DNA of 64,000 nt from assembly GCA_015698285.1 (NCBI GenBank), contig CP048685.1:496001-560000 (forward strand). Direction: 5' to 3'. Positions within the stretch are counted from its first letter, which is position 1, and each line of letters begins with the position of its first letter. The stretch comes from Candidatus Nitronauta litoralis. Its GTDB lineage: Bacteria; Nitrospinota; Nitrospinia; Nitrospinales; Nitrospinaceae. This document shows positions 1-64,000 of the stretch, in pieces. The notes under the pieces are model-generated. The model ran no database searches and was not told the DNA's origin. It saw only the letters and a program-made list of their open reading frames with translations. The position numbers were made by a program, and so were the translations under genes.

Positions 1-184
1 AGGGGCGGAAATGACGCGGCCCATAACTGCGACCATAATTAAATCCAAAACCCGGAGACCCGAAAAAGAAACCAAAATGACTGCCTCCGACCTGTTTCAC
101 CTTATAATTGGGTCCAGCATTCGCGGTTGATGTCAACGTGAGTGCTAATAGTAGAGCCGCTGGTATGATCCATTTGGTCTTCAT
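1..184 (-). CDS. Small secreted glycine/aromatic-rich protein, 3' end outside window
   Basis: Reading the minus strand from an ATG at 184 gives an open frame that runs off the left edge. It begins MKTKWIIPAALLLALTLTS, a clean Sec signal peptide with a cleavage site after TANA, followed by a short mature part rich in Gly, Phe, Tyr and His. An AGGAGG ribosome binding site lies at about 190-195. I do not recognise a family; the composition resembles small periplasmic or outer-surface proteins of unknown role. At least 61 residues are visible and the C-terminus is missing. Confidence 0.7.
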   Translation of the reverse strand, partial: MKTKWIIPAALLLALTLTSTANAGPNYKVKQVGGSHFGFFFGSPGFGFNYGRSYGPRHFRP

Positions 185-442
185 GGCGAGTCCTCCTATG
201 TTCAGCGCGGTTGATTTTGGTGCGCCGGGATTGCCTTCAGTTCTAAATATATCCCCCACCATTTTTAATGTCAATTTTATTATCAAATTTATAAATTAAT
301 TTTTATTCATTTTTCAAGGCTTTTGGATTATATATATATGGATAAAGGTGCCCATAACAATACATTGAGGCCCTTTTTTAGTATTTACCCTGCCGATTCG
401 CCATTCCCTGCGGATCATTTGAAGTGAGAGGAGAGGATATTT
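185..442. other. Intergenic region between divergent genes
   Basis: This 258-base AT-rich stretch separates the leftward secreted protein from the rightward winged-helix gene, so both promoters must lie here. It contains long A/T tracts and a TATATATATGG run near 330-342. I see no convincing paired -35/-10 boxes and no operator repeat. The short open frame through it has poor coding character and was not accepted. Confidence 0.5.
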
Positions 443-874
443 ATGGTTGAGGACGAATTAAAATACACCGAGGATCAGCGTCGAGAATATCTGAACATGA
501 TCGATCGGGTCGGGCGCAACTGGCTTGAAGTATTTGAGGGAGATTCCGACTTTTACAGTACCGCGTACTGGGATTTGTTAACCGGTATCTGGAAACAGGG
601 AGGTGAAGCCCGCAAGACCGACGCAACACGCCTGATGCTGGGAATCAAAAGCGCGCAAACCGCTTCAAAGTATCTGGAAACAGCAATCGAACGCGGGTTT
701 CTATTAGAAAAGGAAAACCCGAAGGATGCTCGATCACGATTGGTGGCTCTCACCGCTAAAATGAAAAGCAAACTGGACCTGTTTTTCGACAAGGCTGTCA
801 CAGAGTTAAAAGTCTCCAGCGAACAGGTGAGAGCCAAAGAACCTCTATCGGTGGATCCCCGACCAACGACCTGA
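443..874 (+). CDS. MarR-like winged-helix protein
   Basis: A 143-residue cytoplasmic protein. Residues about 40-120 have the pattern of a MarR-type winged helix: helices around LLTGIWKQGG and TRLMLGIKSAQTASKYL (the recognition-helix position), then GFLLEKENPKDARSRLVALT, which matches the usual wing sequence in which an Asp-x-Arg-x-x-x-Val/Leu-x-Leu-Thr strand follows a basic turn. A strong GAGGAGAGGA ribosome binding site precedes the ATG. It is transcribed alone, away from the secreted gene to the left, which it might regulate; that is a guess. A MarR-family transcription factor is the best call, but the N-terminal dimerisation helix is short. Confidence 0.65.
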   Translation: MVEDELKYTEDQRREYLNMIDRVGRNWLEVFEGDSDFYSTAYWDLLTGIWKQGGEARKTDATRLMLGIKSAQTASKYLETAIERGFLLEKENPKDARSRLVALTAKMKSKLDLFFDKAVTELKVSSEQVRAKEPLSVDPRPTT

Positions 875-980
875 TTTTAAAACTCCACTAAATTAATTTT
901 GGTTCGCGAGCTTATCTTTTTATAGAGGCTGGGAGTACCGTGTAAGGAATCAATTAAATCCTTGAACATTTATCCTGAGG

Positions 981-1241
981 TCAGATTTCTTCAGCAGGCT
1001 GGCTGGAGCATGAGGTGGAAGAAAACTCAAGCACCAAAGGATTGTCACGAGTAGTCTGATTGATATCCACATCATGGGCCAGAGGAAGGTAATCGTGTAG
1101 CCCACCCAATCGAACGCTGTGCACACCGCCGGGAATTTCCAGCACCTGTTCCTGGCCGGATTCATCCCGGTTGTATCCCATACCTTCGTCGTCCACTAAA
1201 ACCCGCCTGCGGCCTGCAAACTTTACCAATACAAATTCCAT
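981..1241 (-). CDS. Small conserved-looking protein, beta-rich
   Basis: 86 residues with no signal peptide. The N-terminal 55 residues alternate hydrophobic and charged positions (MEFVLVKFAGRRRVLVDDEG, then QVLEIPGGVHSVRLGG), which looks like a small beta-sandwich of the PEGA type, where a strand-Gly-x-His/Tyr-x-Val turn is typical. The tail, ending SSTSCSSQPAEEI, looks disordered. A GGAG ribosome binding site sits at the normal distance upstream. It is monocistronic. I do not know its function; the PEGA resemblance is by eye only. Confidence 0.55.
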   Translation of the reverse strand: MEFVLVKFAGRRRVLVDDEGMGYNRDESGQEQVLEIPGGVHSVRLGGLHDYLPLAHDVDINQTTRDNPLVLEFSSTSCSSQPAEEI

Positions 1242-1415
1242 TGCCAGCTCCAGAATAATAATAGTCTATATTCAAATTTGACGGGATTTTTGGAGACCGG
1301 TCAAGCCATTTTATAAACTTCTTGTTGAAATTTTTTCAGGTCATACCTGAGTCCGGATGGGAACCTTCATCATCTCTTAAAAATTGCTTATGAAGTGCGG
1401 AGGATTCGATAACGC

Positions 1416-1679
1416 GTGGATCGAAAACCTAAATTCGCGCAGGTTTTCCTGCCCATCGAAATCCGAAATCCCGAATTGGCAACAAAGGCCAGTTGCTCAA
1501 AAATTGTAACGGTGTCAACAACCGGGGACGAATTGAAATTTACCTGCTCCCCTGCAATCCCGGCGCAGATTTCAATCCATGAAATTAAGGAGGTCCCCCG
1601 CCACCGGGAACGTTACGATTTCTTGTCCGTCGAATTTTATAAGCTGAATCAGCCGAACCTTCTTTTTCTCGAAAAATGA
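1416..1679 (+). CDS. Hypothetical small protein, GTG start
   Basis: An 87-residue frame opening with GTG, with a GGAGG box about 12 bases upstream. The sequence has reasonable protein character (FAQVFLPIEIRNPELATKASCSKIVTV) but no family I can name. Its last 95 bases overlap, tail to tail, the end of the lipoprotein gene on the other strand. That lipoprotein's C-terminal 30 residues look like the antisense of this gene. Either the two genes genuinely overlap, or one of them has been altered by a rearrangement here. Confidence 0.4.
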   Translation: MDRKPKFAQVFLPIEIRNPELATKASCSKIVTVSTTGDELKFTCSPAIPAQISIHEIKEVPRHRERYDFLSVEFYKLNQPNLLFLEK

Positions 1680-2580
1680 AATAAAGACACTCTTGCGAGC
1701 GATTTGCTTTATAGGCATTATTTATTGAAGTTCGTTTATCCTCAGCGTTTTCAAGAGCATCGTTTGCAGCTTTAGCGTACTGCCTTAACGCGGCTCTTGT
1801 TTTAGCCGATTCGGGGTAGGTCAGTTCGATATAACGCTGGATGTCGTCGCGCACGCCGTCGTTGTCCGAGTCTATGCCGAGCAGGGTCGCTTTGCCCGCT
1901 TCACCGGGGTCCGGCGGTAAATCCAAAATGCGGTACGCCACCTGTTCGGTATCGCTCGCACCACTCGGAGCCGTGACGGTCACGATGATAGTGTACTCCC
2001 CTGCAGGCAACGGGTCCGCCGGAAGACACGAGGCGGACGCACTCCCCACGTTGCAACTGACTGGCACAACATTGCCGTTCACGCTAATGGCTATCCAGCT
2101 TTGAACAACACCAAGCCCGTCTCCATAACTGAACACGATGTCCTGATCTGATCGTTCAATCACTCCCTGATCCGAGGGTGCGGTGATGGTGATATCCACT
2201 GCCGTCACTGGAGGTGTCGACACTTCTCCAATCCATTCCCACAACACCGCAATCCGGCCTTCATTGTCCTCAACATAGGGAGCCCAATTCGGGTTACCGT
2301 TGGTAACGAACGTTTTGCGGACACGGAACACCTTCCCGTTCCTGAGCACACAGCTGTTTTTGACATAAGTAATGCCCTCCGTGTTGTCATAGTCGATTAA
2401 AGCTCCATTGTTACTGCACTGGGGGAAGGAAGAAACTGCGGCATCCTTTAATTGCCGGGCCGCATTCAGGTGCGGGTTTCCCAGCGATGTCGCTCGGGTA
2501 ACCCCCGAGGTGCATGCTGAAAACAACAGCGAGAAGGAAAGGATAAAAACGGTTGTCGCCACGCGGAAACGGATAAACAT
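1585..2580 (-). CDS. Putative lipoprotein with Ig-like and thrombospondin-type-3-like segment
   Basis: The chosen ATG at 2580 follows an AGGGGGTG box and gives a signal peptide ending in a lipobox (LLFSAC), so the protein should be lipidated. Residues about 120-215 look like an Ig-like beta domain (PVTAVDITITAPSDQG to YTIIVTVTAPSG). A Ca-binding-like DSDNDGVRDD motif follows, then a helical ERYIELTYPESAKTRAALRQ-type segment ending at SQECLYFI. The last 30 residues (FREKEG to PGGGGPP) do not resemble the rest and overlap the convergent gene at 1416-1679. The true C-terminus may have been lost. Function unknown; probably envelope-associated. Confidence 0.6.
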   Translation of the reverse strand: MFIRFRVATTVFILSFSLLFSACTSGVTRATSLGNPHLNAARQLKDAAVSSFPQCSNNGALIDYDNTEGITYVKNSCVLRNGKVFRVRKTFVTNGNPNWAPYVEDNEGRIAVLWEWIGEVSTPPVTAVDITITAPSDQGVIERSDQDIVFSYGDGLGVVQSWIAISVNGNVVPVSCNVGSASASCLPADPLPAGEYTIIVTVTAPSGASDTEQVAYRILDLPPDPGEAGKATLLGIDSDNDGVRDDIQRYIELTYPESAKTRAALRQYAKAANDALENAEDKRTSINNAYKANRSQECLYFIFREKEGSADSAYKIRRTRNRNVPGGGGPP

Positions 2581-2729
2581 GTCACCCCCTGAAAATATTG
2601 GTAACATGAAAAATTACTTGATTTAATTTTGAAATTGGATACAGGCTAACAGTGTTTTCTGAAGGATGCCATCGGTTTTTTTTCAAAAATTATCTATTGA
2701 AAACCCATTCCAGAGAAACTGTACTGATA

Positions 2730-3461
2730 TCAATATTTCTTCCCAACATCTTTGGCGCAGCGGAACCCGAGGAAATTGTAACGGGCATCGGGTGCCATGA
2801 AATTGCGAGCGTAGGTGGGTGAATAATCAATCTTCAGATGCGACTGGTACAAACCGCCGCGGATCACCTTGAACTGGTTACGTTCCGCCTCGGGCATACC
2901 GGGATAATCCCAATCAGAAGCGGTCCATTCCCACACATTGTGCCCCATGCCATACACCCCGTAAGGGCTGATCCATTCCGGACGCTCATCTACTTCTTCG
3001 GGAAGAAAACCTGAGAACCCGTTATTGGGGTGATCCTGATACAAACCCCACGGCCACTTGCGACCATCCGTCCCGCGCGCTGTCTTTTCCCATTCGATCT
3101 CGGTTGGCAGGCGTTTGGCCTGCGCCCTGCAATATTGATCAGCCTGGGACCATGTAATTTCCTGCGCAGGGTAGTTACCTTTTCCTGCAAACGGTGGGTA
3201 ATCCTTATCCCACTTTTTAAAATCCTCGCGGGTGACTTCAAACCGGTCGATCAAAAACGCCGGCTGGTCGACCTTCTTACCGAGTAATGTCCTGGGATCT
3301 TTGGGAGACCCCATGATGAATTTTCCAGCGGGAATATAAACCATGTCTTGCGGTACTGTCACCCCTTCCGGCACTGACACTTGAATCTGCTCGACGCTTT
3401 CGCCACCACAGGCAGTCAGAAAAATCAGTGCAAACCCGACAACCCACTTTCGGGGAATCAT
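2730..3461 (-). CDS. SUMF1/FGE-fold lipoprotein lacking catalytic cysteines
   Basis: 243 residues. A lipobox (FLTACGG) near residue 18 predicts a lipoprotein. The rest is a formylglycine-generating-enzyme (SUMF1) fold: DMVYIPAGKFIMGS, then RLPTEIEWEKTARG, GHNVWEWTASDW, and the C-terminal ARYNFLGFRCAKD block. In genuine formylglycine-generating enzymes the RGG motif is followed by two copper-binding cysteines; here it reads RGGLYQSHLKIDYSPTYAR with no Cys. It is therefore probably a non-catalytic member used for binding or scaffolding. Its ATG overlaps the stop of the upstream sulfite-oxidase-like gene by four bases, so the two are translationally coupled and likely act together in the periplasm. 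Confidence 0.85.
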   Translation of the reverse strand: MIPRKWVVGFALIFLTACGGESVEQIQVSVPEGVTVPQDMVYIPAGKFIMGSPKDPRTLLGKKVDQPAFLIDRFEVTREDFKKWDKDYPPFAGKGNYPAQEITWSQADQYCRAQAKRLPTEIEWEKTARGTDGRKWPWGLYQDHPNNGFSGFLPEEVDERPEWISPYGVYGMGHNVWEWTASDWDYPGMPEAERNQFKVIRGGLYQSHLKIDYSPTYARNFMAPDARYNFLGFRCAKDVGKKY

Positions 3462-4264
3462 GACTTTTTATTTTGCGGAGTATCAACTGGTTTTTCATGA
3501 GTGGGGTTTGAATCCGGCCGCTTATCGAAAAAATGGAACACTTCCCCACCGCTGATGGGAAGTGGCCGTTTGCCGTAATCAAGGGGATGATCGATTCCAG
3601 GCTGGATGGTGCCGTCCACCGAGTAGGGCCCTGTGTCGGCCCAGTAATTGCGTTTGCGGTCCTCGGTGAATGTGATCGAGGTGATGTACTTTATATTTTT
3701 ATAACCGTATTTATAGGGAGCGATCAGGCGCAGAGGGTGACCATGGTCTGCCGACAAGGGCTGGCTGTTCATCCTCAAAACCATCAAGACCCGCGGCCTT
3801 AACAACTCGTCGATTCGGTAACTTTCGTAATACGTGTCTGCTGACTGAAAATAGACATAGCGCGCTTTGGGGTCGGGTTTTACGTGGTCTATTATTTCCT
3901 GAAACCGGAACCCTTCCCAAAGCGCCTTGGCCGACCAGCATTCCACACATTTGAGGCGCGAGGTTTGTTTCACCCGCTTGAACCCGAACAAATCTTCGTA
4001 CGCAAAGTTTTCAGGAGAATCGACAAGTCCGCCAACCTTCAACCGCCAGGCACTCATGTCGACGCCTTCAAAGGGCACGGCACTTCTGATATAGAATCCG
4101 GGAATGTCACGGTTTTGCAGATAATTCGGAGGGATATTCTTATCGTTCTGAAATTTTATGGTGGCAGAGGATGATGCTGGCTTTAGCAATGAGAGGGACC
4201 CCAGGGAGATCGCCTTGAGCAATGTCCGTCGGTCGATCTGTAATCTGGCCCACCAGGGTTTCAT
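3458..4264 (-). CDS. Sulfite-oxidase-like molybdopterin protein, Tat-exported
   Basis: 268 residues. The N-terminus has a twin-arginine signal (DRRTLLKAISLGSL). The body matches the sulfite oxidase / MsrP (YedY) molybdopterin domain: a predicted Mo-ligand Cys in SRLKCVECWSAKALWEGF, then DHGHPLRLIAPYKYGYKNIKYI, which is the typical cofactor-binding and strand segment. The C-terminal dimerisation domain of eukaryotic sulfite oxidase is absent, as in YedY. A partner haem membrane subunit (MsrQ) is not adjacent. The gene starts one base inside the dapB stop (TAATG) and ends overlapping the SUMF1 lipoprotein. The substrate cannot be read from sequence. Confidence 0.85.
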   Translation of the reverse strand: MKPWWARLQIDRRTLLKAISLGSLSLLKPASSSATIKFQNDKNIPPNYLQNRDIPGFYIRSAVPFEGVDMSAWRLKVGGLVDSPENFAYEDLFGFKRVKQTSRLKCVECWSAKALWEGFRFQEIIDHVKPDPKARYVYFQSADTYYESYRIDELLRPRVLMVLRMNSQPLSADHGHPLRLIAPYKYGYKNIKYITSITFTEDRKRNYWADTGPYSVDGTIQPGIDHPLDYGKRPLPISGGEVFHFFDKRPDSNPTHEKPVDTPQNKKS

Positions 4265-5073
4265 TATTTTTCTCGCAGCCCCAGGACATCCTGCATGTCA
4301 TAGAGACCCGGCTTCTGGTTCACCAGCCACGCCGCTGCATGCACCGCACCGCGGGCAAAGGTGTCGCGACTTTGCGCCTTGTGGAATAGTTCCAGCGTTT
4401 CACCCATCCCGCCAAATATCACGCGGTGTTCACCGACAATATCGCCTGCCCGGACTGTGTGGACGCCGATTTCTTCCACCGTACGTCCTTCAGAAAATCC
4501 GTGTCTGCCATAAACACCGACTTCTTTGAGGTTCCGGTCGAGTGCATCGGCAATGACTTCAGACAATCGTACTGCCGTCCCGGAGGGAGCGTCTTTTTTA
4601 AATTTGTGGTGAGCTTCTACAATTTCGACATCGTAATTGTTGCCCAGGATACGGGCCACATCACCCGCGATTTTGAATAGCACGTTGACCCCGATACTCA
4701 TGTTGGGTGCCAGCACAATTCGGGTGGTTTCGGAGGCTTTCTTGATTTTTGCCTTCTGGTCCTCAGAAAACCCGGTGGTCCCAAATACCACGGCTTTGCC
4801 CTTGGCAACGACTGCATCCAGTGTCTTCATACTGGAATCCGGCGTCGAAAAATCAATCACCACATCGGCCCCATCGAGAACGGTCGACAAATCTTCCAGA
4901 ATGACCTGGCCGTTTTTACCAAGGCCCGCCACCTCGCCGAGATCCTGCCCCAGCGCTGGATGGCCAGCCATCTCGGTACCGCCTCCAGGCTCCGTATCCG
5001 GTGAATCGACAATGCAGGACGAAATGACCTTGCCCATGCGACCTGCTACTCCCACCACTGCAACTTTAACCAC
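4264..5073 (-). CDS. dapB: 4-hydroxy-tetrahydrodipicolinate reductase
   Basis: Catalyses NAD(P)H-dependent reduction in the diaminopimelate/lysine pathway, in the cytoplasm. The protein opens with the dinucleotide-binding VAVVGVAGRMGK motif and carries the DapB signature EAHHKFKKDAPSGTA with the catalytic His and Lys; GTTGFSE is also typical. I chose GTG at 5073 because an AGGAGG box ends four bases upstream and the family starts right at this Rossmann strand; the frame stays open another 15 codons upstream. Length about 269 residues is normal. It lies downstream of dapA and dapF and overlaps the molybdoprotein gene by one base. Confidence 0.95.
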   Translation of the reverse strand: MVKVAVVGVAGRMGKVISSCIVDSPDTEPGGGTEMAGHPALGQDLGEVAGLGKNGQVILEDLSTVLDGADVVIDFSTPDSSMKTLDAVVAKGKAVVFGTTGFSEDQKAKIKKASETTRIVLAPNMSIGVNVLFKIAGDVARILGNNYDVEIVEAHHKFKKDAPSGTAVRLSEVIADALDRNLKEVGVYGRHGFSEGRTVEEIGVHTVRAGDIVGEHRVIFGGMGETLELFHKAQSRDTFARGAVHAAAWLVNQKPGLYDMQDVLGLREK

Positions 5074-5286
5074 AATGCCTCCTGAGTTAAAAACTGTAAA
5101 CCGGTTCCATCTTAGCAAAACCGGCGACCTGTTGAAAGTTGCTCAATGCCGGAAAAAATGTCCGAAAAAAAAAGGCCGCTTGCTTAAATTCACCCGATGA
5201 ACGACCGATGAATTAACAAGAGACCCTTTTGTAGAAATTTTCTGGACTAACTTCCTAAACTTAAACAAAAACGGACGACCTGAAAC

Positions 5287-6180
5287 TTATAGAAACATCA
5301 CCAGTCCGTAAGCCTCTAACGTTTTTTTGAGGATTTTCGTGTGCTCTTCGGACAATGGTGAGAGGGGTGGACGCAACTCTGGTCCGATCTTTCCCATCAG
5401 GTACAACGCCGTTTTCACCGGGACCGGGTTCGTATCGATAAATAAATCCCTGTTCATTCGCATCAGATCAAAGTGCAGTTTTCTTGCATCGTCGATTCGC
5501 CCTTCAGAGGCAGCGGAACAAAGGTCGGCCATCTGTCGTGGCAGGACATTGGCTGTCACCGAAATCACCCCTTTCCCGCCGATCGCCAGGATCGGCCAGA
5601 GCAGGCCATCGTCCCCGGACAAGACAGAAAATTCAGGTCCACAGGAATCGACAATCTGGCTGATCTGCATGAGATCACCGGACGCTTCCTTGATGCCGAC
5701 AATATTACCAGTATCGCTGGCAAGGCGTGCAACCGTATCGGCTTTCATATCGACTGAAGTGCGTCCCGGTACGTTGTATAAAATAATCGGCAGATCTGTT
5801 TCTTTGGCAACGGCTCGAAAATGATCGTACAACCCCTGTTGCGACGGTTTGTTGTAGTAAGGCGTGATCAGAAGCGAACCATCGGCCCCCACTTCCTGAG
5901 CCGCCTGCGTGAGCTGGATGGCCTCGCGGGTGGAGTTTGAGCCGGTTCCCGCCAGAACGGGTATCTTGCCCTTGCAAATCTCAACGGCAATCTTAATCAC
6001 CTGTGTGTGTTCTTCATGGGTGAGAGTCGCAGACTCTCCGGTTGTGCCACAGGGCACAATGCCCTGGGTGCCATTGTCGATATGGAACTGCAGTAGATTA
6101 CGAAACGCTTCTTCGTCCAATCCACCGTCCTTGAATGGGGTGACAATGGCGACAAAAGAACCGGTCATTAAATTGCTCAT
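5287..6180 (-). CDS. dapA: 4-hydroxy-tetrahydrodipicolinate synthase
   Basis: 297 residues, full length. A TIM-barrel aldolase that condenses pyruvate with aspartate semialdehyde. Diagnostic motifs are GTTGESATLTHEEH, the YNVPGRTS segment with the catalytic Tyr, and GIKEASGDL with the Schiff-base Lys. Two possible starts (ATG 6180 or ATG 6168, giving MTGSFVAIVTPF) cannot be separated by their ribosome binding sites; the shorter one matches the usual family N-terminus. It is the middle gene of dapF-dapA-dapB, with 213 bases before dapB. Confidence 0.96.
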   Translation of the reverse strand: MSNLMTGSFVAIVTPFKDGGLDEEAFRNLLQFHIDNGTQGIVPCGTTGESATLTHEEHTQVIKIAVEICKGKIPVLAGTGSNSTREAIQLTQAAQEVGADGSLLITPYYNKPSQQGLYDHFRAVAKETDLPIILYNVPGRTSVDMKADTVARLASDTGNIVGIKEASGDLMQISQIVDSCGPEFSVLSGDDGLLWPILAIGGKGVISVTANVLPRQMADLCSAASEGRIDDARKLHFDLMRMNRDLFIDTNPVPVKTALYLMGKIGPELRPPLSPLSEEHTKILKKTLEAYGLVMFL

Positions 6181-6235
6181 GATGGCGTTGTGGGTTGAAA
6201 GTTCAATAAAGAGTGCGAGACATATATAACTTTAT

Positions 6236-7048
6236 TCAGAGTTCGACTATATGTCCTTCAAATGTGATCTTGGTCAGGCCTTCCAGATAAACATCGGGTT
6301 CGGAGTCACCCCCGTTTTCGATGTGGACTTTTAAAGTTTCCCCACCACGGGTTTCGACTTCCACAGGAGACTCGATTTGAAACCGCGCCGAGGCCAACAG
6401 GGCAGAGGCCACACAACCGGTTCCGCAGGCCAGGGTTTCATCTTCCACCCCGCGCTCATAGGTCCGGACTTTTAATGCCGATCCGTTTTTCTTTTCGACC
6501 AGGTTGACGTTGGTGCCTGCCGGGGCGAAAACATCGTGATACCGCACACCGCTCCCGATTCCTTTGATATCCTGTTCTTCCACATTATCGAAAAACAAAA
6601 TGGCATGGGGAACACCTGTGTTGATATGATCCACCTCGTATTGCTGTCCATTAAACGCAACATCCAGGCCTTTTTTGCGACCATGCGGTGCGGTAAGCTT
6701 GACCTTCACCATTGGGCCCTTTACATCCGCGCTGATAATACCGGCAACCGTATCAAAAGAATGCTGCGCCGGAGCAAACCCCTTTTCGAAGGCGTATCGC
6801 GCGACGCACCGCCCTCCGTTGCCACACATCTCAGCAGACGACCCATCATTGTTATAGAAGTCCCACTTGTAGTCCGCCTTGTCTGAGTTTTCGACAAAGA
6901 TCACACCATCCGCTCCGACAGAGCTTTTGGGCTCACAAACTTTTTTAACGAAATCAACCTTGATGTCATCGGCGATCAGGCTTTCGCGGTTGTCAATGAC
7001 GACAAAGTCATTGCCGCTTCCGCTCATTTTAGTAAATGGAATATTCAC
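6236..7048 (-). CDS. dapF: Diaminopimelate epimerase
   Basis: Interconverts LL- and meso-diaminopimelate. Both catalytic cysteines are present: CGNGGRC and ACGTGCVASA. The protein starts with the family-typical IPFTKMSGSGNDFVVIDN, so I placed the start at GTG 7048, behind an AAAGAGA box; the frame is open a further 24 codons upstream, but that part looks non-coding. About 270 residues, normal length. First gene of the lysine operon; the cupin gene at 7152 is divergent, so the promoter should lie in 7049-7151. Confidence 0.94.
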   Translation of the reverse strand: MNIPFTKMSGSGNDFVVIDNRESLIADDIKVDFVKKVCEPKSSVGADGVIFVENSDKADYKWDFYNNDGSSAEMCGNGGRCVARYAFEKGFAPAQHSFDTVAGIISADVKGPMVKVKLTAPHGRKKGLDVAFNGQQYEVDHINTGVPHAILFFDNVEEQDIKGIGSGVRYHDVFAPAGTNVNLVEKKNGSALKVRTYERGVEDETLACGTGCVASALLASARFQIESPVEVETRGGETLKVHIENGGDSEPDVYLEGLTKITFEGHIVEL

Positions 7049-7151
7049 AAGTATCTCTTTGGAAATTAAAGTGTCATTATTAATTAGATGGATTCTACCG
7101 CATTTGGTTTCAAACGGCAAAGCTTGGTAAACTGGGGGAAAGGAGGCCGCT

Positions 7152-7559
7152 ATGCCAGAATCTTATCCCGATAAAATTGTGCGAGTGAGACCCGGAGACG
7201 ATAATTTTGAGACCCGGCGCACCATGAACTACTTTACCGGTATTTCAGAGAACACCGCCGGATCCCAGGGCATCTCAATGAACCGTGTGGTGGTTCCGCC
7301 AGGTGGCAAACCCGCGCCACACAGTCATGTTGGTTTCGAGGCCGTGATTTACATCGTCTCCGGCCGCGTTGAAAATTTCTATGGAGATGGATTGAAGGAA
7401 TCGATCATCACCGAAGCAGGTGATTTCTTATACATACCACCCGGCGTACCCCATCAGCCGATCAACATGAGCGACACTGAAGAAGCTGTTGCCATCATCG
7501 CCCGCACCATCAGCGCCGAACGCGAAACCGATGAGCCGTATAATCCTGATGAATCTTAA
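7152..7559 (+). CDS. Single-domain cupin protein
   Basis: 135 residues forming one conserved beta-barrel. Cupin motif 1 is GGKPAPHSHVGFEAVIYIVSG, with metal-ligand candidates His, His and Glu. Motif 2 is GDFLYIPPGVPHQPIN, with the last His ligand. An AAAGGAGG ribosome binding site lies just upstream of the ATG. Cupins of this size are often metal-dependent isomerases or dioxygenases, or small-molecule sensors; nothing here decides which. Transcribed divergently from dapF and apparently alone. Confidence 0.85.
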   Translation: MPESYPDKIVRVRPGDDNFETRRTMNYFTGISENTAGSQGISMNRVVVPPGGKPAPHSHVGFEAVIYIVSGRVENFYGDGLKESIITEAGDFLYIPPGVPHQPINMSDTEEAVAIIARTISAERETDEPYNPDES

Positions 7560-7691
7560 TGAATTGATTTTATTGCAATTCGGATATAATAAAAACAACT
7601 TTTGCAAACTCGATAATAAGCTCCTTCCCTAATCCATTCGTTTTCTTAAATACCTTTCCTGCTTAAAACTTTCTAAACTTTATAAATCCCT

Positions 7692-9299
7692 ATGTGGATC
7701 CCTTTCGACACTGACAACTTTTTATATATCTGGGTTTCTGGAACGGTGGCCCCCACCTGGGTTGCCTCGGGAACTCCTCCCAAAGATGCCCTGATTTTCA
7801 CTCATGTCGGTTACGGAAAGTTTATTGGACCGGATAAAAAGGTTTATGTTGAAAAGAATGCCACGGAGTTGGTTGAAATTCGGGTCACTCGTTCAAGTGT
7901 CATGGAGCCTCAGCTACTCCCGGAGGTTAAAGAAACCAAAGCATTCAACATGCGCAGTCGGGCGATCAAACCACCGGAAGGTGCCGTCGTATACACCACG
8001 CAACCCCCGATCGCACTTTTAGCCAAAGAAAATGATATTGCAGACATCAATCAACTTTCCTCCATACCCGTGGATCTTTCGGGTTTCTTTCTGGAGATGA
8101 AGGAGAAAGGCTACCTTCCCCGCTTAATCGAACCGGATTGTATTTATCTGCATCCCGCATCCAGGGACAAACCTCTGACCCTGCGTGATCCTCATCCGAA
8201 ATCAAAAGCCGAAAAGGGAGCCCTGGGAAAGGTAGCCCCCGCGATTCAGTCTCGATCTGGATTTGACGCCCGTTACACGATCACAGGGCCGGTTAAAAAA
8301 GTGGGCAAGCGCAAGCAGACAAAATCCGTAATGAAGGTTTCCGCCCACCCGGTCATGATTGAGGAAATGGGGAGCGGGCAGGCTCTCAATCGCCACGAAT
8401 GGCTGCATCTAATCGGGCATGCTCTTGGAGGAGCCGATGCCATGTTTAATCTCGGTGCTGGCACGTTCGATGCCAACACCTGGATGATTCCTCTGGAAAG
8501 CGCCATCACAACAATGAGCGGATTTTGCACTCCAGAAGCACCGGGTTGGGTTCGAGTGAGGGGAGAATACCTGGAACGAAGTGCGGTTCTGAGCTGGCTC
8601 GAACTTTCTGCAGGAGCATCGAATGGCTGGACAGCACAGATATTCGTCCGTGCGCAGGAAACACTGGCGATGGATACCTTCATGTACGATTACTATTACA
8701 TGAAGGCTCAGTATTCAGTAGGTCCCTACCCCCAACCCGCTTTACCTGCCACTCCATTGCCCACACCATTGGGAGGAATCAAGGAATTGAGCACCCACGG
8801 CATTCCCCGGGAGGATTCGGTAGATCCGACAAAAAGCTGGCTTGCAGCCCTAAACCCCACGGGCCCTCCAATTATTTTCTCATCTCCACCACCCACTTCC
8901 ACTCCGGCCTCAACAAGCCTCCCAACACCGGGTCCGGTAATTCCACCCCAATCAGGGTTCGGAGCCCCTCCGCCCACATCAACTCCGGCAACCGTCAGCC
9001 TGCCACAATCAGGACCCGCATTCTTCCCGCCAACTTTTGTTCCCCCATCAGTTCCAATCGGAGCACCTCCTCCAGCGACACACGTTCCCCCAAGCACTAC
9101 CGCTTCTTCACGATTCCTCGGACCGGAAAAAAAAGAGCGAAAAGCAAAACAGGCGCACACCCAATCGGACCCATTTGGAAGCCGTTCCCATGTTGGTCCG
9201 GACCCGGTAATGCTCAAGTACACTAAGATGAGGATGGAACGGGAAAGAAAAAAGAAATTAAAAGAAATGAAGAAAAAAGGACTTCTGGATAATTTATGA
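7692..9299 (+). CDS. Nuclease-like proline-rich protein
   Basis: 535 residues with no signal peptide. Residues 234-269 read RHEWLHLIGHALGG, then FNLGAGTFDANTWMIPLE. That arrangement of a His-containing helix, Gly-Gly, an Asn-Leu and an Asn-x-x-Met segment is the layout of HNH-like / DNA-RNA non-specific endonuclease toxin domains (predicted catalytic His about 239 or 243, metal-site Asn 253 and 262). Residues about 345-475 are a low-complexity Pro/Thr/Ser linker with a repeated PPPTSTPA motif. The last 55 residues are strongly basic and helical (RMERERKKKLKEMKKKG). No clear ribosome binding site precedes the ATG, and no immunity gene or secretion-domain partner is visible. The nuclease assignment is by motif pattern only. 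Confidence 0.55.
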   Translation: MWIPFDTDNFLYIWVSGTVAPTWVASGTPPKDALIFTHVGYGKFIGPDKKVYVEKNATELVEIRVTRSSVMEPQLLPEVKETKAFNMRSRAIKPPEGAVVYTTQPPIALLAKENDIADINQLSSIPVDLSGFFLEMKEKGYLPRLIEPDCIYLHPASRDKPLTLRDPHPKSKAEKGALGKVAPAIQSRSGFDARYTITGPVKKVGKRKQTKSVMKVSAHPVMIEEMGSGQALNRHEWLHLIGHALGGADAMFNLGAGTFDANTWMIPLESAITTMSGFCTPEAPGWVRVRGEYLERSAVLSWLELSAGASNGWTAQIFVRAQETLAMDTFMYDYYYMKAQYSVGPYPQPALPATPLPTPLGGIKELSTHGIPREDSVDPTKSWLAALNPTGPPIIFSSPPPTSTPASTSLPTPGPVIPPQSGFGAPPPTSTPATVSLPQSGPAFFPPTFVPPSVPIGAPPPATHVPPSTTASSRFLGPEKKERKAKQAHTQSDPFGSRSHVGPDPVMLKYTKMRMERERKKKLKEMKKKGLLDNL

Positions 9300-9388
9300 C
9301 TGAATGGGGTTTCAGGAAAAAGCGACTTCCAGCAGTAACCTAAAACCCTATCAATAGACTTGGCAACTTCCCAATAGAACTATCCGGT

Positions 9389-10543
9389 TTAATACTCCAG
9401 AATATAAAACTGGGTGACGGCTTTTTGTCCGTTGCGCTCCTTGTTTCCCCCGTTCCAGATGGCGAAAGCGATCGGAGTCCGGGTAGTGTTGAACTGGGTA
9501 TCGCCATCATCGTTATTTTTCAGGGAGCGCTTGAACACAACGGACCACCGGTTGTTGAGCCACTTGCCTTGCCCATCAATATCCTGCTGTTCCTGGGTGG
9601 TGAGTGTAGAAAACCCCTCAGCATTTAGATCTTCAATCGGAGACCGACGCATGGAAGAGTCGGCAAATATATTTCCAGAAACTTTTCCAGGGTTATAGGG
9701 CTCCACATCTTTTGCAAACCCTTTTTCCATGTCCATATCTGGAACGGGGTAGTAGTTTTCTCCCTCGTTTCCAGCTGAAGTTTCCCAGGTCGCTTTCCAC
9801 TGCCAAATGTTTACTTCCTCTCCATCACCCCCCATGGTGAAAGACGGTTCTTCACCCCTTTGATTCACGGGAAACATGATAGCGGCCTGATCCTTGTACT
9901 GTTCGGAACGGATCATTTCATCATTTCGGGTTGAGTCGATCCAGCTCACCATCACGGCAATGTCCTTGTCATTGCGCGCCGCCTTGACATGAATCCAGCG
10001 AGTGGAAGGATTGGGCCACATGGGATTGGTGATCATTTGCGGGTCCATTTCGAAAGCCACAAACGAACCCTCTTTCCAGAAATCATCCAGGGGATCTGTC
10101 GGGATATTCCCGTCAACTTTTCGTGCAGAAATATTTCCTCCGACCACTGCCCCTGCCCCTTTGGACTCCAGGACCTTTCTGTAGTCCTCTGAAAGACACT
10201 CCATAAAGTTGCTCAAGGAATCCATAGACAAGTCTTTGGGGTTATTCGCAAAGGCATTGGACACCTGCTTACAGTCAGACAACACTTTTATGTCTTTGTT
10301 CGCAATATTCTGTTCAAACTCCCTCTTCGAATTTATTTCACTATCAACACAAACCATAAAATTTTCCAGCCCATTTTCATCCATGGGTTTTGCGCTTTTT
10401 TCTTTCCACTCTATATATTCTTTGGATAAGTTTTCACACCCTGAACTCTGCTTTGAAAGTACAGAGGTTGGAAAAGCGACAAGGCAAGCGAACGACAAGC
10501 AGACAAAGAAGCCTGGAGTTAGTTTCAAGAACATGGTTTTCAT
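9389..10543 (-). CDS. Haem-b gamma subunit of a DMSO-reductase type II enzyme (NxrC / ethylbenzene dehydrogenase-like)
   Basis: About 384 residues with a Sec signal ending near SVLS. The C-terminal 230 residues match the ethylbenzene-dehydrogenase haem-b domain: GSFVAFEMDPQMITNPMW, RWIHVKAARNDKDIAVMVSW, EVNIWQWKATW, and the closing IAFAIWNGGNKERNGQKAV followed by an aromatic strand. Such subunits pass electrons from a molybdopterin catalytic subunit to cytochromes, as NxrC does in nitrite oxidoreductase. The alpha and beta subunits are not in this window. The N-terminal 95 mature residues carry two similar Cys-bounded helical repeats not usual for the family. ATG 10543 is chosen because it starts the signal peptide; 10567 is possible. 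Confidence 0.8.
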   Translation of the reverse strand: MKTMFLKLTPGFFVCLSFACLVAFPTSVLSKQSSGCENLSKEYIEWKEKSAKPMDENGLENFMVCVDSEINSKREFEQNIANKDIKVLSDCKQVSNAFANNPKDLSMDSLSNFMECLSEDYRKVLESKGAGAVVGGNISARKVDGNIPTDPLDDFWKEGSFVAFEMDPQMITNPMWPNPSTRWIHVKAARNDKDIAVMVSWIDSTRNDEMIRSEQYKDQAAIMFPVNQRGEEPSFTMGGDGEEVNIWQWKATWETSAGNEGENYYPVPDMDMEKGFAKDVEPYNPGKVSGNIFADSSMRRSPIEDLNAEGFSTLTTQEQQDIDGQGKWLNNRWSVVFKRSLKNNDDGDTQFNTTRTPIAFAIWNGGNKERNGQKAVTQFYILEY

Positions 10544-10695
10544 TTTTTCACAATCGTTTGGGTTCATTTTTTTGACACAGAGAAGAATGAAATCTCTTTC
10601 TCTATCATCAAATAGAAGGCTTCTTTAAATGCCTAATAATATTTAGTTGTACGGGATTTTGTTTTGTAAACGTTTTCCAGCTACTTTGCAAGCAA

Positions 10696-11615
10696 ATGCA
10701 TTACACCTTCCGGATGGGATTTCTATCCATCGCAAAGACCAGGCAGGGTGGCGTTGAATTTGCGGCTCCTGCCATGGCGATGGATGCCCTCAAAGCGGCT
10801 TTACTCCCTTCTCACGTTTACCGAGGCGTGAATGCTAGTATGGATGATGTCGTCAATATGGGGCTGGAGGTTGCAGGAGGGGGGTGCTGTCCAGCAAGGT
10901 AGCGGGCGAGGTGCTAGGTGGAGCACTGGGGATGGGCGCGGTGCCTAAACGTAGAAGCAGGAAAACAAAACTACAAAAAACAGTTGACGACAAAGAGAAA
11001 GCCATGGTTGTCGCCCAAAAAAACGCGGCCCTGCCTATTGAGGAAGGGGGTCTTGGGTTGCCCCCCAACAATACAAATAGGGATCGGGCTAAAGCTATGG
11101 GGTTTGACCTTGACACACCGTTATATCACGGGACTACAGCCCTAGAGGATTTTGAGTATTTCGACCCGGCCAAATTTGGGAAGACTACCCGCTCTGAAGT
11201 TGCAAAATTAGGGGTTTCTTCTTCAACAGACGCTCATATTGCAAATGCCTTTGCTGTAAAGGACCCTGCCATCTTTCCCCACGCAAAGCGGCCTGTATCA
11301 GGTCAGCGTGTTGTACCGATGCTACATCGAAGTGAAAATCTCGGGGATTTAACTCTTCCAACCGATATAGATGATTTAAGGTTAGCGGCTTCATTAATGG
11401 ACTCCTTTGAAGGCGGAACCGATCTTGCCCGGCTCCATAATTATAAGATGGCTGGCAAACCTGGGACGGTCTACAGACGGGAGGCCAAAGCTATTAATTT
11501 CATTTTTCGGATATTTTACTTTTCCCTCTCCTTTTCCAAGAGACATTTGCAAAGGCTCCTCGCAATGACGAGGACTATGTTCCAAAATATTCTATTAATG
11601 GAAAGATCTTCTTGA
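10696..11615 (+). pseudogene. Decayed phage-type polyvalent protein with ADP-ribosyltransferase-like domain
   Basis: Two overlapping frames make one protein only if a frameshift is allowed. The first (10696-10902) ends MDDVVNMGLEVAGGG and runs into a G-run at about 10878. From there the second frame continues VLSSKVAGEVLGGALGMGAV. The second part contains RAKAMGFDLDTPLYHGT, FEYFDPAKFG and LGVSSSTDAHIANAFA, the layout of ADP-ribosyltransferase-like modules found at the ends of large polyvalent phage or mobile-element proteins (YHGT as the first active-site element). The C-terminus from about 11500 reads through a dispersed repeat (CTCGCAATGACG). It is a 5'-truncated, frameshifted, repeat-terminated relic and probably inactive. 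Confidence 0.65.
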
Positions 11616-11658
11616 AAAGGGATGGAAAAAGTACGTATTTCTATTGGAAATCCCTGAA

Positions 11659-13476
11659 CTACACCATTCCAACGGGGTTGTTGTAAACGGCGGTGCCCTG
11701 CCCTTCTTTTACATGCAGCATGGTGAGGTCGTTGGTTTTGAATCGATCAACGTATAAGAAAATATATTCGCGGACCGCGGTGCGTAAGTCCCATTTCGAA
11801 TCGTGGTTGCGCTCAAAGTTATCGAAGACATCCAGGGCCTCCTGAATGTTCAGGCCTTCATCCACGGTAAAATAATAATCCAGCGCCAGGTCCCATTCCG
11901 GGTTCTTGTAAAATGACACGCCGTACTTTTCCGGCTCCATTGCAATTGGACTGTATTTTCCGAGCACGAAAGTCATGAATCCCAGGGAATGGATGTGCGC
12001 CCGGTTTTCGTGGACGAATTTTTTGCTGTCCTCTGCTTCGGCATTGGTCTCACCGGGGAATCCGAAAAATCCCATGATGTGGTTCCAGATACCCGACTTC
12101 GATGCCATTTCCAGATTGGTGCGGATCGCATCGAGGTTGGTTGCCTTATCCATCAGGTTCAGCACGCGCTCGTTACCCGACTCATATCCAAAATGAAGGT
12201 AACGACACCCGGATTCCGCAGCAGTCTTCCAGACCTCCTCTTCCAAAAGCACTTCCTCGAAACGCATGTGCGTGGTCCAGGCAATATCGACCTTGTTGTC
12301 GATCAGTGATTGCGACAGTTTGCGAAACAGCGCCGGTGGATACGATTCATCCGTAAAATGGAAATGATGGTTGCCATACTTGTTTTTCAGAAACTGGATT
12401 TCCTCGGTGATCTGCTTGATCTGCTTGGTGCGGTAACCCTCGACGTACCCTTGGAAGTGATCGCAGAAAGTACATTTTCCCCAATAGCATCCGCGTGTAG
12501 CGAGATACGGCAGGATTAATTCCGGCACGAAATATTTCTCAAGCGATAGGCCATCGAAATCCGGCGGCGGTAACTTGTCCATATCCTCCGAGAAAACATC
12601 CTCATTGGTGGTGATCTTGCCATCCGGCAACTGCCACATGAGATTCGGCAGCGAAGCGTAGTCTGGTTCCGGCTCTTTTACTGCATCGACCAGTTTCAGG
12701 AACGCGCTCTCGCCTTCGTACAACACAGCGGTATCGAAATGTTTCCACAACAGCGGTATGTCTTTCATCACATCACGCACACGGGTGATGATATTCCCAC
12801 CCAGGGTGATGTGTGTGTCCGGCTTCTGCTCCTTGATCATTTTGCAGAAGGTGAATGTCGGGATGAGCTGTTTCTGTTGAACGACCGAGATACCGACGAT
12901 GTCAGGTTGCTCTTTAGCGATGAGGGGTTCAATCAGGAATCGATACACATCGCGGTAGACGTTGATCTGGGTGTCGTCCAACGCCTCGACAATCTCAGTC
13001 GACATGAACGGTTTGTAAACGATATCGGTTTCGATGGGCGGGAAACAGATCTGCGCCGGGTAATAGGCCAGCGAGATATAGGCCATGGTCTGGTGCAGTG
13101 TGTGCGTGGCCCACTCCAATTGATCGATGTCGTAGAACTCTTCACCACGCAGAATCTCCTTGGCCCGCGCCACCGCCAGCGCCTGTTTGCGGACAGCTTT
13201 TTCATCCCAGGCGATCAATGCCTGATACAGTTCCTGCTCTTCCTGGTCCAGTCCCTGCTCACCCGCGACCCGCTGCAGATGATTCAACTCGAACGCGATA
13301 CGTTTGTGGGCGTGGCGCAGGAACGGTTCCGAGAACATGAGATCGTACATCTCAACATTGGCATCGTATTGCACCACGTCGTGACCTGCAGGACGGAGAA
13401 CTGAAGTCAACGCCGGCAGGCTGAGATACGGCTCGGAAGGAAGCCAGTCTGGTGGAAATATAAGAAGAACTTTCAT
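11659..13476 (-). CDS. B12-binding radical SAM protein
   Basis: 605 residues. The N-terminus (MKVLLIFPPDWLPSEPYLSL, then GHDVVQYDANVEM) is a cobalamin-binding-like Rossmann domain extended by an unusual 150-residue helical insert; PDIVGISVVQQKQLIP and HITLGGNIITR complete the fold. The radical-SAM cluster motif is ATRGCYWGKCTFCDH, spaced CX4CX2C rather than the common CX3CX2C; this spacing is known among B12-radical-SAM proteins. HFHFTDESYPPALF and LHFGYESGNERVLNLMDK are typical later segments. Such enzymes methylate or rearrange unactivated carbons in cofactor, lipid or peptide products. It stands alone, so the substrate is unknown. Confidence 0.85.
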   Translation of the reverse strand: MKVLLIFPPDWLPSEPYLSLPALTSVLRPAGHDVVQYDANVEMYDLMFSEPFLRHAHKRIAFELNHLQRVAGEQGLDQEEQELYQALIAWDEKAVRKQALAVARAKEILRGEEFYDIDQLEWATHTLHQTMAYISLAYYPAQICFPPIETDIVYKPFMSTEIVEALDDTQINVYRDVYRFLIEPLIAKEQPDIVGISVVQQKQLIPTFTFCKMIKEQKPDTHITLGGNIITRVRDVMKDIPLLWKHFDTAVLYEGESAFLKLVDAVKEPEPDYASLPNLMWQLPDGKITTNEDVFSEDMDKLPPPDFDGLSLEKYFVPELILPYLATRGCYWGKCTFCDHFQGYVEGYRTKQIKQITEEIQFLKNKYGNHHFHFTDESYPPALFRKLSQSLIDNKVDIAWTTHMRFEEVLLEEEVWKTAAESGCRYLHFGYESGNERVLNLMDKATNLDAIRTNLEMASKSGIWNHIMGFFGFPGETNAEAEDSKKFVHENRAHIHSLGFMTFVLGKYSPIAMEPEKYGVSFYKNPEWDLALDYYFTVDEGLNIQEALDVFDNFERNHDSKWDLRTAVREYIFLYVDRFKTNDLTMLHVKEGQGTAVYNNPVGMV

Positions 13477-13635
13477 ACAAGTCCGGAATTACGTTTCAGA
13501 TGCCCCACATCATACCATTTTCAAGGATTTAAGGTGAAGCAGACCTTTGAATAGAAGCCGATTAAAATAATTTACCTGAATATTTACCAGGAAGCATACT
13601 ATTTTGACATTCCGATAATTTTTAATGATTCACCG

Positions 13636-14125
13636 ATGATTAAAAACTTATACGTTTGCATGGTTACGAGTCAGAATGAGCAAGAAGCTTTCGTCCAAAC
13701 CTATTGGGCGCGTGCAAGCTTCATGGGCGAGGCCATCAAGAAAATTCTGGATGCCGCAAAAAAAAAATGAATAACGAGTCTTCTGGTATGTGTTGCATGA
13801 TGAAGAACACAAAGAAGATTAGGAACAATTCTTTACTAACGAAAACCTGAATACCTCTGAAAAAATTATAGAGCACATAGGAGGCAATCAAAAAAATTCG
13901 ATTCAAAATGGATTTGTTACCTTAACCTCCTATCCGGAGGAAGGGGGGGCCAATCTAAAAATCTCAAACCATAAAAGAATCGCCATTCTTACTTACTCCA
14001 AGGAAATAGCTAGCCAGTATTCGAAACTGCTCGAAGAAGAGGGTTATCCCTTGGTTGATGATTTGAAGAGTATTGAATTTGGAATGCACCACTGGCACTA
14101 CCGTTTACACGGAAGCCTGTCATGA
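13636..14125 (+). pseudogene. Degenerate gene of unknown function
   Basis: An ATG at 13636 opens 44 residues (MIKNLYVCMVTSQNEQEAF to ILDAAKKK) that stop at an A-run. One base out of phase the coding signal continues: FWYVLHDEEHKED, TAG, then EQFFTNENLNTSEKIIEHIGG, through KRIAILTYSKEIASQYSKLLEEEGY, to a TGA at 14123. Joining them needs one frameshift at the poly-A and reading through TAA (about 13773) and TAG. The restored product would be about 160 residues and contains no family I recognise. Position between a radical-SAM gene and a dispersed repeat suggests decayed accessory DNA. Confidence 0.6.
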
Positions 14126-14179
14126 GTCTATCGAAGAAAAGGGCGGCAGCGGGATTCGGACAATCAAGTGACAACCATC

Positions 14180-14265
14180 CTTCATTGCTGTAGAAACAAG
14201 AAGGCATTGAACATTTAGGATGCCCCACTTCGACAAGCTCAGTGGAACATCATTAACGAGAAGTC
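14180..14265. repeat. Dispersed intergenic repeat copy
   Basis: Contains GGCATTGAACATTTAGGATG and CCCACTTCGACAAGCTCAGT. Close relatives of these words recur near 39850-39990 (GGATGCACCACTTCGGCAAGC and CATTGAACATTGAAGG), and the complementary TGAGCCTGTCGAAGG theme recurs at 39940 and, in degenerate form, at 40530 and 43275. It looks like one copy of a genome-wide non-coding repeat family. Confidence 0.5.
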
Positions 14266-14315
14266 TTGATCCCTGATTACTAAAAACCCGTTCCCAAAGC
14301 TAGAAAAACAACGGT

Positions 14316-15269
14316 ATGACATCAGAAACAACTTCCCGCTTTCAATCTTTCACCCGAAAGTGCTCCCTCATTTTTTCAACGGGGCTTATTTTCTGGCTCG
14401 TGTCGGAGGGATTGTTCTACGGCCTGATGCGGCCAACGGATTCCGCCCTTGGATATGCCATTACCGGGGCGATCTACTGTTACTCCGCCTGGCTTTTTTT
14501 AATCGTGGTCTCGCACTTTAATGTAAGAAACCTGCCGGCCCTGTTCATCGCAGGTGGATTTTTCGGCTGGATGGTTGAAGGCGTTCTGGTCAACACGATG
14601 TACGGTGTGCCCGATACACCGTTCCCCTATTCCATACCGGTGACCGGACTCTCCTGGCATGCTCTGCTGACGGTCATGGTCGGGTTGTACGCCACCCGCA
14701 GGGCGCTGAAAACAACGGCCAGCACTTTCCGGCTGGCTGCCTTCATCGGGGTATTCTGGGGATTGTGGGCTTCCACCTGGCGCACTGCCGATCCAACCAT
14801 TCAGGTGAATCCTGAGTCCTTTTTCTCATACAGTTTCACACTCATTTTTCTATTCGTCACGGGTCACCTCATCTGGCAGAAAAACGCCCGCATTCCCCTC
14901 TCCTTCAACAAGTGGGAAGTCCGGGCCGCCTGTTGCATCACCCTTCTCTGGTTCGGTGCGGTTACCGTTATCCAACGCCCTATGGCCGTTCTCATCCTTC
15001 CGCCCCTTTTGGCCTTGATGTATTTTGCTCTCAGAAAAAATAAAGAAAGGGAGAAAACCGGAAACCTGCTGACTGAACTTGCTGATGAAATACCCGTCAC
15101 CCGTTATCTGGCGTTTTTTATCGTTCCCCTGATCGCCAGCGGCATTTACGAAAATACGGTGGGCATCCCGAACTTTGAATACTTTCTTGTAGGCGTTATC
15201 GTCGGCACCGGCATTATCGGAACCATTGCTTTCATCGTTTGCCTGACAAAACTGCATAAGATGGAATAA
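14316..15269 (+). CDS. Polytopic inner-membrane protein of unknown function
   Basis: 317 residues with about nine hydrophobic segments, starting at SLIFSTGLIFWLVSEGLFYG and ending at FLVGVIVGTGIIGTIAFIV. Conserved-looking polar positions inside the membrane include WMVEGVLVNTMYG and TGLSWHAL. It has no transporter signature I can name. It precedes the monohaem cytochrome gene by 90 bases on the same strand and could be co-transcribed with it. Confidence 0.75.
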   Translation: MTSETTSRFQSFTRKCSLIFSTGLIFWLVSEGLFYGLMRPTDSALGYAITGAIYCYSAWLFLIVVSHFNVRNLPALFIAGGFFGWMVEGVLVNTMYGVPDTPFPYSIPVTGLSWHALLTVMVGLYATRRALKTTASTFRLAAFIGVFWGLWASTWRTADPTIQVNPESFFSYSFTLIFLFVTGHLIWQKNARIPLSFNKWEVRAACCITLLWFGAVTVIQRPMAVLILPPLLALMYFALRKNKEREKTGNLLTELADEIPVTRYLAFFIVPLIASGIYENTVGIPNFEYFLVGVIVGTGIIGTIAFIVCLTKLHKME

Positions 15270-15359
15270 AAAATATCGGCAAGCGATCTTTTTATACAGA
15301 GGACTGCGGAGTTATACTAAAGGGAGAATCTATTATTTCGATTTATAAGGAGAGGCACT

Positions 15360-15863
15360 ATGCGTCGCATTTCCCCATTCTTTACCGGTTTTTTTGCTTT
15401 GATGTTCATTCTATCTGCAACCAATGCATCAGGCTGGACCCTTTCGGCCAATCCTGGCAAAAAAACCAGTGATGGGATCGAATTCGAACCCGCCTGCCCG
15501 CAAATCCGTAACACTAAAAAAGCTCCGGATGAAATCTACAATCTGAAAAACCCGCTCAAGGCCTCGCGCGAAAATATTTTCGCGGGACAAACCCTGTTCC
15601 ACTTCGATGCCGAACCGGGACCCTGCCGGCTGTGCCACGGTATCAGCGGAAACGGACTTGGCATACTGTTTCGCGAACTGTCCCCGGGATCACGAAACTT
15701 TACCTGCGATCACACTATGCAAAATATTCCCGACGGACAACTGTTCTGGATCATCAAAAACGGTTCGGAGGGCACTGCCATGCCAGCCTTCACCAATCTG
15801 GACGACGATCAAATCTGGCAACTGATCCTGTACATCCGGCATTTCGCGGACATGGATTTGTAA
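15360..15863 (+). CDS. Periplasmic monohaem c-type cytochrome
   Basis: 167 residues. A Sec signal ends near ATNASG, and an AAGGAGAGG ribosome binding site is present. One haem motif, CRLCHG, sits near residue 83, followed by a GTAMPAF segment that supplies the likely axial Met and the usual C-terminal helix DDDQIWQLILYIRHF: the class I cytochrome c layout. A 60-residue extension lies between the signal and the haem domain. It should act as a soluble periplasmic electron carrier. Confidence 0.88.
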   Translation: MRRISPFFTGFFALMFILSATNASGWTLSANPGKKTSDGIEFEPACPQIRNTKKAPDEIYNLKNPLKASRENIFAGQTLFHFDAEPGPCRLCHGISGNGLGILFRELSPGSRNFTCDHTMQNIPDGQLFWIIKNGSEGTAMPAFTNLDDDQIWQLILYIRHFADMDL

Positions 15864-15891
15864 AGGGTTTGTAAGGGAAGGTTTGCTTTCT

Positions 15892-16131
15892 TTAACCTTT
15901 TAATTTTCCCACAATAAAGAGCAGGATCACGGCTCCCACCGTGGCAGTGACGAGGGACCCGATCATCCCGACAGCACTGATTCCGAGCAAACCAAAAACA
16001 AAGCCGCCAATAAAAGCACCAATAATACCAACAACCATATTGCTGACCAGCCCCATACCGCTGCCTTTCATGAAGTTTCCTGCAAGCCAGCCGGCAATGG
16101 CACCGATGATTAAAAACGAAATCATATCCAT
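15892..16131 (-). CDS. GlsB/YeaQ/YmgE family small membrane protein
   Basis: 79 residues in three hydrophobic segments. It starts MDMISFLIIGAIAGWLAG and contains GMGLVSNMVVGIIGAFIGGF, the signature of the transglycosylase-associated (GlsB/YeaQ) stress-protein family. Length is typical. An AGGAGG box precedes the ATG. Members are stress-induced inner-membrane proteins of unclear mechanism. It converges with the cytochrome gene, with 28 bases between the stops. Confidence 0.92.
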   Translation of the reverse strand: MDMISFLIIGAIAGWLAGNFMKGSGMGLVSNMVVGIIGAFIGGFVFGLLGISAVGMIGSLVTATVGAVILLFIVGKLKG

Positions 16132-16193
16132 AACAGCCTCCTGATAGATTTTTTTGGCAAAAACTTTTGGGAACCTGAAGTGAAGCTACCGCT

Positions 16194-16504
16194 TTAAATG
16201 AGGTTGCGGTCAGACTGTGTCTTCAGAATATCGAAAGCCCGTTGGTGGAAGAGTTGCGCATAATAAACCGGATCTGCGTCATCAGTTCCTGTCCCGTTTC
16301 ACGAACTCAATTTTTTGTTTATAGTGCCTGGGCTCATCGTCCAGGATCTGAATCACTTGCTATCACCAGATTGAATTGCTTCTTGATAAGAGTTCCGGGT
16401 TTGGCCATGGGGGCACCACATGCAAACGGCCAAAATGCTTCCTGCTGGCGGATGCGCGAAGATCATGTATCGTGCAGGCGTACCTTTACCTCTTCGGGTT
16501 CCAT
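16194..16504 (-). pseudogene. Possible decayed gene in an 840-base gap
   Basis: The gap between 16131 and 16973 has no intact gene. On the minus strand, protein-like pieces appear in succession but in different frames: MEPEEVKVRLHDT, then QQEAFWPFACGAPMAKPGTL to FNLVIASDSD, then QILDDEPRHYKQKIEFVKRD, and finally DDADPVYYAQLFHQRAFDIL ending at a stop at 16194. Restoring one frame needs at least two frameshifts and a stop readthrough. I cannot name a family, and chance cannot be ruled out. The rest of the gap, 16505-16972, shows only AT-rich sequence. Confidence 0.35.
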
Positions 16505-16972
16505 TCTTACTTCGATAAAAAACAACAAAGGCTAAAAATCCTTTTTCCGCACCACCTGCTATAATAGAGTTTTTCCTACTTTAAAATTACATATATTCCT
16601 ACAATATTAACTCAAGAGCGAGAAAGGCTCAGCTTTTTTAAAAATCGAAGGGAATCCATCTCCAATTGCGCACAATTACTTTGAAAATTCCGAATCATCT
16701 ACATTAGACTCCAAAATCCATTGACAGGATGCTCCTCTACCGTATAATCCGCAAAACGCCTAAATATTCAGTAGTTAGGTCCCGTCAACATGGAATAACG
16801 GCACGGGATTATAATTGAAAAATAAATACCATTTTCTTCAGTTCAACCCATTTTTGCAGTTGTTTTTCGGGGGCTGAGCCATGGTAATCTTGACATACAG
16901 TAAACAAAAGGAATCGCTCTGGCGTTGGCTGGTGCCATTTCCGCCCTGTTCAAATTGAATTTGAGGGAATTT

Positions 16973-19144
16973 ATGTTCAATACCTTTAGAAATAGTCTGT
17001 TAGTCACTGCTATCTGTATTTTCGGATTGGCAGCGGCTCCTGTTGCCAGCGTTGCCAAAAAAGCGACAGAAGCTTCAATTTCCCTGGTTGATGGGGTTGC
17101 TGTTGCTCCAAACGGCGACATTTATATTTCCCAGCGCGATCACAACATTGTCACTCGCGTCGATTCGAAAGGCTTGATTCACACCATAGCTGGAACCGGT
17201 AAGTCCGGATTCTCCGGAGATGGTGGGCCGGCCAACAAAGCACTCCTGAGAATGCCGGCAGGCCTGCATTTTGACAAAGCGGGTAACCTCTACATTGCAG
17301 ACCGTGAAAATCACCGTGTGCGCAAAGTAGATACCAATGGCAACATTTCCACTATTGCAGGGAATGGTACCGCAGGATTCAGCGGCGATGGTGGACCGGC
17401 CACCCAGGCCAGCATTAACCTGCCCTCCGGGGTGACCTCGGACAGTAAGGGTAATCTTTACATTTCCGACAGATCCAACAACCGTATCCGCAAGGTCGAT
17501 ACCAATGGCACCATTAGCACCTATGCTGGTAACGGCAATGAAGGCTATGTTGGGGACAACGGTCCTGCACTCAAAGCTACGCTGGATAAGCCCTTTGGTA
17601 TTACCATGGACCCCAAAGACAATCTGATCATTGCAGACCGGGGCAATAACCGGATTCGCAAGGTAACCCCCAACGGCATCATCACCACCATCGGGGGAGA
17701 CGGTGGCTTTTATTTTATTGGAGACAATGGACCAGCATACAGGGCCAGCGTTGCAGGCCCCACAGGAGTTGCTCTCGATTCAAAAGGCAACCTCTTCATC
17801 GCGGACAACTACAACAATCGCGTGCGGGTCATCGACAACCTCGGTATGATCCGGACCTTCGCCGGCACGGGAACCCAGGAATATAACGGGGACTCGGAAG
17901 TCGCCCGGGAAACCAATCTTAGAAAGCCGTTCGCCATTGCTATTGATCAAAACGACAATTTGATTGTGGCGGACCGCTCCCATTACCGGATTCGCAGAAT
18001 TGATCCTCAGGGTAGCAAGGTGGAAACTGTTGCGGGTGACGGTGTCAAAATGTTTGGTGGTGATGGCGGGCCCGCAACGGGCGCGCGCCTCAACTTCCCT
18101 CACGGGATTGTCGTCGACAAGAACGACAACGTCATTTTTGCCGACAAGGCACACTTCCGAATCAGGAAAATCGCTCCCGATGGAATTATCAACACCATCG
18201 CAGGTAACGGGATTCGAGGAAACATCGGTGACGGGGGACCGGCCCTCGAAGCTTCCGTTTACCCCACTTACCTGTCACAAAATAAAAAAGGTGAGATCTA
18301 TTTCATGAGCCCGAGTGGGTTTGTGAGCATTGTGCGCAAGCTTAAGGTTGATGGAACAATTGAACTTGCCCTGTCGACCAGCGACCGGGAATATCAAAAG
18401 GGCGTGAGCACTGGCAAACACGTTGGCGCATCCTCACAGTCTGATATTGTTGCGATCACACAATTCTCGGACATTCTCCCCGACGGCAAGGGCAACCTCA
18501 TCATTGCCGACCGCATCAATCATCAGCTAAGGAAATTTGATGCTTCCGGAAAATTCACCACCATCGCCGGTACCGGGGAATCCGGTTATTACGGAGACGG
18601 AGGTCCTGCGACAGAAGCTGCATTTCGCGACCCACGAACTCTGGAGATGGACAAGGATGGCAATATTTATGTCGGAGATGCTGCCAACAATGTCATTCGG
18701 AAGATTGACAAAAACGGTATCATCACCACCGTTGCCGGGAACACCAGATTTGAAGACAGTGGAGATGGTGGACCCGCCATCAAAGCCGGGATCAAATCCA
18801 TTGACGATATCGTAATATCGCCATCGGGCGAAATGCATATCGTGGAATCGGGTACTCATGCGGTCCGAAAAATTGCCAAAGACGGAACTATTTCGACCGT
18901 GGTAGGACGACCCGGTATTCAAGGGTATTTTGGAGACGGGGGACCGGCTACCAAAGCGATGCTGAAAACTCCCACTTGTCTGGCATTTGACTCCAAAGGC
19001 AATATGTATATCACTGACATGGGAAATAACCGTATCCGCAAGGTCGATAATAAAGGAATCATCACCACCTTTGCGGGCAGTGGACATTTTGGGTGGGCCA
19101 ATGAAGGTGAAGAGGTCCAGATTTATTTCCAGAATTTTCCCTAG
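16973..19144 (+). CDS. Secreted NHL-repeat beta-propeller protein
   Basis: About 723 residues. The ATG at 16973 follows GAGGG and gives a Sec signal ending near ASVAKKA; an upstream in-frame extension lacks coding character. The protein is a run of about eleven NHL-type blades, each with the pattern TIAGxGxxGxxGDGGPAxxA, a Pro-Gly turn, D-x-x-GN-x-YI-x-D, and N-x-IRKVD. This is probably two six-bladed propellers. One region around residues 430-490 has lost the repeat. Such propellers are binding scaffolds in the periplasm or on the surface. It is followed by a secreted small protein 170 bases later. Confidence 0.9.
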   Translation: MFNTFRNSLLVTAICIFGLAAAPVASVAKKATEASISLVDGVAVAPNGDIYISQRDHNIVTRVDSKGLIHTIAGTGKSGFSGDGGPANKALLRMPAGLHFDKAGNLYIADRENHRVRKVDTNGNISTIAGNGTAGFSGDGGPATQASINLPSGVTSDSKGNLYISDRSNNRIRKVDTNGTISTYAGNGNEGYVGDNGPALKATLDKPFGITMDPKDNLIIADRGNNRIRKVTPNGIITTIGGDGGFYFIGDNGPAYRASVAGPTGVALDSKGNLFIADNYNNRVRVIDNLGMIRTFAGTGTQEYNGDSEVARETNLRKPFAIAIDQNDNLIVADRSHYRIRRIDPQGSKVETVAGDGVKMFGGDGGPATGARLNFPHGIVVDKNDNVIFADKAHFRIRKIAPDGIINTIAGNGIRGNIGDGGPALEASVYPTYLSQNKKGEIYFMSPSGFVSIVRKLKVDGTIELALSTSDREYQKGVSTGKHVGASSQSDIVAITQFSDILPDGKGNLIIADRINHQLRKFDASGKFTTIAGTGESGYYGDGGPATEAAFRDPRTLEMDKDGNIYVGDAANNVIRKIDKNGIITTVAGNTRFEDSGDGGPAIKAGIKSIDDIVISPSGEMHIVESGTHAVRKIAKDGTISTVVGRPGIQGYFGDGGPATKAMLKTPTCLAFDSKGNMYITDMGNNRIRKVDNKGIITTFAGSGHFGWANEGEEVQIYFQNFP

Positions 19145-19313
19145 AACCTGACGAGGACAAAACAACTTTTTACAATTCGTTAATAATAACCAAAGTGAGA
19201 CTCCAGAGTTTGTGCGGACCCTACCCCAGGCTAAACGTTTTATGCCCGGGCAAACTGTCCCCAAAACAATCAATAAATTTCAGGAGGCTCCCCGAAATGC
19301 TTGGAGTGGTTTC

Positions 19314-19826
19314 ATGTTGAAATCCCGAACTATCGTCACCGGGCTCTTTTTGAGCGTTTGTCTAATAGGATTCACCCAACCTGTTTTTGCTGGAGATACT
19401 GATGCTATGACCAAAGTGTTATCACAGGTCGATGCCAAGGTGTGTACCGCTCCAAAAGACCTCAAACAGTATTACACTAAAGAAATGGTCATCATTTTTG
19501 ACGACAAGCGCATTATGCTTGATTCACGTATCAAAGACTACGAAGGCATGATGTCCGACCTTGTTGGCCTGAAATGCACCGTAGATCGAAAAATCCTGAG
19601 CAAGGGTCTGGGTAGCAAAAGTGCGTTTATCCTCGTCGATGAAATGGTCAGCGTCACTTCCAAATCCGGACACATTGACGAGCGGCAGCACAGCGTCTGC
19701 ACCTATGGTTTTCTCAATGCAGGCGGCTCCTGGAAAATTGCGCACGAGCATTGTTCCAGCTTGCCAGACTACACCATCGTCCCCGGCGACGATGCTTTGT
19801 ACTATTTTCACAATCCTGTCTACTAA
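19314..19826 (+). CDS. Secreted protein with NTF2/SnoaL-like fold
   Basis: 170 residues from ATG 19314, chosen for its GGAG box and because it opens the signal peptide (LKSRTIVTGLFLSVCLIGF, cleavage after VFA). The mature part has the helix-rich start and curved-sheet pattern of NTF2-like proteins: KDLKQYYTKEMVIIFDDKR, FILVDEMVSVTSKSGHIDER, and CTYGFLNAGGSWKIAHEHCS, whose last strand is typical. Two Cys pairs may form disulfides. No active site is apparent. Confidence 0.65.
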   Translation: MLKSRTIVTGLFLSVCLIGFTQPVFAGDTDAMTKVLSQVDAKVCTAPKDLKQYYTKEMVIIFDDKRIMLDSRIKDYEGMMSDLVGLKCTVDRKILSKGLGSKSAFILVDEMVSVTSKSGHIDERQHSVCTYGFLNAGGSWKIAHEHCSSLPDYTIVPGDDALYYFHNPVY

Positions 19827-19849
19827 AAATATCCGGTAATCCACACCGT

Positions 19850-21910
19850 ATGGTCCTGAACACTGAGCTTTCTCCGGGTCCCCAAGTGGAACCCGGGGGA
19901 ATCAGATTCACGGTTTACTCAGGTTCGGCCACAGGTGTTGACCTTTGCCTTTTTGAATCCTCCGAAAGCAAAACCGAGTTTGAACGGATCCCGCTTTCTC
20001 AGGCAGGCGACGGATGGTGGTCCGTTCTGGTTTCGGATGTTACCACCGATACACTTTATGGCTATCGTGTCCAAGGCCCTTATGATCCAGCGCTAGGTCG
20101 GTTTTTCAATCCGAATAAAATTCTGATCGACCCCTACGCACATGCTCTCGGTCGGGCGCCTGTCTGGGATGAACGACTCTTCGGCTGCAATTCCCGGCAC
20201 ATCACCAAACCAGACATCCGTGACAATGCGGACATCGCTCCGCTTGCCCGGGTTACGGACACTTCTTTTGATTGGGAAGGCGACAGGGCACCCCGTATTT
20301 CCTGGGAACAATCTCTTATTTATGAAACCCACGTTAAGAGCCTCACCGCCCGCCACCCGGATGTCCCCGAATCCCTGCGCGGCAGTTTTCTTGGACTGAC
20401 CAGCGAACCTTTACTGGACCACTTTAAAAACCTCGGCGTCACAACCATCGAACTGCTGCCGGTTCATCAAGCATTCGATGAATGGCACTGTCGGAAAAAC
20501 GGCCTCGTCAACTACTGGGGTTACAATACCCTACTCCCTTTTGCACCGGATGTTCGATTCGCCAGGACTTCCCCAACTGATCCGGCACGCGAATTCAAAT
20601 CCATGGTAAAAGCTCTGCATAAGGCCGGAATCGAGGTCATCCTGGACGTTGTGTACAATCACACCGCCGAGGGGTCTACTCACGGTCCCCTTTTGAATTA
20701 CCGCGGTCTGGATAACGAAGCCTATTACTGGCTCGACAAAGCGAATCCTTCGATTTACAAGGATTTCACCGGATGCGGCAATATGTGGAATATCAACCAC
20801 CCCGTCGCTCAAAAGCTGGTTTTGGACAGTCTTCGCTTTTGGGCAAAAGAAATGCATGTCGACGGCTTTCGTTTTGACCTGGCAACTGTCCTGGGACGGA
20901 GTTCATCAGGATTCAACTCCCATCATCCGTTTTTTGAAACCCTGCAAAGTGACCCCGTGTTGTCTCAGGTTAAGCTCATTGCGGAACCCTGGGACCTTGG
21001 CGAAGGAGGCTACCAGCTGGCACACTTTCCAAAGCAATTTTCTGAATGGAATGACCAGTACCGAAACGACATCAGGAAATTCTGGAAAGGGGAAAAGCTC
21101 CACGCCGGCTTGTTTGCCAGGCGACTCTCCGGCAGTGAAGATATTTTCGGCCCCCAGCATCGACCACCCAGAACATCGATCAATTACATCACCTGCCACG
21201 ATGGCTTCACACTACAGGACCTGGTGAGCTACGAATCCAAACACAACGATGCCAACGGCGAAAAAAACCGTGACGGTAATAACAACAACCTGAGCAAAAA
21301 CTACGGTGAGGAAGGAACCACACTCAAACAGGATATTCTCGAAATCAGGCAGCGCCAGAAACGCAATATGGCAGCAACCCTGTTCCTCTCTCTTGGTACA
21401 CCCATGTTCCTGGGAGGCGATGAGCTTGGAAAAACACAATGGGGCAACAACAATTCATGGTGCCAGGACAACGAAATTAATTATTATGAGTGGAGACTTG
21501 ATCCTGCGCAGGAATCTTTCCTGCATTTTATAAAGAAGCTTTCTTATATAAGACGCACTCACCCGGCCCTTTGTCGAAATCATTATTTCAGCGGGGAAAC
21601 CCTCGACAATGAAAAAGACCTCACCTGGTTACATCCAGATGGCCGCGAAATTGAAGATAGCGATTGGTCCGATGGGTCTCTTCAAACTGTCGGGGTAAAA
21701 ATCCGTAATGAAAAAAAACGGGAAAGCGCCGCTTTGCTTCTATTGGTTCATTCGTCTGAAAATTATGGAGTAGACTTTAAAATTGCCCCGGCAACAAGAA
21801 AAAACAGGTGGAATACCCTGATAGATACTTTCAGCCCGGAAAAACCGCAGATGGCATCGGAGATTTTCCACCTGCAACCCTTATCACTTGCGATACTTGA
21901 AGAAGCATAA
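19850..21910 (+). CDS. glgX: Glycogen debranching enzyme (GlgX/isoamylase type)
   Basis: 686 residues from ATG 19850; upstream in-frame sequence lies inside the previous gene. It hydrolyses alpha-1,6 branches of glycogen. An N-terminal carbohydrate-binding beta domain (GIRFTVYSGSATGVDLCLF) is followed by the GH13 barrel with all signature regions: DVVYNHTAEG, VDGFRFDLATVLG (nucleophile Asp), LIAEPWDLGEGG (acid Glu) and ITCHDGFTLQDLV. MFLGGDELGKTQWGNNN is characteristic of GlgX. Length is normal. No other glycogen gene is nearby. Confidence 0.95.
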   Translation: MVLNTELSPGPQVEPGGIRFTVYSGSATGVDLCLFESSESKTEFERIPLSQAGDGWWSVLVSDVTTDTLYGYRVQGPYDPALGRFFNPNKILIDPYAHALGRAPVWDERLFGCNSRHITKPDIRDNADIAPLARVTDTSFDWEGDRAPRISWEQSLIYETHVKSLTARHPDVPESLRGSFLGLTSEPLLDHFKNLGVTTIELLPVHQAFDEWHCRKNGLVNYWGYNTLLPFAPDVRFARTSPTDPAREFKSMVKALHKAGIEVILDVVYNHTAEGSTHGPLLNYRGLDNEAYYWLDKANPSIYKDFTGCGNMWNINHPVAQKLVLDSLRFWAKEMHVDGFRFDLATVLGRSSSGFNSHHPFFETLQSDPVLSQVKLIAEPWDLGEGGYQLAHFPKQFSEWNDQYRNDIRKFWKGEKLHAGLFARRLSGSEDIFGPQHRPPRTSINYITCHDGFTLQDLVSYESKHNDANGEKNRDGNNNNLSKNYGEEGTTLKQDILEIRQRQKRNMAATLFLSLGTPMFLGGDELGKTQWGNNNSWCQDNEINYYEWRLDPAQESFLHFIKKLSYIRRTHPALCRNHYFSGETLDNEKDLTWLHPDGREIEDSDWSDGSLQTVGVKIRNEKKRESAALLLLVHSSENYGVDFKIAPATRKNRWNTLIDTFSPEKPQMASEIFHLQPLSLAILEEA

Positions 21911-22133
21911 GGATAAACCGAAAAATCTCCGGAAACCTGCAGGCTGCATCCAGGGTCTGCCTACCAGAAAATAAAATGCAATGCACTTTAAAGCTCTCGT
22001 TTCCTTTAAATGGCGATCAAGTTGTCCACTCCTGGTGGTTGCATTGGAAGTCCTCACGTTTTAGGATGTTCCCTTCACTTTGTCGGGCGTTTAAAACCCT
22101 GCCTGGCACATAACATCTGGTGATTCAAACCCT

Positions 22134-24299
22134 GTGTTTAAACTTCGTACCTTCATTCTCAGCCTTTGCCTTATACTTGGCGGCGTTTGGCTTGCGTGGG
22201 CTCAGGAAACGGACAACTGGGAATACTGGCAGAATCTTTATCACCAGGCACAGTCCGAATTGACCCAAAACGAAAGTGAAAAAAAAGCCTGGCTCTCAAA
22301 GGAGCCGGAAATCAAACGCACCAAGGTGACCGCCCGATTGGGGGACAATAAAGAGTTGGTAGTGAGCGATCTGCGTGGAAATAAGGAAGAAATGTGCCTG
22401 ACCTGCCATGATGGCATTGAACCCATGAGCACTTCTCACCCGGCTTCCTTCGGTTGTACCGTTTGTCATGGAGGGGATGCCACCTCCCTCAACAAAACCG
22501 AAGCTCATGCCAGTATGATTTATGATTCTACAACCGGAACTGGAAAACGCAATCCCTCAGCCTTGTCGGTGGTTCATCTCAGTTGCGGGCAAATTGGCTG
22601 CCATGCGGGACACACCGATTCCAGTAAAAACCATATCCATCGTGTACGCCGTTCCATGATGGGAACCCTTTCAGGAATGATTGCTGGTTTACGCTATCAA
22701 TGGGCAGCGCAATCAACACCCCAGGCTCAATACGGAGTATCACGGGTTCCTGCCCCTAATAACACTGAGGATGAACTTGCGGGAAAATTAAAACCAGAGT
22801 TGGAACCTCTTCCATTTTTCCTGGCCAAAAACCGCCGTCAACAAATTGAACAAGGACAAGCTACCGGCTCAGAAAAAGTATCGCATCATCCTGCAGATGG
22901 AGTTTTAAGGTCAACCTGCTTTCAATGTCACCTCGACGGGAAACCTGTATCCGGTGAATACCGCTCTCAAGGCTGCGCCGCCTGCCACGTTTCTTATTCC
23001 AGGGAGGGAACCTACGAGGGAATGGATCCGACAATCCCGAAGGACCAAACCGGACATCCCTCCCGTCACAGGATGACAGCCCTGCCGGAGAAGACGACCT
23101 GTACGAAATGCCATAAGTCTATGGGCATGGATAAAACCCGTATTCCCGGAACCCTGATAAAATCCATTCCATCTTTTGCCAAGGGTCACCCAGTTGAGGA
23201 TGTACACACCCAGGCAGGAATGGAATGCATAGACTGTCACAGTTCATTCGATGTAATGGGAGATGGAAATCTCTATTCGCGCCAGTATGAGGCGGTTGAA
23301 ATTGGTTGTGAAACCTGTCATGGAACGGTTGATCGCCACCCTCAAATTGAAAAAATTGATTCAAACGATCTGCGTGTTTTAAGGGAGAACCGTCATTACC
23401 TGAATAATCCCATAAAGCCAGGGGATTGGGCAGTTGTATCACGGCGTGGGAGAAAACTTTCAAATATCAAAATGCATGATGGCAACATCACCGTTTTCTC
23501 CAAGCGCGGAGAGAAATCCTGGAAAATTCCTTTAATCAAAGACGGGTCAGTACATCGTATTTCGAGACACAATGAAAAACTTGCATGCAATGCTTGCCAC
23601 TCTTCGTGGGTACCGCAATGTAAAGGCTGTCACCTGGTTTTTAATCCGAAAGAAAAGCCATCCCCATGGACAGGATACAAGGCTGAAATCAACTACAAAG
23701 AACCGACCCTTCTAATCGGCCCTGACTCCAAGGTGCGTCCGGCACACGCGATGCCTCTCAATACCCTGACCGCTCTTGATCCCAAGGGGAATTCTCTTCC
23801 TGTAATAAATGATGAAGGGGATTTTCAGGGTCGGTATCGTAAATTTGGTTTCACTAACCCCAGAGGGTATTCCGGAGCAAATACAATCAACGCAACCCAT
23901 CCACATTCGGTAGGCCCAAAAGTCCGATCGTGTTCATCCTGCCACCTTTCCACTGAAGCGCTGGGACTCGGTTCGTCTGATCTGAAAATAGGCCGGAAAT
24001 CCTCAGGCAAAAGGGATGCAGCAAAGCCGGTGATGCAGGGCAATATATACGGTACACTGGGAGAAAGGTCACCCTTGCCCAAAGGAACGATACAGGGCCA
24101 ACCCGTTGCAGGAAGTCATCAACCCGGCACCCGTTCCTTCAACCAGAAAGAACTGAATAGAATCCTTAAAGTCGGCAACTGTCTTCCTTGTCATGACAGG
24201 GAATCCGATCCGATTTATAAAAATATCGAAAAGAGTTACAAATTGGCAACCTTTAAAAAACATCGCGCCCGAATTAAAAAAGCTGAGGGCCAGCGATGA
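22134..24299 (+). CDS. Secreted 12-haem c-type cytochrome
   Basis: 721 residues from a GTG start, with a Sec signal ending at LAWAQ. Twelve haem-binding motifs are visible: eleven CXXCH (CLTCH, CTVCH, CFQCH, CAACH, CTKCH, CIDCH, CETCH, CNACH, CKGCH, CSSCH, CLPCH) and one CX4CH (CGQIGCH) in third place. Many extra His residues can serve as distal ligands. The order and spacing of motifs match the next gene, with which it overlaps by four bases, so the two are paralogues made as a unit. It should be a periplasmic or outer-surface electron-transfer protein. I know of no named family that fits. Confidence 0.88.
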   Translation: MFKLRTFILSLCLILGGVWLAWAQETDNWEYWQNLYHQAQSELTQNESEKKAWLSKEPEIKRTKVTARLGDNKELVVSDLRGNKEEMCLTCHDGIEPMSTSHPASFGCTVCHGGDATSLNKTEAHASMIYDSTTGTGKRNPSALSVVHLSCGQIGCHAGHTDSSKNHIHRVRRSMMGTLSGMIAGLRYQWAAQSTPQAQYGVSRVPAPNNTEDELAGKLKPELEPLPFFLAKNRRQQIEQGQATGSEKVSHHPADGVLRSTCFQCHLDGKPVSGEYRSQGCAACHVSYSREGTYEGMDPTIPKDQTGHPSRHRMTALPEKTTCTKCHKSMGMDKTRIPGTLIKSIPSFAKGHPVEDVHTQAGMECIDCHSSFDVMGDGNLYSRQYEAVEIGCETCHGTVDRHPQIEKIDSNDLRVLRENRHYLNNPIKPGDWAVVSRRGRKLSNIKMHDGNITVFSKRGEKSWKIPLIKDGSVHRISRHNEKLACNACHSSWVPQCKGCHLVFNPKEKPSPWTGYKAEINYKEPTLLIGPDSKVRPAHAMPLNTLTALDPKGNSLPVINDEGDFQGRYRKFGFTNPRGYSGANTINATHPHSVGPKVRSCSSCHLSTEALGLGSSDLKIGRKSSGKRDAAKPVMQGNIYGTLGERSPLPKGTIQGQPVAGSHQPGTRSFNQKELNRILKVGNCLPCHDRESDPIYKNIEKSYKLATFKKHRARIKKAEGQR

Positions 24300-26971
24300 T
24301 TGCAAAGCGAGGATGGGTTCTTTTTTGCCTGGTATTGATGGTTTTGTTTTCTTTCACAGGCTTGAACGCCCAGGAATTTGGTGGCGGATCACTATTTGAT
24401 TACGACTTTTCCGGATCCAGAAGCCTACAACCGGAAAACCCTCCAACCATTAGCGAAGAGAATCTACCCGACCCCGAACCCTCGGAAACACCGGAGAATC
24501 AGGAACCCACTTCGGCACCCGTTTTTCCTATGGAAAAACGATTCCTTAAAAAAAGTGTAGAGATACCACCTCCACCACCTCGCCGGACAGTTGAAGCCGG
24601 GGACATACGCGACCCTTTTTTCCTGATACGTGGGTATCGGGAAGATGCCAAGGATGCTCTTGAACCTGGTGTCACTATCGACGGTATCCGGTTCAACAGT
24701 TATGCAGACTCAGAGGAGTCGGAGTTAAAATTTTACCAGGATTCCAATTTCTCTCTTGAGGATGTGTTTGGAAAAATCCGGGTCGACAACCGGGATGAAG
24801 GCTGCCAGTTTTGCCATCATGGTATTGAAGAGATCAGTTCAAGCCACAAGCTTGAATGCACCGACTGCCATGGAGGCAATTCGGGAACTCGCAACAGAAG
24901 CCGTGCCCATAAAAGCATGGCGTCCAATCCTTCATCGCCGGAACACGCCGCCCGCTATTGCGGCAAGTGCCATGCCGATCAGGTTGCCTGGATGGAAAGA
25001 TCCCTCATGGCTACAGCGAAAGGAATCATTGACCAGACACATCGTGCCTGGGGTCATCCCTCAGGAAATAAAACAACAGCCAAAGAAACTCAGCAATCCG
25101 CCAAAAAAACAGACAAACCTGATGATTCAACAAAGAGCTCCAAAAATTCTGAACAAAAGGTTTCCAGTGAAGCAACCCCCGTACCATCAGGCCTTGTCAA
25201 AAACCATGCTCAGGATTTTCTCGATAAAAAATGTTTGCGTTGTCATCTGGGTTCCGAAGCTCCCCGGCGTACAGGAGACTACCGTTCCACAGGTTGCGCG
25301 GCTTGTCATATGGTTTACACCAATGACGGCAGCACGCTGACACGCGACCGCGCTGTGCAGCGATCCATTAAAGGTGGAGAGGAAGTCCGTACCCGATTCC
25401 TCCGCAAAGAGGCGGAAAACGCCATCGAAAAAAAACGAGCCTACCCTGTTGTGCACCAGCTCACAGTGGCCGTGCCAAGCGTGCAATGCGAGCATTGTCA
25501 CCAGAATAACGGTGTCGGAAATGAATACGAAGGCCTGTTTGCTACACCCGCCCGACCTAAAGATTCCCAAAAATTGACTGGACAGGATGATCCGGTATTG
25601 CACGGAAGACAGTATGAATTTTTAGTCCCCGACATCCACAGGGAACGCGGCATGCACTGCATCGACTGCCATTCTGCGAATGAGATGAAATCTCCTCCGG
25701 AAAAAAGCGAAACCCTGCATGACACGGTGACTATCCGTTGCGAAGACTGCCATGGGACTCATGAAAAGGGGCCCACAGGAAGAAAACTCGCTCAATCAAA
25801 CACGGGTGACAATCGACTGGTAAAGTTGGCGCGACTAAATCCCAATCTCAATCGTAAGTTAAGAGGCAAGGAAACCATCCTGATAACGGAAGCGGGCCAC
25901 CCCATGCCCCATATTTTTATCAGGAAAAATAAATGGGAACTGGTATCCAAAGTCACCGGCAAACGACACACCATTCCATTATTAAAGGATATGGACACAC
26001 GGCCGGTCGCCCATCGGGTCGGTCAGCATCTTCAAAAAGTAGAATGCCATGCCTGTCATGCACGGTGGTCTGCCAGCGAATGGGGCCTGCACACGATTAA
26101 AGAGAACCAATTCAACATTACCCAGTGGGAAAATTGGAGTTTTCCGGATCCCGTTCTGAATCATTTGAAACTCTCGAACAACCTCAATCGGGAAACGGAC
26201 ACCAGCCAATCCCTGCTCTGGCCTACTGTAAAAGGCAATCGCGAATCTCTTACAGGTGAATGGTCACCGGGTCTCTGGATAAACCTTCTAGCCCGATCCG
26301 ACTGGTCCACGATGATTCTGGGAAAAAACAAACGAGGCAAAGTCACCATACTGAAACCCAGACACCAGTATTTTGTAACCAACCCGGCATCTGATGAGAG
26401 CACAACACCTAGCCAGGCCAGCGTTCCTGCTCACACATCCGATAAACCAGCGCTGGTGCTGACCCCGCATGCGCCACACACCATTCGGCCAACTGCCAGA
26501 ACCTGCGAGGCATGTCATGAAAACCAGGAAGCCGTTGGACTGGGTGCTGATTATTTGCAGAACGTCGATAAAGGCAAAGGCTTCTTCGAAAAATGGAAAG
26601 AGGATGGAACGCTTCCAGACGATTTTCAGCTTAGCCAGAGCATTGCAGAAGATGGTACGGCACTGCAAACTGTTCTACCCAAACCGGCACGCGCCTTGAA
26701 CCTTAAGGAAGCCCAGCGTCTGCTGAAACCAAGTAAAAAATATGAAGTGAGTCGCTATCTTGACCTTAAGGAAAAAAATCTTGATGTATTACTCAATCGA
26801 AAGTCGTTTCCTTATGATCGATTGCATGAGTTGAAGAAACGAAAATACGGTGAACCTTCACGGCAGGAAGATCTATACTACAATAAGGAAACAGGTCAGT
26901 TTGAAACGTCTTTGCCGCTGGATAGCGCCTCACAGGACACAAGAGAGTCCAATGAGTTTTCCTTTGACTAG
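24296..26971 (+). CDS. Secreted 10-haem c-type cytochrome, paralogue of the preceding gene
   Basis: 891 residues. A signal peptide ends at LNAQ; a Pro/Glu-rich linker (residues about 40-100, including IPPPPPRR) comes before the haem part. Ten CXXCH motifs: CQFCHH, CTDCH, CGKCH, CLRCH, CAACH, CEHCH, CIDCH, CEDCH, CHACH, CEACH. Landmark blocks match the upstream protein, for example GCAACH after a YRST/YRSQ turn, ECIDCH/HCIDCH and EAVGLG/EALGLG. It lacks partners for haems 10 and 12 and carries a Lys/Ser/Thr-rich insert around residues 255-300 and a 150-residue C-terminal extension. ATGA overlap with the upstream gene indicates coupling. Confidence 0.88.
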   Translation: MIAKRGWVLFCLVLMVLFSFTGLNAQEFGGGSLFDYDFSGSRSLQPENPPTISEENLPDPEPSETPENQEPTSAPVFPMEKRFLKKSVEIPPPPPRRTVEAGDIRDPFFLIRGYREDAKDALEPGVTIDGIRFNSYADSEESELKFYQDSNFSLEDVFGKIRVDNRDEGCQFCHHGIEEISSSHKLECTDCHGGNSGTRNRSRAHKSMASNPSSPEHAARYCGKCHADQVAWMERSLMATAKGIIDQTHRAWGHPSGNKTTAKETQQSAKKTDKPDDSTKSSKNSEQKVSSEATPVPSGLVKNHAQDFLDKKCLRCHLGSEAPRRTGDYRSTGCAACHMVYTNDGSTLTRDRAVQRSIKGGEEVRTRFLRKEAENAIEKKRAYPVVHQLTVAVPSVQCEHCHQNNGVGNEYEGLFATPARPKDSQKLTGQDDPVLHGRQYEFLVPDIHRERGMHCIDCHSANEMKSPPEKSETLHDTVTIRCEDCHGTHEKGPTGRKLAQSNTGDNRLVKLARLNPNLNRKLRGKETILITEAGHPMPHIFIRKNKWELVSKVTGKRHTIPLLKDMDTRPVAHRVGQHLQKVECHACHARWSASEWGLHTIKENQFNITQWENWSFPDPVLNHLKLSNNLNRETDTSQSLLWPTVKGNRESLTGEWSPGLWINLLARSDWSTMILGKNKRGKVTILKPRHQYFVTNPASDESTTPSQASVPAHTSDKPALVLTPHAPHTIRPTARTCEACHENQEAVGLGADYLQNVDKGKGFFEKWKEDGTLPDDFQLSQSIAEDGTALQTVLPKPARALNLKEAQRLLKPSKKYEVSRYLDLKEKNLDVLLNRKSFPYDRLHELKKRKYGEPSRQEDLYYNKETGQFETSLPLDSASQDTRESNEFSFD

Positions 26972-27002
26972 CCTGTTGTTTGAAACTCCAAGGTAAAAGT
27001 AA

Positions 27003-27710
27003 ATGGACAATGTTCTAAAGAAAACAATTTTTTTCCTGCAGGCTTTCATTGTTATGCTATGCCTGAGTTTCAGTTTTACCGGGCAATCCATTGCTGCAGA
27101 TTCAATTTTCAAAAAGAACAAATGCACCCAATGTCACCGTTTGAGCCCAGACACCCCCCTGGAACAGCGCAAGGGACCCGACTTGTTTTTTGCTGGAGAC
27201 AAGTTCCAGGCCTCCTGGCTTGTCAACTGGCTGCAACAACCTGACCCGATCCGCCTCTCAGGCTTCATCGCCGACGCGGGATTTCTAAAAGGGAAACCAT
27301 CCATCGCGACACCCCACCCGAAGCTCGAAAAAGAATCAGCGGAAACCATCGTGGAAAATCTGATGAAATTGAAATCAGGTGCGCTGGAAAATACCCCCAC
27401 AGCTGAACTGGAAGAACCACTCAGTAAAGGCAAGCGTTTCAAATTTAAAATATTATTTGAAAGAGAGTATGGCTGCATCTCCTGTCATCAGTCTGTAAAT
27501 CTGGCGGGACAACCTCGTGGAGGTGTTTCCGGCCCAATACTCTTAGACGCGGGTGACCGATTAAACGCAGGCTGGGTATACCACTGGCTGAAAAACCCCG
27601 AGGTGTTTGAAAAACGCGGACGCATGCCACGGTTCAAGTTGAATGAGGAGGAATTGAAGGCCCTGACTCGATACGTTATGTGGCACAAAAAAAGCGGGGA
27701 TAAAAAATAA
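27003..27710 (+). CDS. Dihaem c-type cytochrome
   Basis: 235 residues, with a signal peptide ending near SIAA. Two class I haem domains: CTQCHRLSPDTP near residue 41 and CISCHQSVNLAG near residue 158. Each is followed by a GP-x-LxxAGDR/K and W-x-x-xWLxxP segment typical of cytochrome c domains (FAGDKFQASWLVNWLQQP; DAGDRLNAGWVYHWLKNP). This repeat shows the protein arose by internal duplication. RMPRFKL carries the axial Met of the second domain. Third gene of the cytochrome operon, 31 bases after the decahaem gene and overlapping the next by TAATG. Confidence 0.88.
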   Translation: MDNVLKKTIFFLQAFIVMLCLSFSFTGQSIAADSIFKKNKCTQCHRLSPDTPLEQRKGPDLFFAGDKFQASWLVNWLQQPDPIRLSGFIADAGFLKGKPSIATPHPKLEKESAETIVENLMKLKSGALENTPTAELEEPLSKGKRFKFKILFEREYGCISCHQSVNLAGQPRGGVSGPILLDAGDRLNAGWVYHWLKNPEVFEKRGRMPRFKLNEEELKALTRYVMWHKKSGDKK

Positions 27711-28189
27711 TGTCCAGTTTAAATTTTAAAAAGGCCGCTTTGGTTGCACTGCTTTTATTCTTTCCATTGTTTGCCGGTGGTTGTGGAGAAAAAAAAGATG
27801 ACCAACAAACTGAAAAGCCCCCGGCAACAGAGACAACAGAACCCGTTCCTGAATCACTGCAACCAGAACCTTCACCTGTAGTGAAAGCTCATCCGGTAAC
27901 GGCCAAAACCCGTGAAACCTACCAATGGTATTGTGCCCAGTGTCATGGCATTAAAGGGAAGGGAAACGGAATCAATGCGCCCCACACTGCGGTACCACCA
28001 CGCGACCACACCAAGTCCACATATCTGGAAACGCGAAGTGACGAACAGTTGTTCCACGTCATCAAGTTTGGTGGATTAGCCGGTGGCCGTGCTCCCTGTA
28101 TGCCGAGCTGGGGGCATACTCTGGATGACAACATGATCCATTCACTGGTTAACTATATCCGTGAATTATGCGGATGCGAGTACTTGTGA
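27710..28189 (+). CDS. Monohaem cytochrome c lipoprotein
   Basis: 159 residues. The signal ends in a lipobox (LFAGGC), so the protein is membrane-anchored through a lipid. A Pro/Glu-rich linker of about 45 residues precedes one haem domain, CAQCHGIKGKGNG, with GRAPCMPSWG giving the axial Met and NMIHSLVNYIREL the closing helix. A lipid anchor plus flexible tether suits a protein that collects or delivers electrons between soluble partners and the membrane. Last gene of the operon; it converges with the membrane protein to its right. Confidence 0.88.
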   Translation: MSSLNFKKAALVALLLFFPLFAGGCGEKKDDQQTEKPPATETTEPVPESLQPEPSPVVKAHPVTAKTRETYQWYCAQCHGIKGKGNGINAPHTAVPPRDHTKSTYLETRSDEQLFHVIKFGGLAGGRAPCMPSWGHTLDDNMIHSLVNYIRELCGCEYL

Positions 28190-28196
28190 GAATTTA

Positions 28197-30407
28197 TTAC
28201 TGATTCAGGACGGGCCAGATACTGGAATATTGATCTGTCCAGGGACGGATTTTTTGTTTTATCCTGCCTGATAGCCACTTTTGTTCCTTCTTCAATATCT
28301 CATGAGACTCAGGGTACTTTGTTAACGCCCCCCATATTGTAGCGGCTTTTAACGGAGGTTTTGCTTCCGGGTTTAATTTGAAACTGAAGTGCCAGCCCAA
28401 TGCCTCGGCGTTACTATAGATAACGGGCAGCAGGTTCATAAACCGGTTGGAAACATGAAAGAAGATCACCCCTCCCTTTTTTAAAGCGCGGTCGTATTCC
28501 TTCATCGCCTCAACGGTCAACAGGTGAACAGGAATTGCATCACTGTTAAAAACATCAATGATTATCGCATCGTAAGTCTGATCCGGTTGTTTTCTCATGG
28601 TGACCCGCGCATCACCGTAAACAATATCAACTTTGCCTGGGTTATCTTTTAAAAACGTAAAATAGTTTTGCGCAATATGACCTACCATAGGATCAATCTC
28701 AAAATATTCCCATTCATCGCCTGCCTTTGCATACCCCGCAAGGGAACCTGCACCCAAACCCATTAGTGCCACTCGTTGCATCGGCAACTGTCTTTGCGTC
28801 AACAGCAATCCCATGGGAGAACCGGGATGAAAATACGTCAGGGGAATTTTCTTTCCACGCGGATCGAGAATCTGTGCGCCATGCATGGTGGTGCCGTGTT
28901 TCATCATGCGAAAACCGTTAAATTCATGAACCGTATGGACGCCATAGTGGTTGCGTGTTTTAAACACCAGTTGTTTTTGGACAAAGTTAGCGTCAAGGAT
29001 TACCACCCACAATACCAATCCCGCCAGAACCACGGCATGCTGTTTCAGCCTCGTCCCCAGGCTGCCAAATAAAATCAGGAGAACCATTGCCGCGCCCAGG
29101 TCTACCAGGAAACGTCCCTCAGGTGCAATGCTTTTCCGCAACACGGGCCACATCAGGGTCACTCCCAGGATTGCCAGAAACTGAAAAACGAATATTGATT
29201 TTTTTCCCTGCCATTCTTTTTGTCCCAGAGCAAGCCCCCATGCTCCTAGTGCGAAAGAGATAAGTGTTTCAAGGGTCAAGTTGAAAACCCAGGGCGCTAC
29301 CCAGTTGACAACGAAACCGCCAACAAAACCGCCGGCTGACAACACCATGTAATAGGCTGTCAATCCACTTGGGTCTTCCGGCTTGGCCTGGTTCAAACGG
29401 AAATGGCAGGCCAGGCAGAAAACAAAACACAGACTGAGCATTAATACCGGCCCAACGGACCTGGCCAACATCTGGTGGTCGGGGAACCAGTTCGCAATGG
29501 TGTTGTGTCCCAATTCCATCAGAGACTGCCCCATCATGTTGAAGAAAAAGAGGATGACACCCAGTGCGATGAACCACTGGATATAATCCAGAAACCATTT
29601 CGGGCAAAAGGGATTTTTCTTAAAACTGAGGACCAGAGTCAGCAGGTAAACGGCAAGCGGAAGTATCCACAAGAGGGGAACCGGAGCGATATTCAAAGTC
29701 AGCTCATTGGTCACCGCAAGAAAAAATGCAGAGGGTGCTGCACTCAGCAAGAGCCATTTTAAAAGCTGGCTACTGGGTACGGAGGGAAGTGATATTCCCG
29801 TTGGTTTGTCCTGTTTCTTGATAGGAACCAATAACTGTATGGCAATAAAAAGCACAACCACTAATGCGTATACAAACTCCCAGATACGCGTCTGCTCGGA
29901 CAGGTCAAAATAGGGCTCCCAGAAAAACGGATAACTCAAAAGCGCGGCAAAGGCTCCCAGATTGGATCCGGCAAATAGCACATAGGGATTTTTACGCGCT
30001 TCCAAATGTGAATCCGAAAGGTGTACCTGAAGATAAACAGACAAGGTAGACAGCACAAAGAAAAGCCCACCAATAGTGAGCGTGAGGAGGAAAACAATCT
30101 CTCCCACAATGGGCCACTGGTAAGTGGGTTCCGCCATGCGGTCGACATTTATCGGCAGGAGAAGCAACGACAACGCGACGAGGTAGGTATGCACCATTCG
30201 AAATCGGGTGAACAACAGGCGCCCGTTCATTAAGTGAACGTAACCATACCCAATAAACAACAAGGCCTGATAGAAAACCAGAGTGATCCCCCACACCATA
30301 TAACCACCACCGAATCCAGGGAGTATCGACTTCCCAAGGATCAATTCGATTTGGAATATCAGAAATGATGAGAGAAAAACCAGGGTCTGCAGGAGGAGTA
30401 CACGCAT
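28197..30407 (-). CDS. Fused membrane / spermidine-synthase-like methyltransferase-fold protein
   Basis: 736 residues. The first 470 hold about twelve to fourteen membrane helices (VFLSSFLIFQIELILGKSIL at the start), the remainder a cytoplasmic spermidine-synthase domain: VALMGLGAGSLAGYAKAG (SAM-type glycine loop), FEIDPMVGHIAQ, VDIVYGDARVTM, and YDAIIIDVFNSDAIPVHL, where Asp and the AIP turn match spermidine synthases. Proteins of this fused type are common but mostly unassigned; polyamine synthesis or export has been suggested. It is monocistronic and converges with the cytochrome operon with an eight-base gap. Confidence 0.85.
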   Translation of the reverse strand: MRVLLLQTLVFLSSFLIFQIELILGKSILPGFGGGYMVWGITLVFYQALLFIGYGYVHLMNGRLLFTRFRMVHTYLVALSLLLLPINVDRMAEPTYQWPIVGEIVFLLTLTIGGLFFVLSTLSVYLQVHLSDSHLEARKNPYVLFAGSNLGAFAALLSYPFFWEPYFDLSEQTRIWEFVYALVVVLFIAIQLLVPIKKQDKPTGISLPSVPSSQLLKWLLLSAAPSAFFLAVTNELTLNIAPVPLLWILPLAVYLLTLVLSFKKNPFCPKWFLDYIQWFIALGVILFFFNMMGQSLMELGHNTIANWFPDHQMLARSVGPVLMLSLCFVFCLACHFRLNQAKPEDPSGLTAYYMVLSAGGFVGGFVVNWVAPWVFNLTLETLISFALGAWGLALGQKEWQGKKSIFVFQFLAILGVTLMWPVLRKSIAPEGRFLVDLGAAMVLLILFGSLGTRLKQHAVVLAGLVLWVVILDANFVQKQLVFKTRNHYGVHTVHEFNGFRMMKHGTTMHGAQILDPRGKKIPLTYFHPGSPMGLLLTQRQLPMQRVALMGLGAGSLAGYAKAGDEWEYFEIDPMVGHIAQNYFTFLKDNPGKVDIVYGDARVTMRKQPDQTYDAIIIDVFNSDAIPVHLLTVEAMKEYDRALKKGGVIFFHVSNRFMNLLPVIYSNAEALGWHFSFKLNPEAKPPLKAATIWGALTKYPESHEILKKEQKWLSGRIKQKIRPWTDQYSSIWPVLNQ

Positions 30408-30438
30408 ATTTTTTTACCTGTCAAATAAAGTCGGTATT

Positions 30439-30466
30439 TTGATCAAAAACCCGAAAGGTGTATAGT
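30439..30466 (+). promoter_or_regulatory. Predicted sigma-70 promoter for the DUF1015 gene
   Basis: TTGATC and TATAGT separated by 16 bases, in the divergent spacer between the membrane methyltransferase-fold gene and the DUF1015 gene. It would give a leader of about 90 bases before ATG 30563. Confidence 0.45.
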
Positions 30467-30562
30467 GACCTTTTGGGTTCCACAAAATTCGGGAATCTCA
30501 ATAAGGGTAACGGATTGCAGGTAATATGCAACTTGCGATCATACATTTTTATAAGGCCAATA

Positions 30563-31858
30563 ATGGTTGACGTTGTACCATTTTCAGGTTTTCTTTACAA
30601 CCGGGACAAGACGGGAGGATTGGAACAAGTCATAGCCCCTCCTTACGATGTGATCCGTCCGGAAATGCAGGACGCTCTTTACAACCGTCATCCCTTCAAC
30701 GTGGTCCGACTCATCCTTGGGAAGCAATTCCCGGAAGACACTGACACCAACAACCGATACACACGCGCGGCAAAAAATTTTCATTCCTGGAAAGAGAATT
30801 CAATTCTTGTTCAGGATGCGTCTCCCGCATTTTATGTTCATAGTCAGAAATACGAATTCGAAGGCCGATCGATCACGCGTACCGGTTTTTTTGCTCGAGT
30901 CAAACTGGAAGAATTCGAACGGGGCAATATCTGCCCCCACGAATTTACGCTGGCCAAAGCCAAGCAGGACCGGGCTCAGCTTATCCGTGCCTGCAAAGCC
31001 AATTTCAGTCCGATATTCGGCCTCTTCTCGGATCCATCCAAACAGGTAGATGAGCGGTTACAATCAGCCATGAAAGCCGATCCCGATTATCAGGTCCACT
31101 ATGAAGAAATTCAAAACCGTTTGTGGCGCGTCACAGATGCCGAAACCCTCGCGTTTCTATCCAATCAACTTCAAAACTGCAAGGTGACCATAGCAGACGG
31201 ACACCATCGATACGAAACGGCATTGGGTTACTTTCAAGAGCATGGGAAAGAAGTGCCGGATGCCGGGTGGGTGCTCATGTTTCTCACCAATCTTGAGGCA
31301 GACGGCCTCGCCATTTACCCCACCCATCGGCAAATCAAGGTACCGGGGACCTTTAACCGGCTGGAATTTGAAAGCAGACTACAGGAATTTTTTGAAATCA
31401 TTCCCCAGCCAAAAAATGCGACCACGCCAATACTACTCAGTTCACTGGCCAATGAGGGAAAAGCGAACATTTCATTTTGCGTTTATTTCGGCGCGGGTGA
31501 GGCATCAATTCTTCGCCTGAAAAATATAGACCTCGCCAGTCCATTGCGTGAAAAGGACGAACCGAAAGACTTGCTGCAACTGGATGTTTATCAATTACAC
31601 ACCCTGGTTCTGAAACACATTCTGGGAATCAATACACGCACACCGGAGGGTCAGGCTCACCTGCAATATAATGTGAGAGCAGAAGAGGCCCGGAAACATA
31701 TAGACGCGGGGCAACAGGATATGGTTATTTTTATGAACACCACACCTATAGGAAAGGTCCGGGAGATGGCTGAAAAAGGAATCCGCCTGCCACAGAAAGC
31801 GACCTACTTTTATCCAAAGTTGCTGTCGGGACTCGTCATCAACGCATTCAAGACATGA
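30563..31858 (+). CDS. DUF1015 family protein
   Basis: 431 residues. I chose ATG 30563 because the family begins VVPFSGFLYNRDKTGGL, APPYDVI; the 35 upstream in-frame codons are non-coding leader. Typical blocks are FNVVRLILGK, FFARVKLEEF, NICPHEFT, IFGLFSDP, TIADGHHRYETAL and VLMFLTNLEADGLAIYPTHR. The HHRYETA motif is the hallmark of this cytoplasmic family; its biochemical role is not settled. It overlaps engB by four bases (ATGA). Confidence 0.9.
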   Translation: MVDVVPFSGFLYNRDKTGGLEQVIAPPYDVIRPEMQDALYNRHPFNVVRLILGKQFPEDTDTNNRYTRAAKNFHSWKENSILVQDASPAFYVHSQKYEFEGRSITRTGFFARVKLEEFERGNICPHEFTLAKAKQDRAQLIRACKANFSPIFGLFSDPSKQVDERLQSAMKADPDYQVHYEEIQNRLWRVTDAETLAFLSNQLQNCKVTIADGHHRYETALGYFQEHGKEVPDAGWVLMFLTNLEADGLAIYPTHRQIKVPGTFNRLEFESRLQEFFEIIPQPKNATTPILLSSLANEGKANISFCVYFGAGEASILRLKNIDLASPLREKDEPKDLLQLDVYQLHTLVLKHILGINTRTPEGQAHLQYNVRAEEARKHIDAGQQDMVIFMNTTPIGKVREMAEKGIRLPQKATYFYPKLLSGLVINAFKT

Positions 31859-32484
31859 AAATCCATCGCGCAGAATTTATTACGGGGGCCGTGCAACCCA
31901 AACAATATCCCGACACGGCTTTACCGGAAGTGGCATTCGCCGGACGTTCCAATGTCGGCAAATCATCTCTGCTGAACTCCCTGCTGAACAGGAAAAAGCT
32001 GGTGAAAACCAGCTCGACTCCGGGTAAAACTCAGGAAATAAATTTTTTTGATATCAATAGCCGCTGGATTTTTACTGACTTGCCGGGCTATGGATTTGCC
32101 AAGGCCCCGTCATCGGTGAGAAAAAAATGGGGTGTGATGATCGAGCGTTATCTGACCGGCCGTGAACCGTTAAAGCTGGTGGTTCTCATTCTCGACATTC
32201 GCCGAAACCCGACGGACCTCGATCTGCAAATGCAGGAATGGCTGGAGCACTACCAGATCCCCTACCTTCTGGTCGCCACAAAAGCAGACAAACTCAAGCA
32301 GGGAGAAACTGCGCGCCAACTAAAAAAAATCAAAGCTGAATTTGATCCGGAAGGGACACAACAGGTAATTGCCTATTCCAGCCAGTCAGACCTGGGCCGA
32401 AAAATCCTCTGGGGGAAAATCAGAAACTTCCTGCTGGAAGAAACCACAGAAGCGACTTCTTCCATCCCCCCAAACGAAATTTAA
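31855..32484 (+). CDS. engB: Ribosome biogenesis GTPase EngB (YsxC/YihA)
   Basis: 209 residues. GTPase motifs are all present: G1 GRSNVGKSSLLN, G2 Thr in KTSSTPGKTQEINFF, G3 DLPGYGFAK, G4 TKADKL, and a G5-like YSSQSDLGR. It acts in late assembly of the 50S ribosomal subunit. The start overlaps the stop of the DUF1015 gene. Length is as expected. Confidence 0.95.
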   Translation: MKIHRAEFITGAVQPKQYPDTALPEVAFAGRSNVGKSSLLNSLLNRKKLVKTSSTPGKTQEINFFDINSRWIFTDLPGYGFAKAPSSVRKKWGVMIERYLTGREPLKLVVLILDIRRNPTDLDLQMQEWLEHYQIPYLLVATKADKLKQGETARQLKKIKAEFDPEGTQQVIAYSSQSDLGRKILWGKIRNFLLEETTEATSSIPPNEI

Positions 32485-32520
32485 AATTCGGCCCCTTGCA
32501 TCCTGACACCTGAAAAATTA

Positions 32521-32847
32521 TTACCCCCACATATCGTCAGGGATTTCCAACCGTTCGACTTTCTTGCCGTTGACGATGTGCGAATCAAGGATTTCATCAA
32601 CATCATCCGGCTGCACCCCCTTATACCAGACACCATCGGGATAAACGACCACAACAGGACCATTGGAACAGGGGCCCATACAGCCGGTGTTGGACAATAG
32701 CGCTTTTCCAAACAACATGCGTTGTTCGATTCCCATTCCAAATTTTTCCAGAACGGCCATGGCGTTGTTTTCACCACAGGAACCCCGAGGGTGGCCCGGT
32801 GGACGTGTGTTGTTGCAAACGAATATATGATAAGCAGGTTTCGGCAT
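32521..32847 (-). CDS. Thioredoxin-like [2Fe-2S] ferredoxin
   Basis: 108 residues from ATG 32847, which has a GGAGGAGG ribosome binding site; the 21 codons upstream are spurious. Four cysteines lie in the pattern of thioredoxin-fold 2Fe-2S ferredoxins: HIFVCNNTRPPGHPRGSCG and LSNTGCMGPCSNGPVVVVYP. The GVWYKGVQPDDVDEILDSHI segment is also usual. It serves as a cytoplasmic electron carrier or cluster-assembly protein; no redox partner adjoins it. Confidence 0.93.
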   Translation of the reverse strand: MPKPAYHIFVCNNTRPPGHPRGSCGENNAMAVLEKFGMGIEQRMLFGKALLSNTGCMGPCSNGPVVVVYPDGVWYKGVQPDDVDEILDSHIVNGKKVERLEIPDDMWG

Positions 32848-32899
32848 GAATCCTCCTCCAAAGGAAAAAATTAAAAAAGAAACCTTATCATGAGATGCC

Positions 32900-33080
32900 T
32901 TCCTGCACAATTCGAATCAGTCTCCAGCATGAAACCTGCTCCGAGTCTGTTTCAAATGCCCCCTCATACTCAGGAAACATAGGTTGTGTTCCGAATTTAG
33001 CTGGCTCCCGCCCGCAGCTCACCCTATACCTTCACCGTAAGGTTGTTGCCCCGCCGGATGGGAGAGAGTAAAATAAAAAA
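32900..33080 (+). ncRNA. Possible small structured RNA ahead of a terminator
   Basis: The 284 bases between the ferredoxin start and the AmgK-like gene contain no frame of interest. The right half is unusually GC-rich for a spacer: a CCTTcaccgtAAGG hairpin near 33030-33044 lies within an outer CTCCC/GGGAG pairing (about 33003-33065). It is followed at once by an intrinsic terminator (33082-33115). That layout suits a small RNA of roughly 150-200 bases. I considered 6S RNA but could not align its conserved core. Confidence 0.25.
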
Positions 33081-33081
33081 C

Positions 33082-33115
33082 TTAAAGGCCTCCGCATTTG
33101 TTGAAGGCCTTTTAA
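33082..33115. terminator. Intrinsic terminator, probably bidirectional
   Basis: Stem AAAGGCCT / AGGCCTTT with a 13-base loop, T-run on the right and A-rich (T-run on the other strand) on the left. It lies only 17 bases before the start of the AmgK-like gene, so it must end transcripts coming from the left, and that gene would need a promoter overlapping it. Confidence 0.65.
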
Positions 33116-33131
33116 CCCCTTCCGGATTTTC

Positions 33132-34202
33132 ATGAGTATTCCCCTTTCCAAAACAGCGTTGATGCGCCTTTCACCAGATGAAATAAAAAACCGCCTGAGC
33201 CAAAAGGGTGTGGTGCATCCCTCCCAGATTGAAATTCAACCACTCACGGGGGATGCTTCCACGCGCCGTTATTTCAGACTGATCCTCGATACCAGAATAG
33301 CGTCGGATGATTCAAACACTCTCATGGCGATGCAATTGGATGAACCCGAGCAAGGGGAAATGGACTGGCTCCTCATTCAGGATTACCTGGCCAACCTTAA
33401 CCTCCCCGTTCCCAAGGTCTATGATTACTTCAAGGAAGATGGCATTCTCGTGCTTGAAGACCTGGGGGATATCACTCTCGAACAACGCCTCCAGGATGCA
33501 GAACCCTCCCAGGTAGATTTGTGGATGGACAAGGCAGTCGATCTGATTGCCACGCTACAAAGCAAGGCCGTAATACCAAAATCCCCTGCTTTCGAGCGCA
33601 GGTTCGATGTCGAAAAGCTGATGTGGGAATTCGATTTCATGTTGGAACATTATGCTGTGGGACTGCTGGGGAACCCGCCACCCGAAGGGCTGCTTAAGAA
33701 GTTGCGAGCTGAAATGACCAGCTTGTGTACCCGGCTTGAGGCCATTACTCCCTGTTATTGCCATCGCGATTATCACAGCCGCAACCTGATGGTACGGGGC
33801 GACCAACTGGTATTGATCGATTTCCAGGACGCAAGACTGGGGCCTCCGCAATACGACCTGGTTTCACTCCTGCGAGACTCGTACCATCCACTGCCTGAAT
33901 CGACAGTCCGGAAAAAAACCGAGCGCTTCCTCCAAAAAAAAGAAGCGTTGGAAAACAAGCCTATTGATCGTGAAGAATTTTTAGTCGGCTTTGATCTAAT
34001 GGCCATTCAAAGAGGGCTGAAGGCAATCGGCACTTTCGCGTATCAGAAAACCGTACTAGGCAATGCACGCTACGAACCTTGTATCGCTGGCACATTGCCC
34101 AATGTTAAACATGCACTCAGTCGTCGCCCAGAACTGACGAAACTAAAAAACGCTTTGCAGGAAGCCTTACCTCCGCTTCAAAACTCAGCGGACCTCTTAT
34201 GA
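33132..34202 (+). CDS. AmgK-like aminoglycoside-phosphotransferase-fold kinase
   Basis: 356 residues with an APH-type kinase fold. The N-terminal PLTGDASTRRYFRL is the motif of the AmgK family (MurNAc/GlcNAc anomeric kinase of peptidoglycan recycling). LVLEDLGDITLEQRL is the hinge, YCHRDYHSRNLMV the catalytic loop (Asp) and LIDFQDARLGPPQYDLVSLL the metal-binding segment. In AmgK operons a MurU nucleotidyltransferase follows; here an LptF/G permease follows instead, overlapping by four bases. The sugar-kinase call is family-based; the exact substrate is inferred. Confidence 0.8.
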   Translation: MSIPLSKTALMRLSPDEIKNRLSQKGVVHPSQIEIQPLTGDASTRRYFRLILDTRIASDDSNTLMAMQLDEPEQGEMDWLLIQDYLANLNLPVPKVYDYFKEDGILVLEDLGDITLEQRLQDAEPSQVDLWMDKAVDLIATLQSKAVIPKSPAFERRFDVEKLMWEFDFMLEHYAVGLLGNPPPEGLLKKLRAEMTSLCTRLEAITPCYCHRDYHSRNLMVRGDQLVLIDFQDARLGPPQYDLVSLLRDSYHPLPESTVRKKTERFLQKKEALENKPIDREEFLVGFDLMAIQRGLKAIGTFAYQKTVLGNARYEPCIAGTLPNVKHALSRRPELTKLKNALQEALPPLQNSADLL

Positions 34203-35299
34203 TTTTAAAACGTTACGTCCTGAAATATTTTCTGCAAACCTACCTGCTCACACTGGGTGCGTTGATCAGCATGTTCCTTATCATCGACTGTTTTGAGCGG
34301 ATTGATGAATTTGTTTCGCGTGATGCCCCGATGTCTTTCCTGTTTTTATATTACCTGTATAAAATTCCGTTCGTGTTTTTTTTCATGGCACCGCAAGCGG
34401 TTTTGCTGGCGACTGTTGTCACCCTGGCTACTCTGGCACGCAACAATGAATTCACGGCGATGAAAGCCTGCGGTATTGGTGTTACCGGCATCACCTTCCC
34501 TATTTTGAGCTGCTCGCTTGTAATCGCATTTTTCGTGGTGTTGTTAAACGAATTCGTCGCTCCGATCACCAGCGAACGGATGAACTATATTTATTATGTC
34601 GAAGTGCGCGGGATGGAGTCACAGGGCCACCTGCAACGCGACAACATCTGGCTCCGTTCGAGTAACGGTTCTATCTGGAACATCAGTTTTTACGATCCGG
34701 ACAAATCCCTGATGCGCGGTGTGAGTCTGCTCTATTACGACGAAGAGGATCTGTACATGCGTCGCCGGGTCGATGCTGAACTGGTTCTCTGGAATGGCAA
34801 ACAATGGGAATTCATGAATGGTTCCATACGCTATTTCACCAGTAAAAGTCTGAACAAAACTGATTTTTTTGAAAAGGAAACCTTCCCTGTTCTGGAATCG
34901 CCCAAGGACTTCAAGAAAATACAAAAGCGCCCTGAAGAGATGAGTCTGCGCGAAATGTACCGCACAATAAAAGCCAACGAAACCGAAGGCCTGGACACGC
35001 ACCAGAACTGGGTCGATTTGCACCAGAAACTATCCTACCCCTTTATCGCAGTGGTGATGGCGCTCATCGGGATACCCCTTTCCATAAGGTCCAGCCGGAC
35101 CGGAGGGATCCTGTTTTGCGTTTCGGTCAGCCTTTCCATTGGTTTCGTCTTCTCCTTCATTTACGCCATGGGCATCTCGCTGGGACATGGTGGAACCTTC
35201 AATCCCATTATGGCCACGTGGGGACCGTGCTTTCTGTTCATCTGTATTGGGCTTTATCTCCTGCTCACGATGGACAGCGAACGCATGTTGCCAATATAA
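34199..35299 (+). CDS. LPS-export permease of the LptF/LptG family
   Basis: 366 residues. It begins MILKRYVLKYFLQTYLLTLG, the family-typical amphipathic start, with three N-terminal membrane helices (ending LARNNEFTAMKACGIGV, the coupling region), a periplasmic beta-jellyroll of about 180 residues (NIWLRSSNGSIWNISFYD), and three C-terminal helices (YPFIAVVMALIGIPLS and following). It forms the inner-membrane channel that lifts LPS to the periplasmic bridge with LptB. Which of LptF or LptG it is I cannot decide; the second permease is not in the window. Confidence 0.9.
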   Translation: MILKRYVLKYFLQTYLLTLGALISMFLIIDCFERIDEFVSRDAPMSFLFLYYLYKIPFVFFFMAPQAVLLATVVTLATLARNNEFTAMKACGIGVTGITFPILSCSLVIAFFVVLLNEFVAPITSERMNYIYYVEVRGMESQGHLQRDNIWLRSSNGSIWNISFYDPDKSLMRGVSLLYYDEEDLYMRRRVDAELVLWNGKQWEFMNGSIRYFTSKSLNKTDFFEKETFPVLESPKDFKKIQKRPEEMSLREMYRTIKANETEGLDTHQNWVDLHQKLSYPFIAVVMALIGIPLSIRSSRTGGILFCVSVSLSIGFVFSFIYAMGISLGHGGTFNPIMATWGPCFLFICIGLYLLLTMDSERMLPI

Positions 35300-35310
35300 G
35301 CCAGTATTTA

Positions 35311-36252
35311 ATGAAACGATTCGCATCCATTGACCTGGGATCCAACACTGTAAGATTGCTGGTGGGCGAACAGCCGCCGGGTTCCGAACTGGCCATCCTC
35401 CGTGAGGAAAGAAGGATCATTCGCCTGGGTGAAGGACTGCACAAGGAAAAACGCCTGCTCAATCACCGCATGCAATTGGCTATCGATACCCTGAACGAGT
35501 TTCGTCAAATATGCTCGGAATATGGAGAGGTTTTTATTTATGCGGCGGCGACCAGCGCCGTTAGGGATGCCAGCAACCGCGATGAATTTGTCCAAAAGGT
35601 TAAATCAGAGACCGGAATGTCCCTCCAGGTCATCCCCTGGCAGGAAGAAGCATCCCTCACTCTCGACGGTGTCCTCTGGAAACTGTCTCCCGGAGACGAC
35701 CCGTTCATCACGTTTGACATTGGAGGCGGCAGTACGGAATACATTCTGTCCAGAGGACGTGAGGTTCTCGCTTCTTGTGGCACAAAGCTGGGCGTGGTAC
35801 GCCTGACCGAACGATTTATCACTCACCACCCTTCCGATCCAGAAGAACATCGGGCCCTGTCCGAATTTTTGTCGGATGAGCTGGGAAAAGTTCAGCAACA
35901 ACTTGGGAGTCCACCTACAGGCAAACTGGTAGGAACTGCCGGAACCGTAACCACTCTGGCAGCTCTGGACCTGAATATTTTTCCTTATGATGAAGAAAAA
36001 ATTCATGGGTCGACTCTTTCCATAAAACGGGTTGAGGAGTTGCTGGAAAATTTGAAGGCCATGACCCTTGAAGAAAGGGTGAAGTTGCAACCCCTGGAAA
36101 AGGGGCGCGAGGACCTCATCATCGCAGGGGCCACGGTGGCTCTCGAAACCATGCGGGCTTTTGAATGCGATACTTTGACAGTCAGCGAATACGCATTGAG
36201 GGAAGGGTTACTGCTCCGGGCGCAGGCCATTGCCGCAAAACAAACAACCTGA
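35311..36252 (+). CDS. Ppx/GppA family phosphatase
   Basis: 313 residues from ATG 35311; a longer in-frame extension falls inside lptF/G and is rejected. ASHKA-fold motifs are ASIDLGSNTVRLLVGE (phosphate 1), AAATSAVRDASNRDEF, FITFDIGGGSTEYIL (phosphate 2) and LVGTAGTVTTLAAL. The protein is the short form without the C-terminal HD domain. It hydrolyses polyphosphate or pppGpp, linking to stringent response. It follows the LptF/G gene by 11 bases and is probably co-transcribed with it. Confidence 0.92.
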   Translation: MKRFASIDLGSNTVRLLVGEQPPGSELAILREERRIIRLGEGLHKEKRLLNHRMQLAIDTLNEFRQICSEYGEVFIYAAATSAVRDASNRDEFVQKVKSETGMSLQVIPWQEEASLTLDGVLWKLSPGDDPFITFDIGGGSTEYILSRGREVLASCGTKLGVVRLTERFITHHPSDPEEHRALSEFLSDELGKVQQQLGSPPTGKLVGTAGTVTTLAALDLNIFPYDEEKIHGSTLSIKRVEELLENLKAMTLEERVKLQPLEKGREDLIIAGATVALETMRAFECDTLTVSEYALREGLLLRAQAIAAKQTT

Positions 36253-36282
36253 TCCCAACCGGGGTTCAAGACCGGCCAAATA

Positions 36283-36311
36283 TTGACATCCCCTTGTAAT
36301 TACGATATTTT
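36283..36311 (+). promoter_or_regulatory. Predicted sigma-70 promoter for ilvB
   Basis: A consensus TTGACA, 17-base spacer and TATTTT -10 box, at the start of the 198-base gap before ilvB. The leader of about 130 bases would be long enough for a control element. I see no leader peptide rich in branched-chain codons. Confidence 0.6.
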
Positions 36312-36450
36312 TGTAGATTAATCTATCTTTTAATTTAACGGTCCTCTATAAAAAAATCCCGACTTTTGCCACCACCTGACTTCCGAAATCCGGCAGCAGG
36401 CCCCTGCAAATCATAGTTAAGAGGCCCCCAAAAAACGAGACGCGTTTACC

Positions 36451-38253
36451 ATGGCCAGCCGACAGACATCCTCAAAAAAAATCATCGACATAGACCAAGC
36501 TAAACAATCGGCAGGATTGCCCATGAAGGGACGGGATATTATCGTAAAATCCCTCGAAAACGAGGGCGTGGAAGTGATCTTCGGCTATCCGGGTGGTGCT
36601 TCCATGGAAATCCATCAAGCGCTGACACTCAGCAAGAAAATCCGACACATCCTGCCACGTCATGAGCAGGGCGCGGCCTTTGCTGCGGCAGGTTATGCGC
36701 GCACCACCGGACGGGTTGGCGTTTGTATGGCGACCAGTGGTCCCGGCGCGACCAATCTGTTAACCGGGATCATGGACTCCAAAATGGACTCCGTTCCACT
36801 TCTGGCCATCACCGGCCAGGTACCGGCTCCGGTCCTCGGCAGCGACGCCTTTCAGGAATGCGATGTGGTTGGCGGAACGTTTCCGATGGTCAAACACAGT
36901 TACCTGGTCAGCGACATCAACGATATTCCAAGTGTCATCCAGGAAGCGGTTCACATTGCGACCACGGGGCGGCCCGGTCCGGTTCTGGTCGATATCCCGA
37001 AAAACCTGCAACAGCAGGAGACGATTCCGAACTTCAACGTTTCGCTCGACTTGCCGGGATACAAACCGAATTACAAGCCATCGCCGCAGCAGGTGAAAAA
37101 AGCGATGCACGCCATTCGCGAAGCTAAACGGCCTATCGTCTATGCAGGCGGTGGAATCATCACCGGTGAAGCATCGGAAGAGTTGCGTAAGTTTATCGAA
37201 ATCACCGGTCTGCCCATCACCAACACCGTAATGGGGCTCGGCAGTTTCCCGATGGAAGATCCGCTCAGCCTGCACATGCTGGGCATGCATGGCGCGGTTT
37301 ATGCCAACATCGCCATCAACCATGCAGACCTGGTTATCGCCCTGGGTGTCCGTTTCGATGACCGGGTCACCGGCAAGCTCGCAGAATTCTGCCCGAACGC
37401 CCGGTTCATCCATGTTGACATCGACCCGTCCGAGATCAACAAGAACATTGCGATTGATGTCCCGATTCAGGGCGACGTTAAACTCGCTCTTCAAATGATG
37501 AACAAACAGGCAGAACGAAAGGCAGATATCGACGGCTGGCTCAAGCAACTGCAGGATTGGAAAAAAGAATTTCCGTTGTCTTATGAGTCAAACGAAAAGG
37601 CAATCGTACCGCAACACGTTATCTGCGAAGCACAACGGCTGGCAGATGATGATGTTATTGTCAGCGTCGGGGTTGGACAACACCAGATGTGGACGGCACA
37701 GTTCTGGCGTTTCCATTCACCACGCACGTTCATGTCGAGTTCCGGACTCGGTTCGATGGGCTTTGGACTGCCAGCGGCAATGGGAGCCCAGGTGGCGCAT
37801 CCGGACCGGCAGGTCATCAACATTGACGGCGACGGTTGTTTCCTGATGAACATCCAGGAGTTGCAGACGTTGAAGATCGAGAACATTCCGGTCAAGAACA
37901 TCGTTCTCAACAACGCCCATCTCGGCATGGTGGCCCAGTGGGAAGACCGATTCTACGACTCACTGCGCGGTCATACCTTCATCGGAGATGCCAACTTTGC
38001 AGAGATCGCAGCGGCGTTTGGTGTCGCAGGTGAAACCATCACCAAACCGGAAGAAGTTGAACCTGCCCTGAAACGTATGCTGGAGTTCAACGGACCGTAT
38101 GTACTGGATGTTAAGTACCCATACAACGACCAGAGCCACGGACACGTTATCCCGATGATCCCGGGCGGCGGAACTTATCTGGATTCAATCCTGGATGCCA
38201 AGTCGAACCTGCGTCAATACTGGGATAAAAAAGGTTTCAGCTACAAAGGGTAA
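36451..38253 (+). CDS. ilvB: Acetolactate synthase large subunit
   Basis: 600 residues. It performs the thiamine-diphosphate-dependent first common step of valine, leucine and isoleucine synthesis. Motifs: FGYPGGASMEIH, RHEQGAAFAAAGYAR (catalytic Glu region), ATSGPGATNLLTG, the FAD-binding VRFDDRVTGKL, and the ThDP motif GDGCFLMNIQELQTL followed by NNAHLGMVAQWEDRF. The N-terminal 25 residues are an extra polar extension. The small regulatory subunit gene, usually next door, is absent: a terminator follows directly. Confidence 0.96.
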   Translation: MASRQTSSKKIIDIDQAKQSAGLPMKGRDIIVKSLENEGVEVIFGYPGGASMEIHQALTLSKKIRHILPRHEQGAAFAAAGYARTTGRVGVCMATSGPGATNLLTGIMDSKMDSVPLLAITGQVPAPVLGSDAFQECDVVGGTFPMVKHSYLVSDINDIPSVIQEAVHIATTGRPGPVLVDIPKNLQQQETIPNFNVSLDLPGYKPNYKPSPQQVKKAMHAIREAKRPIVYAGGGIITGEASEELRKFIEITGLPITNTVMGLGSFPMEDPLSLHMLGMHGAVYANIAINHADLVIALGVRFDDRVTGKLAEFCPNARFIHVDIDPSEINKNIAIDVPIQGDVKLALQMMNKQAERKADIDGWLKQLQDWKKEFPLSYESNEKAIVPQHVICEAQRLADDDVIVSVGVGQHQMWTAQFWRFHSPRTFMSSSGLGSMGFGLPAAMGAQVAHPDRQVINIDGDGCFLMNIQELQTLKIENIPVKNIVLNNAHLGMVAQWEDRFYDSLRGHTFIGDANFAEIAAAFGVAGETITKPEEVEPALKRMLEFNGPYVLDVKYPYNDQSHGHVIPMIPGGGTYLDSILDAKSNLRQYWDKKGFSYKG

Positions 38254-38279
38254 AACCAGGTCAAAGCCAAAAACAAAAA

Positions 38280-38312
38280 CCCCCGTGCCATGTGGCGCGG
38301 GGGTTTTTTATT
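38280..38312 (+). terminator. Intrinsic terminator after ilvB
   Basis: CCCCCGTGCC-ATGT-GGCGCGGGGG stem-loop with one T-G wobble, then six T. It begins 27 bases after the ilvB stop and also separates it from the convergent MBL-fold gene. Confidence 0.9.
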
Positions 38313-38324
38313 TTTCCAAATTGA

Positions 38325-39212
38325 TTAATTCCTTACAAATTCGAAAAAAGCACGCTCGATGTTCTGGTCGAGCCGGTCGTGGTTTGCCCACCCACTGAAT
38401 TTTTTCTTCAGCTTCTCTCCAACTTTTTTCTGAATGTCCGGCAGGGCACCACCATCCAGCAGGGCATCCTCCACATAGGTCCGGAGATTCATCAGGTAAT
38501 GTTTCATCAGCGTCACGCGTGGTTTATTCCCAACGGGACCATTGCCCGGAATAATAATCTCGGCATCGAGGTCTTCCATTTTCCTCAAAGCTTCAATCCA
38601 ATTTGAAATGCTGGCTTCACGCATGTCCGGAATTTGTTCGGCAACCACCATGCCACCGGTAATGATCACCCGATAGGATGCGATGTAGATATACAAATCG
38701 CCTGATGTATGCGATGCCGGAGGATGGATCAATCTCAAGTAATATTTTCCCAGTTTAATTCCCAACTCCTTCTGGAAAGTCAGGTTCGGTTCCAGCGCCC
38801 TGATCTTGCTGCCCGGGTGCTTTTTCTCCCATTTTTTCCGCTCGCGGTCGCCTGGAGAATTGAGCATGGTCTTGCCCGCCTGGGCGGTCATCACAATTTG
38901 GGCACCTTCAAACGCCGCGTTTCCAAATGTGTGTTCTCCGTGGTAATGCGAGTTGATAACATACACCACCGGTTTCTGCGTCACTTTGGCGATTTCTTTT
39001 TTAAGCCTCTCCCCCGCTTCCGGACTGGATCCGGGATCGATGACGATCACCCCTTCCCCCGTCACGATGAATGTCGAGTTGGGACCCGGCCCGGACTTCA
39101 GCATCACAGTATAAATCCCCGGCAGCACTTCTTTCGTTTTGTATTCATCCGCCACCGCATGGGACACCAGACCCAGCACAACTCCCGCAATCAATAAAAT
39201 CTGTTTCAGCAT
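38325..39212 (-). CDS. Secreted metallo-beta-lactamase-fold protein with altered metal site
   Basis: 295 residues from ATG 39212 (GGAAAGGAAG ribosome binding site), with a signal peptide ending near SHAVA. Overall it follows periplasmic MBL-fold proteins of the SoxH / quinoprotein-relay type: VIVIDPGSSPEAGERL, VINSHYHGEHTFGN, PPASHTSGDLYIYI, IITGGMV, IIPGNGPVGN. Three usual ligands are changed: the HxHxDH Asp is Glu, the bridging Asp of TGD is Gly, and the His of PGHGP is Asn. It may bind one metal at most, or act without hydrolysis. Monocistronic. Confidence 0.82.
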   Translation of the reverse strand: MLKQILLIAGVVLGLVSHAVADEYKTKEVLPGIYTVMLKSGPGPNSTFIVTGEGVIVIDPGSSPEAGERLKKEIAKVTQKPVVYVINSHYHGEHTFGNAAFEGAQIVMTAQAGKTMLNSPGDRERKKWEKKHPGSKIRALEPNLTFQKELGIKLGKYYLRLIHPPASHTSGDLYIYIASYRVIITGGMVVAEQIPDMREASISNWIEALRKMEDLDAEIIIPGNGPVGNKPRVTLMKHYLMNLRTYVEDALLDGGALPDIQKKVGEKLKKKFSGWANHDRLDQNIERAFFEFVRN

Positions 39213-39308
39213 CAAACAACTTCCTTTCCGGTTGATAGGACTACGCGACATTCCCGGGGCATCCCGGGGTCTTTTGTATAACCCCCAGTTTATGTTATTT
39301 TACGTGGA

Positions 39309-39812
39309 ATGGACCCGGAAAACCAAAATAAGTCTGAATACCTGTTGAAATTGCTGGAGGAAGGCGATGCGATGGTGTGCCTGGATTCGCGTCACCCGGC
39401 GGTGGATGTGCCTGCAGCCCATCGGAATAACCCGATGCTGAACCTGGTGTTCAACCTGAATTTCAGAAGGCCGTTTGAGGTGATGGAGGATGGCATTTAC
39501 GCCACTCTGGCCTTCGACCGCCGTCCCCACAAATGCGTGATCCCGTTTGAAGCGGTCTGGGCCATTTACGTGCCGGGCACACAGACCGGGCAGGTGTGGG
39601 AAAACAGCCTCCCGGATGACCTGGAGCTGGAAGGACAGGCGCTGGAATTGACCTCCCAAAGCAGCAAAGGGCCAAAACCCGCTTTAAAGCCGCAACCCCA
39701 GCCACAGCCAGCCCCGCAACAGGCCGCCGGGGCCGAGACCACGCCCCCCAAACCTACCGTGAAAAAAGGCAAATCCGGCCGCGACCGCAGCCATTTACGC
39801 GTGATCAAGTAG
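39309..39812 (+). CDS. SspB-like ClpXP adaptor
   Basis: 167 residues. The N-terminal 95 residues match the SspB substrate-binding domain: KLLEEGDAMVCLDSRHPAVDVP, NPMLNLVFNLNFRRPFEV, ATLAFDRRPHKCVIPFEAVWAIYV. A Pro/Gln-rich flexible linker follows, and the protein ends HLRVIK, the usual ClpX-docking tail. SspB delivers ssrA-tagged and other proteins to ClpXP. It has no close neighbours in an operon. Confidence 0.85.
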   Translation: MDPENQNKSEYLLKLLEEGDAMVCLDSRHPAVDVPAAHRNNPMLNLVFNLNFRRPFEVMEDGIYATLAFDRRPHKCVIPFEAVWAIYVPGTQTGQVWENSLPDDLELEGQALELTSQSSKGPKPALKPQPQPQPAPQQAAGAETTPPKPTVKKGKSGRDRSHLRVIK

Positions 39813-39844
39813 AGAACGGGTATTGCTCCTTCTGCCTTTTTAAA

Positions 39845-39990
39845 GGTAAATCATAAGGATGCACCACTTCGGCAAGCTTCCGGCAAACTCTGGGATTGAA
39901 CATTCAGTAAACAGGAATTAGCATCTCCGCTGTCACCCTGAGCCTGTCGAAGGGGGGCAGCGGCATTGAACATTGAAGGCAGTTTGGAGC
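39845..39990. repeat. Dispersed intergenic repeat copies
   Basis: Contains GGATGCACCACTTCGGCAAGC, GATTGAACATTCAG, GTCACCCTGAGCCTGTCGAAGG and CATTGAACATTGAAGG. These are the same words as at 14180-14265 and 43205-43290. The TGAGCCTGTCGAAGG core is a widespread non-coding repeat in bacterial genomes. No frame or transposase is associated. Confidence 0.6.
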
Positions 39991-40091
39991 GGCTCGAAAA
40001 AAACTTGTCGTGACCCGGCACAATGGTTTAAACTCCGTATTCTGGCTTTCGTATCAGGTCATCCCGTCAAGTCATCCCGGACAAAAATTAC

Positions 40092-40165
40092 GGTGGGTGT
40101 AGCTCAGTTGGTAGAGCACTGGATTGTGGCTCCAGTGGTCGCGGGTTCAAGTCCCGTCACTCACC
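40092..40165 (+). tRNA. tRNA-His (anticodon GTG)
   Basis: Acceptor GTGGGTG pairs with CACTCAC (one G-U). The extra 5' G at 40092 can pair with C73, the hallmark of tRNA-His. The anticodon loop TTGTGGC sits on the stem CTGGA/TCCAG. D-arm and GGTTCAAGTC T-loop are standard. CCA is not fully encoded (CC then T). Confidence 0.95.
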
Positions 40166-40192
40166 CCTTTTTATTTTTTATATTTTGATCGG

Positions 40193-40269
40193 GCGCCCGT
40201 AGCTCAACTGGATAGAGCATCGGATTTCGGTTCCGAGGGTTGGGGGTTCGACTCCCTCCGGGCGTGCCA
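40193..40269 (+). tRNA. tRNA-Arg (anticodon TCG)
   Basis: Acceptor GCGCCCG pairs with CGGGCGT. The anticodon stem TCGGA/TCCGA encloses the loop TTTCGGT, giving TCG, and the T-loop is GGTTCGACTC. The 3' CCA is encoded at 40267-40269. It starts 28 bases after tRNA-His and was probably transcribed with it. Confidence 0.94.
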
Positions 40270-40664
40270 CCTTGCGGTGGGGGCAATGTGCTGAAACTTT
40301 TCCGAACACATTTATTTTTTGAGCGCTTCGCCGAATTCTTTCCACTGGTCGACCGCAGGGTCCGGTAGGGCAACCCACAATCCAACACACCCCATTTTAA
40401 TATTTTCAACAGCCTTCCTTCATAGTTGAAAAAGAATAGCTCCCCGACAAGGTAGCTTTTCTAAAATCCAGGGCGATATTCTTCGTCGCCTACGGCTTCT
40501 CAGAATGACCTAAAATATTGCCCCGTCATGCTGAACCTGTCGAAGCATCTCGCCTTTGCTTATTTTTTCCTTCAAACCAACCCAAGATATCCTTTTCCAA
40601 TTTTTTAAAAGAAGGTTATAGTCTGGCATTCGTCTAATACATCCCTAACGGCTAAATAATAATC
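40270..40664. other. Intergenic region with repeat words
   Basis: This 395-base gap follows the tRNA pair. It holds the possible gene fragment at 40312-40420 and, at about 40470-40560, repeat-family words: ATTCTTCGTCGCCTACGGCT, TTCTCAGAATGACC and GTCATGCTGAACCTGTCGAAGC. The aminotransferase promoter should lie near 40580-40660, but no clear boxes are visible. Confidence 0.5.
40312..40420 (-). pseudogene. Possible C-terminal gene fragment next to tRNA-Arg
   Basis: Minus-strand frame with protein-like sequence WVALPDPAVDQWKEFGEALKK before a TAA, but with no upstream coding region in frame (a stop lies just before it). It could be the leftover tail of a gene lost by recombination beside the tRNA. 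Short and uncertain. Confidence 0.25.
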
Positions 40665-41801
40665 ATGGATCTTGAAAAAATACGACATGAATTCCCGGTA
40701 GTCGAGCACCGTATCTTCTTCGATCATGCCCGGGTGGCTCCTCTGCCCCGCCGCGTTCGCGAATCCTGTGAAGCGTTCCTGAAAGACGCTAATGAAAACG
40801 GCACGGCCAATTACCCGAAGTGGATGAAGGAAATCGATCGCGCCCGCTCAAGTTTCGCTAAATTGATCGGAGCAGGCGACGACGAGGTTGCGTTCATCAA
40901 GAACACATCTGAAGGCATTTCCATCGTCGCCAATGGCATCGACTGGCAACCCGGCGACAACGTGGTCATCCCGGACATCGAGTTCCCGGCCAACGTTTAC
41001 CCCTGGATGAACCTCAAGGACCGTGGTGTTGAAGTGCGTTTCGCCAAATCCGTACGCGGGCGCGTTCCGTTTGAACAGATCCGCATGCAGGTGAGTGACC
41101 GCACGCGCGTCATCTCGGTTTCATCGGTGGAAGCCAACAGCGGTTTCCGCAACGACCTCCCGGCTATCGGTACGTTCTGTAAAGAAAAAGGGATCTACTT
41201 CTGCGTCGATGCCATCCAGAGTCTCGGGGTGCTGCCGATGGATGTCAAAAAAGACCACATCGATTTCCTCGCGGCGGACGGGCACAAATGGATGCTTTCA
41301 GTTGAAGGACTCGGCGGGTTTTATATTTCGAAAGACGTGCTGGAGAAAATACGTGTCGTCAATGTCGGGTGGGACAGCGTGGTCGATGCGCGCAACTATA
41401 TGGATTACGATTTCACCCTGCGGCCGGGAGCCCAACGCTTTGAGGAAGGCAGTTTCAACACGATCAGCATTCACGCCTTCGGCGCGGCGCTGTCGCTGTT
41501 TCACGAAGTGGGAATGGAAACCGTTTCCGAACGCATCCTGCATCTCGGCGACCGGGCGCTCGATCATTTATGGAAGCGCAATATAAAAGTCGTCAGTTCC
41601 ACCGAACTTCACGAACGATCAGGCAATATCACCTTCACCCTGAAAGGCGATCTCAACCGGCTGGAACAGTTCATGGCCTACCACAGCGTGACCTTAACAG
41701 TACGGGACGGCATCGTCCGCATCTCGCCTCACTTCTACAACACAGAGGACGAAGTCGACCGTTTCTTTAATCTACTGGATGAATTTCTGGAACAGGAATA
41801 A
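40665..41801 (+). CDS. Class V aminotransferase (cysteine desulfurase / selenocysteine lyase fold)
   Basis: 378 residues, PLP-dependent. Features: FFDHARVAPLPRRV at the start, FIKNTSEGISIVANG (phosphate-binding Thr-Ser), SVSSVEANSGFRNDL, FCVDAIQSLGVLPMDV (Asp to the pyridine N, Gln), and DFLAADGHKWMLSVEGLGG with the Schiff-base Lys. A flexible loop Cys needed for cysteine desulfurases is not evident, so another lyase or aminotransferase activity (kynureninase- or isopenicillin-epimerase-like) is equally possible. It is monocistronic. Confidence 0.85.
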   Translation: MDLEKIRHEFPVVEHRIFFDHARVAPLPRRVRESCEAFLKDANENGTANYPKWMKEIDRARSSFAKLIGAGDDEVAFIKNTSEGISIVANGIDWQPGDNVVIPDIEFPANVYPWMNLKDRGVEVRFAKSVRGRVPFEQIRMQVSDRTRVISVSSVEANSGFRNDLPAIGTFCKEKGIYFCVDAIQSLGVLPMDVKKDHIDFLAADGHKWMLSVEGLGGFYISKDVLEKIRVVNVGWDSVVDARNYMDYDFTLRPGAQRFEEGSFNTISIHAFGAALSLFHEVGMETVSERILHLGDRALDHLWKRNIKVVSSTELHERSGNITFTLKGDLNRLEQFMAYHSVTLTVRDGIVRISPHFYNTEDEVDRFFNLLDEFLEQE

Positions 41802-41825
41802 GGGATCGCGCCGGAGAGTACCGTC

Positions 41826-43193
41826 TTACTTCGGGTAAACCGTACTGATGATGGTGGGCAGGTTTTCTTTGGCTTTCAATTCCCGCGAAGCCTGGATCGC
41901 GGTTTTCTTGTCTTTGTATTTGTCGACATGAACCCGGTAGATTTTCTCATCGTCCTTTTTAAACCAGCTGACAAACGCATCGTGCCCCTTGCTGACGAGG
42001 TAGTTTAACGCCCGCTCCGCAAAAGCTTTGGTCTTGAAAGCGCCGACCTGCAAGGTGTAGAGCACACCCGAGGGCGGTTGTTGAGTCGATCCAATCCGTA
42101 CGCCTTCAAGATTTCTGACCGGAAGTTTTCTTGCCACCGGTGCCGGTCTTTTCAGCGTGCTCACCATAGCCGGCCCTGCACTCGGTTTTTGAATGGAAGC
42201 GAGCTGTTGACCCGGAGCCGCCATAGGAACAGGGGCGGGACGCTGCACTTCTCCCCTCTGCCGCGGACTCAGGTCCATCGGTTCCCATAAAGGAGCAGGG
42301 CTTGGTGCGGATTTCTTAACCGTGGCCGATGCTCTTTTTAATTTACCGGAGGTGGGCGTGAACATCTTTTTGGGTTTCACCCCTGCCATTTTTTGAGCCA
42401 CTTTCGCCACCACCACTTTTCTCGGGCTCGCCTTTTGATGGGCTTCGCGGTAGGCCAGGTCGCGTTGCGCGGTTCTGGCGATGATTGTTTCGTCAAACGT
42501 CTCTTCTTCTTTTGCCCGTTCCGGTCGCTTGACGAGGTTGGTGAGTTTGGTCACCATCGCATGGGTGATCCGGTTCAGGTTGAGCTTATTGGTGACAAAT
42601 TGAATCGGTGCCAGCACCGCGGAACTCATTCCCGTCGGAATTTTTCCAAGGCCCTGGAAATCGGATTCGGTCTGCTCCGCGCGCCACAGCACTTCCCCGG
42701 TGCGCGTGTCCACCATTTCCACCGAGATATCGACTTCAATAGAAGAATGCAGCACGAGATAGGAACGCTTGACCTTGTTGATGCGGGTGATCACCACCGC
42801 ATCAGCGCCCAACACCTCCCCCAGGCGGAGCGGGCTTATTTTTTTCAGATCGGCGGGTTTGGTCAACCGGTTCTGGTGCAGCAGGGAATCGACCACATGC
42901 CGTTCCATCAGCCGAAACCGCGCGTGCTGCAGATTGGCGTAAAGACTTTGCCGGAACATTTTACCTGCGCCCTTTTGTCCGTCCCCGGTAAGCTCCGGCG
43001 GAAGAACAGCGACGACCTGCTGGCGCGACAACTGGTTGAGGTTGCCGGAAATCTTGGTCTGCAACTGGCCTGTACAACCGGTCACCAGAACGGAGACCAG
43101 AAGAACCGTTACGCGGAAAACATTTCTGCAACAGGCGATATCAAAAATGCTTCGCGACCGCGAGCCGCCCTTATTAAACAGAAACCTTTGCAT
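41826..43193 (-). CDS. Lipoprotein with CsgG/FlgO-like N-terminus and C-terminal SPOR domain
   Basis: About 455 residues from ATG 43193. The lipobox LVTGC is about 40 residues in. The first mature half has QVVAVLPPELTG, ARFRLMERHVVDSLLHQ, LGEVLGADAVVITRINKV and VEMVDTRTGEVLWRAEQ, the pattern of CsgG/FlgO-type assembly lipoproteins. A long Lys/Ala/Pro-rich linker leads to a SPOR domain (VLYTLQVGAFKTKAFAERAL to YRVHVDKYKDKKTAIQASREL), which binds denuded septal peptidoglycan. The frame is open 22 codons further upstream only because it reads through a dispersed repeat (ILNEVKNLA), so that start is rejected. Confidence 0.8.
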   Translation of the reverse strand: MQRFLFNKGGSRSRSIFDIACCRNVFRVTVLLVSVLVTGCTGQLQTKISGNLNQLSRQQVVAVLPPELTGDGQKGAGKMFRQSLYANLQHARFRLMERHVVDSLLHQNRLTKPADLKKISPLRLGEVLGADAVVITRINKVKRSYLVLHSSIEVDISVEMVDTRTGEVLWRAEQTESDFQGLGKIPTGMSSAVLAPIQFVTNKLNLNRITHAMVTKLTNLVKRPERAKEEETFDETIIARTAQRDLAYREAHQKASPRKVVVAKVAQKMAGVKPKKMFTPTSGKLKRASATVKKSAPSPAPLWEPMDLSPRQRGEVQRPAPVPMAAPGQQLASIQKPSAGPAMVSTLKRPAPVARKLPVRNLEGVRIGSTQQPPSGVLYTLQVGAFKTKAFAERALNYLVSKGHDAFVSWFKKDDEKIYRVHVDKYKDKKTAIQASRELKAKENLPTIISTVYPK

Positions 43194-43199
43194 AACACC

Positions 43200-43300
43200 A
43201 AAATCAAGATCCAAGGCGAGATTCTTCACTTCGTTCAGAATGACAATGCAGCATTTCATAATGTCACCCTGAGCCTATCGAATGGAAGGGAGCCGCCAAA
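43200..43300. repeat. Dispersed repeat copy at the 5' edge of the SPOR lipoprotein gene
   Basis: AAGGCGAGATTCTTCACTTC, GTTCAGAATGACAATG and GTCACCCTGAGCCTATCGAA are family words also seen at 11540, 39930 and 40480-40560. Read in the minus strand it gives the false peptide ILNEVKNLA. Confidence 0.6.
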
Positions 43301-43370
43301 TTCCCGGCCTTGATTAAAGAAGGGCGAGCGAGTTGTCGGCTCGACCAATATTGAACTTTTAAAAATTTTC

Positions 43371-44306
43371 TTAAACATTAACTTTGGTCACCAGTGTGTT
43401 GAGAATTTTTTTGCCGATGAGACCTTTTTTATCCTGAAGTCGTCCGATGATCAGGGCACGATCAAAGCGATCTTCCTTCATAATTCTGTAGCTACCCTGA
43501 TAAACACCCGGCGCGATCTCCTGCATGACCTGATAGGTGCGGGCACTGCCAATATCGAAGGACGCTTGCAACCCTTTCGGGCCCTCCAGTATGACCTCGA
43601 TCACATCACCCTCTTTCAACTTTTGTCCGGGACGCAGGTTGGCCTGCAGACTTTTGATTTTGGGTGGATGCACATGCTTTCGGTGCAAACGGGCCGGGTC
43701 CGGAATTTTTTTCATCGCCTTCACCGCAAACGCCTCGGCAGAGCGGTAGTAGGCCATATCGGTTTCAGAATTGTTCAACTGATCCTGCACAATATTGACA
43801 ATTGTGGAGGTGGCGATTCCAGACAGTTCAATTTCGTGATGGTCCAGAACCCACAGCGGTTTATCAGCGGTGAGTTCCCAGAACTCCAGTTCCGCTTCCA
43901 GGCGGGTTTCGGCATACACACCGGCGGTGAAATTATTCGCATCGATCACTCGCCCGTAGATCACTGCATCGACTCCTAAAATACGTTTCAGCTCTGGTCG
44001 TGGAATATTTCGAATGGCGGCGGCACTCTTATAACCGGCCTTGCGGAGGCGACGGTCGACTTCTTCAAGTTTGAGATCCCGGTAACCCAGGTAGGAAAAA
44101 TAACTGTAGAACACTTTTCGAAAAATATACTGGGGTCGTTCCCCTTCATCGAGTTCCACATCCAGAGTGAAGGGAAGGACCGCCACGGTGGATGAGTCAG
44201 AGGCTTCCGCCAGGGGCCGTACCATCTGGATATCCGGAGTGGTGCAGGCGCTCAGGAAGAGGGCAGCCGAAATCAGACAAAATCGGAGCGTGCGGCGTAT
44301 CAACAT
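43371..44306 (-). CDS. Lipoprotein of the DUF799 / GNA1162-like type
   Basis: 311 residues. Lipobox FLSACTT near residue 20. STVAVLPFTLDVELDEGERP, RPELKRILGVDAVIYGRVID and ELEFWELTADKPLWVLDHHE resemble GNA1162/CsgG-family envelope lipoproteins, the same fold class as the downstream SPOR lipoprotein. The C-terminal 110 residues (LRPGQKLKEGDVIEVILEGP to GSYRIMKEDRF) form a separate beta domain. Two such lipoproteins in tandem on one strand, about 180 bases apart, suggest a common envelope assembly role. Confidence 0.72.
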   Translation of the reverse strand: MLIRRTLRFCLISAALFLSACTTPDIQMVRPLAEASDSSTVAVLPFTLDVELDEGERPQYIFRKVFYSYFSYLGYRDLKLEEVDRRLRKAGYKSAAAIRNIPRPELKRILGVDAVIYGRVIDANNFTAGVYAETRLEAELEFWELTADKPLWVLDHHEIELSGIATSTIVNIVQDQLNNSETDMAYYRSAEAFAVKAMKKIPDPARLHRKHVHPPKIKSLQANLRPGQKLKEGDVIEVILEGPKGLQASFDIGSARTYQVMQEIAPGVYQGSYRIMKEDRFDRALIIGRLQDKKGLIGKKILNTLVTKVNV

Positions 44307-44754
44307 GAAATCACCGCCAGAAATAATCGGTTTAAGTCCATAAATTTCAACGAATTATGACGAAAAAACCCGGTGTTTCCAACTATAGTGGAGGCCCACA
44401 TTATTGTCAATCAGTTTGTGATAGTTTGTTAAAATTAAGCCCTAAAAATCCCACATAAAATAAACCGTTACCCATTCAAACTTAACGGGTTATAGAATCA
44501 GGAGCCACCCTTACCCTGGCTCTGGCACACAGGGTTTCTGGGCGTCAAACACCTATAGAATCAACATCAACAATTATCCAAGATTACCAGAGTCAAAGTG
44601 CCGGAGGGAACCTCAAAAACCAGGGAATTTCTCCTTTTCCTGAGGGGGGAGTGGTGGGAACAACCATTGCTTGTAACCTGATAGCAACTTTGGTAAATTT
44701 AAAGGCAGTAACCTGCTTTAATCGGTCAACCTGATAAATGGAGATGCCTCTCCC
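44307..44754. other. Intergenic region with divergent promoters expected
   Basis: This 448-base gap lies between the leftward lipoprotein genes and rightward mlaC. It shows a weak TTGTAA-N17-TAAATT pair near 44668-44700 that could drive mlaC. A TACCCTG/CAGGGT palindrome near 44511-44538 may fold. No coding frame is convincing. Confidence 0.4.
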
Positions 44755-45402
44755 ATGAAGAGACGCAAACAGTTCAGCCTGAAAACTTACCTCAGCCTCT
44801 TTGCCCTTTGTATTGCCGTTCTCGCATCAAGTGCGTATTCGGTTCGCGCTGCTGCCATTAAAGATGATTTGAAATCCACAATCGACAATGTAATTCAAGT
44901 CGTTACCAATCCTGAATACAAATCAAACGAGACCACCCGGCGTGAAAAACTAAGGAACATCATCAATCCCATGTTTAATTATCACGAAATGGGAAAACGT
45001 GCGCTGGGCAAGAAGGACTGGATGGCGCGTAATAAAGGTGAACGCCAACAGTTCATCGACCTGTTTGGAAAACTGCTGGAAAACTCCTATGCCAGCAAGA
45101 TTGAATCCTATCAGGACGAAAAAATTGAATACGGAGACGAAATAGTTAAAGGCAAATACGCCATGGTGAAAACTAAAATCATCCGTAAGGACGACACCAT
45201 CAATGTTGATTACAAATTGATCAATGGTGGCAAGAACTGGCGCGTCTACGATTTTGTTATTGAAGATGTCAGCATGATCCGCAATTACAGGTCGCAGTTC
45301 TCCAAAATCATCCGTAAAGACTCTTTCCAGACACTGCTCAACAAAATGTCTGAAAAGGTAGGTGACCTTGAAAATGGCGGGGAGAAAAACGACAAGCTTT
45401 AG
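44755..45402 (+). CDS. mlaC: MlaC/Ttg2D-family phospholipid carrier
   Basis: 215 residues; a signal peptide ends near VRAAA. The body follows MlaC: LKSTIDNVIQVVTNP, RREKLRNIINPMFNYHEMGKRALG, ERQQFIDLFGKLLENSYASKI, and NVDYKLINGGKNWRVYDFVIEDVSMIRNYRSQF, which is the most diagnostic block. MlaC shuttles phospholipids between the outer-membrane MlaA complex and the inner-membrane MlaFEDB. Neither complex is encoded here. Monocistronic, ended by a strong terminator. Confidence 0.92.
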   Translation: MKRRKQFSLKTYLSLFALCIAVLASSAYSVRAAAIKDDLKSTIDNVIQVVTNPEYKSNETTRREKLRNIINPMFNYHEMGKRALGKKDWMARNKGERQQFIDLFGKLLENSYASKIESYQDEKIEYGDEIVKGKYAMVKTKIIRKDDTINVDYKLINGGKNWRVYDFVIEDVSMIRNYRSQFSKIIRKDSFQTLLNKMSEKVGDLENGGEKNDKL

Positions 45403-45430
45403 TCTCCCGTTACGCATTCCGCTCAACTTA

Positions 45431-45467
45431 AAAAAGCCGGTGGAATTTTCCACCGGCTTTTCTTTTT
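45431..45467 (+). terminator. Intrinsic terminator after mlaC
   Basis: Perfect AAAAGCCGGTGG / CCACCGGCTTTT stem with a six-base loop and a following T-rich run. It lies 16 bases before the GHMP kinase start. Confidence 0.92.
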
Positions 45468-45482
45468 CTCTCCGGCTTCCAC

Positions 45483-46487
45483 ATGATCATCGAAAGCAGC
45501 GCTCCCACCAGAATTGATCTTGCAGGCGGAACGCTTGATTTGTGGCCACTGCATCTATTCTTTGACAATCCACCCACTCTCAATGCTGCTATTGATCTTT
45601 ACGCACGGGTCAGTTTGAAGACCCGGCGCGACCGGGCTGTCGTGATCGAATCCCAGGACCTTGGTCTCAAGGCACGATTCTCTTCGATAAAAAGTTTTCC
45701 GGAAGATCATCCTCTGCAACTTATCCTGCGACTCATCCGGTTTTACAAACCGGCAACGGGCCTTGAAATCACCACTCATTGCCAGGCACCCGCCGGGTCT
45801 GGAATTGGTGGTTCTTCAGCACTCAATATTGCCTTGAACGGAGCCCTCAACCGGTTGACAGGTAACTGCTATGGGCGCGAAACTCTTGTCGAGATCGCAA
45901 AGAATATCGAAACACAGGTGATCAAGGTGCCTGCGGGGATCCAGGACTATTATTCAGCCCTCAAAGGCGGAGCGCAGTCCATTCGATGCACATACGACCG
46001 GATCATCAACCAGCCGCTTCCTCTGGATTTGAAAGAACTCACCTGTCGTTTTGTTTTGTGTTACACAGGCAAGCCACGTGCATCAGGCATCAACAACTGG
46101 CAGGTATTCAAGGATGTTGTCGACCAGGATAAAAAAACACGTCGCCACCTTGGAACCATCGCGGAAACCAGTGTCTCTATGGAACAGCAGCTTCTTCGAG
46201 GTTCCTTAAAGAACTTTGAGTCTCTGTTCGACTCGGAATGGCAGGCTCGTAAAAAGCTGGCGCCAGGAATCAGCACACCGGAAATGGACTCCCTTATCCG
46301 GGCCGGCAAGCAGCAGGGTGCCCTGGCCGCCAAAGTTTGTGGTGCCGGCGGCGGGGGTTGTGTTGCCTTTTTTGTAAAGCCCTCCGCCCGCGAGTCAGTG
46401 ACTTCAGCATTGGAATCAAAAGGCGGACGCGTATTGCCGTTTCGCTTTGTCAAACGTGGATTGTCAGTTTCGGTACGTGAAGCGTAA
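45483..46487 (+). CDS. GHMP-family small-molecule kinase
   Basis: 334 residues. The three GHMP motifs are present: SAPTRIDLAGGTLDLWPL, the ATP loop QAPAGSGIGGSSALNIAL, and AAKVCGAGGGGCVAFF. The first and third blocks are closest to sugar kinases such as the D-glycero-D-manno-heptose-7-phosphate kinase group. A heptose or other sugar substrate is therefore likely but not shown. The start is close to the mlaC terminator, so its own promoter must overlap that hairpin or it is expressed by readthrough. Confidence 0.82.
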   Translation: MIIESSAPTRIDLAGGTLDLWPLHLFFDNPPTLNAAIDLYARVSLKTRRDRAVVIESQDLGLKARFSSIKSFPEDHPLQLILRLIRFYKPATGLEITTHCQAPAGSGIGGSSALNIALNGALNRLTGNCYGRETLVEIAKNIETQVIKVPAGIQDYYSALKGGAQSIRCTYDRIINQPLPLDLKELTCRFVLCYTGKPRASGINNWQVFKDVVDQDKKTRRHLGTIAETSVSMEQQLLRGSLKNFESLFDSEWQARKKLAPGISTPEMDSLIRAGKQQGALAAKVCGAGGGGCVAFFVKPSARESVTSALESKGGRVLPFRFVKRGLSVSVREA

Positions 46488-46590
46488 ATAAAACGTAGGA
46501 ACTCCAGATATCTTTAGGGTCTGTTCGGTGGTTTGGTTATAATAAAGTGGTGCAAAATAATTGACGGCTCCCTCGCTTAAAGGCGAAGTC

Positions 46591-47334
46591 ATGCAAGACA
46601 AGAAACCCAAAACCAAGATCGGCTGGATCACCTTCGGTTTTATTTTATTGCTCATACTCCCCTTCGCTGCGTTTCGTCAGCAACCTCAAGTACCGCAAAA
46701 GATTGGAGACCCATCGCTCAACCCATACCCGGCTCCTCAAGACGAAGCGGCACAATTTATTCAAAAAGCATCTGAAAATTATTTCTACCGGGAATACAAA
46801 AAGGGTGCAGACAATTACAGGAAGGCCATTGCAATCTATGAGTCACGCAATGATTTTCCCAAGGTTGCAAAAACCTACCATAGCCTGGGTGATTTATATG
46901 TCTGGGCGCGCCAACCCAAAGAAGCCATAAAGAATTATCAACAGGCGGCCAACGTTCACCTTCAGGTACAAAACCCAATGGGTCAGGCGGAGGATCTTCT
47001 GGAGATTGGTGAGATCCATAAAAAAGCGGAAGACTTTGATGAGGCGGAACTCTGGTTTAAGAAATCTTTACTGGCCTTAACCAAAGTGAAAATAAACCGG
47101 GTCCACGGTCAGATCCAGGAAGCTCGCGGTCACAATTACTGGGCCAACAAAAACCTAATCGAAGCAATCAAAGCGTTCGGGGAAGCTAAAAAGGTTTACG
47201 CACATTTAAATTATGGACTTGGCGTCGAACATATGACCAATGTGATCTTCAGGCTGGAGAATGATAAATCCCGCATCCACAATCACGCAGTGCGGGACGA
47301 AGACCTTGAAAAACAAGGTTACAAAACGCACTAA
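46591..47334 (+). CDS. Membrane-anchored TPR protein
   Basis: 247 residues from ATG 46591 (AAAGGCGA box). One N-terminal membrane helix (IGWITFGFILLLILPFAAF) is followed by about four tetratricopeptide repeats: ASENYFYREYKKGADNYRKAI, VAKTYHSLGDLYVWARQPKEAIKNYQQA, AEDLLEIGEIHKKAEDFDEAELWFKKSL and RGHNYWANKNLIEAIKAFGEA. It is a scaffold, periplasmic by topology (few charges before the helix). The next gene starts nine bases after its stop. Confidence 0.85.
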   Translation: MQDKKPKTKIGWITFGFILLLILPFAAFRQQPQVPQKIGDPSLNPYPAPQDEAAQFIQKASENYFYREYKKGADNYRKAIAIYESRNDFPKVAKTYHSLGDLYVWARQPKEAIKNYQQAANVHLQVQNPMGQAEDLLEIGEIHKKAEDFDEAELWFKKSLLALTKVKINRVHGQIQEARGHNYWANKNLIEAIKAFGEAKKVYAHLNYGLGVEHMTNVIFRLENDKSRIHNHAVRDEDLEKQGYKTH

Positions 47335-47342
47335 ACTATTCC

Positions 47343-47837
47343 ATGGCATTTCCAGGTTTTGATTGTTCTTCCCTTAAAAATTATTGTCTAATCGCTATCG
47401 GTTTTTTTGCCCTGGCACTCCTTCCACCGCAGGCTTTCGCGGAAGAACCACCAGCACCTCCACCCGCTTCCACAAAACCTCCCGCCTATTCCGCTATACT
47501 TCTCAATAATCTGGCCGAAATGGTCCCGGTTACTGAATTCGATTGCCACAACCGTGTCTACATCTACATCACCTGGTACCGCGTTCCCGGGACTCACCGC
47601 GTTACGGCGCTTTGGTTCAATCCCCAGGGAAAACAGGAGGACGCACACGATCTCGATTTTGAAGGCGGGGAAGAGGTTGCCTGTTGGCTGGCACTGGAAT
47701 TTTTAAACGTCCACACCGCCAGCAGTATGATGGATGTGAACCCTGCCGCTACGCGATTCAACGGCACCTGGCGAGTCAAGCTTTTGCTCGACGGGCAACC
47801 ACTCGAAACCCAGGGCTTCAATGTCAAATGTGGTTAA
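47343..47837 (+). CDS. Secreted protein of unknown function
   Basis: 164 residues with a signal peptide ending near QAFA, a Pro-rich linker (EEPPAPPPASTKPPAYS) and a beta-rich domain with three cysteines (EFDCHNRVYIYITWYRVPG, EVACWLALEF, GFNVKCG). The repeated strand patterns, such as HRVTALWFNPQGKQE and TWRVKLLLDGQPLETQGF, suggest an Ig-like sandwich that holds an extracytoplasmic ligand. Probably in an operon with the TPR gene. Confidence 0.75.
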   Translation: MAFPGFDCSSLKNYCLIAIGFFALALLPPQAFAEEPPAPPPASTKPPAYSAILLNNLAEMVPVTEFDCHNRVYIYITWYRVPGTHRVTALWFNPQGKQEDAHDLDFEGGEEVACWLALEFLNVHTASSMMDVNPAATRFNGTWRVKLLLDGQPLETQGFNVKCG

Positions 47838-47852
47838 TCCGCGAGGATGGGG

Positions 47853-48170
47853 CTAGCTGGAAGGATCTGTCTCTTCGTCCCCGGATGATGTTTTTGGAAC
47901 AACATTCTCGGTATCGTCGACGAAACGGTCATTGATTTTGGCAAGGTCCTTCTGGCTTTTATGTACCTTGTGTAAAAGGGTCTTCAACTCTTTTTCCGGG
48001 AAAAGGTCATTTAAATCCTGATCTTCCCCGGGAAACATCTCATTGAGGTCAATCTCTTCTTCTTTGGGTATCCCTTCTTCTGGAAATCCCTTTTTGCTTT
48101 CTTGTTCCAATTCATTTGAAGTCGGTGCCTGAGTGGCTTCTTCCGGAGGGGTTGGATTGGTCTCTTCCAT
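47853..48170 (-). CDS. Acidic, mostly disordered small protein
   Basis: 105 residues, rich in Glu, Asp and Pro; a short helical stretch EKELKTLLHKVHKSQKDLAKI lies in the middle. The two motifs DLNEMFPGED and DLNDLFPEKE form an internal repeat that could be a binding peptide. An AAAGGACA box precedes the ATG. It follows the 220-residue gene by 17 bases and is probably co-expressed. No known family. Confidence 0.65.
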   Translation of the reverse strand: MEETNPTPPEEATQAPTSNELEQESKKGFPEEGIPKEEEIDLNEMFPGEDQDLNDLFPEKELKTLLHKVHKSQKDLAKINDRFVDDTENVVPKTSSGDEETDPSS

Positions 48171-48187
48171 TAGGATGTCCTTTGCGG

Positions 48188-48850
48188 TTACCGGTTGGTG
48201 AGGTCTTGATAGCGTTTTAAAATCAGGGGAACAGCGGCGAGCGCCAGGGTTTTGTCAAAATCGAGAAAAAACTTGATGGTTCGTTTTACACGATCCCAGT
48301 CAGGGTGTTCCTTATCCAGAACCTGCCGAACTCGATTGATTTCTTCCAGGGCTTCCTCTTTTTCACGCCGGGTAAAATCCTCCAGCCCTTCAATAATGGC
48401 AGGTAATGAATCGAGTCCTGAAGACGACAGGTTTTCAGCTTTCTTTGATTCATTCTGCAAGGAAGCTGAAACGGATTCACATTCTTCCGGCAGTTCCAGC
48501 GTAGCACCGCCTTTTATTCTCTCGCGGCTTTTCTTTAAACGCAACTCCTCAAACACATGCTCTCTGGCGGCTTCGAGGATTTCCAGGGCAAGGTCGATAT
48601 CTGAAATCAGAGCGATTCGATCATTGATGTCAATCTGCTCCGATTCCGGTTTTCCCAGAAAAAAATCGGAGGCGAACCGGATTTCATCAAAGGCAGGTAT
48701 TTTTACGGGTGCGTAGCGTAAAAGCAGGTTTCGGGACTGCCGTTGCCAGGAATCAAAATCGCGATCATGCCGGTTTTGTGCGACTTCCTTTAAAGATTGG
48801 GCACCCGTTTTTATTTTTGAAAACGCTTCGGCCAATGCATCCTGATCCAT
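48188..48850 (-). CDS. Cytoplasmic alpha-helical protein of unknown function
   Basis: 220 residues, nearly all helical, with heptad-like patterns (HVFEELRLKKSRERIK, REKEEALEEINRVRQVLDKEH, VKRTIKFFLDFDKTLALAAVPLILKRYQDL). AGGATA upstream of the ATG. It lies six bases after the membrane protein gene and before the acidic protein, so the three form a minus-strand operon. Function unknown. Confidence 0.75.
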   Translation of the reverse strand: MDQDALAEAFSKIKTGAQSLKEVAQNRHDRDFDSWQRQSRNLLLRYAPVKIPAFDEIRFASDFFLGKPESEQIDINDRIALISDIDLALEILEAAREHVFEELRLKKSRERIKGGATLELPEECESVSASLQNESKKAENLSSSGLDSLPAIIEGLEDFTRREKEEALEEINRVRQVLDKEHPDWDRVKRTIKFFLDFDKTLALAAVPLILKRYQDLTNR

Positions 48851-48856
48851 CGTATC

Positions 48857-49339
48857 CTAATACCGCGCCAGGTAGATTCCCATAAAAACGGCCAGACAAA
48901 CAGCCGCAAACGCAACCTTGCCGGTGGTTTCCATTTTTTTGAGAACTTCTGGTATACGCTTCCGCCTTTCAGGCTGAAGATCAATGTTGGAAATATCGGG
49001 CTTAAGCATGAAAGTTTGATAAGCACTGAAGAAAAACGCCGGCAAAACAAAAATAAGTTTTACACCGAGGACATTGTAATACCCCTCACGCAGATTCACC
49101 TGATCGGTGTAGTTTTCCATGAGGTAATAAATACCAGAGAACACCAGAACAAGTATAGCCGTGAACATTGTTGGGGCCAGACGGTCCATTAAAAGGTAAG
49201 TCAGTGATGTTTCATCCGGTGTGCTGTCTTTTTCCCGCAACCGTGCCTGAGGCAGGAGAACGAAAAGTGCAAGCGCTCCGGCCCCGATGGCCACAGCCGC
49301 CCCCATGACATGAACAAAAATAATGATCGCATTTCCCAT
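48857..49339 (-). CDS. Four-helix inner-membrane protein, CopD-like
   Basis: 160 residues with four membrane helices: IIIFVHVMGAAVAIGAGALALF, TMFTAILVLVFSGIYYLM, GVKLIFVLPAFFFSAYQTFM and GKVAFAAVCLAVFMGIYLA. The His in the first helix and the overall layout recall CopD-domain and HupE-like small membrane proteins that may bind haem or copper. The assignment rests only on topology. Confidence 0.6.
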   Translation of the reverse strand: MGNAIIIFVHVMGAAVAIGAGALALFVLLPQARLREKDSTPDETSLTYLLMDRLAPTMFTAILVLVFSGIYYLMENYTDQVNLREGYYNVLGVKLIFVLPAFFFSAYQTFMLKPDISNIDLQPERRKRIPEVLKKMETTGKVAFAAVCLAVFMGIYLARY

Positions 49340-49368
49340 AATTCTATAGCTTCAGGATGGTTGATTTT

Positions 49369-50895
49369 TTAAAGGGAGCGCAGAGTTTCGATTAAGAGAC
49401 GCACACCGTATCCGGTACCGCCTTTTGGAACATAGGGTTTTTCTTCCCCTGTCCAAGCCGTGCCTGCAATATCGAGATGGGCCCAGGGGAAATCACCGAC
49501 AAAGCTTTTGAGGAACGCCGCACCGACAATGGTTCCACCTCCCACCCCCGGTGAGGCGATGTTTTTCAGATCCGCCACATCGCTTTTAACCGACTTTTCA
49601 AATTCTTCATAAAGCGGCAGTTGCCAGACCCTCTCGCCAATTGCTGTTCCAGCTTCCGTCAGTTTGTCGATCAGTTTCTGATCGGTCCCGACCACTGCTG
49701 CAGCCTGGTGTCCAAGAGCGACCAGGCAGGCCCCGGTCAAGGTCGCCAGGTCGATCACCGCGCGGGGCTCATATTTCTGGGCGTAGACCAACGCATCAGC
49801 CAGGACCAGTCGACCTTCAGCATCGGTGTTGAGCACTTCAATTGTTTTTCCGTTGGAAGCGGTGAGTATATCGCCTGGCTTAATGGCGCGCCCGCTCGGC
49901 ATGTTTTCAGCCGCGGGCACAATGCCTACAAGATTGACAGGAAGTTTCAGACTGGCAGCGGCGCACATGGCGCCAATGGTCACCGCCCCTCCCGACATGT
50001 CGTATTTCATTTCATCCATGCCGGCACCCGGTTTGAGCGAGATGCCTCCCGTATCGAAGGTGATGCCTTTACCGACGATAACAACCGGTGCCTGTTTCTT
50101 TTTGCCGCCAGAATATTCCATGACGATTAACGCTGGAGGGTTCTCACTACCCTGGGCGACCCCTAAAAGCGACCCCATGCCCTGCTTCTTCATTTCCTTT
50201 TCGCCCAGAACCTTGCAGGAAAACTTGTGCCTGCGCGCCAGCTTTTTCGCTTCACTCGCCAGGTACATCGGAGTAGCTGTGTTGCCCGGTTGCCATTGCA
50301 GATTACGCGTTACGGTTACTGCTTCAGCCAACCTCAGGCCTTGATCTACATTTTTTTTAATCGCCCGTTCCCGTGCCTTGGCTGGACATAACAGGGTGAC
50401 CGAGTCGAGACGAGGGGACGCGTCTTTCTCGTCCTCCTCATTTTGACTTTTGTATTCATCGAAATGAAACAGTGCCAGGTTCACTGCTTCCGCGATGACC
50501 TGCCATGGTGTGTTTTGATCGGTATCCCTTCCGCCGCCTATTTTCCCCAGGTCTTTTTCCGGGAAACACACCACTGGTTTTTTGAATCGGGATTTTTCTG
50601 CAAGCTTGATGGCCGTGCCTGCCGCTTGCCTTAGAGACTCGAGGTTCGCATCTTTCTGCTTGCCCAAGCCAACAACCAACAGGTGCTCAGCGGGATACGC
50701 ACCGCGCGAATCGAGAAGGCAGGTCTGGTTTTTCTTACCTTCAAAACGACCGGATTTAATCTGAGACGTCACAGCACCGCCCAAAAGCTGGTCGAATGTT
50801 TTCAGCAGGCCGGATAGTTTTTTTTCAGTGCAAAACAGGATCAGACAGTCCGTCTGTATCGCAAGTGGGTCTTGAGTTTTGATCAGGGTTTTCAT
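49369..50895 (-). CDS. pepA: Leucyl (cytosol) aminopeptidase
   Basis: 508 residues, M17 family. The C-terminal catalytic domain has every signature: VIVGKGITFDTGGISLKPG (metal-binding Lys, Asp), KYDMSGGAVTIGAM, NTDAEGRLVLADAL (metal ligands Asp and Glu) and the C-terminal WAHLDIAGTAW. The N-terminal domain is the usual poorly conserved M17 lid. A di-zinc/manganese exopeptidase; in some bacteria PepA also binds DNA at recombination sites. Last gene before the four-helix membrane gene (29-base gap). Confidence 0.95.
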   Translation of the reverse strand: MKTLIKTQDPLAIQTDCLILFCTEKKLSGLLKTFDQLLGGAVTSQIKSGRFEGKKNQTCLLDSRGAYPAEHLLVVGLGKQKDANLESLRQAAGTAIKLAEKSRFKKPVVCFPEKDLGKIGGGRDTDQNTPWQVIAEAVNLALFHFDEYKSQNEEDEKDASPRLDSVTLLCPAKARERAIKKNVDQGLRLAEAVTVTRNLQWQPGNTATPMYLASEAKKLARRHKFSCKVLGEKEMKKQGMGSLLGVAQGSENPPALIVMEYSGGKKKQAPVVIVGKGITFDTGGISLKPGAGMDEMKYDMSGGAVTIGAMCAAASLKLPVNLVGIVPAAENMPSGRAIKPGDILTASNGKTIEVLNTDAEGRLVLADALVYAQKYEPRAVIDLATLTGACLVALGHQAAAVVGTDQKLIDKLTEAGTAIGERVWQLPLYEEFEKSVKSDVADLKNIASPGVGGGTIVGAAFLKSFVGDFPWAHLDIAGTAWTGEEKPYVPKGGTGYGVRLLIETLRSL

Positions 50896-51003
50896 TAAAG
50901 GCCATTCCGGGAAGGTTTCGGAAAACGCGGGAAGGCTTTCCCAACGCAGAGTGATTCCTGAATTTTAATGAATTCCCTAGAGCCGGACAAGGGGAATCTT
51001 CAA

Positions 51004-54000
51004 TTACAACAATTCAGGGTGTTTTTTAAGGTAAGACAAGGCGAATCCTATTTCTTTCCAACGGGAAAGGTGATTCCCGGCCCAGCCATATTCCCAATGT
51101 CTTCTCTCTCCAGTTTCAATCGCAATGCGGAACCAGCGGGCTGCCTTGTACCAATCACCTTTGGCTCTGGCCTTCCAGGCAATATAAAAAGCAGATTCCA
51201 ACCGCTTAACCGGGTCGTTGGCCTGTTTAAGCAAATCTTCCTCTGATATTTTCCCCAGCAGGTAGCGCCCCATCTGATTGCGTGTTGAGGAGGGATCATT
51301 TTTTCTGAAATATTGTTGGAGTTGCCGACGCTGCGCCACAGTTGGCCTGGAACTGAGGCTGGCTGCAGCGCGCAGGAGCCACACCTGAGGTTCCGGGTTG
51401 GGGGGAATCAGATCCCAGAGCATCGGGAATTTTTTCCGCTCAAAAAATATATTCGCGGAATGGATTCCATACCGGCCAGGGTCTCGTGATTTGAGCCATT
51501 TGTAAGCAGCGCGACTGCCCTTCCACGCTTTCAGAAAATCGTAGGCCTTCACTTCAAAAAACAGTTGCTGGCTTTTTTTCCCCTTCAATCTGGTCTGTAG
51601 TTTAAATGCCAGCCTGGAGAAGTTTCCCTTCTGCAGGGTTCCTGGAATATATCCAAGGTAGGAGGAAGGGATTCCACCGTTTAGCATGGATTCGAAGGCA
51701 GCAATCGCTTCTTCATCGGGCCTATCCTTGAATGTTTCGTAAAACCCCAGGGCAAGATCAGACCGCCAGTTTTCCATGGACAATCCACCCGGGAAACTTT
51801 GTATCTGCTGCAAGGCCTCGTTATATCTTTTCTGACTCCAGAGAAAATTGATCAGGTTCTGGGTTTGTTTGAAGGATCCCGGATAGCGTTTGATGGCATT
51901 CCTGAAAATGCTTTCCGCTTTCCCATGTTTCCCCAGTTTATCCATTATCTGCCCGGCCAGTCGCAGGGATTTCCCCTGATACCCGCGTACTACCTTGGAT
52001 ATTTCCTCATAAGCTTTGAGGTATTTTTTTTCTTTTAAAAACGATTCCGCCACAAAATTGTGCGCCGCTACTTTTTCCAGCCCAGGTACCTCAACATCTT
52101 TTTCGAGCCACTCCAGACAATGTCTGCGTGCTTCTTTAAAATATTTTTTTCTTATCAGAAATTTAACAAACGGCTGGCGAACGAGCCAGTTTTCCGGATC
52201 CTCTTTAACCAGTTTGCGGTACTCCCGAATCAGGGTACGGTCCTTTAAAGTTTTTATATCCTCCAGGAATCCCAGTATCCAGACGCGGGACTTCACAGAC
52301 CCCTTTCCTGAACGCAGCTTATTTAACAGGGTCTTGGAGTCGCCAATAAATTTCAGGTACCAGTATTCCTGATATGGGAAAAGTCCTGTTCCTGAATCGT
52401 ACATACTTCGGGCGAAATGTTCCGACATGGCTGGGTCCTGCAAATCTTCCAGAGCCAGCCACCGCATATGCTCCCGGTGAGGCACACGCGTGTCCAGCCG
52501 TGCCACCAGACGCTTCAGGACTCTAAGTTTTATCGGGCTGCCATAGGGGATGAACGGCCTTGCCTCTTCATAAGCCTTATGGACAGGTTCACCCTGAAAT
52601 AGAGGCATTCCTTCCACCATTTGCAGAACCTGCATGGGTTGGACGGTCCGTTTTGTGGTTTGGATCCAAAAGGAAAACCACTGATGGAAATTCGCTCCCA
52701 GTCGAATATCTCCGGAATCGTCAGTGGCAGAGGTCCCTGTATCCAGTAAAAACTGCTCCGCATCCTGAAGAGATGAAAAACGGTCCAGGTATTGCCGCCC
52801 ATTGGTATACAAGGAAGAGTAAAAGAGTCCTCGAAAAAAACTCTGGTAGGTTCCGGAATCGAGGAATGGCCCTGTATACAGGTCATCCAGCTCCGAAAGA
52901 TCCGATTCCAATTCATCGACCTCAAGGGCTTCATCCGACATTTCCTGGAGGGAGCTAAAAAGCTGGGCTGTTTGACTTAGTGAAAGGATTTCCCCAAAAA
53001 ATTCACCCAACGCACTTCTGGAAGGAGCACCTTCCAGTTCGAGTTTTAGCGCTTCAAAAATCAGTTGACGAACGTTGCGCGCGTAATAGTTGTTATCCGA
53101 AAAACTATCGAGAATGAGACCCGTCTTGAACAGAGCAAGCGTATCTTCAAACTCCTGGGGGAAACCTTCGTCGTACCATTGCTCCCAAGTAGAATTATCC
53201 CTGGATTTTGCCAGGCGCAACAGGTAAAGAAAACGCGTTTCCCAATCACTTGTTTGCTTTACCGCCAGGGCCTTTAACGCAATTGTATCCTGAAGAACGT
53301 ACTGGCGCAGCGGATCGGAAATTTTTAATTGTCGGACCAGCTTCCGGGCATGGGTGGTGTAGCCCATCTCTTCAGCGAGCCGGGCTTCTTCTTTAACAAG
53401 CGTTTCACCCGAGAGCGCTTGCGCAGCAGCCAGAACAGCAAGAGCCTGCGCAGGAACATCATCGGCCACTTCCAAGGTATCGAGGCCATTAAATGCCAGG
53501 ATTGAAAGTGCCTTTGCAGAAGGAACCAAAAGGTCCAGCCGTCGGGTACCTTCATTTACAAGAGAGTCGATTTCCCTGAGATGGTGCGCCAGAGCTTTAG
53601 GCTGGAAACTTTCCAGTGCCTGTGTGGATTTAAGTTTAAAACCGGAATCCAAGGCCGTTCCATTTCTAATAAATGTCGAATACTTGTCACTCAACAACTG
53701 TGCATTGTTTCTCAGGAATTTAAGGATGTCCGGGAAATCAGGAATTTCCGGAATTGTTCCGGCGACCTCTCCATTAAGCAAAAGGACCCAGTTTCCATTT
53801 TGGAACCTGGCATCAACTTTCCCCAAACTTCCTGTTAACAGGTGCACCAGTTTTTCTACCGCCAGAAGGAAACGCTTGTCGGGTCTCAACCGATAATTAG
53901 CGGCAATGGCTTCTTCCATTTCCAGAGGAGGTGCGGATACCACCCCTGGAGTCAAATCAAGTTGCGCTTTTTTAAACGTCTGCTCGGGGGGTCCAAAAAA

Positions 54001-54135
54001 CAGATCAGGATGTTTTCCAAAAGCATAGCCAGCAACGCCCATCAACATAAAGGTCAATATGAGAACCCTGTATTTATTTTCTGGCTGATTTTCCTGTCCG
54101 TGTGGGTTTTCTTTTGCCCTGTTCTGTTTTGGCAT
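51004..54135 (-). CDS. Large membrane-anchored TPR-type protein
   Basis: 1043 residues from ATG 54135 (AAAGGGGG box). A membrane helix (YRVLILTFMLMGVAGYAFG) lies near residue 25, followed by helical repeats; clear TPR-like units sit around residues 640-800 (ENWLVRQPFVKFLIRKKYFKEARRHCLEWL; NFVAESFLKEKKYLKAYEEI; KAESIFRNAIKRYPGSFKQTQNLINFLWSQKRYNEALQQI). The C-terminal DWYKAARWFRIAIETG is another. The N-terminal half is helical but not recognisable. No catalytic motif. It probably organises an envelope complex facing the periplasm. Confidence 0.8.
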   Translation of the reverse strand: MPKQNRAKENPHGQENQPENKYRVLILTFMLMGVAGYAFGKHPDLFFGPPEQTFKKAQLDLTPGVVSAPPLEMEEAIAANYRLRPDKRFLLAVEKLVHLLTGSLGKVDARFQNGNWVLLLNGEVAGTIPEIPDFPDILKFLRNNAQLLSDKYSTFIRNGTALDSGFKLKSTQALESFQPKALAHHLREIDSLVNEGTRRLDLLVPSAKALSILAFNGLDTLEVADDVPAQALAVLAAAQALSGETLVKEEARLAEEMGYTTHARKLVRQLKISDPLRQYVLQDTIALKALAVKQTSDWETRFLYLLRLAKSRDNSTWEQWYDEGFPQEFEDTLALFKTGLILDSFSDNNYYARNVRQLIFEALKLELEGAPSRSALGEFFGEILSLSQTAQLFSSLQEMSDEALEVDELESDLSELDDLYTGPFLDSGTYQSFFRGLFYSSLYTNGRQYLDRFSSLQDAEQFLLDTGTSATDDSGDIRLGANFHQWFSFWIQTTKRTVQPMQVLQMVEGMPLFQGEPVHKAYEEARPFIPYGSPIKLRVLKRLVARLDTRVPHREHMRWLALEDLQDPAMSEHFARSMYDSGTGLFPYQEYWYLKFIGDSKTLLNKLRSGKGSVKSRVWILGFLEDIKTLKDRTLIREYRKLVKEDPENWLVRQPFVKFLIRKKYFKEARRHCLEWLEKDVEVPGLEKVAAHNFVAESFLKEKKYLKAYEEISKVVRGYQGKSLRLAGQIMDKLGKHGKAESIFRNAIKRYPGSFKQTQNLINFLWSQKRYNEALQQIQSFPGGLSMENWRSDLALGFYETFKDRPDEEAIAAFESMLNGGIPSSYLGYIPGTLQKGNFSRLAFKLQTRLKGKKSQQLFFEVKAYDFLKAWKGSRAAYKWLKSRDPGRYGIHSANIFFERKKFPMLWDLIPPNPEPQVWLLRAAASLSSRPTVAQRRQLQQYFRKNDPSSTRNQMGRYLLGKISEEDLLKQANDPVKRLESAFYIAWKARAKGDWYKAARWFRIAIETGERRHWEYGWAGNHLSRWKEIGFALSYLKKHPELL

Positions 54136-54326
54136 AAAGCTAGCCCCCTTTAAGTTCACCATATCCTGGATAATAAAAATATCAGGGCTTAAATTTCGAC
54201 TACTTACCGTTCATTTTTAAATCAAAATCATCATCAGCATCATCAATTGAAAATATCGGTCTTCTCTAAAACCAATCCATCAATATACATTGGTTATCCG
54301 AAACCACCAGAAAAATCCGGTATTAA

Positions 54327-54623
54327 TTAACCAGCCAGGTCGCTTTAAAAGTAAGCAGACAGGATTTGGGTTGAACTAAAATAGAAATTGAAGATACTGA
54401 AATTGGTATTCAGAAAAACAGAATTCCTACTATTTTCGATGCACCTGGCCAAAATTTTGATGAAACCGAATTGAATAGAGAAGCTGCGGGGCTTGGGTTA
54501 CCCACAACCAAATGCCTGACTAATATGCTCGGGGGGACCATTCAGGTGACCAGTAAGTTTGGAAAAGGCAGCACATTTTCTGTAGAATTTCCTACGGGTG
54601 AAGGAGAATCCGCCACATCCTGA
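54327..54623 (+). pseudogene. C-terminal relic of a sensor histidine kinase
   Basis: One frame gives SQVALKVSRQDLG, an in-frame TGA at 54372, then KIEIEDTEIGI (N/G1 box, normally DTGIGI), IPTIFDAPGQ (F box), AAGLGLPTTKCLTNMLGG (G2 box) and FGKGSTFSVEFP, ending at TGA 54621. This is the last third of a HATPase_c domain. The kinase core, H box and sensor are gone, and key residues are altered. It occupies most of the 870-base gap before the NuoF-like gene. Confidence 0.75.
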
Positions 54624-55006
54624 AAAAATCCTATAAGTCCTGTTTTTATATTGTATTAAATGTGTGCCCTTCACCCCCCATACCCCACCCGGATACACTC
54701 CCGAAACAATAAAAATGCCGGAAAAATTCAAAGTCCCGGAACATTTCATGCGCCATATACTGGCTGCTTTTGGGGATTGACTCCGGCCGTAAAACGAACA
54801 CAAATTAAAGAAAAGGAAGTAAAATGCCCCCAGATAATTCCCTCAATTGACAAAATCTCCGGAACCTCCTAAAATTCCCCAAAATACCTTTGATTTTCTT
54901 CTCAAAAGAGTGTGAAATAAGGCTTTCCGGACTTTTTTCCGGATAAAGAGAATATTAGACAGCTACCCCGTTACCAGGGGAAGTTTTCATTATAAGCGGA
55001 GGAAAC

Positions 55007-56830
55007 ATGGAAGCGGTTGAAGAACAATCTGCGCAAACGGAAGAACAAAAAGGCACCATTAAGGTCACTGTTTGCCTGAGCCTTTCCGGCCTGGCCGAGG
55101 GAGGCATGGAGGTGTACAAGGAATTTGAAAAGCAGATTGAAGAAAACGCTGCCACTGCAGAGTTGCAGGAACGAGGTGGATGTTCTCTAGGCCAGGTTGG
55201 CTGTCGCGGATATTGCAGTAAAGACGTCCTGGTCGATGTCTACGTCCCGGGTCAGGACCGGGTGACTTACGAACGGGTCAAACCTGAAAGTGTCGCCCAG
55301 ATCATGAAGGACCATATAATCGGCGGCAAACCTTTCAACCGTCTCGCAGCCAAAGCCGACTACTACGAAACCTTGAAGAAACAAACCCGTGCCGCCTTCG
55401 CAAACGGGGGGAATGTCGACCCCGAAAAAATTGAAGATTACATTGAAGTCGGGGGCTATGAAGCGTTACGAAAAGTTCTCACCACCATGCAGCCCAGGGA
55501 AGTGATCGAAGAGGTCAAGAAATCGGGTCTTCGCGGTAAGGGCGGCGGAGGATTCTATACAGGACAGAAATGGGAAAAATGCGCGAATCAGGAGTCTGAA
55601 AGAAAATTCATCGTTGTAAATGGTGACGAAGGCAATCCTGCATCCTACATGGACCGCTCCATCATGGAAGGGTGCCCGCATCAGGTTATCGAAGGCATGA
55701 TGATCGGCGCTTTTGCCATTGGCGGAACCGATGGGATCATCTATACCCGGTCCGATTACTCTATCGCTGTCCACAGACTGAACAAGGCTCTGGCCGACCT
55801 CAGGGAAAAAGGCTGGCTCGGTGAAAACATCATGGGCACCGGCTTTAATTTCGACATTTATGTTCACGAGGGTATGGAAGCCTTTATCGGTGGGGAATCC
55901 ACCGCGTTATTGTCTTCCATTGAAGGCAAGCGGCCTTTCCCAAAAGCACAGCCACCGCACTCGGTTGAAAAAGGATTGTGGGGCAACCCAACCAACCTGA
56001 ACAACGCCGAGACCTGGGCCACCGTTCCAAAAATAATCGTCAATGGTGCCGACTGGTACACCAGCATGGGTCCGGAAAACGCTCCGGGTTGTAAAAGCTG
56101 GGCGATTGCCGGGAATATCAAATACAACGGCATCATGGAACTCGACATGAACACCACGCTCGGTGAAATAGTCGACGATTACTGCGGCGGTATCCTCAAA
56201 AAGAAAAAACTGAAAGTCATGCACGTCGGTGGTGTTACCGGTGGACTGCTGTCCGAAGAATGCAAGGATGTCAAAACCGACTACGAAAGTCTAAAGGAAG
56301 CGGGAGCCCTGATGGGGCAGGCCAGTTTCGCAGCTTACGATCAATCCGCTTGCGTCATTGACTTGTGCCGCTTTTCAATCGGTTTCAACGAATCCGAGAC
56401 CTGCGGCAAGTGCACTCCCTGCCGCATCGGAATGACACTGATCCGCAACATCCTCGACGATATCGCGGAAGGGCGCGGCAAGCTGGAACATCTCGATAAA
56501 CTGGAAGCCATGTGCCACGAAATCAAAGTGACTTCCCTGTGCGGGCTGGGAGAAACAGCACCCAACATGGTCCTCACCGGTATTCGCTACTTCCGGGAAG
56601 AATTTGAGCGGCACATCGTCGATCAAATCTGCGATGCTGCGAAATGCACCGGACTCTACCGATACGTGGTCAAAGAAGAGGACTGTGTTGCCTGCGGGGC
56701 TTGTATCAAACCTTGTCCCACAGGTGCTATCACCGGAGGCACCAAGAAAGTTGCGGCCCATATTGACATGGATCTTTGCATCAACTGCAACGCGTGCTAC
56801 CAGGCCTGTAACTTCCTCGCGATCCAGTAA
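55007..56830 (+). CDS. NuoF/HydB-type NADH- and FMN-binding iron-sulfur flavoprotein
   Basis: 607 residues; GGAGG box before the ATG. An N-terminal thioredoxin-like ferredoxin domain (TVCLSLSGLAEGG, GCSLGQVGCRGYC) is followed by the 51-kDa fold: GLRGKGGGGFYTGQKWE and VVNGDEGNPASYMDRSI (FMN/NADH sites), GGESTALLSSIEGKRPFP, and the 4Fe-4S ligand block ESETCGKCTPCRIGM with a later Cys in VTSLCGLG. A C-terminal two-cluster ferredoxin domain (CVACGACIKPCPTGAI; CINCNACYQACN) completes it. This is the form found with NAD-linked hydrogenases and formate dehydrogenases rather than plain complex I. No catalytic partner adjoins it. Confidence 0.92.
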   Translation: MEAVEEQSAQTEEQKGTIKVTVCLSLSGLAEGGMEVYKEFEKQIEENAATAELQERGGCSLGQVGCRGYCSKDVLVDVYVPGQDRVTYERVKPESVAQIMKDHIIGGKPFNRLAAKADYYETLKKQTRAAFANGGNVDPEKIEDYIEVGGYEALRKVLTTMQPREVIEEVKKSGLRGKGGGGFYTGQKWEKCANQESERKFIVVNGDEGNPASYMDRSIMEGCPHQVIEGMMIGAFAIGGTDGIIYTRSDYSIAVHRLNKALADLREKGWLGENIMGTGFNFDIYVHEGMEAFIGGESTALLSSIEGKRPFPKAQPPHSVEKGLWGNPTNLNNAETWATVPKIIVNGADWYTSMGPENAPGCKSWAIAGNIKYNGIMELDMNTTLGEIVDDYCGGILKKKKLKVMHVGGVTGGLLSEECKDVKTDYESLKEAGALMGQASFAAYDQSACVIDLCRFSIGFNESETCGKCTPCRIGMTLIRNILDDIAEGRGKLEHLDKLEAMCHEIKVTSLCGLGETAPNMVLTGIRYFREEFERHIVDQICDAAKCTGLYRYVVKEEDCVACGACIKPCPTGAITGGTKKVAAHIDMDLCINCNACYQACNFLAIQ

Positions 56831-56853
56831 CAAATTAAAAGTTTTTCATAATC

Positions 56854-56890
56854 GTCCACAGGGCCTCCCGCCCTGTGGACATTTTTTTTG
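56854..56890 (+). terminator. Intrinsic terminator after the NuoF-like gene
   Basis: Perfect GTCCACAGGGC / GCCCTGTGGAC stem, five-base loop, followed by eight T. It starts 24 bases after the stop codon. Confidence 0.95.
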
Positions 56891-56951
56891 CCTGCGGTAA
56901 ACTGGGAACTACGAATTTGAAACAGAAAAAAGAAACCTTTCGGAGATCGCT

Positions 56952-57521
56952 ATGCATCGCATTAAATTCCTGCCCTTAGCCCTTCTGGTCCTTTTCCTGT
57001 CAGCCCTTCCGGCTCATGCAGGAGATCAGACCATTGCTAAAACTGGAGATAAGGCCTGGGATGCTTTCATTCAGCTGCAAACAGACTGGACGCGCCAACT
57101 GCGCGACCTGGTCCTGAAAGAGCGGAAAAAATTTAAAGGCATCGCCGACCTCAGTTATCAATGGAGACTGGCGGAGATGAAACTCGACACGCTGAAGTTT
57201 TTATATCTTAAAAAACACCGTGCAGACACAATCGAGCGTGACAAGGGACTGCCAGCATTCGTAACCCTGGAATGGTTTCCCGAGTTTTCTGAAAAACTGG
57301 AAAAATCAGATCCCGTTTTCCACAAGCAGGAGGTGCTTGCTGCCAGCCTGAAGAAAAAGGTCGAGGAGCACGAAAACTGGGAAGGGCTTCAGGAGTATCT
57401 GAAGGAAATCCAGAAGAGCAAAGCTCATAAAAAAAGATTCGACGATTTTCTCAGCGAAATGAATACAGTCCAAAAAATCCTCGCTAAATCAGCCGCAGAC
57501 GAAATACGGACTCACCATTAA
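56952..57521 (+). CDS. Secreted helical protein of unknown function
   Basis: 189 residues with a signal peptide (FLPLALLVLFLSALPAHA) and a Lys/Glu-rich helical mature part (WTRQLRDLVLKERKKFKGIADL, QWRLAEMKLDTLKFLYLKKH, LKEIQKSKAHKKRFDDFL). GGAG ribosome binding site. Probably a periplasmic coiled protein. It is followed on the same strand by a membrane-anchored gene. Confidence 0.72.
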   Translation: MHRIKFLPLALLVLFLSALPAHAGDQTIAKTGDKAWDAFIQLQTDWTRQLRDLVLKERKKFKGIADLSYQWRLAEMKLDTLKFLYLKKHRADTIERDKGLPAFVTLEWFPEFSEKLEKSDPVFHKQEVLAASLKKKVEEHENWEGLQEYLKEIQKSKAHKKRFDDFLSEMNTVQKILAKSAADEIRTHH

Positions 57522-57613
57522 ATTTCAGTAGATCGTTTGAATTTCCCCACAGTTTCCTTTAGTCCTGAAGTTGTAGCGCGGCTCTCTTTTTCAAAGGTAG
57601 GGTGAAAACGGTG

Positions 57614-58015
57614 ATGGGGTCCATCAAATCCAAACGGGTGCGATTCATCATTGGATGTGTAGTGGTATTCGCCATTGCAGCCTACAACAACACTGAATTT
57701 GCCCAACGCAATCAGATTCACTATGGCTCCCTGCAACTTGGAAAAACGGTGAGCTTTGAAGCCTCCACAACAGGCGAACGTATCGCCATTGCGCTGAAAA
57801 CAAAAACCCCTCAGGATTTGATGTACACCGTTACCGGTCCCGATGGAAAAGAGATCATTGCCCGGGCTGACACAGTCAAATCGAAACACCGTGGATTTTT
57901 CTTCCGGGTCCAACAACCTGGCACTCATACCCTGAAAGCAGATTATGATTGCAGCAACTGCTCCCCCGGAATTGGTTTCACCACTGTGGACATCCATAAA
58001 TCCCAAACCGGCTAA
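57614..58015 (+). CDS. Membrane-anchored beta-rich protein of unknown function
   Basis: 133 residues from ATG 57614 (a GTG at 57602 is also possible). One N-terminal membrane helix (VRFIIGCVVVFAIAAY) is followed by a beta-sandwich-like part: YGSLQLGKTVSFEASTTGERI, DLMYTVTGPDGKEII, HRGFFFRVQQPGTHTLKADY. The final CSNCSPG holds a Cys pair. This pattern matches periplasmic GOLD- or PKD-like small domains. A large frame on the opposite strand (57518-58045) has no comparable protein character. Confidence 0.65.
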   Translation: MGSIKSKRVRFIIGCVVVFAIAAYNNTEFAQRNQIHYGSLQLGKTVSFEASTTGERIAIALKTKTPQDLMYTVTGPDGKEIIARADTVKSKHRGFFFRVQQPGTHTLKADYDCSNCSPGIGFTTVDIHKSQTG

Positions 58016-58084
58016 TTCATGCATGCCAAAAACCAGTCCGGGCAATAAGCCGTTTTATATTTTTGGAAAACTTACGCAGAAGGT

Positions 58085-59557
58085 TTAAGCCTGGAGTTCT
58101 TTGAGGCGGGTGAAACGAGGGGATTCCTGAAACAGGATATAGGAATTGGCGCTGTGGCGATTGCGTCTCAAATCCAGCACCTTCAAAGCAGGTAAGCCTT
58201 CTGCCTCGCTGAACGCCTGGTAGCCAAGCACACCAATATTATTTTTTGAAAGACGCAACTCCTCAAGTTTACCAAGCTGCCTGGACGATGACAGGGCTTT
58301 AAAACCCAGATCCTGGGTCCAGGTGCTCCACATCAGAAGTGTTTTTAATCCCGAAAAGGTTTCGCAGTTTGCAAGGACCTTACCAGCTTCATCACCGAGA
58401 TCGTTTCCACTGATATTGAGGGTTTCCAGGTTTTTCAAAGAGGATAACGCCAGCGCTTTCAACCCTGAGATTTTTATCCCGCAGCCCTCGACATTGAGGG
58501 ACTTAAGCCCTGGGAAGGTGGGCGCTTCGCACAATGCCACCATACCTTTGTCCTTAAATGCATTGTCCATCAGGTTGAGGGCTTCCAGATTTTTCAGGTG
58601 AGGCGAGGCTGCGATTTCTGCAAGCCCGGTATGATCAAAAAAATTATTGCGCAGGGAAAGTGACTTCACACCTTGCAAGGCTTCCGATCTGGCCAATGCA
58701 CGTAATCCGCCATTCTCCAGCTTCTGTCCATTTAAATTTAAATGACCATCCTTTAGATGCGTTTTCACAAGTTGGCGGATGCGCAGATCCATCAACAGAC
58801 GTTCGCCTTCACCGTTGTACTGGTTATCATACATATAAAGGTGACGAATGTTTGTGAGGTTTTTTGAGGCCGCGAGCGCTTTTGCTCCAGCGTCGCCAAT
58901 CCAGTTGCGATCGAGCAACAAGTGATTGAGTCGTTTGAAGGGCGATGCCGCCAGCGCCTGCACCCCGGCATCTTCAATATAGTTCCAGCCCAGGTTGAGG
59001 TGTTCCAGAGGAATGAACGCTCCGGTCTGCACCCAGTCGCTCAAACTTTCATTACGTATTTTATTGCGACGCAGGTTGAGCCAGCGCAGATTGGGGTTGG
59101 CAGGACCGTCTGGAAATTTTGTAAGCCTTTTGAAACCCAGCCGGTTCAACTCGAGCTCAAGATATGCCAGACTGGTCAGGTTTGAGGACTTGATCAATTC
59201 AAGCGCACCGGCATCCCCTACCCGGTTATTGGTCAGGTTGATGAGCTGCAAGGCACCCAGGTTTTCCGATTGCGCTATTACTTGCGCGCCCTCGTTGCCT
59301 ATCTGGTTGGTATCGATTTGAAGATGAGTGAGGCCGGAAAGTGACGGGCATTCGGCCAGCGCACGCGCCCCGATATCGGTAATACCGTTCCAGCCCAGGT
59401 TGAGCAGGCGCACGTGCGACAAATCACAAAAGCGGGTCAGGAGCACAACACCTGCATCTCCCATCCGCTCGTATCTCAAATCAAGCGTCGCGTCCTTTTC
59501 AGCTACAGCATCACGCAGGCGGCGGACGAGACGGGCGTCTGGGGTATCGTGTTCCAT
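58085..59557 (-). CDS. Leucine-rich-repeat protein (RNase-inhibitor type)
   Basis: 490 residues with no signal. Nearly the whole length is LRR units of about 25 residues with the LxxLxLxxNxIGDxGAxALA pattern of the ribonuclease-inhibitor class (VRLLNLGWNGITDIGARALAE, LTHLQIDTNQIGNEGAQVIAQ and so on, about 14 repeats). An N-terminal header (ARLVRRLRDAVAEKDATLDLRYER) mirrors that of the neighbouring gene. The ATG lies 47 bases inside the upstream LRR gene, with an AAGGA box, indicating coupled translation. Likely a protein-binding scaffold; partner unknown. Confidence 0.85.
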   Translation of the reverse strand: MEHDTPDARLVRRLRDAVAEKDATLDLRYERMGDAGVVLLTRFCDLSHVRLLNLGWNGITDIGARALAECPSLSGLTHLQIDTNQIGNEGAQVIAQSENLGALQLINLTNNRVGDAGALELIKSSNLTSLAYLELELNRLGFKRLTKFPDGPANPNLRWLNLRRNKIRNESLSDWVQTGAFIPLEHLNLGWNYIEDAGVQALAASPFKRLNHLLLDRNWIGDAGAKALAASKNLTNIRHLYMYDNQYNGEGERLLMDLRIRQLVKTHLKDGHLNLNGQKLENGGLRALARSEALQGVKSLSLRNNFFDHTGLAEIAASPHLKNLEALNLMDNAFKDKGMVALCEAPTFPGLKSLNVEGCGIKISGLKALALSSLKNLETLNISGNDLGDEAGKVLANCETFSGLKTLLMWSTWTQDLGFKALSSSRQLGKLEELRLSKNNIGVLGYQAFSEAEGLPALKVLDLRRNRHSANSYILFQESPRFTRLKELQA

Positions 59558-60239
59558 GCGGTTCCTTATCTTCCGGCGGCGCAGCGTCGGATTTAAACAC
59601 GCGCAGGTTTTTTATCTTGCGCGCAGCAAACATGCGATCGTAAACATCCGGTTCAAACCGGTTGTAGGTCACGTGCAATTCTTTTAGGTTGCGGAGTCGT
59701 TTGGTTTCCGCCAATGCGAGCAAACCTTCTGCTCCAATTCCGTTAGCATCCAGATGAAGTATCTTGAGATTATCGAATACATCGGATTCAGCAAGAGCCA
59801 TTGCACCTGCATCTCCGATAGAGTTGAAGGAAAGGTCAAGCGACTCGAGGTTTTCCAACCCTTCCGCGCCTGCAAGAAATTCGGCCCCCTCCGGCCCCAC
59901 CTTATTGCTCCACAACACCAGTTTTTTCAACTTGCCCAGTTTCGATGAATCCGCCAGATACTCCATGCCTTCGCTGTGCAAACGGTTGTCGTGGAGCCAC
60001 AATTCCTTAAGCTCCTGAAACATATCCGAATCCGCCATCTCTTCCAGATGGGAGTCCTTCAGCCAGCAATTGTTAAGATGAAGGTATTCAACACCCGGTA
60101 CGGCGAGATTCTCGGCGAGGTCTATAGCCACCTCGAGAGTGATACGGCGATTGGAAAAATCGAGTGTCTTTTTGTCTTTGCTGAGACCCTTCTTGATCCA
60201 TCGACGGATCCAGTTCAGGTCATCGGTCTGTTTTGGCAT
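59511..60239 (-). CDS. Leucine-rich-repeat protein, paired with the next gene
   Basis: 242 residues from ATG 60239, chosen because the header LNWIRRWIKKGLSKDKKTLDF begins there; a GTG at 60314 behind AAGGGG is an alternative. Six or seven LRR units of the RNase-inhibitor class follow (LKELWLHDNRLHSEGMEYLAD, LKKLVLWSNKVGPEGAEFLAG and so on). The tail is Pro/Arg-rich (TRYPRRPSRPPP) and overlaps the start of the 490-residue LRR gene. The two are paralogues of different length. Confidence 0.83.
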   Translation of the reverse strand: MPKQTDDLNWIRRWIKKGLSKDKKTLDFSNRRITLEVAIDLAENLAVPGVEYLHLNNCWLKDSHLEEMADSDMFQELKELWLHDNRLHSEGMEYLADSSKLGKLKKLVLWSNKVGPEGAEFLAGAEGLENLESLDLSFNSIGDAGAMALAESDVFDNLKILHLDANGIGAEGLLALAETKRLRNLKELHVTYNRFEPDVYDRMFAARKIKNLRVFKSDAAPPEDKEPHGTRYPRRPSRPPPA

Positions 60240-60445
60240 AAAAGTTTGGGGGCAACCCCTGAGCGTCTTAATGGATTCAATATTTTTATCCGGGCAGCCG
60301 AATTTTACAAGCACATCCCCTTATGAAACAAGGGCGACTCGTTTTCCGACCATCTCGGCACAAGAGGCTAATTGTATCGGGTCAGGCTGAAATGTAAAGC
60401 AGAATCCCCGATTGAACAGCACTCGGGGAATGCTAATATAACGGA

Positions 60446-62041
60446 ATGAGAAAGCCCCCTGTTTCAACCTCCATTCTGAACGCCATTGCCTTGATTTTTC
60501 TGACGATTTCCCTGCTGCAGGCCTGCTCCAGGGTGCCTGAATCGGAAAATCCAGACGAGAAAGTGCTACGGATTGCCTTGCGCAGTGAGCCGCCCACGCT
60601 GGACCCTTCGCTGGCTACGGATAACGTTTCTTTCGACCTGTTGACTAATCTAATGGAAGGGCTTACTCAATACGACGATGAACTTCGCCCCATTCCAGCC
60701 GTGGCGGAGCGCTGGGAATTTTCTGACGATGGCAGGATCATACGGTTTTATCTGAGAAAGGATGCGGTTTGGTCTGATGGAAAACCGGTGACCGCTCACG
60801 ATTTCGAATATTCCTGGAAACGCCTGCTCAACCCTGCCACGGCTGCCGAGTACGCCTATTTTCTGTTCGATATCGAAAACGCCGCCGAATACAATTCCGG
60901 CACTTTACGCGACCCCGAGCAGGTTGGCATTCGAGCGGTGAACGACCGGTTGCTGGAAGTACGGTTGAAACGTCCGGTTGTTTACTTCCCCAGCATCACC
61001 ACGTTCATGGTCACCGCCCCACTTCGGCAGGATGTCATTGAACAGCACGGTGACCGATGGACCGATCCAGAAAATATCGTCACAAACGGCCCCTTTCTTT
61101 TAAAACAATGGCACCACGAATACAAACTCCTGCTTGAATCAAACCCCAATTATTTTGAAGGACAACCCGCACTCGACAAAATCCGGGTTTTTCTGGTACG
61201 GGATGCAACAACCGAACTGACCCTCTACGAGACCGGGGAACTGGACATGACATCATTGCCACCGCTTGCCATTCCGCAATTTCGCGACCATCCGGAGTTT
61301 GTGAAACAACCCATGCTGCGTGGTTATTATTATGGTTTCAACGTGCAAAGTCCGCCGTTCGACAAAGCCAGTGTGCGTCGGGCTTTCGGGCACGCCATCG
61401 ACCGGTCACAGTTTCCGGTCATCCTTAAAGGAGAAGAGGTGCCGACCTCATCCTGGATACCCAAGGGAATGTTCGCCTACAATCCGGATATTGGCCCAAA
61501 GTTTAATCCGGAGAAGGCTCGCCGGCTGATGAGCACAGCCGGATACCCTGACGGGAAAAACTTTCCGACTTTTTCAATCCACTACAATTCAGACCCGACC
61601 AATCAACTCATCGCACAGTTCATCCAGGCCCAATGGCAGAAACACCTCAATGTGTCGGTCAGTCTTGAGGAAATGGAATGGAAAGTGTTTTTAAAAAGAT
61701 TGCAGGTGGACACGCCTCCCGTCTATCGGCTTGGCTGGGGGGCAGACTTTCCTGACCCGGACAACTTCATGAACCTGTTCACGTCCACCAGTGGCAACAA
61801 CCATAGCCACTGGGCCAACCCGAAATACGACCGGTTAATCGCCGAGGCGGCGGCAGAGCAGGATCCGGCAAAACGGAAAAAACTTTACGATGCAGCGCAA
61901 AAGCTGTTGGTTGAAGAGGACGTGCCCATAATTTCATTCTTCGTGACAACCAAAAATATGCTGGTGAAACCTCACGTCAAGGGATTCAAGCTCAACTCTA
62001 TGGAGCTGATGTACCTTAAGAAAATTGATTTGAAGAATTAA
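60446..62041 (+). CDS. Peptide-type ABC transporter substrate-binding lipoprotein
   Basis: 531 residues, solute-binding family 5 (OppA/DppA). Lipobox LLQACSR near residue 27. Typical blocks: LRIALRSEPPTLDPSLATDNVS, LMEGLTQYDDELRPIPAVAERWEFSDDG, FYLRKDAVWSDGKPVTAHDFEYSWKRLLNP, VRRAFGHAIDRSQF, YRLGWGADFPDPDNFMNLF. It delivers oligopeptides to an inner-membrane permease. Permease and ATPase genes are not adjacent, so it may be an orphan receptor. Confidence 0.92.
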   Translation: MRKPPVSTSILNAIALIFLTISLLQACSRVPESENPDEKVLRIALRSEPPTLDPSLATDNVSFDLLTNLMEGLTQYDDELRPIPAVAERWEFSDDGRIIRFYLRKDAVWSDGKPVTAHDFEYSWKRLLNPATAAEYAYFLFDIENAAEYNSGTLRDPEQVGIRAVNDRLLEVRLKRPVVYFPSITTFMVTAPLRQDVIEQHGDRWTDPENIVTNGPFLLKQWHHEYKLLLESNPNYFEGQPALDKIRVFLVRDATTELTLYETGELDMTSLPPLAIPQFRDHPEFVKQPMLRGYYYGFNVQSPPFDKASVRRAFGHAIDRSQFPVILKGEEVPTSSWIPKGMFAYNPDIGPKFNPEKARRLMSTAGYPDGKNFPTFSIHYNSDPTNQLIAQFIQAQWQKHLNVSVSLEEMEWKVFLKRLQVDTPPVYRLGWGADFPDPDNFMNLFTSTSGNNHSHWANPKYDRLIAEAAAEQDPAKRKKLYDAAQKLLVEEDVPIISFFVTTKNMLVKPHVKGFKLNSMELMYLKKIDLKN

Positions 62042-62050
62042 GCGGAGGGG

Positions 62051-62182
62051 TTATTTACGGTCGATGACACCGCCAAGGGTGTTCGTCGTGGGATCGGTTT
62101 TTTCACAACCTGAAAGCACCAGGATGCAAAACACCCCGACCACAACGGCAATCAGTTTCAACGAAAACAGATTTCGCAACAT
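62051..62182 (-). CDS. Very small lipoprotein (43 residues)
   Basis: A minus-strand frame from ATG 62182 encodes MLRNLFSLKLIAVVVGVF, then LSGCEKTDPTTNTLGGVIDRK. A lipobox (VLSGC) leaves a mature peptide of only 18 residues. The signal, cysteine and polar tail together are unlikely by chance. It ends nine bases from the stop of the oppA-like gene on the other strand. Function unknown. Confidence 0.6.
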   Translation of the reverse strand: MLRNLFSLKLIAVVVGVFCILVLSGCEKTDPTTNTLGGVIDRK

Positions 62183-62469
62183 GATTTAATTCAGCAAAAA
62201 GTAAGAATTGCGCCTCTAACGGCTGTAAAAACAAGGATATCCAATTATATAAAATTTAACTTTACTTTTAAAGAAAAAATATTAAATTTAAACAAATTAT
62301 AGGTATTCCAACTTATCGCCCTTGCCCTGACGAAACCATATAAACGCATTTCCCTGGTCTTTCTCACCCCAAAAACCAAAGGCCAGACAGAGAACCGGGT
62401 TCCTTGACTTGTTCGCCTCCATTAATTAGCCTGAACCTATCTAAAAAACTGAACCCAATAGGATTCTCC
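62183..62469. other. AT-rich intergenic region
   Basis: 287 bases between the small leftward lipoprotein and the rightward secreted protein. It is strongly AT-rich around 62240-62310 and must contain both promoters. No clear element is visible. Confidence 0.4.
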
Positions 62470-62868
62470 ATGAGAAAGCTTATTCTGGTTTTTGCTATCG
62501 TCAGCCTGTTCCCATCAACTGCAGCAGCCAATTCAGCCGTTCGACTTTACAAAAAGTCCCATTACCAAATTGAATGGTGCCGGGACAAAAACGGAGTGGC
62601 GGGATACCCATTACCAGAAGGAAGCCGCGTAGACTGCCTATTGGAAGATTATGCCGTCGAATTCGGATATGCCGACGAGTGGGCCCAGTGTATCGGGTTG
62701 GCCCTGTACCATGCCCAGGTTACCGGGAGAGATCCGGCCTGCGGATTGATCATGGAACATGGCGAACCAGACGAAAAGTTCCTGAAACGCCTCCTCATTT
62801 CCATAAAAGACAGCTCACACAGATGGAGAGTCTGGAAAGTAGAACCCGATATCATTGATGGAGAGTAA
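62470..62868 (+). CDS. Secreted small protein of unknown function
   Basis: 132 residues from ATG 62470 (AGGA box), with signal peptide KLILVFAIVSLFPSTAAA. The mature part has conserved-looking W, H and Cys residues (YQIEWCRDKNG, GSRVDCLLEDYAVEFGYADEWAQCIGLALYHAQVTGRDPAC), suggesting two disulfides. EHGEPDEKFLKRLL and RVWKVEPD close it. Similar signal-plus-WCRD proteins occur as periplasmic proteins in several phyla, unassigned. Confidence 0.75.
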   Translation: MRKLILVFAIVSLFPSTAAANSAVRLYKKSHYQIEWCRDKNGVAGYPLPEGSRVDCLLEDYAVEFGYADEWAQCIGLALYHAQVTGRDPACGLIMEHGEPDEKFLKRLLISIKDSSHRWRVWKVEPDIIDGE

Positions 62869-63009
62869 AAATTGTAAAATATTATTTTTTAGCCGGTATC
62901 GAAAAAAAAACCAGCCAAATGAATTTATCTGAAGTGTAAAAAGTCTTTTCCACAACATTGTAAGAACAAATATCTTGCTAAAAACCTTTTAATATTCAGA
63001 TAATAAAAT

Positions 63010-63198
63010 ATGTCCCAAAAGAAAAAAATTAATTGGAACGCAATCGCAGCAATTGCAGGAATCATTTCTGTTTTAGTTGCAGTAGGATTTGGGGTAAATC
63101 AAATTCTATCGGAAGAAAAAACATCCCCCAGCATCCAAACTTCTGGAGATAATAGTCCTGTCATATATGGGAACAAGGGAAATGTTGACGTTGATTAG
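63010..63198 (+). CDS. Small single-pass membrane protein with GDNSP motif
   Basis: 62 residues. A Lys-rich start (SQKKKINWN) is followed by one membrane helix (AIAAIAGIISVLVAVGFGV) and a short tail with SIQTSGDNSPVIYGNKGNVD. The tail motif (T-x-G-D-x-S-P-x-I, then G-N-V) is close to a segment just after the signal peptide of the next gene. The next gene's ATG overlaps this one by 17 bases. AT-rich, unlike the rest of the window. Confidence 0.65.
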   Translation: MSQKKKINWNAIAAIAGIISVLVAVGFGVNQILSEEKTSPSIQTSGDNSPVIYGNKGNVDVD

Positions 63199-64000
63199 AG
63201 TAATAATATTTATTGTTTTGTTTACCACTCCTATCCTTGCACAAGAAATTAAAACCAGGGGCGATTGCAGTCCTGCCATTTTTGAGGCCGAAGGAGCAGG
63301 AGCTGTCAGCCTTAGACTAAATTGCTATATTAATGATCTCCCACTCGATTCAATAGTACGACAAGGAAAAGCCAAAGAACTTCTTAAAGCTTTAAAAAAA
63401 GGAGTCTCTGCTGAAACTATCATTCAGGGATTCGCCCTTGGTAATACAAACAACCTTTCTGGAGTAGGTTTCTTTAAGAAAGTAATAATAACTGATCTAT
63501 CCAAATTCCTAAGGGAAATTTCAAAACATATAAACATTAACAACCGTATCTATTTAAAAAACGACGCTTATACAACTTTGTTTTGGCTTGCAGCAGAAGC
63601 CCAAAGAAAAGATATAATTTCTATTATCACAGCGTTCGGGATGGCAATTCACATTGATGACCACAGATTCGGGGGACATCACGATACATTCTTGAGGAAA
63701 GAATTTTTTCCCATCATCAGTTTAATTCGTAATGGAGTAATCACAGTAAAGGATACCGAAGTATTAGAAAAGCTACTTGAAAACTCATTCATTTTCCCTG
63801 AATTCAATTCCAGTTTTCCAGTTTCAACCGATGTATCTTACAATTTTGAAAAAAAAACAGATCTCAGAAATAAAATTATTGCGGGGTTACCAAATGCAAA
63901 ATCCAGAAAACCCTTCGATATGGCTAATATCCCTAATTTATGCCAACTAGCGAGTAAATCAGGTGATTTTGATTGGTGTGAAAGGTTAAAGTCTGTGAGT
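63182..64000 (+). CDS. Secreted protein with GDCSP motif, C-terminus outside window
   Basis: A frame from ATG 63182, open to the window end (273 codons). A Sec signal (LTLIRVIIFIVLFTTPILAQ) is followed by KTRGDCSPAIFEAEGAGAVS, then a helical domain with no known motif (LLKALKKGVSAETIIQGFAL, TTLFWLAAEAQRKDIISIIT). HIDDHRFGGHHD is rich in possible metal ligands but may be chance. It overlaps the preceding membrane-protein gene by 17 bases. Low GC suggests transfer. The function cannot be named. Confidence 0.6.
   Translation, partial: MLTLIRVIIFIVLFTTPILAQEIKTRGDCSPAIFEAEGAGAVSLRLNCYINDLPLDSIVRQGKAKELLKALKKGVSAETIIQGFALGNTNNLSGVGFFKKVIITDLSKFLREISKHININNRIYLKNDAYTTLFWLAAEAQRKDIISIITAFGMAIHIDDHRFGGHHDTFLRKEFFPIISLIRNGVITVKDTEVLEKLLENSFIFPEFNSSFPVSTDVSYNFEKKTDLRNKIIAGLPNAKSRKPFDMANIPNLCQLASKSGDFDWCERLKSVS

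Follow-up and report, generated by a model that had tools for sequence, protein, structure and literature searches.

The 64,000-nucleotide stretch analysed here (the window) comprises bases 496001-560000 of the 3.92-Mb single-contig genome of Candidatus Nitronauta litoralis. Four genes for c-type cytochromes follow one another on its forward strand. P1 (22134..24299, +) has a GTG start and encodes a 721-residue, predicted periplasmic 12-haem cytochrome of the ExtM type, whose signal-peptide-like start runs to WLAWA/QE. P2 (24296..26971, +; 891 aa) encodes a predicted periplasmic 10-haem cytochrome, the constant partner of P1 and its ancient paralogue. The two smaller proteins are DI, a dihaem class I cytochrome c (27003..27710, +; 235 aa; Pfam Cytochrom_C), and MONO, a monohaem class I cytochrome (27710..28189, +; 159 aa). 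As read from the sequence, the N-termini of P1, P2 and DI are signal-peptide-like, and that of MONO carries a lipobox (..FAGGC).

A motif search found 11 CXXCH sites and one CX4CH site (CGQIGCH, residues 151-157; 22584..22604, +) in P1 and 10 CXXCH sites in P2; the sequences of DI and MONO contain two and one. Because the twelfth site of P1 is this CX4CH, the label “12-haem” holds only if it is counted, and with it the cluster totals 25 haem sites, in line with an earlier note on this DNA that had put the number at about 25. The open reading frames and motif counts likewise confirm the adjoining 12-haem and 10-haem genes with a 4-base overlap that it had described (ATGA), as well as its dihaem gene followed by an overlapping gene for a lipid-anchored monohaem cytochrome, the latter overlap being 1 bp (TAATG). 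P2 and DI are 31 bp apart. This spacing suggests that the four genes share one transcript; a promoter and terminator scan at the cluster gave signal near chance level.

Pfam searches with the large proteins returned only generic cytochrome c3/c7 domains. Both had been taken as unrecognised, yet both match the NCBIfam ExtM model (NF040943), P1 with 274.4 bits and P2 with 205.8 bits, well below its equivalog cut-off of 800; P2 also matches the ExtN/ExtO models, more weakly and again below the equivalog cut-offs. The ExtM trait of 12 haem sites is present in P1 (11 CXXCH and one CX4CH), and P2 has 10. The view that the cluster lies outside the classical Mtr, Omc, Nrf and Hao systems is supported. 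In Geobacter sulfurreducens, the 12-haem ExtM and 10-haem ExtN are encoded beside a Rieske protein and a cytochrome b (Jahan 2018, PMC5877670), and a conserved Geobacter cluster of 12-haem, 10-haem, Rieske and cytochrome b genes has been named a likely bc complex, the role of its several c-type cytochromes being called novel (Butler 2010, PMC2825233). P1 and P2 are homologous to ExtM and ExtN and stand in the same order, 12-haem then 10-haem, as in GSU2935-2930, where ExtO (Rieske), ExtP (cytochrome b), ExtQ and ExtS accompany them; their kind is likewise associated with Rieske/cytochrome b. Unlike the Geobacter locus, the window cluster has no rhodanese, porin, ExtKL or adjacent Rieske/cytochrome b, P2 is about twice the length of ExtN, and DI and MONO occur in place of ExtS.

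The P1 and P2 family profiles align with each other over 548 columns in hhalign (E 1.7e-75, 26% identity), which bears out the earlier observation of one order of motif blocks in both giants. In this alignment, P2 is without equivalents of P1 haem 10 (CKGCH) and haem 12 (CLPCH). We built a quick tree of 45 rows, with SH-aLRT support only and some long branches: the P1 clade, which contains ExtM, and the P2 clade each hold Nitrospinia, Nitrospirota and Desulfobacterota members. The duplication is thus older than these lineages, and by sequence P1 and P2 are ancient paralogues. The duplicated large cytochrome of the earlier note is therefore a homologous pair, but the duplication was not local, and a recent origin at this locus is ruled out by the two three-phylum clades. 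Within the tree, Nitrospinia P1 joins the P1 of bc operons from other phyla, and Nitrospinia P2 joins their P2 (SH-aLRT 96 each).

These operons came from a scan of 84,980 species genomes for the nearest P1 relatives outside Nitrospinota. In Nitrospirota and Desulfobulbales (L105, L106, L108 and L111), the operon encodes a Rieske protein, cytochrome b6, subunit IV, an octahaem cytochrome, a monohaem cytochrome, P1, P2, a second monohaem cytochrome and a tetrahaem cytochrome; Pfam on L105 detects Rieske, Cytochrome_B, Cytochrom_B_C and multiple class I domains. We found no published name for operons with the series Rieske-b6-IV-octahaem-monohaem-P1-P2. Their P1 and P2 are 36-37% and 33-35% identical to the window proteins, and the CX4CH site of P1 is common to the bc-operon homologues of L105, L106, L108, L109, L111 and L112. 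The arrangements differ: Nitrospirota and Desulfobulbales have one operon, with the MONO homologue directly upstream of P1, whereas in Nitrospinia the genes are split into two loci, DI is added, and MONO is a lipoprotein encoded downstream. Desulfarculaceae have the order P1-P2-Rieske-cytochrome b, as in Geobacter. Rieske and/or cytochrome b genes are present in 18 of the 29 P1-type loci outside Nitrospinota and in none of 31 loci with a single 12-haem paralogue (Fisher P 4e-8, only indicative since the loci are related); all these loci were picked by similarity and several contigs are short, and the contrast weighs more than the P value.

No Rieske or cytochrome b gene lies near P1 in any of the 67 Nitrospinota loci examined (some of which are two copies of one genome), and the earlier statement that the cluster contains no porin and no quinol oxidase holds for the neighbours tested. 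A Rieske-b6-IV-octahaem operon is found at ~3,654,400-3,659,400 of the same genome, 3.1 Mb from the window cluster, with a cytochrome b6 65% identical to that of L105. Lucker et al. 2013 (PMC3578206) describe an N. gracilis operon of this type as bc-like, with an atypical octahaem cytochrome. The operon resembles those of anammox Kuenenia (Kustd1480-1485 and Kuste4569-4574, hexa/octahaem) in its b6-like cytochrome b, five-helix subunit IV and octahaem cytochrome; unlike it, the anammox complexes have NAD(P) oxidoreductase subunits, and no P1/P2 pair is reported with the Kuenenia bc-octahaem operon (PMC12954380).

The small cytochromes of the window also have relatives in bc operons. MONO shares 40-50% identity with the monohaem protein encoded just upstream of P1 there, and DI is similar to two adjoining class I domains of the octahaem subunit (blastp E 5e-19 for the window DI, 1e-23 for a DI orthologue), a weaker resemblance than those of the other counterparts and one that could be general class I similarity. 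Since P1-P2, MONO and DI each resemble members of the bc operon, all four window genes appear to have counterparts in one bc operon elsewhere, DI less surely. The possibility that the cluster's partners simply lie elsewhere, which the earlier note had set against its own reading, is thereby largely borne out by the distant Rieske/b6/IV/octahaem operon, to which the cluster would be physically coupled.

P1 was found in 57 of the 77 Nitrospinota genomes searched. All of these belong to the order of the window (Nitrospinales) except G071, which has a weak partial relative; the relatives with named records are Nitrospinaceae/Nitrospina MAGs. The order P1-P2-DI-MONO, with 11+1, 10, 2 and 1 sites, recurs in most Nitrospinales loci fetched, and these have conserved flanks, with NHL and SnoaL-like genes on the upstream side and DUF1015-YsxC on the downstream side. 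The neighbourhood survey in Nitrospinota that had been proposed earlier thus finds the order largely kept, and the recurrent order, haem counts and occurrence, far more than chance would give, make the cluster an old, nearly universal trait of these nitrite oxidisers. Its neighbours are genes for NHL, SnoaL-like, GlgX, MFS/spermidine-synthase-like, DUF1015 and YsxC proteins (GlgX, DUF1015 and YsxC named from sequence). The NHL-repeat protein (739 aa, window 16925-19144) keeps its upstream place across the order, as does the SnoaL-like protein (window 19212-19826). Directly 5' of P1, many Nitrospinia encode an Hpt-like (histidine phosphotransfer) protein of ~105 aa (for example, L038:8345-8671 and L056:7512-7874), whereas no such gene was found 5' of P1 in the window or in neighbours from its genus.

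Natural deletions divide the cluster. P1 and P2 are missing from G030 (97% complete) and G006, where DI and MONO stay and the sequence is contiguous; in G006, the genes on the upstream side (NHL, SnoaL, GlgX and Hpt) lead straight into DI. Joint loss of P1 and P2 with DI-MONO kept is seen at loci L201 and L203, and L047 has P1-P2 without DI-MONO. P1/P2 thus form one unit and DI-MONO another, and the graded four-gene chain proposed earlier does not hold as a single unit. G030 keeps the bc-octahaem operon, and its NxrA shares 94% identity with the one in the window's genome. Because this near-complete Nitrospinales genome lost P1 and P2 yet keeps DI, MONO, bc and NxrA, the pair is accessory, and no obligate link of nitrite oxidation, the NXR route or the bc complex. 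That the bc complex does not depend on the pair also follows from the bc-octahaem operons without P1/P2 in G001, G030, G006 and anammox Kuenenia.

The cluster is a rearranged form of a known electron-transfer module and no wholly new system, since other bacteria encode a 12-haem/10-haem pair beside a cytochrome bc quinone enzyme. We favour, as rather probable, the reading that P1/P2 serve the quinone/bc complex as a non-catalytic relay of 22 haems, detached in the genome from its membrane partner. P1-P2 are of the ExtM/ExtN kind, the pair that in several phyla goes with a quinol:cytochrome c oxidoreductase of the Rieske/cytochrome b type (bc, b6f-like); in Nitrospinia they have been uncoupled in the genome from the membrane part with its octahaem subunit. 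We infer that the pair is coupled to the bc complex and, without catalysis of its own, would pass electrons between the octahaem/Rieske side and DI and the lipid-anchored MONO as carriers, which would give the complex a longer reach and more storage capacity. For a nitrite oxidiser, the relay could serve the quinone side: electrons would run in reverse, from cytochrome c to quinone, to support CO2 fixation, or forward when quinol derives from stored glycogen, hydrogen or formate, or both. A narrower version makes Nitrospinia P1/P2 a specialised 22-haem buffer or bridge from the high-potential cytochrome c pool to the bc-octahaem complex for reverse transport to quinone; we put it forward tentatively and hold it rather doubtful, and if true it would be a so far undescribed use of an ExtMN-type pair in an aerobic nitrite oxidiser. 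The missing adjacent Rieske/cytochrome b (0/67) and the existence of the bc operon without the pair count against a relay serving bc. What stands of the earlier dedicated periplasmic electron pathway is a multihaem periplasmic route built on a duplicated large cytochrome.

Structural comparison raises the alternative of catalysis: P1, P2 or both would be multihaem enzymes akin to OTR, NrfA or MccA, reducing or oxidising nitrogen, sulfur or metalloid oxyanions, with DI and MONO feeding them. The AlphaFold2 model of P1 (pLDDT 85.6, pTM 0.85) gave no Foldseek match in the PDB at E <= 0.001, the top rows being unrelated repeats, and that of P2 was weak (pLDDT 63), with no structural match. The sole match to the P1 model with Z of 2 or more is octahaem tetrathionate reductase (OTR, 1sp3; Z 6.5, rmsd 5.4, 294 residues), where a Z below 8 may reflect a common arrangement only. 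The two could share a haem-core fold; unlike OTR, P1 has 12 sites, no CXXCK active-site haem and an extra β-rich C-terminal part. Around haems 5-8, the P1 profile also hits NrfA and MccA (E 1e-5), and a match to the octaheme model TIGR04315 has E 2e-4. Set against its 12 haems, Nitrospinia P1 has nine non-motif histidines (counted in the sequences) with 95% conservation or more, so some haems would have another distal ligand or none, and an open-site catalytic haem in P1 is possible. However, the pattern C..C[HK] retrieved only CXXCH and no CXXCK from P1 or P2, the sequence matches are short and centred on haem motifs, and the association with bc genes suggests transfer: a catalytic role appears unlikely.

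The ExtM/ExtN kinship would also suit an outer-membrane conduit, with the cluster as the periplasmic portion of a system for extracellular electron exchange. Such a conduit has been proposed for the Geobacter ext clusters, of which extHIJKL-MNOPQS includes the porin-like ExtI (PMC5877670, PMC6148476); the Gly at +2 of the MONO lipobox would fit outer-membrane sorting. We give this little credence: an ExtI homologue is absent from the window's genome (E 0.001), with weak matches in 14 of 77 Nitrospinota, no ExtI is present in six non-Geobacter genomes with bc-linked pairs, and no porin family occurs among the neighbours tested. A dedicated relay from nitrite oxidoreductase to the terminal oxidase would accord with conservation through most of the nitrite-oxidising order, and mono- and dihaem cytochromes are the expected carriers from NXR (PMC3578206). 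It too seems quite improbable, as G030 retains its NxrA after a clean loss of P1 and P2, and G077 and G078 have a bc-linked pair without such an NxrA. Because of the loss in G030 we reject this role for P1/P2; DI/MONO, kept in G030, may still play it.

Nitrospinia are dominant marine nitrite oxidisers, and the relay that we favour bears on how they return electrons from nitrite, a high-potential donor, to quinone and NAD(P)H. It ties a conserved 25-haem locus, seemingly not discussed before, to the Rieske/b6/octahaem complex as a defined enzyme, with testable partners, and the lineages that lost exactly P1 and P2 are natural knock-outs. The pair itself is of a known kind (ExtM/ExtN, bc-associated), and the Nitrospinia split arrangement is what seems new: in the open-access papers searched, neither the P1-P2 cluster of Nitrospina nor the split arrangement nor its use in aerobic nitrite oxidisers turned up. 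Known from Geobacter that reduce metals and metalloids, the ExtM/ExtN pair is thereby extended to aerobic chemolithotrophs, its type being associated with bc complexes in several phyla.

Several further loci were observed alongside. At 13849-16879, the bc-P1-P2 operon of L105 (Thermodesulfovibrionales) goes on to encode a cupredoxin and a GltD-like NAD(P) oxidoreductase, much as in anammox Rieske/b complexes; in L153 (G001), two sets of Rieske-b-IV-octahaem genes are likewise flanked by a GltD-like gene. In G057, a 663-aa open reading frame with 27 CXXCH in a regular repeat (L047:1433-3424, +) lies ~6.6 kb upstream of P1, followed by a pentahaem frame containing an N stretch; neither is near the window cluster. 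L065:6473-10495 and L066:7107-11084 encode another protein, of 1330 aa, which has nine CXXCH sites plus a non-canonical one, adjoins other multihaem genes and has only a short motif stretch in common with P1. The P1 locus of L101, labelled Emcibacteraceae (Alphaproteobacteria), sits by identity with Nitrospina and is probably a mis-binned or mislabelled contig. The window's genome also holds two NxrA-like molybdoenzyme genes (~1,155 aa; G000:C1:1220343-1221827 and 3572928-3574418), which support its being that of a nitrite oxidiser.
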